A DNA stretch of 25,024 bases from a virus: the IMG/VR virus record IMGVR_UViG_3300028196_000081, positions 1 through 25,024 of that record; one strand, given 5' to 3'. Made by a program: the position numbers and the translations under genes. Below the pieces are notes generated by a model, which searched no databases, was not told the origin of the DNA, and saw nothing but the letters and a program-made list of their open reading frames with translations. This document shows, piece by piece, positions 1-25,024 of the stretch; the stretch's first letter is position 1; every line of letters begins with the position of its first letter.

Positions 1-35
1 CCAACTCCAGAAGTAAACTTTGGGTTATTTATCAT
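1..35 (-). CDS. Start of next gene, cut by window edge (portal by synteny?)
   Basis: An ATG at 35-33 begins 2 nt after the terminase stop codon and stays open to the left edge, giving MINNPKFTSGV and a partial codon. The tight spacing fits the same leftward operon. In many tailed phages the gene after the large terminase encodes the portal protein, so that is the best guess from gene order alone. The eleven visible residues carry no diagnostic motif, so the assignment is inference. Confidence 0.4.
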   Translation of the reverse strand, partial: MINNPKFTSGV

Positions 36-37
36 AT

Positions 38-2254
38 CTATGTAATAATTTCACTAACAAAACCTTTGTTACTGTATTTTGCAAAGTTAATATTTATTTG
101 ATTACGTTTTTTTACTTCTCTATTCTTGTTACTCTGATTTGCCATTATAGCGAACCCCGAACTAACAGTCGCATCAAACTTTGTTCTATTATTAATATCA
201 TAGTTCGACCAGTCTAATAATGTTCTATTAAAAAACATATTACCACATGATCCAAAATCAACATCTTCTTGATTATTTATAATACCTACATTATTCTCTA
301 TATAACTTTCTATAGCTTCAGCATGTACAGATATTACAGCAGAAGATGAAGGAATTCCACCTAATTCTTTTTCTGACTTTGATAAAATATTTTTATGCTT
401 GTCTGGTCTATTTAAAGAGAAAGGGCGATAACCTCTTTCTTTTAAATAATATAACAGACGAGGCTTATTGTTTTCTACTAATATTGGCATGCCATAAAAA
501 TGTAAAGCCATTAAAACATCTTCGTAAAATATTTCAGCCGTTGGTGGTCTTGATATATATTCTAAAAAAAACATATTAGTTGGGCCATCATCCATGTGAA
601 ACTTAGTCATTCCGTGTAGCGCTCCTTTTGAGCCTCCACCACCTACCGTTCCAGAAATATCATATGAGTCACATCCAAAAGAACCCATGTGTATATTTCC
701 TGGAAATCTTTTTGACCCTTTCACAATCACGTTATTAACTAAAGCAGTGTTTGGAATCCATGAATTAAAAAACCTACCTTTATTGTCTGGAGCCCAAACA
801 ACTTCAGTATCTCTTTCTCCATTCTTCCAATAAAAATTACCTCTCATTATATTGCTTTTTATAGCGAAAGAATCATTGTAATCTATTTGCTCATATAATC
901 TAGTAAGATTGAATAGTGTGTTTTTTGATTCATCACGAAAGGCATGTGATTCTGTTTTAGGAAACTGTCTATAGAATTCATTTAAAGCGTCTGGATCATT
1001 CTTTAACCCTTCAACCTCATTCTCCCAACTATCTAAAACTCCAGCCTCTATTATATCTCCATAAGAATCTTTAACTTGTTTTGTAGGTGTGTTAAATACA
1101 GGAAATCCATATTCATCTATATACCCTTCAAAGTTCCACTCCATTGGTATAAACAAACTGTAAAGACCAGACTGTGTTTGTCCATTTTTATTTCTTTGTG
1201 TAGCGTCTGAGTTTTCGTATAGTTTTTTAAAGTTTTCTCCACCTTTATCCAATGCATTAGATGTTGAACCCATCATGCATTTACCTATAACTCGTGAACC
1301 TAATCTTAATGTTGTTTTTGTAACCCTCCAGTTGTTGAGGATGTTTTCTGGTTTTTCCCATTTACCCGCTTCGTCGTGGACGAGGAGGGAAAGCTTCTCT
1401 CCATCATAGGAGTTATCTCCCGTGTTTTTCCAGTCGATCGTGGTGTCCAGTCCTTCCATCTCTTGAGGTCTGTCTTTTGAATCGAATCTTTTTCTGGTGA
1501 ATTTTGATGCGGGAACCCTATAGGCAAGTTCTGTCTTTGGTCTATCCATACCGTCCTGTATTGGTCTGAAAAAGAATGGATAATTGATTGAAATTGGTAC
1601 CACTTTATCTGTGAACATCTTCTTCGCATCGGCTCCAGATTTGGACAGTATCCCGTACCGTGAATCGGAAGATATGGTTGCCAAATTAACCGTCTCTGCG
1701 GATGCCATAAACGAAAAACCTGAACGTCTATTCTTGAGATAGCACATTCCATAACATCGTTTGTCTGCTTTACAAGCTTCCCAGAATATAAAGAATAATC
1801 TGTTTGCTTCCCTAAACTCTGGGTTCCCAATGTCAATTTTAGTCCACTGCAAGTACATGTAATGAGTGCCAGTAATATAAGTGCTAACGCCTTTATTTTT
1901 AAACCAATAACCCTCTTCACGCTTTTTAAATTCACTATCTATGTATTTATGCCACTTTATTTTAAAATCATCTGGTAAATCTCTCCAGTCAAATATACTC
2001 TTTATTGTCTTGAGTTCTTTTGGATAATCTTTTCTAGTCCACTTTTTTGTGTTTTCAACATCTAATGGTTTTGGCAATGCAATAATCAGGCCTTGAATAG
2101 AATAAATGTCGCCTATTTCTCCTGTTTTACTTATAACAATAACATCATACTCTTTATTATACCCATATGACCACAATTTTTTTTTATTGCGCTCTTTTAA
2201 AACCTTTTCAGGTATAATGTTTTTTACTACAGAGTATAGGGTTTGTTTATACAT
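38..2254 (-). CDS. terL: Terminase large subunit (packaging ATPase/nuclease)
   Basis: This 738-residue protein is the likely DNA-packaging motor: an ATPase that pumps DNA into the prohead and a nuclease that cuts the concatemer. A Walker A-like segment KNRRSGFS lies at residues 174-181. It lacks the usual GK[ST] but resembles the deviant lambda gpA type, where the lysine starts the motif. Walker B is LSLLVHDE at 288-295, ending in the Asp-Glu pair. The C-terminal half has an RNase H-like nuclease pattern: FGCDSYD around D529, ILVEN around E594, and a later acidic TKFD. The length is somewhat above the usual 400-650 residues because of an N-terminal extension of about 120 residues. It follows a probable small-terminase gene with a 1-nt TAATG overlap, which supports the start. 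The fold and role are well supported; the exact catalytic residues are inferred by eye. Confidence 0.93.
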   Translation of the reverse strand: MYKQTLYSVVKNIIPEKVLKERNKKKLWSYGYNKEYDVIVISKTGEIGDIYSIQGLIIALPKPLDVENTKKWTRKDYPKELKTIKSIFDWRDLPDDFKIKWHKYIDSEFKKREEGYWFKNKGVSTYITGTHYMYLQWTKIDIGNPEFREANRLFFIFWEACKADKRCYGMCYLKNRRSGFSFMASAETVNLATISSDSRYGILSKSGADAKKMFTDKVVPISINYPFFFRPIQDGMDRPKTELAYRVPASKFTRKRFDSKDRPQEMEGLDTTIDWKNTGDNSYDGEKLSLLVHDEAGKWEKPENILNNWRVTKTTLRLGSRVIGKCMMGSTSNALDKGGENFKKLYENSDATQRNKNGQTQSGLYSLFIPMEWNFEGYIDEYGFPVFNTPTKQVKDSYGDIIEAGVLDSWENEVEGLKNDPDALNEFYRQFPKTESHAFRDESKNTLFNLTRLYEQIDYNDSFAIKSNIMRGNFYWKNGERDTEVVWAPDNKGRFFNSWIPNTALVNNVIVKGSKRFPGNIHMGSFGCDSYDISGTVGGGGSKGALHGMTKFHMDDGPTNMFFLEYISRPPTAEIFYEDVLMALHFYGMPILVENNKPRLLYYLKERGYRPFSLNRPDKHKNILSKSEKELGGIPSSSAVISVHAEAIESYIENNVGIINNQEDVDFGSCGNMFFNRTLLDWSNYDINNRTKFDATVSSGFAIMANQSNKNREVKKRNQININFAKYSNKGFVSEIIT

Positions 2255-2532
2255 TACTTAGATCTTCTTTCAGCAAAACCACTAAAGCTTTCTTTTTCAT
2301 CTTTAATAGGCTTATTTTCAATATAACTTTTTTCTTGCTCTATTCTAGACAATATTTCAAACGCATCAAATATAGCTAGCTTTTTTGTTGCTGCCGCATT
2401 CTTTAACCTATCCGCAGATACATCATCCTCTGTCCCTGTAACAATTTTTTCTTTCGCTACATTTATTAGTTCATTTACCGCATCATGACCTGCCTGTATT
2501 ATTCTTTTTTTTATTTCATTTGTGTCATTCAT
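2254..2532 (-). CDS. terS: Probable terminase small subunit
   Basis: This 92-residue, largely helical, charged protein is encoded directly upstream of terL and shares one base with it (TAATG). Small terminase subunits recognise the packaging site and hand DNA to the large subunit. The central segment ADRLKNAAATKKLAIFDAFE (about residues 40-59) followed by a Glu/Lys-rich helix is a pattern I associate with marine phage genes next to terL. No clear helix-turn-helix could be assigned with certainty. The call rests mainly on position, size and helical character. An unrelated packaging accessory protein is the alternative. It overlaps the upstream gene by 8 nt. Confidence 0.55.
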   Translation of the reverse strand: MNDTNEIKKRIIQAGHDAVNELINVAKEKIVTGTEDDVSADRLKNAAATKKLAIFDAFEILSRIEQEKSYIENKPIKDEKESFSGFAERRSK

Positions 2533-2797
2533 CTTCTAATTCTTTTTGTAATGCAGCTAAAGCTCTCCAAGCTACCTTTGCAGTATGACGAATGCCGTCA
2601 CTATCAATAGTCCCTGCGTCTATTAAGTGCCTAGTTAAAGCATCAAAATCATCATTAGACTTATTTCTATCCCAATGAAGAGGTTTGTCTGGATGGTGTT
2701 GTTTGTTTCCAGCTAAGGAAACTTTTGACACCTCTAGTATAGCTAAAGGAAAATACTTTAAAACACCAGTATAAACTGGTCTTTCTTTTCTATTCAT
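2525..2797 (-). CDS. dATP/dGTP diphosphohydrolase-like small protein (DUF5664 type)
   Basis: This 90-residue helical protein resembles the phage family formerly called DUF5664, now linked to dATP/dGTP diphosphohydrolase N-terminal domains. Supporting features are the N-terminal KYFPLAILEVSKVSLAGNKQ, a Trp after a His/Pro-rich stretch (W42), Arg-His at 56-57 followed by an acidic patch with D65, and H71 in a helix HTAKVAWRALAALQKELE. His and Asp residues of this kind would bind a divalent metal for nucleotide pyrophosphate hydrolysis in the cytoplasm. In the family such proteins alter purine dNTP pools. Its place beside the terminase genes is common in marine phages. The family match is by eye, and activity in this short version is inference. 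It starts 4 nt after the upstream stop. Confidence 0.6.
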   Translation of the reverse strand: MNRKERPVYTGVLKYFPLAILEVSKVSLAGNKQHHPDKPLHWDRNKSNDDFDALTRHLIDAGTIDSDGIRHTAKVAWRALAALQKELEDE

Positions 2798-2801
2798 AAA
2801 T

Positions 2802-3362
2802 TTAACTTAAAATTGTACACACATCTTTAGTCCTCATTCTGTATAAAGTCTCGTTATTTACAACAAATTTATACTCACTGTCTTTACTAAAGTTTATTTT
2901 GGAATCTTCTTCAACACCCATACCTCTCAGCGAGTTGTTTGAGTACACAACAATACCTGTGTTTTCTTCATGACCTTCTTGATGAAGGTATTTGTTCTCA
3001 ATGGATATAGGTTTAACAAAACAAAAATCATCTACTGAATTCCATTTCTCTCCATTATGATATAGGTAAAATTGACTTGGATCTATAAAATAGATATTGT
3101 CTTTAAAGAAGTTGGGAGACTTTCTTGGCCTCCCTTTCATATCATAATATATTCTAAAAACATTATGATGTACTACAATAATATCGCCTTTCTTTATATC
3201 TCCTTCGTAATAATTAGGGACACCAATAACCTCAGCGAATCTATTTACATTTTCGTGATTTTCTACAGTGGAATTAATTATAATCGTTTCCCCTGCAATC
3301 TCTATTGTATTTTTATATTCGCTTCCTTTTGGTTTAATTAAAAAGAAGAAAGGTGATTTCAT
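2802..3362 (-). CDS. Tandem GroES-like (co-chaperonin-fold) protein
   Basis: This 186-residue protein looks like two GroES-type beta-barrels in a row. In the first half, AGETIIIN (23-30) followed by a polar loop and AEVIGVP (43-49) lines up with the GroES mobile loop (IVL motif) and the following GEVxxVG strand. KKGDIIVVHHN (57-67) matches the GroES VGDxVxF strand. In the second half, ENTGIVVYSN (133-142), a Gly-rich turn, KINFSKDSEYKFVV (155-168) and LYRMRTKDVCTIL (173-185) match the barrel end and C-terminal strand of Cpn10. Fused Cpn10 domains are known from plastid Cpn20. It lies about 18 kb from the phage groES-groEL pair and near the terminase, so a role in capsid assembly is possible. 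The upstream gene overlaps it by one base (TAATG). The fold call is by eye; function is unproven. Confidence 0.6.
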   Translation of the reverse strand: MKSPFFFLIKPKGSEYKNTIEIAGETIIINSTVENHENVNRFAEVIGVPNYYEGDIKKGDIIVVHHNVFRIYYDMKGRPRKSPNFFKDNIYFIDPSQFYLYHNGEKWNSVDDFCFVKPISIENKYLHQEGHEENTGIVVYSNNSLRGMGVEEDSKINFSKDSEYKFVVNNETLYRMRTKDVCTILS

Positions 3363-3586
3363 TAAAAGTTTATGTTATACTCTACGCAAACAGGAACATT
3401 TTTATTAAATGATTTCCAGGGAACAACTTCGTCTTTACTTTTTATATAAATAACATAGGATTCTTGGTCTATGTTATACTCTATTAAAAATATAGTGTAA
3501 TTACCACTCAAGACATCTTGCCCTACAATATAGTGCATCGCACTAGATTTATAGTCTGTTCCTATAGATATCTTACGTATTTGCAT
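3362..3586 (-). CDS. Conserved phage protein of unknown function
   Basis: This 74-residue protein begins MQIRKISIGTDYKSSAMHYI and ends VPVCVEYNINF. The mix of alternating hydrophobic residues and glycine turns suggests a small beta-rich domain. I recognise the KISIGTDYK...MHY...EYNI pattern as recurring in marine Bacteroidetes phage genomes near coiled-coil and terminase genes, but I know no function. There is no signal peptide or membrane segment. It sits 1 nt after the coiled-coil gene and overlaps the tandem GroES-like gene by one base, so translation is probably coupled. Confidence 0.7.
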   Translation of the reverse strand: MQIRKISIGTDYKSSAMHYIVGQDVLSGNYTIFLIEYNIDQESYVIYIKSKDEVVPWKSFNKNVPVCVEYNINF

Positions 3587-3587
3587 A

Positions 3588-3827
3588 CTACTTAGACTCT
3601 TCTTCTTTAATATCTTCGTACTCCCCTGTAGAAATGTTTACAGTAACTTTACCATATTCTTTTTCAAGCTCGTCTTGAATCCCTCTAAGTTGGTTTTGTA
3701 GTTCCACACCATTATGAATTAATGAGTGCTTTTGAGTTTCTAAATTACCAATTTGTAATTGATTCTGGTTAATAGTGTTAACCTGTTCTTGCAATTGTTT
3801 TAATTGCTCTTCTGTAATCTTTGCCAT
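3588..3827 (-). CDS. Small coiled-coil protein
   Basis: This 79-residue protein is mostly one amphipathic helix: residues 3-55 are rich in Glu, Gln, Leu and Asn with heptad spacing (for example EEQLKQLQEQVNTINQNQLQ). The last 25 residues are acidic (EDIKEEESK) with a short beta-like KVTVNISTGEY stretch. It has no membrane segment. Such short coiled-coil proteins are frequent in marine phages just upstream of the packaging genes, with unknown role; scaffolding or chaperone functions are guesses. It is the first gene after a clear Bacteroidetes-type -7 box (3859-3866), so it probably leads the packaging operon. Confidence 0.75.
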   Translation of the reverse strand: MAKITEEQLKQLQEQVNTINQNQLQIGNLETQKHSLIHNGVELQNQLRGIQDELEKEYGKVTVNISTGEYEDIKEEESK

Positions 3828-3858
3828 TATATTTAATTTAATTAATATTAATTAGTTA

Positions 3859-3866
3859 CAAATATA
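3859..3866 (-). promoter_or_regulatory. Bacteroidetes-type -7 promoter box for the packaging operon
   Basis: Read on the minus strand this is TATATTTG, an exact match to the Bacteroidetes sigma-ABfr -7 consensus TAnnTTTG, 32 nt upstream of the coiled-coil gene start. A convincing -33 TTG is not visible at the usual distance. The gap at 3828-3885 holds this box plus AT-rich sequence and no terminator that I can see. Confidence 0.55.
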
Positions 3867-3885
3867 CAAATAATTTTTATTAGAT

Positions 3886-5592
3886 TTAAACACTCATATT
3901 TATAGATGCAAAACCATAAGTAGTTCCCATTGGGTTACTTGTAACTACTTTCCTCCATGTTGAGCTGTCGGCTGATAACCAAGTGCTAGATGCGCCGTAG
4001 CTAGTTCCATTTATAACTAAGTTGCTAAAAGATGGTTTTGTAAACATAAATTTTATATATAAATAATCAGTTGAGGATTGGTCTTGAAACCAAACACCAG
4101 CTATTGTATTACCATCGAAATTATAGCTAGTCATCGAACCCATGCTTGGAAAATAATTCGAAGTGCTACCATATCCATAAGCCATAGTGCTATAAATCTG
4201 GTCAGATCTAACAGTTATAGTTGCGCTAAAATCATATGATGCAGGAACTGTAAAAGTTTTTTGAGCACCATAGTGAATGGTTGAGCCCTGTCTCATCACG
4301 GCTTTATACCTGTAAGTGGTGCTAGCTGTTAACGGAACTGCACCTTCACTTATAGTTGATGAAACTGTTCCAGTTGTAGTTGAAACACCCTGTAGTTGAT
4401 TCCATTGATTACCAGTGGAATTAGTTATGTTTCCATTAGCATCGGTTGCAACAGAAGGAGGATAAGTGTAGCTGTTGTTATTGTAAACTATACCTGACTC
4501 ATTACTAACCCCAGTAGTGTTAGCGTTTACTATATTACTATACGTAGTACCTGCTGCGTTTGTTGCGTATGCTCTAAATGAATTAGGTGTTGTTCCAAAT
4601 GAGCTCTTAGTTAAACTACCAGTGAAACTAGTTGTTGTTACGTTAGACGCGTCATTTGTTGTTACTGTACCATTTGTAGAGACAGTGCTAGATACACTTT
4701 CTGAAAATACGCCTGTTACATCTATAGTGCTATCATCTTCAGGAACATGAGTTACACCAGTGTCACCTATTATGAACTGAGAAGTGTTTGTTTGACCCAA
4801 CATTACAGCAAATCCTTTTGCAGATATAGTACCTTCAGTTGTAAAATCATCAGTTAATCCTTTGCTTGTTACGTTACCACTCATAGCAAGGCTACTTATG
4901 TTTACAGTTAAGGTGCTAGCTGATATGCTTGGCGTTATACCTGGATTATCAGATATAACTTGATTACCTGGACAGCTCACGGAAAACCACCACCCTGTTC
5001 CTTCTAATGGCGCGTTAACATTCATATTAGCTGTTGAGGCTGACGTGTTTTTATTAAACTCTATATAACCTCTTCCTCCCGTGTAAATACCTCCTTGATT
5101 ATTCACATATACTTCTACAGTGTTATTTCCAAGTGCGGTTCTTAAATCGTTAGTTTGATTAGCTGCTCCTACATACCCATCATAATTACCAGAAGAACTC
5201 CCACTAATGTAAGTGTTCCCGTTCCAAGTAAATTCAAACCTATCAGGAATGCTATAGGCTTGGTAGTCTATTCTAATGATACCAGTTGTTGTTCCTAAAT
5301 TCACAGGATAATTAAACTCACCAAATTCTCCTGACACATAAGCTAAATTACACGCTGGTGCCGCAAAATCATGATCGTAAGAATAAAACTCACCCATACC
5401 ATAACCAGGGTCATTATCAGGGTGAGAAGGACTTATGGCGTTTGTAACATCATAATTTTCAGCGCCACCACCTAGAGTAACCTCTTTTAAGCTGTATGGG
5501 CCATAACTAGTATCTACGTCAGTATAGTCGTTTTCTAATTTTTCAGCCGCTATAGCCGCTAAACTTAAACTTCCAGTTGCAGGTACTGCCAT
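3886..5592 (-). CDS. Tail-tip/adhesin-like structural protein
   Basis: This 568-residue protein starts MAVPATGSLSLAAIAAEK and continues with short motifs typical of a Bacteroidetes phage tail or adhesin N-terminus, ending GMGEFYSYDHDF around residue 70. The remainder is rich in Ser, Thr, Gly and Asn with repeated beta-strand patterns. Segments such as FRAYATNAAGTTYSNIV and TASTTYRYKAVMRQGSTIHY look like fibronectin III/Ig-type strands found in Bacteroidetes surface proteins. It is probably a virion surface protein that contacts the host envelope. There is no signal peptide, as expected for a virion protein assembled in the cytoplasm. It starts 1 nt after the small tail gene upstream. The receptor is unknown. 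Confidence 0.7.
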   Translation of the reverse strand: MAVPATGSLSLAAIAAEKLENDYTDVDTSYGPYSLKEVTLGGGAENYDVTNAISPSHPDNDPGYGMGEFYSYDHDFAAPACNLAYVSGEFGEFNYPVNLGTTTGIIRIDYQAYSIPDRFEFTWNGNTYISGSSSGNYDGYVGAANQTNDLRTALGNNTVEVYVNNQGGIYTGGRGYIEFNKNTSASTANMNVNAPLEGTGWWFSVSCPGNQVISDNPGITPSISASTLTVNISSLAMSGNVTSKGLTDDFTTEGTISAKGFAVMLGQTNTSQFIIGDTGVTHVPEDDSTIDVTGVFSESVSSTVSTNGTVTTNDASNVTTTSFTGSLTKSSFGTTPNSFRAYATNAAGTTYSNIVNANTTGVSNESGIVYNNNSYTYPPSVATDANGNITNSTGNQWNQLQGVSTTTGTVSSTISEGAVPLTASTTYRYKAVMRQGSTIHYGAQKTFTVPASYDFSATITVRSDQIYSTMAYGYGSTSNYFPSMGSMTSYNFDGNTIAGVWFQDQSSTDYLYIKFMFTKPSFSNLVINGTSYGASSTWLSADSSTWRKVVTSNPMGTTYGFASINMSV

Positions 5593-5593
5593 A

Positions 5594-5908
5594 TTATTCC
5601 CAAGGTTTTATCATGCCTACATTTGTAGGTTGCTTCATGTTGTTTATAAAATCTTCTAAATGATTTTTGTGTCCTTGATGGATAAGATGACCTTCTACCC
5701 AACCAATAACTTGATCTTCGGTTATATCTTCAAAAGGAATAAAACCATCCTCGTTTAAAGATACCGTCAAATGTCCCATACTATTATGTGTGTATTCTCC
5801 ATCTACAGCTACCACTTCAAATTCTACTTCAGTTATAACGTCAGATAAATCTCCTAGTGTTGGTGCTCCTTTTAAACCTATTATGTTTGTGTTGTACGTA
5901 ATTGCCAT
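5594..5908 (-). CDS. Small tail-associated protein (DUF7936-like)
   Basis: This 104-residue protein contains VITEVEFEVVAVDGEYTHN, a GHLTVSL strand and the stretch FIPFEDITEDQVIGWVEGHL (about residues 56-75). That last pattern is typical of a small phage family that accompanies tail-fibre genes in cyanophages and other marine phages (DUF7936, from memory). The likely role is as a tail or fibre accessory or chaperone, from position only. It overlaps the giant fibre gene by one base (TAATG), so the two are probably translationally coupled. There is no membrane segment and no cysteine. Confidence 0.65.
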   Translation of the reverse strand: MAITYNTNIIGLKGAPTLGDLSDVITEVEFEVVAVDGEYTHNSMGHLTVSLNEDGFIPFEDITEDQVIGWVEGHLIHQGHKNHLEDFINNMKQPTNVGMIKPWE

Positions 5909-8900
5909 TATTTTATTTGTTTTTTAAGTTGTTCTACTTCTGCTTTTAAGTCTTTTATTGCTTCTATTAGGTATCCAGTTAAGTTACCATAAGCAACTCC
6001 TAATGTACCATCATTATCACTTACAAGTTCAGGTGCTACTTTTTGTATTTCTTGAGCTATAACTCCAGAGCTTGATTCTCCAGTATCTTTTCTATCGAAA
6101 CTAACTCCTCTCATTTGAAGCACTTTACTACCGTCTAATGTTTTTACATTTTCTTTTAATTTAGCATCTGAATAAGCTATAACATCTCCAGCAGCTGTTA
6201 AATCTCCTACAGAACTTATTGTGATCTTATTGCTTATCGTTTCTGATCCGTTATTTGCCGCAGAACCAGTACCTATATAAAAACTAGAATTAGTACCACC
6301 ACCACCCGCTTGGAACCTCCAAGGATAACTAGTAGCAGCCGCACCAGTTGGTCTGTAGAACATCATTGTAGGGTTTTGGTTTGTAGTAGCAGGTAATCTC
6401 ACTTCTGAATTAGCAAAAGTAGAATCTAAAGCAAATTTTGCAGAGCCAGTAAATGTGTAAGTTCCAGAAGCAGTGTCATCTGCATCACTTCTTATAAATG
6501 AACTTGCGTGTAATCCGTCTACATAATCTGCATCCATTCCTGAACCACTACCATCATTTGATGAGTTCCAAACCTCAACTTCTGATGATTGTACATATCC
6601 TACTGGTGTACTAGTAGACCCACTGTCGTTTGAGTATGTCGTTATAGTTCCATCACTTATATGTGCAGTTGCTGTTAACTCTGCATATTGACCATGTCTT
6701 ATATAGATATCAGTTTGAGTGGTATTTACATCTAGTTGACCCACTTCAAGTACAGCCTCAACAGTAGTACCTATTGTAAAGTTGTAAAAAGTTATATCGT
6801 AATTATTATCATTGTTTAGTTGACCTACTATTTTACCAAATGCAGGATATGAATTGTCACTATAACTACTTTGTCTCCCTGCTATTTCTATAACAAACCT
6901 AGTAGATTGAGTTCCTGTAATTCTTGCTATTCTATGACAAAAATCTGTACTAGTCGATGTATTATCTAATGCTCTCCAATTATAAAACTTTGCATCACCG
7001 TCAGAAGAAATACCTTTAGAAAAAGTAATTAGTTCTGATGCAGTATCAGCAGAAGTAGCACTTATGAATGAAGAAGGTGTAAAATTTGCAGATGTCCAAA
7101 CATCATAATAACTACCCCAACCCTCACAACAATCTCTTAATGCTCTTATTTTTATTTTTCCTTCTCCTGTACTATGCCAACCTGTAGATATCTCAAAACC
7201 TAGATTTGCTGTTGGCATTACTTGCAATGTAGCATCGTAAGTGAATGGTCGATCAGAACCAGTACTATACCCACTATAAGCCCAAACACCTGCTCCAAAA
7301 TTACCTCTATATGTACTATCGCTACTAGGAAGATTACTTTGAACATAATCAAAGTTCCCACCTTTACCGCTTGCCGCAGGTATAGAAGGTTTGTTAAGTA
7401 TTAGTGCATCTCCAGATGTAGCGTTCCAATCTGATTGAACATTTTGTTCTGCATTAGTAGGTGCAAAGGTTGTAGGAAGAGCAGAGATATCTACTCCATC
7501 AACCGTAGCATTAGCAGCCATTACAATATTACCTCCAAAAGTTGAAGTACCATTATGACTGACTCTAAATTGCTCTGCTAAACCAGTACTACCACCTGCG
7601 TTATTATTTCCGACAGGGGATGTGTAAACTACAAAAGAACCAGCGCCTTCTTTATCAATGTTGTCTGCATTTGCATCAGGGCCAACCTGTGCTCCTATAC
7701 GGACTTGTGGTGTATAGTTAGCATTAGTATCTGTAAACTTAAAATCTATAAAAGATTGTTGTTGAGCGATGTCACTATTTTCATTATGAAGTGTTAAGAA
7801 ACTTTTACCTGTAGTAGTTCCCCCATTTGTGTCTTCTTTAATTGTAATAAAATCATCAAATTGACCACCGTTTGCTTTAGATACAAAATCTGTATCATTA
7901 CTATCATCTCTCCATGCTGGATTACCAGAAGCATCAGTCTTCCATACTTTATTAGCAACTGCACCTGGCGCTGCAACATAACCTGCAACATTTAATGAGT
8001 TAGCATTCCAAGTATTTGTATCAGTATAGTTTCCACTATGAATATTTGTAGTACCTTGGTCTGTCGTCCAATCTATAATAGCGTTTCCACTAGGAATAGT
8101 TGGAGGCGTTACCCAAGAAAATGAACCATCAGCGTCTGATGCTAAATATTGTCCAGCAGTACCATCACCACTAACATTTAATTCATTAGCTCTTACACCA
8201 TTTGCTTTCAAAGCAAATTGTAAATCATATGGGTCTGCATCTGCACCAGAATTTGTATCTGTCCAATTTACGTTAATACCTTGACCTTCTAAAAACTTCC
8301 ACTCTTTACCATGTGAGATAGTTACCTCTGTACCATCACCATCCTCCACTTGAAAAGTGGTAAGTTGGTTTGTGTTTGTATCAGTATAATTTCCACTGTG
8401 TATATTAGTAGTGCCTTGGTCTGTCGTCCAATCTATGATTGAATTTCCACTAGGTATTGTAGCATTACTAAAAGCAAGCGATCCTAGATCTCTTTTTTCT
8501 ACCTCGTTACTATTCATAACTAAAGCAGTAGCAGATGAAGTATTAGTATCTAAAGTGTGTATTTCTAGTTTACCTTTAACTTGTACATCATCTTGAAATA
8601 TTCTATCTCCTACTTTATCTACTCTTATAATTTTCCATCCTGATATGTAACATGCTCTTGTTCCTGTTCCTGCTCCCCAATTAAATAAAGCCAAAGGAGA
8701 AAAATAAGTAGCGTTTGTTTCAAATGCACCTGTGTTTGAAGCATGATGCCCTGTAATATATCCACTAACTTTTGTCCAAGTAGTAGTTGGGTTTTGATTT
8801 GACATTACCCAATATCCATAAGAACCAGGGTTACCTAATCCAGAATCAGGTGCTGTACGGTCTGCTTCTAAATCAGCGGAGCCCATATAATGGGTTTGTC

Positions 8901-11900
8901 CAGATCCTGCGTTTTTAATCCAACATTCTTGATAATAAGTTGCGTCTTCATCAATTGGAATTAGAGGAACCCCTGATGAATAAGGTGATCCTACGCCTAC
9001 ATTCCCATTTATGTAAATAGAATAACCTCCTGGTGCATTTGCTTCAGTAGCCCAACTAACATTAGTACTGTTAAAATATGATTTTAATTCTTCTTCATCC
9101 CAAGTTGGATCAATCTCAAAAAGAGTTTCGCCTGGAGCATAATGACCTAAAGGATATTCAGATGTTACTCCGTCTTGATATCTTGAGTTTTTCTTTGATA
9201 AGCCACCAGTGAATATAGGATTTGTTTCTGCTTTTCTTGCAAATGCAGAAGATGAATAATTATCCAATTTGTCTGCGTCTAATCCTGAACCTGATCCATC
9301 TACAGTCTTAATTGCTGTTAAAAGTTCGGAAGCAGTTGAATAAACATTTGCTTCTGCATCTGTGGGAGCGTGTGCTGCCTGTGAATGCGTATACGCAGTA
9401 TCGTAGTTAGTTTTATTAGTTGTTGTTAATTGATCTGTAGTCCATACTTGTGCCCAGTCTGTTTGCCATGTGTTACTTTGTTTACTTTTTATGTATAACT
9501 TGTTAGCATGAAAATCCTGGAAGCTTGCTGTAGCCCAGCTAGTTGAATCCCAATATTTAATAGTAAGTAATCCATCTGATGCTCCTGTTGGTTCATCGTC
9601 AGCCTCACTTACATCCCATATATAAACACCTGAGGTAGTAATAGTGTCTAAGTCGTCTGAATATCTTGTATGTGTTCTTAGGTATCTACCATCGTGATTA
9701 TGTGTACTTGGTGGAAACGTACTAGGCTTATTAAGTATAAAAGCATCACTAGTAGTGGTAGTTTCAGTCCAATCCGCTTGTACGTTTGCTTCAGCATCCG
9801 TAGGTGCGAAGGAAGTTGGTAATCCAGATATGTCTACACCATCTACTGTTCCTGCTACAGTAATACTTCCAGTAACATCTAACGAGTCACTAATTTTTAC
9901 ACTACCAGAACCAGACAAAAAATCAAGTTGTATATCTGCAGCAGTTTCTATTCTTCCATTTGTATGAAGTTTTATTGCATCAGCATCATTAGTACCATGG
10001 ATACTTACATAATCACCATAACCATTATCATCTGATGGTACTAAGTGTAACACACCTTCGTTTCGTTCGTCTGGACTAGAACTCTCAGATGTTTCATGCA
10101 TTATAAATCCAGGGTCATTACTATTTGTACCTGCGTTGAAATATATATATGATTTATCTGTTGATGTATCTTCAAATGTGTCTGCTAAACTCGCTGTACC
10201 GTTCTCAGTATATATATCTATTCTAGGGTTATTTGCAGTCTCTCCAACATATAAATGATCAAAATGTCCTTCAGCCCACTTACTTGCGTTTGAACCTATA
10301 TCATAACTAGAGTCAGCGTTAGGTAATAAATCTCCTGTTAAAGAACCTCCACCAATAGGTAAGTATAATCCAGTGTGATCAGTAGGTATTTCATCTGTAT
10401 ATGCTATTTGTTTTGCAGTACCCCAATTTGTATCTGCTTGGTCGGCTTGGTAATGTAGTATTCTAAAAGTGTTCTTATCAAAAGCCAAAGCATTTGCGTC
10501 ACCACCTGTCGAATCGGTATATGAGTTTAAAACTAATAAATCTTGATAATCACTAGTATTTGAACCACCTTCTATTTGACCTTTATCTGCAAAATAAATA
10601 CGGAAATCATCATTATAAGTTAAATCTTCTGGAGCAATATCTCTATCATCTACTGCATTTAAGTTATTGAATGATGTAGGTATGTTAGGTTTATTTAAAA
10701 TCTGAGCATCACCACTTGTGGCGTTCCAGTCTGACTGTACATTTTGTTCAGCGTTCGTTGGAGCAAAAGTAGTTGGTAATGCAGATATATCTACTCCATC
10801 AACTGTAGCGTTTGCCGCCATTACAATATTACCTGCAAAAGTTGCAGAATCATCGCTGCCATCTAGTATTAGAGTTTCAGAACCGTCATTTGGCATTATT
10901 TTAAATAGAGTCCCTACTGTTAACAATCTTGTATACTTAGTTTCATCGGCTATTCTTATTTCGCCTATAGCATCAGTACTTGTAAAAGTTGCAATTAGGT
11001 TTGTACCGGAAGAATTAAAATCTGAAGTTCCGTTTATATCTAAAGACGTTGCTTGAACTGTGCCTGCAAAAGCGGCGTTTTGATCATTATCTAATCTTAA
11101 CGCTAAAGTTGGTGAGTTAGCGTCTCCTGAGTCTGTATAAAACTCCAAATAACCATCAGCTGTATTTCCAGTAGTATCGGTACCACCTTTTATAGCGGCT
11201 CTAGTTGTTTTATTGTAGTTACTACCATCGTAGTAATTGTCTGTAAAAGTTATTATAGAACCTTTTTGGTCTGTGTTAGATGTCCAACTGTTGTATAAAT
11301 CTAAATGAGCGTTTGCAGCGGTTATATTCCCTGATACATGAGTAGATACTTTTGTTGAGGTTATCGCACCAGAACTTATTGTTCCAATATTTTTTAAGTT
11401 TCTACTTAAATCTATAAACTGAGTTTTACCACCGTCACCTATGTATAAACCATTTTGACTAGCTGTACCACTATCGGTTCTAAACTGAAACTCTACTCTA
11501 TTAGACCAAGCTGTATTGTTCTCGGGAAAACCATAAGCAATAAAACCACCTTCAGCTGACATAACAACCTGCTCAGCTGATAAGTTTACATTAGTTTTTA
11601 TAACACTAGTAGTATCACCTGCTCTCAGCCACACTGTATCATCAGCACCTAATGCAACACCTCTGTATTCACTTATTCTTGAAAGTATTGTGGTTTCTGC
11701 ACCATTAAGATCAACTTTTAATAAAGGTACTTCTGTTGCGTATTCACCTGTATCACCAGATGGTTCGTAGTCAAATAGTATGTAACCATTTGCTGTTCCA
11801 AAGGTCATTTTACTATTTATAGTTGTAGTAGGTAGAGTTACAGAACCATTTATGTTAGGATTTTCTAAATTTAAAGTTGTATTAGCACCACCCAGCGTAA

Positions 11901-12150
11901 GTGTTACCGAACTACTACCGTGGCCTTTTATAGCGCCTGATTGTTCGAATATAATATCAACGTTATTAACACCATCTCCTATATAAATATCAGAAGAACC
12001 GTCACCTAATAAAACATCACCAACAGCATTGGTTAATACTAAATTGTTTCCATCTTGATTTATTTTACCTGCATTTAATCCAGCTGCTGTTTTAAACTGC
12101 AAGTGACCCGAGTCGTCTATTACTATGTTATTTAAAAATGGTATTGACAT
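5908..12150 (-). CDS. Giant tail fibre with C-terminal S74 self-cleaving chaperone domain
   Basis: This 2080-residue protein is the largest in the window and is probably the main receptor-binding fibre. The N-terminus (FLNNIVIDDSGHLQF, then glycine-rich repeats on TLGGANTTLNLENPNI) resembles a virion-attachment and shaft region. The middle contains repeated modules: three copies of VDGVDIS...LPT.FAPT.AE.NVQ.DW...ILNKP, two of IPSGN.IIDWTTDQGTTNIH, and two DGSGSG.DAD segments of the kind seen in other fibres. The last 88 residues are a peptidase S74/intramolecular chaperone domain: SDAKLKENV with the predicted Ser-Lys dyad S1994 and K1999, GVIAQEIQKVAPELV, VAYGNL, and a final coiled coil. In this family the C-terminal piece trimerises the fibre and then cleaves itself off, here before S1994. 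The start at 12150 lies 10 nt after the previous stop. Confidence 0.88.
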   Translation of the reverse strand: MSIPFLNNIVIDDSGHLQFKTAAGLNAGKINQDGNNLVLTNAVGDVLLGDGSSDIYIGDGVNNVDIIFEQSGAIKGHGSSSVTLTLGGANTTLNLENPNINGSVTLPTTTINSKMTFGTANGYILFDYEPSGDTGEYATEVPLLKVDLNGAETTILSRISEYRGVALGADDTVWLRAGDTTSVIKTNVNLSAEQVVMSAEGGFIAYGFPENNTAWSNRVEFQFRTDSGTASQNGLYIGDGGKTQFIDLSRNLKNIGTISSGAITSTKVSTHVSGNITAANAHLDLYNSWTSNTDQKGSIITFTDNYYDGSNYNKTTRAAIKGGTDTTGNTADGYLEFYTDSGDANSPTLALRLDNDQNAAFAGTVQATSLDINGTSDFNSSGTNLIATFTSTDAIGEIRIADETKYTRLLTVGTLFKIMPNDGSETLILDGSDDSATFAGNIVMAANATVDGVDISALPTTFAPTNAEQNVQSDWNATSGDAQILNKPNIPTSFNNLNAVDDRDIAPEDLTYNDDFRIYFADKGQIEGGSNTSDYQDLLVLNSYTDSTGGDANALAFDKNTFRILHYQADQADTNWGTAKQIAYTDEIPTDHTGLYLPIGGGSLTGDLLPNADSSYDIGSNASKWAEGHFDHLYVGETANNPRIDIYTENGTASLADTFEDTSTDKSYIYFNAGTNSNDPGFIMHETSESSSPDERNEGVLHLVPSDDNGYGDYVSIHGTNDADAIKLHTNGRIETAADIQLDFLSGSGSVKISDSLDVTGSITVAGTVDGVDISGLPTSFAPTDAEANVQADWTETTTTSDAFILNKPSTFPPSTHNHDGRYLRTHTRYSDDLDTITTSGVYIWDVSEADDEPTGASDGLLTIKYWDSTSWATASFQDFHANKLYIKSKQSNTWQTDWAQVWTTDQLTTTNKTNYDTAYTHSQAAHAPTDAEANVYSTASELLTAIKTVDGSGSGLDADKLDNYSSSAFARKAETNPIFTGGLSKKNSRYQDGVTSEYPLGHYAPGETLFEIDPTWDEEELKSYFNSTNVSWATEANAPGGYSIYINGNVGVGSPYSSGVPLIPIDEDATYYQECWIKNAGSGQTHYMGSADLEADRTAPDSGLGNPGSYGYWVMSNQNPTTTWTKVSGYITGHHASNTGAFETNATYFSPLALFNWGAGTGTRACYISGWKIIRVDKVGDRIFQDDVQVKGKLEIHTLDTNTSSATALVMNSNEVEKRDLGSLAFSNATIPSGNSIIDWTTDQGTTNIHSGNYTDTNTNQLTTFQVEDGDGTEVTISHGKEWKFLEGQGINVNWTDTNSGADADPYDLQFALKANGVRANELNVSGDGTAGQYLASDADGSFSWVTPPTIPSGNAIIDWTTDQGTTNIHSGNYTDTNTWNANSLNVAGYVAAPGAVANKVWKTDASGNPAWRDDSNDTDFVSKANGGQFDDFITIKEDTNGGTTTGKSFLTLHNENSDIAQQQSFIDFKFTDTNANYTPQVRIGAQVGPDANADNIDKEGAGSFVVYTSPVGNNNAGGSTGLAEQFRVSHNGTSTFGGNIVMAANATVDGVDISALPTTFAPTNAEQNVQSDWNATSGDALILNKPSIPAASGKGGNFDYVQSNLPSSDSTYRGNFGAGVWAYSGYSTGSDRPFTYDATLQVMPTANLGFEISTGWHSTGEGKIKIRALRDCCEGWGSYYDVWTSANFTPSSFISATSADTASELITFSKGISSDGDAKFYNWRALDNTSTSTDFCHRIARITGTQSTRFVIEIAGRQSSYSDNSYPAFGKIVGQLNNDNNYDITFYNFTIGTTVEAVLEVGQLDVNTTQTDIYIRHGQYAELTATAHISDGTITTYSNDSGSTSTPVGYVQSSEVEVWNSSNDGSGSGMDADYVDGLHASSFIRSDADDTASGTYTFTGSAKFALDSTFANSEVRLPATTNQNPTMMFYRPTGAAATSYPWRFQAGGGGTNSSFYIGTGSAANNGSETISNKITISSVGDLTAAGDVIAYSDAKLKENVKTLDGSKVLQMRGVSFDRKDTGESSSGVIAQEIQKVAPELVSDNDGTLGVAYGNLTGYLIEAIKDLKAEVEQLKKQIK
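6169..6171 (-). other. Predicted S74 self-cleavage serine codon (S1994)
   Basis: This codon encodes the serine of YSDAKLKENV, the conserved start of the intramolecular chaperone. In endosialidase and related fibres cleavage occurs just before this serine, with the lysine two residues after the leucine or directly following it (here K1999) assisting. The released piece would be 87 residues. The position is inferred from family alignment by eye. Confidence 0.6.
7378..7536 (-). repeat. Fibre module repeat, copy A (VDGVDIS...ILNKP)
   Basis: A 159-bp unit encoding GGNIVMAANATVDGVDIS through ILNKPSIP. It has exactly the same length as copy C at 10678-10836 and nearly the same protein, but many third-base differences. 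Confidence 0.8.
8013..8100 (-). repeat. Fibre repeat IIDWTTDQGTTNIH, copy 1
   Basis: This encodes IPSGNAIIDWTTDQG and TTNIHSGNYTDTNT. It matches the copy at 8373-8460 exactly 360 bp away, including a stretch of over 20 identical bases around the DWTTDQG codons. Confidence 0.8.
8373..8460 (-). repeat. Fibre repeat IIDWTTDQGTTNIH, copy 2
   Basis: Second copy of the module at 8013-8100. It encodes IPSGNSIIDWTTDQG and TTNIHSGNYTDTNT, with a few synonymous changes and one Ala-to-Ser difference. Confidence 0.8.
9724..9865 (-). repeat. Fibre module repeat, copy B (diverged)
   Basis: The most diverged copy of the module: VDGVDISGLPTSFAPTDAEA, NVQADWTETTTTSDAF and ILNKPSTFPP. Boundaries are approximate because the upstream part does not match copies A and C. 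Confidence 0.7.
10678..10836 (-). repeat. Fibre module repeat, copy C
   Basis: A 159-bp unit encoding AGNIVMAANATVDGVDIS through ILNKPNIP. It is nearly identical to copy A at the protein level. Confidence 0.8.
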
Positions 12151-12160
12151 GCTTTATATT

Positions 12161-14701
12161 TTAAATTCTTCCTGATATTCGTTTTCTACTTACACTAAGT
12201 TCAATTCCTTTAGATCCTTTCATTTTTAATTTAGGTGGAGATGGAAAAATAATTTTTAAATCTTTTATATAACCTATTTCCTCTTGGTTGTCACTGTCCC
12301 AGCTGTACCCTGTAATTAAAGTGTAGCCATATTTTTGCGCGGCTACAGTTAATGTTTTTTGTTGCCAAACACCAACAGCGCTATCAAACCTTACTTCGTC
12401 CTTAAACCCATTTAACATACTTTTCTTAACATCAGTATCCGAACTTGTACCATAAGATGTTTGAGATGTATAAGCTGTTTGGTATCTACCCAAAGCATTG
12501 TTAGTATGAGGTTTTGCGCATAAGTAAGGATAACTCCAGGAACCACCATTTTCCCCTTTAAACTCACCTTTTATGGTTACAGCTGTATTGGCTGGTACAT
12601 AGACTACCTCTTGGCCAACCAGATAATACTCTGATCTTAAATTAACAACACTCCACACGTTACCACCATCATAATTAAATTTTAAATTGTAAGAGTTCTC
12701 AACAACAGCATTTAAGCTCTCTTCAAAACACCAGTCTTGATATTGAGACATCATCCAATGACCACCACCTCTATAACTACTAGCTCTACTATCACCACCA
12801 CCGTTTCCAAAGTAATCATTACTGTCTATTACACCAAAAGTATTTGTGTAACCAGCATATACGCCTGGGACTTGTTTGTACCATTTATTTTGTATATATG
12901 AGTCTTGAAACACAGCATCTCCTCCACCTGCACCAATGTAAGGTATATTCCTGAAACCATCTATGTGAAATCTTTTAAATGTTGAGTTAGGTGCTTGATA
13001 GTACATATACATTGGTCTTTGCTCGTGATTTAACAGTATAACGTTATGTATAGGGTTCATTTCTCTATTGTGATGCATCATCATACCGTAATCGTCAGAT
13101 CTAGTAAAGTATAAGTAAGCCCATTCGTTTGCCTCATACATACCATCATTATGTAAACTATTATAAGAATTACGAGTAATGTAGTTATTGACATATTGTA
13201 TATCATGGTGTGAAGACCATTGAAATGCACCTCTTTGACCAGAGTAAATGGATAAACAGTTTCTATGTACAAAACTATGTGGGTGTCTAGTACTCAAGCC
13301 ACCATAAGTAGGGTTGTTATTTGTGTTTAGTGCAACACAATTTTCATACTTACTTTGACAATCATATCTAGAATCTGTGGAATATTCGTTATCTCTATAT
13401 CTACTATTGTAACCAGCTACAAAACATGGTGGTTGGTAATAAGTGTTGTTAGTGTTACCGCCCATGCGGTTCCATATTACATCTTTTAACACTATTTCTC
13501 TAGTACTAGCTCGACTGTAATCAGTCCAATACTCTACATAAGTAAAAGCTCTTACGTCAGTATCAATAGCGTTTATCTCTATTGATCTATTTACTCTCTG
13601 TACCAAACTACCAACATTTCTCACATTTGCTATAGCTGGACTAACTGTTAGTGTGTTACCGCTTTTAGCTGTTACCGAATATTCACTATTATAATCCCAA
13701 CCTGTATCAATATCATTGTTAACATCAATATTGATAGTATCTCCAACACTTATATCTGCTGCATTGTTAATAGTCACAGTAGTATCATTGACAGCTGCGG
13801 AGCTAGTAAGCACAGCTGCGTTTTTTCTAACAGAATGACCTGATAAATGTTTTTTATCTAAACCTGTTTCATAAACCTCTGTACCACTAGCAATAGTTCC
13901 AGATATATTTGAGTTTAAGGTTAAGGTTTTTGTTTCATTATTTATAGCCGTTATTGTTCTAACATTTCTGTTGCTACCAGTTCCAAATATAATAACGTAG
14001 CCTACTCTGAATATATTACTATAATCAACAACTAAAGATGAGCCTATAGCAGAAGAGACTATAGCTTTTGGCCCTACGAATTTTTTTATGTATATTCTAT
14101 TATTTGAAGTATCAACATCGTGAACCCAACAACCTTCGTCTGATCTAACTCTATAATCACCTTGACCAGAATTGTATATAGCCACCCAATCACCAGCAGC
14201 AAACTCAGTTGCGTCAGAAACCACTAAAGTAGAATCTTCTACGTTGGCAACAGTAGTTAAAGTGGTAGTTGTTGCGCTATCGTCACCTATAAACTTCCAT
14301 GAGGAATATGTTGTGTTTTCTATCCATATTCCGTGTTGATCTGAATTTGATCCTTCAAATTCTAAAACTATATTATTTCCTGTAGCAGATAACAAAGCAC
14401 CAGATGAGGTGCCACCTTCAGTAAAATCTTGTGCAGACACACCATTAGTTTTAGAGTAATCAGTAGATCCATTACCCTGCACAGTAACTCTTCCGTTTAT
14501 TCTTATTTTCCCTCCAGTATCAAAATGCAAACATCCCCTAACAAGAATATCTCCAAAACCAACGCCTGCTCTTTGGTCAGAATTAACAGTGACTTTATGC
14601 CCCTGTGATATTGTAAATATGTCTCCGTCAGCTGGAGTTGAACCTCCCCATGTAGATGAACTAGCCCAATTTCCAGATTGACTACTAGTTAAATTCGCCA
14701 T
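12161..14701 (-). CDS. Large virion beta-helix protein with G8-like N-terminus
   Basis: This 846-residue protein has the N-terminal pattern GNWASSSTWGGSTPADGDIF followed by TISQGHKVTVNSD and HFDTGGKIRINGRVTVQGNG (about residues 10-75). It resembles G8 domains (WxxxxTWGGxxPxxGDxVxI...VxVD) that precede right-handed beta-helices in surface and carbohydrate-binding proteins. The middle contains many Asn/His/Tyr-rich turns typical of a parallel beta-helix, so it may bind or degrade a host polysaccharide. The C-terminus ends in a basic stretch (KMKGSKGIELSVSRKRISGRI). There is no signal peptide. It overlaps the upstream 62-residue gene by 17 nt and lies among fibre genes, which supports a virion role. 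Enzymatic activity cannot be shown from motifs alone; a purely structural adhesin is the alternative. Confidence 0.72.
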   Translation of the reverse strand: MANLTSSQSGNWASSSTWGGSTPADGDIFTISQGHKVTVNSDQRAGVGFGDILVRGCLHFDTGGKIRINGRVTVQGNGSTDYSKTNGVSAQDFTEGGTSSGALLSATGNNIVLEFEGSNSDQHGIWIENTTYSSWKFIGDDSATTTTLTTVANVEDSTLVVSDATEFAAGDWVAIYNSGQGDYRVRSDEGCWVHDVDTSNNRIYIKKFVGPKAIVSSAIGSSLVVDYSNIFRVGYVIIFGTGSNRNVRTITAINNETKTLTLNSNISGTIASGTEVYETGLDKKHLSGHSVRKNAAVLTSSAAVNDTTVTINNAADISVGDTINIDVNNDIDTGWDYNSEYSVTAKSGNTLTVSPAIANVRNVGSLVQRVNRSIEINAIDTDVRAFTYVEYWTDYSRASTREIVLKDVIWNRMGGNTNNTYYQPPCFVAGYNSRYRDNEYSTDSRYDCQSKYENCVALNTNNNPTYGGLSTRHPHSFVHRNCLSIYSGQRGAFQWSSHHDIQYVNNYITRNSYNSLHNDGMYEANEWAYLYFTRSDDYGMMMHHNREMNPIHNVILLNHEQRPMYMYYQAPNSTFKRFHIDGFRNIPYIGAGGGDAVFQDSYIQNKWYKQVPGVYAGYTNTFGVIDSNDYFGNGGGDSRASSYRGGGHWMMSQYQDWCFEESLNAVVENSYNLKFNYDGGNVWSVVNLRSEYYLVGQEVVYVPANTAVTIKGEFKGENGGSWSYPYLCAKPHTNNALGRYQTAYTSQTSYGTSSDTDVKKSMLNGFKDEVRFDSAVGVWQQKTLTVAAQKYGYTLITGYSWDSDNQEEIGYIKDLKIIFPSPPKLKMKGSKGIELSVSRKRISGRI

Positions 14702-14873
14702 CTAAAGTCTGTTGTATTTCTGCTAAATAGGTTGTGTCAAGAGAAAGTTCTAAAACTAAATCATCATCTGTATCTATTGTAGCATTGTTATTAACAACAA
14801 CCGAGCTCTCGGGAATATCACTACTTACTTCGAGCGTTTTCTCGATTTTGTTATACTTTAATTTAATTATCAT
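14685..14873 (-). CDS. Small acidic protein in the tail-fibre block
   Basis: This 62-residue protein starts MIIKLKYNKIEKTLEVSSDI and has an acidic second half (TIDTDDDLVLELSLDTTYLAEIQQTLDGEF). Alternating hydrophobic residues suggest a small beta-domain. There is no signal peptide, membrane segment or cysteine. Its 17-nt overlap with the 846-residue protein and the AT-rich 15-nt gap to the previous gene make it a real member of the operon. The function is unknown; a fibre connector or assembly helper would be a guess. Confidence 0.6.
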   Translation of the reverse strand: MIIKLKYNKIEKTLEVSSDIPESSVVVNNNATIDTDDDLVLELSLDTTYLAEIQQTLDGEFN

Positions 14874-14888
14874 TTGATTTAATTTATA

Positions 14889-16454
14889 TTAACCTATCTT
14901 ACTCACAAGTACTCTAATTGCATTTGATGCAGGTGCTGCTGCAAATATAATGTTTACAACACCACCAGAAGCTCTCTGAACATCAGCATATACTGTTGAA
15001 CCTGAAGAAACCTCTATTAATTGAATTAAAAAGGAAGTAGAGGCTGTTCCTAATCCATGATTGGACTGTGCTGTTCCTGATGCTCCTGTATTTTTTAATA
15101 TTAATGTCGTTGCTGTTCCATCTCCAATTAAACCAGAGTATTCTCTAGCTGTAATCCTACCATCAACACCAGCAGTTAAATCAACTGAAGTTAAACCTGT
15201 AGTATGACCGTATGTGTCTAGATCAACATCTTGTATAACGCTGAGTCCAGAATTATCTACTGAAGCTTGAGAAGACGTATCGTCGTGAGTTATACTTATT
15301 GTTGTGTTTCCTGATTGGTTTGCTGTAAATGTTCCAGAACCTCCTAAAGCACCAGTTCCTTGAACAGTAAGTGTTCCATTGTTTACTGTAGGTAAGTTGC
15401 TGGTTAAAGCTACCGTTCCTGTACTGTCTGGAAGTGTAATTGTTCTGTCAGCTGTTACGGTTCCTGCTAATAAAGTAACTTCAAAATCATCTGCGGCATT
15501 CCCTTCAAAAACAACACCATTTGTTGTTGATATAGTCTCTACATTATTTGTTGTAACAGTTCCTGTAACCTGTAAGTCTCCAGGAATAATAACTGTTGTT
15601 GTTGAAGCACCCATTGTAAGGTTGTTTGCTCCAACTGTATCAAAAATTGTGTGAGAAGCTGCTGTTAAGTCTAAATCTGTAAGACCAACTAATGCAGTTA
15701 TTGTACCTCCTAAAGAAACATCTGTACTTCCTATTACAATTCCATCATGAAATAAATGTACATTATCTACAGATCCATTTACATAGTGTTCTGAGTTAAT
15801 AGAATCGTCTGCTATCTTAGTTCCGTCTACTGAATCTGCAGCTAAGTGAGCTAAATCGATACTTCCGTCTGTATAATGCTCTGAATTAATAGCATTATCC
15901 ACTATTTTAGTCCCGTCAACACTATCTGCCGCTAAGTGAGCTAAGTCAATACTTCCATTTACATAGTGCTCAGAGTCTATTGAATCATTAGCTATTTTGG
16001 TTCCATCTACTGCATCAGCAGCGATTTGACTAGATCCAACACCAGAGTCTTTAATTTTTAACACATCACTAACAATAGTAAGTGTTGAATTGTCGTCGTT
16101 AACATTTATAACTCCAGCATTGTATGTTAAACCTTCTCCAGCAACAGTAGATGCTAAACCTAAAGTAACGTTAAATGCTCCAGAGTCTGTTGAGTTAGAT
16201 CCAGCTTCAACCTCTAAACCTTCTCCAGCTCCAACAGTTACTGATGAAATATCTCCAGAACCGTCTAATGTAATCCAGTAATTACTTGATGCTCCATTGT
16301 GAAACTTAATAGCGTTGTCAGTAGAGTTATATATTACCCTACCTTCATAATCTGCACCTGATAGTGTAGGGTCTGAAGCTACAACCTGCAGTTTTGCGTT
16401 ATTTAGCTGTAGGTTCTCTAATGAAATGTTGTTTAAAAATTTAATATCTGCCAT
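14889..16454 (-). CDS. Tail-fibre protein with three 30-residue repeats
   Basis: This 521-residue Gly/Ser/Thr/Asp-rich protein begins MADIKFLNNISLENLQLNNA, much like other marine phage fibres. Residues 145-234 are three exact-length 30-residue repeats with consensus AADSVDGTKI.D.SI.SEHY followed by VNGSIDLAHL, a pattern widespread in cyanophage and pelagiphage fibres and likely to form a beta-structured shaft. The middle has TLPDSTGTVALTSNL, a common fibre motif. The C-terminus (HGLGTASTSFLIQLIEVSSG and RVLVSKIG at the end) resembles the fibre-tip beta-sandwich seen in related proteins. It starts 6 nt after the previous stop. It is probably a virion adhesin subunit; the receptor is unknown. 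Confidence 0.82.
   Translation of the reverse strand: MADIKFLNNISLENLQLNNAKLQVVASDPTLSGADYEGRVIYNSTDNAIKFHNGASSNYWITLDGSGDISSVTVGAGEGLEVEAGSNSTDSGAFNVTLGLASTVAGEGLTYNAGVINVNDDNSTLTIVSDVLKIKDSGVGSSQIAADAVDGTKIANDSIDSEHYVNGSIDLAHLAADSVDGTKIVDNAINSEHYTDGSIDLAHLAADSVDGTKIADDSINSEHYVNGSVDNVHLFHDGIVIGSTDVSLGGTITALVGLTDLDLTAASHTIFDTVGANNLTMGASTTTVIIPGDLQVTGTVTTNNVETISTTNGVVFEGNAADDFEVTLLAGTVTADRTITLPDSTGTVALTSNLPTVNNGTLTVQGTGALGGSGTFTANQSGNTTISITHDDTSSQASVDNSGLSVIQDVDLDTYGHTTGLTSVDLTAGVDGRITAREYSGLIGDGTATTLILKNTGASGTAQSNHGLGTASTSFLIQLIEVSSGSTVYADVQRASGGVVNIIFAAAPASNAIRVLVSKIG
15753..16022 (-). repeat. Three tandem 90-bp fibre repeats
   Basis: Three consecutive 90-bp units encode residues 145-174, 175-204 and 205-234 of the fibre. 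Each carries DGTKI, SEHY and a terminal HL at the same positions. Units two and three are the most alike at the DNA level. Confidence 0.9.
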
Positions 16455-16460
16455 GGTGTT

Positions 16461-17177
16461 TTAGTTTAAAAATGCTTTACCAGAAAATTGGTTTATAAAT
16501 GTTATTGTTAAATTATCTATGTCTGTATGATAAACGTCTCCTATTACTTGAGTCCCTGCCGAATCAACAACTGTTACTGATGGGAATTTATTTAACCCAT
16601 GATTTATGCTCCAAGATGCCGACGGCGTCGCTTGTGTAAACACAAAATTCTTATCAGTTGCTGCTAGGTAATCATACTGAAGCAAAGATATTAAATAATT
16701 AGACTCGTTTTCTAAGCTTGAGTTACCAAATACATACGTTAAGTTCATCTGAGTTACTCCAGTAAACTTCTGAGAGGCTGTAGACGCAGTAACATTGTAT
16801 ATACCAAATTTAGAAGGATCTCCAGACTTTTGAATTATGATCCTAGACCCAACAAGGTTTGAATAATATGTACTCAAAGATGTTCCTGCAAGATCTTTAT
16901 TTGATACCAACAATAAGCTAATAGATGAAAAGGCAACTTGTGATGATGTTGGAGGATCAAAACTTATTGTCCCATCTACCCTAGAAGTTCCTGACTTTGG
17001 TTGTTCATCATAAATAAAAGATGAATTACCAGATTCTATTAATCCTTTTTTATTAAAAAAAGAGACTATATCTCCTAACTCATAATTTTTTGTGGTAATT
17101 CCCGCTACATCAGTTCCTATAACTTTATCCCTAACGGAAAGTATCTGATCTATAGCGTAAGTATTTATGCTAGCCAT
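16461..17177 (-). CDS. Tail-fibre-like structural protein with DKVIGTD module
   Basis: This 238-residue protein starts MASINTYAIDQILSVRDKVI and continues GTD...TKN, placing DKVIGTD at residues 17-23, exactly as in the 90-residue protein at 19537-19809. The C-terminal 65 residues (FVFTQATPSASWSINHGLNK then FPSVTVVDS and a final SGKAFLN) match a phage fibre-tip pattern often written W.I.H.L...P.VTVVDS.G. It is probably an adhesin or collar component. It is the first gene downstream of a Bacteroidetes -7 box at 17194-17201, 17 nt before its start, so it likely leads the tail-fibre operon. Confidence 0.72.
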   Translation of the reverse strand: MASINTYAIDQILSVRDKVIGTDVAGITTKNYELGDIVSFFNKKGLIESGNSSFIYDEQPKSGTSRVDGTISFDPPTSSQVAFSSISLLLVSNKDLAGTSLSTYYSNLVGSRIIIQKSGDPSKFGIYNVTASTASQKFTGVTQMNLTYVFGNSSLENESNYLISLLQYDYLAATDKNFVFTQATPSASWSINHGLNKFPSVTVVDSAGTQVIGDVYHTDIDNLTITFINQFSGKAFLN

Positions 17178-17193
17178 TAATTTATCTTTTATG

Positions 17194-17201
17194 CAAAGAT
17201 A
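17194..17201 (-). promoter_or_regulatory. Bacteroidetes-type -7 promoter box for the tail-fibre operon
   Basis: The minus-strand sequence TATCTTTG fits TAnnTTTG and lies 17 nt upstream of the 238-residue fibre gene in a 40-nt gap after the holin-like gene. The transcript leader would be very short. No clear -33 TTG is seen. Confidence 0.55.
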
Positions 17202-17217
17202 ATATATTTATGACATG

Positions 17218-17670
17218 TTATTCTTTGTTTTTCCTAACGGCGCTTCCGTAGAAATATCCGAAAATCGATAGCACAATACCCTCACTTATTCCTATAAGAT
17301 GAATCCAAACTTCTTTGTTTGACTCAGGAATATCTAGGTAAACAATCGCATATATAATAAAAGAAAATGCTGCTAATCCAACAAGTCCCGTAAGATTAAA
17401 CATTAAATCAAATCCCCCTGTTTTAGCTTTTTCTACTTCTCTTTTTCTAGCTGAATCTCTATCTGCTACTTCAAGTTCATAAATAGAAACAAGCTCATTA
17501 TGTAATTGTTTTTTTTCTTCTGGAGTTATATCTGGATCTGTATCTATGATATTTTTTAGAATGCCTAAAGCTCCTTTATCGGGTAAAACATCTCCAATAA
17601 GTCCTGGCAATTTACTAAACAAGAAACTTCCTACTTTAGTGTCTTTAAACTTTTTCTTTGGCTTACTCAT
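17218..17670 (-). CDS. Holin-like membrane protein
   Basis: This 150-residue protein has a basic N-terminus, a helical middle and the signature VADRDSARKREVE (68-80). Two membrane segments follow at about 92-113 and 122-141, and the end is SIFGYFYGSAVRKNKE. The DRDSARxREV motif followed by two hydrophobic helices and a GYxxGSxxRK end is typical of a widespread phage holin-like family. Holins open the inner membrane at lysis so the endolysin can reach the peptidoglycan. The gene overlaps the amidase gene by 8 nt, as expected for a lysis pair. A membrane-anchored virion protein is the alternative. Confidence 0.72.
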   Translation of the reverse strand: MSKPKKKFKDTKVGSFLFSKLPGLIGDVLPDKGALGILKNIIDTDPDITPEEKKQLHNELVSIYELEVADRDSARKREVEKAKTGGFDLMFNLTGLVGLAAFSFIIYAIVYLDIPESNKEVWIHLIGISEGIVLSIFGYFYGSAVRKNKE

Positions 17671-18088
17671 AACACTCTATTAATTCTTTATACTGTTCTT
17701 TAACATTAAATGATGGACATGCTTTTGAAGAAAACTCATTATGCCCGTGAAGAGTAGCGTCTTCATAACTGTCCATTAAATAAGATATTAATTCAGTAAG
17801 GCTTTCTTTTTGAAGATCTGTTCTGGTGTCTTTTGGATTCATATCTGCATCACATCCTCCGATATAGCAAACACCAATAGAACCTTTATTTTTTCCACGA
17901 ACATGAGCTCCTTGTCTTTCAACTGGTCTAGCTTTATCAACAGTTCCATCTAACAAAACCACATAATGATAGCCTATATCAGACCACCCTCTTTCATTTA
18001 CATGCCAACCTCTTATTGTTTCTGTTGAAATATCTTGACCTTCTCTAGTTGCTGAGCAGTGCAATATGATTTTATTTATGTCTCTCAT
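17663..18088 (-). CDS. N-acetylmuramoyl-L-alanine amidase (T7-lysozyme/PGRP type endolysin)
   Basis: This 141-residue amidase_2/PGRP-domain enzyme is predicted to cut the bond between MurNAc and L-Ala in peptidoglycan during lysis. The zinc ligands of T7 lysozyme (H17, H122, C130) correspond to H10 in INKIILHCSA, H116 in LHGHNE and C124 in KACPSF. The catalytic Tyr and Lys correspond to Y40 in IGYHY and K122. The spacing H116 to C124 (8) and K122 two before C124 equal those in T7. The whole protein is one domain with no signal peptide or cell-wall-binding region, so it depends on a holin for export. The length is close to the 151 residues of T7 lysozyme. T7 lysozyme also inhibits RNA polymerase, but nothing here tests that. 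Confidence 0.93.
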   Translation of the reverse strand: MRDINKIILHCSATREGQDISTETIRGWHVNERGWSDIGYHYVVLLDGTVDKARPVERQGAHVRGKNKGSIGVCYIGGCDADMNPKDTRTDLQKESLTELISYLMDSYEDATLHGHNEFSSKACPSFNVKEQYKELIECYE

Positions 18089-18098
18089 TTATTAAAAT

Positions 18099-18416
18099 TT
18101 ATTTTTTTTCTTCTCTCGCTATAGCTTTCAGTACTTCTTCTTTTTTTACAACCAACTTAAAGCTTATATCAGCCGTCCACTGCATAATAGGCCTTCCGTC
18201 TTTGTATAGTATAACTAAGGGAACTGATCTTACCTTTTCTCTAAACTTAGGTGTTTGATTCTCTAGGTAAGCGATTTGATGAGGTATGTTTCTTATTCTA
18301 TCTACTTTAGCTTTATTTGACCAATTCCACTCCGAATTAATTTCCAATAAAACATATTCCTGGGAAAACAATGAGCTAGAAAAAAGAATTAATAATATAA
18401 CTATTGCTTTTTTCAT
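18099..18416 (-). CDS. Secreted thioredoxin-like protein without CXXC
   Basis: This 105-residue protein has a clear signal peptide: KK, a hydrophobic core (AIVILLILFSSSLF) and a likely cleavage after SQ or SLFSQ near residue 19. The mature part has a thioredoxin-like strand/helix order: YVLLEINSEWNWSN, a helix ending QIAYLENQTPKF, then KVRSVPLVILYKDGRPIMQW with the cis-Pro (SVP) and edge strand, and a final helix EEVLKAIARE. The active-site CXXC is absent, and the WNW stretch takes its place. It would act in the periplasm or be surface-tethered. Related genes beside lysis genes occur in marine Bacteroidetes phages (from memory). The role is unknown; redox activity is unlikely, and a structural or binding role fits better. 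Confidence 0.68.
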   Translation of the reverse strand: MKKAIVILLILFSSSLFSQEYVLLEINSEWNWSNKAKVDRIRNIPHQIAYLENQTPKFREKVRSVPLVILYKDGRPIMQWTADISFKLVVKKEEVLKAIAREEKK

Positions 18417-18419
18417 GAT

Positions 18420-18704
18420 TTATTTTCTTTTAATTATTTGATAAAGTTTTTCATCTATTTTATCAAGCTTTTCACTATTTTGTTCAACCTTTTGTTGGGT
18501 GTTCATTATAGTCTCTCTTATCAATTGATCTTTTAAATCATATTCCGTTCTACTCACCTCGGCTTCAGGTAGCTCTTTGGCTAACTGTATATCTGCCTGT
18601 ATAGCAAACCACATACCTGCTACGGTTACGACAAAGCTTACTATAATTATTAGCGTCTTTAAGTCTAGTGTTAATTCGGTGTTTTCTGATATTTTGTTAG
18701 TCAT
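18420..18704 (-). CDS. Single-pass membrane protein with C-terminal coiled coil
   Basis: This 94-residue protein has one strong membrane helix (LKTLIIIVSFVVTVAGMWFA, about residues 15-34) and a long polar helix with heptads in the second half, ending KLDKIDEKLYQIIKRK. The topology (membrane anchor plus periplasmic or cytoplasmic coiled coil) is common in phage lysis cassettes for holins, spanin-like i-proteins or accessory proteins. It lies 3 nt upstream of the secreted thioredoxin-like gene and close to the amidase and holin-like genes. A spanin-type i-component is conceivable, but no lipoprotein partner was found. Confidence 0.6.
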   Translation of the reverse strand: MTNKISENTELTLDLKTLIIIVSFVVTVAGMWFAIQADIQLAKELPEAEVSRTEYDLKDQLIRETIMNTQQKVEQNSEKLDKIDEKLYQIIKRK

Positions 18705-18732
18705 TACTATTTATTTGTATTTGTTAATTTTT

Positions 18733-18981
18733 TTATTTCTTTTTTCCACCACCCCTGGCTCTGTTACTCTTTTGTTTTTCTAAAACTAATCTACCTTTTT
18801 TGTGAGAGCAATCTAATTTATCTCCTTTTTTAGAATTTTTATTTTTTTTATTAAATAAATTACATTGCACTCTTTTGCGAACAGCGTCTTTTTTCTTTTG
18901 AGCCTTCGCGCTAGTTTTCCTATGCTTTATTCTGGCTTTAGGATTTTTCCTATAGTATTTAGCTGTTCTACTTAGAGGCAT
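18733..18981 (-). CDS. Small basic phage protein (SRTAKYY...RKNP family)
   Basis: This 82-residue, very Lys/Arg-rich protein starts MPLSRTAKYYRKNPKARIKH and carries RVQCNLFNKKNKN, DKLDCSHKKGRLV and SNRARGGGKKK. I recognise the SRTAKYY.KNP...SH..G.....K..NR pattern as a family recurring in cyanophages, pelagiphages and other marine phages. It has two cysteines (C40, C58) and two histidines (H20, H60), which could form a metal site. DNA or RNA binding, perhaps in the virion, is the most natural guess for such a charged protein. It overlaps the previous small gene by 14 nt. The function is unknown. Confidence 0.7.
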   Translation of the reverse strand: MPLSRTAKYYRKNPKARIKHRKTSAKAQKKKDAVRKRVQCNLFNKKNKNSKKGDKLDCSHKKGRLVLEKQKSNRARGGGKKK

Positions 18982-19132
18982 TGTTATATGGAAATAATTT
19001 GTTCAACTTTTCTTGTCTACTCTGACATCCGCAAGATTTATTCATTTTCTTAGCGGCTGCATCAACTACAGACCTTATGCCTGTAGCTTTTGTTACTTTA
19101 GCGATTGAATCACCTAACCCTCTTGATTTCAT
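18968..19132 (-). CDS. Small phage protein with GLGDSIAKVTKATGI and CGC motif
   Basis: This 54-residue gene is easily missed because of its length. It begins MKSRGLGDSIAKVTKATGI, then an Ala/Lys helix, KSCGCQSRQEKLNKLFPY and a short tail. I recognise the SRGLGD.I.K.TKATGI...CGC..R.E.LNKLFPY pattern as conserved in many marine and Bacteroidetes phages, usually in clusters of small genes. C34 and C36 form a C-x-C pair. It begins 6 nt after the 46-residue gene and overlaps the next by 14 nt. The function is unknown. Confidence 0.75.
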   Translation of the reverse strand: MKSRGLGDSIAKVTKATGIRSVVDAAAKKMNKSCGCQSRQEKLNKLFPYNNASK

Positions 19133-19138
19133 AATGTT

Positions 19139-19279
19139 TTATTTTTTACATGTACATAACTTGTTCGGGCAGCTTTCTATTCTAAACATTGCCTTCGAAA
19201 CCAACCAGTTCCACCAACATTGAAAAGCACACCAAATTTTTTGAATTTTTAAACCCACTTTTACTAAAAATTTTCCCAT
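19139..19279 (-). CDS. Tiny Trp/Cys-rich protein
   Basis: This 46-residue ORF fills the space between two small conserved genes, with 3-nt and 6-nt gaps. The sequence is MGKFLVKVGLKIQKIWCAFQ, then CWWNWLVSKAMF, then RIESCPNKLCTCKK. It has five cysteines, four tryptophans and an amphipathic or hydrophobic helix. The CPNKLCTCKK end resembles a metal-binding knuckle. A membrane-surface or metal-binding role is possible. Support comes from gapless fit, ATG start and the lack of any competing gene; no homologue is recognised with certainty. Confidence 0.6.
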   Translation of the reverse strand: MGKFLVKVGLKIQKIWCAFQCWWNWLVSKAMFRIESCPNKLCTCKK

Positions 19280-19282
19280 AAT

Positions 19283-19537
19283 CTATTTTCTTGATTTAGC
19301 TCCTACACACTTCCATCTTTTACGAGATAAGTTGTTTGGTGTGTTTGGATCATTTTGTTTTTTCTTTGAAAGACGTCTTTTTATTCCTAAACTTCTAGCG
19401 CAATAACTATCGCCTTTAGATGTTCCTGGCTTTACTCTTGGGCCGCCTCCTTTAGCTTTACCCGCTTGTCCGTAACTCACCCTTTTTCCTGATGCAGTTA
19501 CTTTTACCTTTGCTTTTCCTTTTCTTGGTTTTGCCAT
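19283..19537 (-). CDS. Small basic phage protein (GDSYCARS...WKC family)
   Basis: This 84-residue protein has a basic Gly-rich first half (MAKPRKGKAKVKVTASGKRV...) and the conserved second half KGDSYCARSLGIKRR, DPNTPNNLSRKRWKCVG. The GDSYCAR...DPN.PN.LSRK.W.C arrangement is a family I know from marine phages, including cyanophages and pelagiphages. C46 and C77 flank the DPN stretch and could form a disulfide or metal site. The predicted charge is strongly positive, so nucleic-acid binding or packing in the virion is plausible. It overlaps the previous gene by one base (TAATG). Confidence 0.75.
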   Translation of the reverse strand: MAKPRKGKAKVKVTASGKRVSYGQAGKAKGGGPRVKPGTSKGDSYCARSLGIKRRLSKKKQNDPNTPNNLSRKRWKCVGAKSRK

Positions 19538-19809
19538 TATGAGTATCTTATGAATAGTTGACCAGAATTTTGATACACTCCACCAACAGGAACTCCGTTG
19601 TCTGCTGCATCTTGATTAGATGATGCATCTACTAGCCCTGTTAGTATAATTGGATGCGCTAGTGTTTGAGCTGAAACATATGTCGTGAGAGAAGAAACTG
19701 TAAAGTTTTTTGTTTTGCCTTGATCGGCTCCTGTAGTACCATCTGTTCCAATTACTTTATCTAATGGATCTATGGTTGCATCACTTGTATAACTGCTTAT
19801 ATTTGCCAT
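19537..19809 (-). CDS. Small structural protein with DKVIGTD module
   Basis: This 90-residue protein starts MANISSYTSDATIDPLDKVI and has DKVIGTD at residues 17-23 and TKNFTVSSL at 33-41. These match the N-terminus of the 238-residue fibre at 16461-17177 at identical positions. The C-terminus GVPVGGVYQNSGQLFIRYS resembles a phage structural signature (GVPVGGLY..SG...R). Unlike its neighbours it is neutral/acidic and lacks cysteine. It is probably a minor virion or fibre-attachment protein, since the shared module suggests docking to the same partner. It is placed inside the basic-protein chain, overlapping the following gene by one base. Confidence 0.68.
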   Translation of the reverse strand: MANISSYTSDATIDPLDKVIGTDGTTGADQGKTKNFTVSSLTTYVSAQTLAHPIILTGLVDASSNQDAADNGVPVGGVYQNSGQLFIRYS

Positions 19810-19840
19810 AATTATCTTTTTGTATATTTTTTTGTAACCG

Positions 19841-20197
19841 TTACAATGCTTTTTTATTAAAATTGTTTTGCTGATTATTAAGTCTTTTTGTTGCTCGATT
19901 AAATATTCTTGTTGCTCGATTAGGATTCTTGATAGTTCTTATACTCCCCTTTGGATTCGAAGAACTATTCCTTGCTATCTTCAAACTTCCGTCATCCTGT
20001 AACGTGTACGACTTTCTTTTTATCTTCGCTCCCTTTACTGTTTTTTTAGATATACGAGTACTGCTTTCAATAGTAGAGTGGCTGCTTCTTTTCACTTTGT
20101 TATTGTTCACCCTATTTACTGAAGCAGTAGTTACTATTGCTTTTTTTCCTGCCTTGCAATCCATCAAAGCCTTTCCTAATAATCCCTTACAACTCAT
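19841..20197 (-). CDS. Basic protein with N-terminal Cys pair
   Basis: This 118-residue protein starts MSCKGLLGKALMDCKAGKKA with cysteines at 3 and 14 and none elsewhere. The rest is rich in Lys, Arg, Ser and Asn (RATRIFNRATKRLNNQQNNF near the end), with a central RKSYTLQDDGSLKI hairpin-like segment. It has no membrane segment. It overlaps the preceding gene by 4 nt (ATGA). The family is not recognised; charge and context suggest nucleic-acid contact or a virion-internal role. Confidence 0.65.
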   Translation of the reverse strand: MSCKGLLGKALMDCKAGKKAIVTTASVNRVNNNKVKRSSHSTIESSTRISKKTVKGAKIKRKSYTLQDDGSLKIARNSSSNPKGSIRTIKNPNRATRIFNRATKRLNNQQNNFNKKAL

Positions 20198-20448
20198 CTC
20201 TTAGTATATTTTTTAGTTACTCTTCCTTTTTTTGTATTAGCAACTACTGTTTTTCCTTTTGCTCCAGCTCTTTTCTTTTTCTTAGCAGTCTTTGCTCTTT
20301 CAGCTTTAGTCATGCTTTTGGCTTTAGCTAATGGCAAACATCTATCTGGATTCTTTTTATTCTTACTAGTACCACAAGCTCCTTTAATAGAGCCATCAGT
20401 TCCAATACGAACCCACTTTTCATCACGCCATTTTTTTAGCTCACCCAT
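20194..20448 (-). CDS. DUF5872-like small basic protein
   Basis: This 84-residue protein starts MGELKKWRDEKWVRIGTDGS, then KGACGTSKNKKNPDRCLPLA, and a Lys/Arg/Ala-rich tail with AKSMTKAERAKTAKKKKRAG. The arrangement KKW..E.WV.I...G....CG.S.......RC.P..KA..MTK resembles the DUF5872 family found in phages and large viruses. Cysteines C25 and C37 are the only two. The family function is unknown; a structural or DNA-binding role in virions is plausible from charge. It shares one base with the upstream gene (TAATG). Confidence 0.72.
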   Translation of the reverse strand: MGELKKWRDEKWVRIGTDGSIKGACGTSKNKKNPDRCLPLAKAKSMTKAERAKTAKKKKRAGAKGKTVVANTKKGRVTKKYTKR

Positions 20449-20615
20449 TACTTTTTCTTTTTTGCTCCTTTTGCATAATTAGGATCCTTACAATACTTGC
20501 TAGCAGCCATATTTGCATATGCTGAAGGATATGTATCGAAAGTTCTTTTTGCCCACGCTATACCCGCTGAACAAATTTTATTCCCTTTCTTTTTTTTCTG
20601 CCTTTTACTTGCCAT
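20448..20615 (-). CDS. Small basic protein with FDTYPSAYANMAASKYC motif
   Basis: This 55-residue gene is short but clear. The protein runs MASKRQKKKKGNKICSAGIA, WAKRTFDTYPSAYANMAASK, YCKDPNYAKGAKKKK. The IC..GIAWAKR.FD.YPSAYAN..ASKYCKDPNY pattern is a marine-phage small-protein family I recognise. It has exactly two cysteines (C15, C42) and basic ends. It shares one base with the DUF5872-like gene (TAATG) and starts inside the end of the 30-residue ORF. The function is unknown. Confidence 0.72.
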   Translation of the reverse strand: MASKRQKKKKGNKICSAGIAWAKRTFDTYPSAYANMAASKYCKDPNYAKGAKKKK

Positions 20616-20697
20616 ATCCTTTTTTCTTCACCTTTGTTTTTTTCTTCTTTTTCTTGTTAAGCATTTTTTTTGCTTCGGATTTTTTTGCGTAAGGCAT
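20605..20697 (-). CDS. 30-residue lysine-rich peptide
   Basis: This is the first ORF after the -7 box at 20721-20728. It runs MPYAKKSEAKKMLN, then a run of six lysines, TKVKKKGYGK and stop, and is over half lysine. It overlaps the next gene by 11 nt. The MPYAKKSEAKKML start looks like a real phage peptide rather than noise, but with only 30 residues it remains uncertain. It could be a tiny nucleic-acid-binding protein or a translation leader for the chain. Confidence 0.5.
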   Translation of the reverse strand: MPYAKKSEAKKMLNKKKKKKTKVKKKGYGK

Positions 20698-20720
20698 AAT
20701 AATATGTTTTATATTTACAG

Positions 20721-20728
20721 CAAAGATA
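20721..20728 (-). promoter_or_regulatory. Bacteroidetes-type -7 promoter box for the small-protein chain
   Basis: The minus-strand sequence TATCTTTG fits TAnnTTTG, 24 nt upstream of the first ATG (20697). It lies in the divergent gap before the rightward gene at 20761, so it would fire the leftward chain of small basic proteins and the lysis genes. Confidence 0.55.
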
Positions 20729-20760
20729 AATAAAATAACATTTCATTATTTAATATAAAT

Positions 20761-21258
20761 ATGAAAGAGACTCAAATCAAATCATACATAAGAGGTTCCA
20801 ATAAAACAGTTAAAACACAGCCTAGAAAGAGAGAACATAACTTTCTAAAGTATTGGAGAATAGTAAGATACTATATAAAAAGAAAATATGAAATTTCTTT
20901 AATGGAGCTAGATATGCTCCTTTACTTGTATGATATGCCTTTTTTTAAAAAGGAAGATTTCAACTACTATGGAAATACCTTATCGTGGGATAAGAAAAGA
21001 TTTTACGAGATGATTTCCAAGGGGTTGATAAAAGAATGGAGACCTGGAAAAGAAAAATATGGTAGATCAAAGATTTATGAACTTACCCATCAAGGAAAGA
21101 CAATCTGTTCCTTAACTTATAAAAAACTTCTACAAGAAGAGCCTATATCAGAAGACCCTAGATCAAATCCTTTATATAAGAATGAAAACTACATGGATAA
21201 AATATATAAAAGGGTTATTAGTAAAATGAATTCTAAATCTTCTTCTGATAACGAATAA
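20761..21258 (+). CDS. Winged-helix protein, the only clear rightward gene
   Basis: This 165-residue protein has a basic N-terminus and a winged helix-turn-helix-like core, from about FLKYWRIVRYYIKRKYEIS through MELDMLLYLYDMPFF, DKKRFYEMISKGLIKEWRPG and a wing ending KIYELTHQGKTICS. The order of helices plus a Gly-containing wing resembles MarR/PadR-type regulators. The C-terminus has ISEDPRSNPLYKNENYMDKI. I recall homologues in marine phages, with no known function. It is transcribed opposite to everything around it and its end overlaps the end of the leftward gene at 21233 by 26 nt, a convergent arrangement. DNA-binding regulation of the small-protein promoter next to it is an attractive guess. 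Confidence 0.75.
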   Translation: MKETQIKSYIRGSNKTVKTQPRKREHNFLKYWRIVRYYIKRKYEISLMELDMLLYLYDMPFFKKEDFNYYGNTLSWDKKRFYEMISKGLIKEWRPGKEKYGRSKIYELTHQGKTICSLTYKKLLQEEPISEDPRSNPLYKNENYMDKIYKRVISKMNSKSSSDNE

Positions 21259-21979
21259 CTGCTTTTTTTAGTAGTGAGTAGTTCCTTATAGATGTAATTT
21301 TCTTTAAACTTCTCATTTTCAGTTTATCACCACCCTCAGTTAAAACATCGATAGCCTCTATAGCTTTAGCCATATCGTTTTCTTGCTTTATTTCAAGATT
21401 CAATGACTTAAACTGATCAAGCTTGTCTTGATCGAAATACCACCTGACCAGGTGTCGAGTTTTATTTAATTTATTTGCAACTTTACTGATTGTTATTTTA
21501 TCCTTGTCTAACCAAAGCTCTTCTATAACCGAATCTATGTCATCAGTGCTTGGTCTGTTTCTTCTCCCTATTACAGCTCCAACTATCTTCATTTTTGTTT
21601 TTCTATCCATCATTTTAGATGGATTAAATATAATTTTTCTTTTTCTAGCGCAATACGGAAGTTTTCTTTTAGAAAACACTCTATCTATCATATTTTCAAC
21701 CCTGTCTTGACTATAAGTTCTTATTATGTGTCCAGAACCCCTATCAGATAGACCTACAAAAAGAAGTTTCATTTTATCTATGTCAAATTCTGGGTTGAGG
21801 TGTATAAACTTTTCAGCAATATACTCTAGTTCAGAAAATGTGTTTATTTTCCTAGTTGTTCGGTAAAGGGTGTAGAAATTACACCCGTTCGGGAAATGAA
21901 GGTAATCCTTACCCTTGAATACAAAAGAGGACTCCATAATGATTCTATATGCGTTGTAATTAAATAATGGAATCAGCAT
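21233..21979 (-). CDS. Helix-turn-helix protein downstream of groES
   Basis: This protein is up to 248 residues. A probable HTH lies near the middle, in KITISKVANKLNKTRHLVRW (about residues 161-180), preceded by KIIFNPSKMMDRKTKMKIVG, a pattern I associate with small phage proteins containing regulator-like HTH domains. The rest is Lys/Arg-rich. The listed ATG overlaps groES by 20 nt. The next ATG, at 21937 (MESSFVFKGK...), avoids the overlap and may be the true start, giving 234 residues. A role as transcription regulator or replication-related DNA-binding protein is inference. It ends against the convergent rightward gene. Confidence 0.65.
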   Translation of the reverse strand: MLIPLFNYNAYRIIMESSFVFKGKDYLHFPNGCNFYTLYRTTRKINTFSELEYIAEKFIHLNPEFDIDKMKLLFVGLSDRGSGHIIRTYSQDRVENMIDRVFSKRKLPYCARKRKIIFNPSKMMDRKTKMKIVGAVIGRRNRPSTDDIDSVIEELWLDKDKITISKVANKLNKTRHLVRWYFDQDKLDQFKSLNLEIKQENDMAKAIEAIDVLTEGGDKLKMRSLKKITSIRNYSLLKKAVIRYQKKI

Positions 21980-22238
21980 TATCTAAAATAACAACCACAT
22001 CTCTCTCTCTTATGGCTTTTAGCTTTGTTCCGTTTACCCTTAGACTTGATCCAGCAATTTTATCAAAGTAAACTTTTCCACCTACTTCAACCTCCTTAAC
22101 GTCTGCGCCTACACTAATAACTTCCCCTATGATGTATCTAATGTTATTATCGGACTCTTCTGTTATTATTAGACCTAAATCATTCTTCTGAATAACTTCT
22201 TCGTCTTTTACTATGATGTAACTTCCTACTGCTTTCAT
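21960..22238 (-). CDS. groES: Co-chaperonin GroES (phage-encoded)
   Basis: This 92-residue protein fits the Cpn10 fold: SYIIVKDEEVIQKNDLGLII with the mobile loop carrying a GLIIT variant of the IVL motif (22-26), IGEVISVGADVKEVEVGGKV (37-56), and KLKAIRERDVVVIL at the end. Seven such subunits would cap the chaperonin cage. The turn between VISVG and VGGKVYF is short, so the roof hairpin of bacterial GroES appears reduced, as in phage T4 gp31. The gene overlaps groEL by 4 nt (ATGA), in the order groEL then groES, the reverse of most bacterial operons. It is probably paired with the phage GroEL to fold virion proteins. Confidence 0.9.
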   Translation of the reverse strand: MKAVGSYIIVKDEEVIQKNDLGLIITEESDNNIRYIIGEVISVGADVKEVEVGGKVYFDKIAGSSLRVNGTKLKAIRERDVVVILDNADSII

Positions 22239-23830
22239 TTTTTTGCTATTCTTTTGTTAGAAATTACACAAGATGTGGTTAAAATAGTAGAAGCTACAGA
22301 TGCTGAGTTTAAAACAGCGTTTTTTGTCACTTTTAACGGATCGACTATACCAAAAGTGAACATATTCCCAAATTGTTTGTTTTTTACATCAAATCCTTGC
22401 TTTGGTTTTCTGTTTTGCATCAATTTAGTCTCTTCTACGGTTAATTCTTGACCAGAGTTTGATATAATTTTGTTCCAAACGTCAGGAATTGAGTTAACCA
22501 TCATTTTATACCCCATATTAAAAGAACTAGAACTGCTTCGATGAGGTTTCGAGGCGATTTTTGCGTGAACGTCAAGAAGTGCAACACCTCCACCAGCAAC
22601 TACACCCTCTTCTAAGGCTGCTTTAGTTGCGTGGATGGAGTCATCCACCCTGTCCTTCTTCTCTTTTAGCTCTATTTCGGAATTTCCTGCTAATTTTATT
22701 GTGGCAACTCCACCAGAAAGCTTCGATAATCTATCTTTTAGGTGATATTTTACGTTTCTATTTGATGTTTTTTCTATTTCTTCTTTTAAATAAGAAATAA
22801 CCTCTTTTTTCTTGGTGTTTTCTTCGTCTTTTTCAAAAACTAAGATAGTTTCGTTACTGTTAGACACCATACTAGCACAAGTTCCAAGATAACTTTTGTC
22901 GATATTCTCTTTTGAGTCTCCAGAAAGCTCAGAAATCATTCTCGCGCCAGTCATCATACACAAATCTTCTAATAATTCAAATTTACTGATACCTACACCT
23001 TCGGGATGTATGAAATTACAGGTTAAATTCTTTTTATTTATGTTTTGAGCCACAAAAAGCTTGACTCTGTCATCTAGTTCAGAAACAATAAGTAGAGGTC
23101 TTTTTTGTTTTATGGATTGTTCAAAGGCAAAATGCAATCTTTCATGCATATCTATCTTTGTGTCGCTTATCACAATTAAAGGATTTTGATACTCAACAGA
23201 CTTTGACCTTAAATTATTAATGCTAAACGGAGTACCATACCCTCGTTTAATTCGAGTTCCATTAGTTATCTCTGTGTGATCTATTCCAGATAAAGAATCT
23301 TCCATATTAACTATTCCGTCTTTACCAACCTCTTCATATGCATTTGAAACTAGCTCACCAATGTAAGAATCCCCGTTGGCTGAAATTGTAGAGACTTGAA
23401 GTAATGTTTTTTTATTTACAGATTTACTGCTTTTTTCCAGTAGTTTAACTATGTCTTTAGCAGCGGCCTCAATACCTTCTTTTGCTTGAGTTACATTTTC
23501 GATATCATCTATATTGTCAAAACACCTATTTATGATAGCACGAGCCAGGACACATGAAGTCGTTGTTCCGTCTCCAGCTTCACTTGCTGTTTTTTGCGAT
23601 GCTTGTTTTAAAATACTACAACCTAAGTTTTCTATTGGATCTGAAAGTATAATACTATTAGCAACAGTAACCCCATCTTTGGTAATATGTGGATTTCCGT
23701 ACTCATCCTCTATTATAACTGTTTTACCAGAAGCACCTAGCGTTGAAGACACAGCTTCAGCAAGGATGTCAATCCCTTTTTTAAGTTTTTTACGACCCTC
23801 GCCATCAAAAACTATCTCTTTTTCTATCAT
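22235..23830 (-). CDS. groEL: Chaperonin GroEL (phage-encoded)
   Basis: This 531-residue protein is a full-length Cpn60, slightly shorter than E. coli GroEL (548). Conserved parts are the ATP-site region STLGASGKTVIIEDEYGNPH-ITKDGVTVA (29-57), AGDGTTT with D87 (85-91), RVDDSIHATKAALEEGVVAG-GGVALLD with the ATPase Asp at 397, and the GIVNMEDSLSG segment. The apical domain keeps PLLIVSEL and HPEGVGISKFELLEDLC but differs from host GroEL in the substrate-binding helices. The C-terminus ends KRIAKK without the GGM repeat tail. Phage GroELs are known from EL-type jumbo phages and some marine phages. It is probably used to fold large virion proteins. Upstream are small ORFs and 11-bp repeats. There is an AT-rich leader but no strong SD. 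Confidence 0.96.
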   Translation of the reverse strand: MIEKEIVFDGEGRKKLKKGIDILAEAVSSTLGASGKTVIIEDEYGNPHITKDGVTVANSIILSDPIENLGCSILKQASQKTASEAGDGTTTSCVLARAIINRCFDNIDDIENVTQAKEGIEAAAKDIVKLLEKSSKSVNKKTLLQVSTISANGDSYIGELVSNAYEEVGKDGIVNMEDSLSGIDHTEITNGTRIKRGYGTPFSINNLRSKSVEYQNPLIVISDTKIDMHERLHFAFEQSIKQKRPLLIVSELDDRVKLFVAQNINKKNLTCNFIHPEGVGISKFELLEDLCMMTGARMISELSGDSKENIDKSYLGTCASMVSNSNETILVFEKDEENTKKKEVISYLKEEIEKTSNRNVKYHLKDRLSKLSGGVATIKLAGNSEIELKEKKDRVDDSIHATKAALEEGVVAGGGVALLDVHAKIASKPHRSSSSSFNMGYKMMVNSIPDVWNKIISNSGQELTVEETKLMQNRKPKQGFDVKNKQFGNMFTFGIVDPLKVTKNAVLNSASVASTILTTSCVISNKRIAKK

Positions 23831-23884
23831 GTATATATATTTAGTTTAATTAAATTCTTCTCTTCTTCTCTTCTTCTTATATAG

Positions 23885-23992
23885 GCGTGTCGCTTTTCGA
23901 CTATTTATTTTTAGTTACCTATAATATGAGACTTAATACACTGATTATCAATTAGTCTTGCGTGTCGCTTGTTTGTCACTTGCGTGTCGCTT
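23885..23992. repeat. Three 11-bp direct repeats (GCGTGTCGCTT) upstream of groEL
   Basis: Perfect copies start at 23885, 23960 and 23982. Between the last two lies a degenerate copy (GTTTGTCACTT at 23971), so 23960-23992 is three tandem 11-bp units. Each contains a GCG...CGC half-dyad. They are GC-richer than the surroundings and sit 55-160 bp upstream of the groEL start, which suggests a protein-binding site or replication iterons. Confidence 0.7.
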
Positions 23993-24000
23993 AATTTCAT
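23911..24000 (-). CDS. Doubtful 29-residue ORF covering the repeats
   Basis: The ATG at 24000 shares one base with the stop of the upstream ORF (TGATG), giving MKLSDTQVTNKRHARLIDNQ and nine further residues. The DNA is partly made of the 11-bp repeats, whose period does not fit codons, so the ORF may be incidental. Its product resembles nothing I know. Confidence 0.2.
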   Translation of the reverse strand: MKLSDTQVTNKRHARLIDNQCIKSHIIGN

Positions 24001-24143
24001 CAATTTTCTGCTGTAGTTTTTGGATTAAAATCTTCGTCCCACGTCGTTGTTTGAGTCCAATAATTTGTTGGCAAAGAGCCGTTACTTGCTTGTTCATATG
24101 TAGTGCAGTTTTTTACGGATTCTAAAGTTATTACATTTTGCAT
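24000..24143 (-). CDS. Hypothetical 47-residue protein
   Basis: The ATG at 24143 gives MQNVITLESVKNCTTYEQAS, NGSLPTNYWTQTTTWDEDFN, PKTTAEN. Composition is rich in Thr and Asn, with one Cys and two Trp. It has no membrane segment and no known family. The frame is clean and the coding strand agrees with its neighbours, but no homologue is recognised. It sits between the membrane protein gene and groEL, with an inverted repeat just upstream. Confidence 0.45.
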   Translation of the reverse strand: MQNVITLESVKNCTTYEQASNGSLPTNYWTQTTTWDEDFNPKTTAEN

Positions 24144-24159
24144 AGTAAATTTATTTTAA

Positions 24160-24230
24160 AAGGTAGGTAGCCTCCGATGATAACCATTGCAACGACCAAG
24201 TTTTAATTGTTAGTGGATAACTCCTACCTT
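24160..24230. other. 8-bp inverted repeat with 55-bp loop
   Basis: AAGGTAGG at 24160-24167 and CCTACCTT at 24223-24230 are perfect inverted arms around 55 bp. On the minus strand the second arm is followed by TTTTAAAA. This could be a terminator or leader structure between the membrane protein gene and the 47-residue ORF. The arms do not extend further, and no tRNA cloverleaf could be drawn. Confidence 0.35.
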
Positions 24231-24243
24231 ATATCTATATTTT

Positions 24244-24507
24244 TTAGTTTATAAGTTTTACTGCTAATAATAATAATGTTGGTAGGAATGTAAATACAGC
24301 ATCCATTACATTAGGAGTGCTGAACCTCATCTTAGCATCTACAATCTCTTTAAGTATAGATACAAATATCATAAAACCTACTGCCTCCATTGTGCTACCC
24401 CATATTACCAATGGAGTTGCTATTATACTTCCGTAAAAGAAGTGTAGTAGCTTGTCTACTGGTACTGATGCCATCAATGATAATAGCTTTTTAATTAATT
24501 GTTTCAT
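24244..24507 (-). CDS. Small membrane protein (DKLLHF...KEIVDA type)
   Basis: This 87-residue protein has three hydrophobic stretches (about 23-38, 40-53 and 68-85) between conserved polar points: VDKLLHFFYGS (18-28), KEIVDA (53-58) and an Asn-x-x-Asp (NVMDA, 66-70) before the last helix. The DKxxHF..G...KEI.D......D pattern resembles small membrane proteins of the DUF2279/VanZ-like kind, which occur in marine phages as hypothetical proteins. It is probably in the inner membrane; a holin or lysis-accessory role is possible but unproven. It lies 26 nt downstream of a Bacteroidetes -7 box at 24533-24540, so it likely heads the chaperonin-side operon. Confidence 0.68.
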   Translation of the reverse strand: MKQLIKKLLSLMASVPVDKLLHFFYGSIIATPLVIWGSTMEAVGFMIFVSILKEIVDAKMRFSTPNVMDAVFTFLPTLLLLAVKLIN

Positions 24508-24532
24508 ATTTATTTATTATAAACTTTATATG

Positions 24533-24540
24533 CAAATATA
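24533..24540 (-). promoter_or_regulatory. Bacteroidetes-type -7 promoter box for the rightmost operon
   Basis: The minus-strand sequence TATATTTG fits TAnnTTTG, 26 nt upstream of the membrane protein gene. It lies in the non-coding right-end region. There is no clear -33 TTG at the usual distance. Confidence 0.55.
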
Positions 24541-24795
24541 CAAAAAATAATACACGTGGCATAATAATGTAAAACCTTGTACACCTATATTTATAGTTAT
24601 ACCTGTTTTCAATAATGCGCCACTCAAAAAAAGATCATCACAAATAGAGAGGTGTTGGGTAACATATATTTTTTATAAACAACACACATTAATTAAATCA
24701 CTTTTACGTTGGTGGGGGGGTACCTTTTTACCTTTTCTCTCAGCTATTTTTTTACCTTTTTGTCTGGACACTACAGAAATTATACTCTTTTCTTT

Positions 24796-24934
24796 CGTGT
24801 AATTCTTACACGCTCACTTCGTTTCGCGTTTATTAGAAGATACTTGGCAGTATCTTTTGTGGAGGGGAGGGGTATCATTTTATCGAAGCGGAACGGGCTT
24901 CGCCCTGACCTTTTATTTAAGCTTATCAGCTTAA
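24796..24934. other. Cluster of short perfect hairpins
   Basis: Four inverted repeats follow one another: CGTGTAA-TTC-TTACACG (24796-24812), AAGATACT-TGGC-AGTATCTT (24837-24856), GGGC-TTC-GCCC (24895-24905) and TTAAGCT-TATC-AGCTTAA (24917-24934). All have 3-4 nt loops. The second is followed by TTTT, so it might act as a rightward terminator. Together they suggest a structured RNA, an origin or a control region. Confidence 0.55.
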
Positions 24935-24966
24935 CCACTCGAACTCTTCTCTTGAATATTTATCTT

Positions 24967-25024
24967 ATGCTTTCACAATCATTCGATAGCCTACCCTATC
25001 CCTCTCTAATAGGTAAACATAACA
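24967..25024 (+). CDS. Possible start of a rightward gene, cut by window edge
   Basis: The ATG at 24967 gives MLSQSFDSLPYPSLIGKHN with no stop before the window ends. It follows the hairpin cluster and would be divergent from the leftward genes. No promoter or RBS supports it strongly, and 19 codons prove little. Confidence 0.25.
   Translation, partial: MLSQSFDSLPYPSLIGKHN

Follow-up and report, generated by a model that had tools for sequence, protein, structure and literature searches.

In the chlorella virus PBCV-1, several packaged proteins of high isoelectric point were proposed to neutralize the viral DNA, and the same work stated that evidence for a large contribution of basic proteins in phages is lacking (PMC3281028). 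Proteins with the domains DUF5754 and DUF5872 are listed for a giant virus that infects algae (PMC12085832). Together with DUF6321, these domains are widespread in aquatic phages, with their function unassigned, and we found relatives of DUF6321 in 502 of the searched phage records. In cyanophages, DUF6321 is a C-terminal domain. The family T4-GC119 of T4-like cyanophages (phrog_727 / phrog_3477), whose gene lies between terminase genes and whose products are basic overall, is called hypothetical by Sullivan et al. 2010 in their main text.

The DNA analyzed here (the window) is a virus contig of 25,024 bases, described as a flavobacterial-type marine phage. Its chain of eight small basic ORFs, with pI values of 9.7–11.6 and net charges of +8 to +28, resembles the basic DNA-binding virion proteins of PBCV-1 in high pI, a likeness of charge and of the packaging idea rather than of compared sequences. 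Charge was the sole feature seen that points to DNA condensation by the window proteins. Our best explanation, to which we give an even chance, is that these ORFs encode a kit of small, basic, folded modules clasped by cysteines, which would belong to the late virion-associated proteins and contact DNA, most likely within the head or on it.

The gene chain and its setting

A sequence-only reading had described eight small Lys/Arg-rich ORFs running head to tail with one neutral ORF among them, six of the eight having exactly two cysteines, one having five and one none. We recovered all nine ORFs on the minus strand (20697-18733), and every cysteine position was as described. We refer to the basic ORFs as b1–b4 and b6–b9, and to the neutral one as s5. 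The first ORF past the divergent intergenic region, b1 (20605..20697, 30 aa), is lysine-rich with a net charge of +14 and has no cysteine; the homologue search detected no family for it, and it may not be a real gene. It is followed by b2 (20448..20615, 55 aa, Cys15/Cys42, phrog_27331) and b3 (20194..20448, 84 aa, Cys25/Cys37, phrog_23735), with the b3 start codon overlapping the b2 stop. The next protein, b4 (19841..20197, 118 aa), carries Cys3/Cys14 within a conserved N-terminal motif, MSCKGLxGxALxxCK, and is variable in the rest of its length. Beyond s5 are b6 (19283..19537, 84 aa, Cys46/Cys77 in SYCARS...RWKC, phrog_4689-like), b7 (19139..19279, 46 aa) with cysteines at residues 17, 21, 37, 42, and 44 (WC..FQC...SCP..LCTCK), b8 (18968..19132, 54 aa) with a CGC motif (Cys34/Cys36), and b9 (18733..18981, 82 aa, Cys40/Cys58). 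The family of b9 (phrog_6437; N..N...GD..D.SH...NRA) also occurs in Elemovirus and cyanopodoviruses.

The neutral s5 (19537..19809, 90 aa) lies outside the set of basic modules and has a fibre-type N-terminal motif, DKVIGTD...TKNF. The start DKVIGTD...TKN. is common to s5 and the minus-strand ORF at 16461-17177; it resembles a reusable fibre attachment N-terminus, and related contigs show similar starts.

The terminase of the window phage was closest to that of a podovirus contig from spring water (60.9 kb; 63%), followed by those of Elemovirus (42%) and the Cellulophaga phages phi46:3 and phi38:1. The relatives are podoviruses of ~60 kb whose portal and capsid families are those of that group. 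A scan for promoters and terminators gave matches, promoter-like ones included, at chance level. Genes for GroEL (Cpn60) and a GroES-like protein (22235-23830 and 21960-22238, both minus strand) lie next to the cluster and are also present in most related loci. A lone ORF on the plus strand (20761-21258) separates GroES from the basic cluster; it too is kept in most related loci, and its positional counterpart in MW202828 carries the annotation 'repressor protein'. The minus-strand ORF at 18099-18416, located between the basic cluster and the amidase, has a signal-peptide-like start and then an apparent thioredoxin-type domain with WNWSNK instead of CxxC; its best PDB matches, which were weak, included thioredoxins (E 0.05-1, five-member profile).

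Conservation and pairing of the cysteines

At the Cys frequency of neighboring genes (~0.8%), the expected number of basic ORFs with exactly two cysteines was 0.7 of the eight, and six were observed. The probability of six or more such ORFs among eight was ~6e-6 at this frequency and 1.7e-3 at 2% Cys, values that are indicative only because the count was post hoc, made once the pattern had been seen. In 80 or more related contigs, exactly two conserved cysteines were found in 6/21 small basic families and in 1/29 small non-basic ones (Fisher P 0.017), with b4 entered by hand as the sixth basic family. A further eleven small basic families in these operons, about half of the small basic families, had no conserved cysteine, so the two-cysteine trait marks a subset and not every basic protein. 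The two-cysteine observation was confirmed as real and exceeding chance.

Comparison of cysteine conservation among homologues, which the sequence-only reading had proposed as a check, supported most of the pairs and failed for one. Both cysteines were present in 258/261 distinct b3 sequences (relatives were found on at least 80 contigs in one scan), in 105/106 distinct b6 sequences, in all 15 distinct b4 members, and in all 53 distinct b8 sequences (84/84 in a larger set). The b2 pair was either retained or swapped jointly: among 236 distinct sequences, 139 had Cys-Cys, 80 Tyr-Tyr, and 3 Trp-Tyr, the switch to aromatic residues being a single event on the tree. The other 14 (12 aligned as -R, two as SQ) carry two cysteines nearby, placed slightly elsewhere or aligned out of register, and in one contig just one cysteine, also displaced, is present. 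The b7 family includes shortened, Cys-poor variants. The b9 pair is not a family trait, as only 7 of 18 members have two cysteines.

The unconserved b9 pair, like the half of the small basic families that keep no cysteine, would fit an absence of any common theme, in which unrelated lysine-rich proteins have two cysteines by accident. Against this stand the near-invariant cysteines of b3, b4, b6, and b8, the joint replacement in b2, and the fusion of three of the modules with one another in cyanophages. We regard an accidental pattern, already disfavored by the conservation and fusion data, as the least probable of the explanations considered.

The clearest view of how the cysteines are coupled came from c2, a four-cysteine, DUF5754-like family that is homologous to b6 (hhalign 97%). 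The window has no c2 gene, and many relatives carry one in the same operon. Among 131 distinct c2 sequences, 102 had all four cysteines, nine were without the first pair only, three without the second pair only, and 17 without both, while none was missing just one member of a pair. Paired cysteines were thus lost only together in c2 (0/131 discordant), as in b2, where the pair is Cys-Cys or aromatic. The 12 sequences that keep one pair show that the four cysteines are not kept or lost together as those of one Cys4 zinc site would be, and the loss two by two fits two independent couples. The tree has ~4 changes per c2 pair, which limits the statistical weight of this pattern. On the simplest reading, the cysteine pairs would be intramolecular couples, most likely disulfides formed after release.

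Metal sites had been put forward as another use of the cysteines; zinc or another metal would then be bound within or between chains. Small basic zinc-binding proteins are common, and the CxC of b8 and the five cysteines of b7 could be ligands. However, the two c2 pairs were lost independently, each as a unit, Tyr-Tyr or Trp-Tyr stands in for the b2 pair, and no conserved additional set of Cys or His was found beside the pairs of b2, b3, and b4. We therefore consider metal binding very unlikely. Pairwise disulfides, also put forward by the sequence-only reading, fared better: the pairwise coupling is supported by the all-or-none losses in c2 and b2, and we infer the bond itself.

The cytoplasm is reducing, and disulfides would form after release. 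In the proposed mechanism, most modules would have one cysteine pair whose members face each other, and the pair could form an intramolecular disulfide after the particle exits the reducing cytoplasm, clasping a very small fold. The AF2 model of b2 has helices at residues 16–25 and 32–43; Cys15 and Cys42 share one end of them, which would place the pair where the two-helix hairpin is open. The structure models were of medium confidence (pLDDT 71 and 63), and searches by sequence or by fold gave no credible match among solved structures. The CxC spacing of b8 is ill-suited to a hairpin clasp.

Modules shared with DUF5872, DUF6321, and cyanophage proteins

Direct Pfam searches with the window proteins gave no matches, and b2 and b3 had no hit at E<=1. 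The window b2, b3, and b6 are below the Pfam thresholds and were linked to the DUF families through intermediates, with iterated profiles for b2 and b3. Relatives of b2 matched residues 1-39 of DUF5872 (PF19197) with an E-value of 6e-9, above the cut-off, and relatives of b3 matched residues 51-105 with an E-value of 7e-6, just under it. Single ORFs in two viral contigs (L346 and L367) matched DUF5872 in two stretches (E 5e-14 and 3e-14). Judged from these alignments, b2 and b3 are the split halves of DUF5872, with profile residues 1-39 corresponding to the b2 hairpin and ~43-105 to the b3 module. The window differs from the Pfam family in that the two halves, seen through the relatives, are separate overlapping genes rather than one chain, and in that its b2 has Cys-Cys whereas the relatives that match Pfam have Tyr-Tyr or Trp-Tyr. 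Both genes occurred together in 295 loci, and in 169 of these they were direct neighbors (gap <=20 nt). A search for a cellular home of b2 returned only MAG/SAG contigs, probably of phage origin.

The window b6 is a divergent, stand-alone member of DUF6321 (PF19846). It had no Pfam hit and did not reach the gathering threshold of that family, its PHROG match had an E-value of 2e-4, and homologues in the b6 profile family scored 46-67 bits. Both of its cysteines are part of a conserved [FY]CAR...W[KN]C core, and members that pass the Pfam cut-off have the same core, [FY]CAR...G[IM]K...W[KN]C, with both cysteines.

T4-GC119 combines the b3, b2, and b6 modules in the cyanophages S-B43 and S-SM2, and the b2 and b6 modules in S-SM1. 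With profiles built without any cyanophage sequence, b3 was found in S-B43 and S-SM2 with E-values of 7e-7 and 2.5e-6 (hhalign 94-98%) and b6 with E-values of 1e-10 to 1e-13, while b2 was weaker (1e-3 to 6e-3; hhalign 61-95%). The modules have the same cysteine pairs as in the window; a plain alignment placed the b3 and b6 cysteines in register with those of the window and the b2 cysteines within a few residues of them. In contrast to the tandem separate genes of the window, T4-GC119 is one polypeptide of 430-708 aa with extra modules (e.g. CWKGY...NRC, DUF192). In the GC119 proteins at 2117-4243 of contig L091 and 2960-4243 of contig L092, we observed further short two-cysteine modules (CWKGYEKKG...NRC), and the DUF192 domain is in S-SM2.

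The sequence-only reading had held that the families look unrelated and that their shared pattern may reflect a common purpose. The first claim stands for pairwise sequence comparison, as a profile comparison of all the basic families gave common ancestry only for b6 with c2; it does not stand for b2 and b3, which make up one Pfam domain, or for b3, b2, and b6, which GC119 joins. The second claim gained support because b2, b3, and b6 occur as domains of a single cyanophage polypeptide. Fusion of otherwise separate neighbors is strong evidence of joint function; b4, b7, b8, and b9 are linked to the system through neighborhood alone. The small basic modules with cysteine pairs probably have a joint role, for which the virus particle is the most likely place.

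In a record of 62,424 b (L197 / G001), we observed a b4 that is 92% identical to the window b4 and no b3, an apparent sign of basic-module shuffling among phages. Another record, of 61,200 b (G010), has two near-identical b3 matches close to its two ends (317-562 and 60118-60369), perhaps through terminal redundancy or a circular assembly overlap. Sharing of b4 with a phage that has no b3 would also be expected if the modules were head proteins injected to work on the newly infected host, like the internal proteins of T4, with contact to DNA only incidental. As in accessory injected proteins, the modules are small and basic, they fall into many families, and gene content varies between relatives. 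Unlike fast-evolving host-directed proteins, b2, b3, and b8 show strong conservation and a very wide distribution, and we consider injection for this purpose improbable.

Association with the virus particle

Under the preferred explanation, the modules would be expressed late, packaged in or on the head and there touch DNA. The sequence-only reading had suggested virion proteins, and this part is supported by homology, with mixed results. In the cyanophage S-CREM2, ORF137 was detected by mass spectrometry in CsCl-purified virions with four unique peptides and a coverage of 4.1% (PMC10665884 Table 3); the authors cautioned that CsCl purification may leave abundant non-virion proteins (PMC10665884). 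We found that ORF137 ends in DUF6321 (Pfam E 3.5e-10), the only one of the modules it contains. In S-SZBM1, the DUF6321 protein SSZBM1_192 is missing from the virion mass-spectrometry table (PMC9146016 Table 1). SSZBM1_190 was considered as a mass-spectrometry-detected DUF6321 protein and rejected, as the domain sits in SSZBM1_192. A literature search for virion proteomics of close relatives of the window phage found nothing, and the accessible passages of the P-SCSP1u cryo-EM paper do not mention the small DUF6321 protein.

Gene context and fusions also point to the head. The GC119 protein of S-B43 is annotated 'structural protein', the DUF6321 gene of P-SCSP1q directly follows that of the major capsid protein, and those of HTVC023P and DSL-LC04 are near capsid genes. 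The Aeromonas phage 2L372D has a fusion of the c2 domain with a Peptidase_S78_2/head maturation protease, and the domain is also part of phrog_220, 'minor head protein and DNA pilot'. Because of the S-CREM2 detection, the S-B43 annotation, the head-related context, and the c2 fusion, we favor a location of the basic modules in virion heads with moderate confidence. For the window phage, we infer this location, and contact with DNA, from these homologues and from charge.

The main rival is a late role without packaging, in which the proteins would stay in the cell and bind phage DNA, RNA, or ribosomes, the reduced cysteine pairs being internal packing contacts of tiny folds. The basic genes head a co-directional transcription unit, before the lysis genes, and SSZBM1_192 went undetected in virions; moreover, since the b2 pair is replaceable by aromatic residues, oxidation is not essential. 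Such a role is at odds with the presence of S-CREM2 ORF137 in virions, with the c2 domain in a head maturation protease fusion and a minor head protein family, and with the frequent placement of the genes beside capsid or terminase genes. We consider it possible but doubtful.

These results raise the question of whether tailed phages package basic, cysteine-clasped proteins alongside their DNA. More broadly, it is conceivable, though we think it rather unlikely, that a modular packaging set, basic and redox-clasped, is common to marine tailed phages and to the giant viruses of algae that have these DUFs. The beads of such a phage chromatin would come as separate tiny genes or as a single string; reduced and soft inside the cell, they would be locked by disulfides when the particles reach the sea water. 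If the modules are interchangeable beads of one system, fused in cyanophages and with at least one fused form in virions, several widespread families of unassigned function would become one question.
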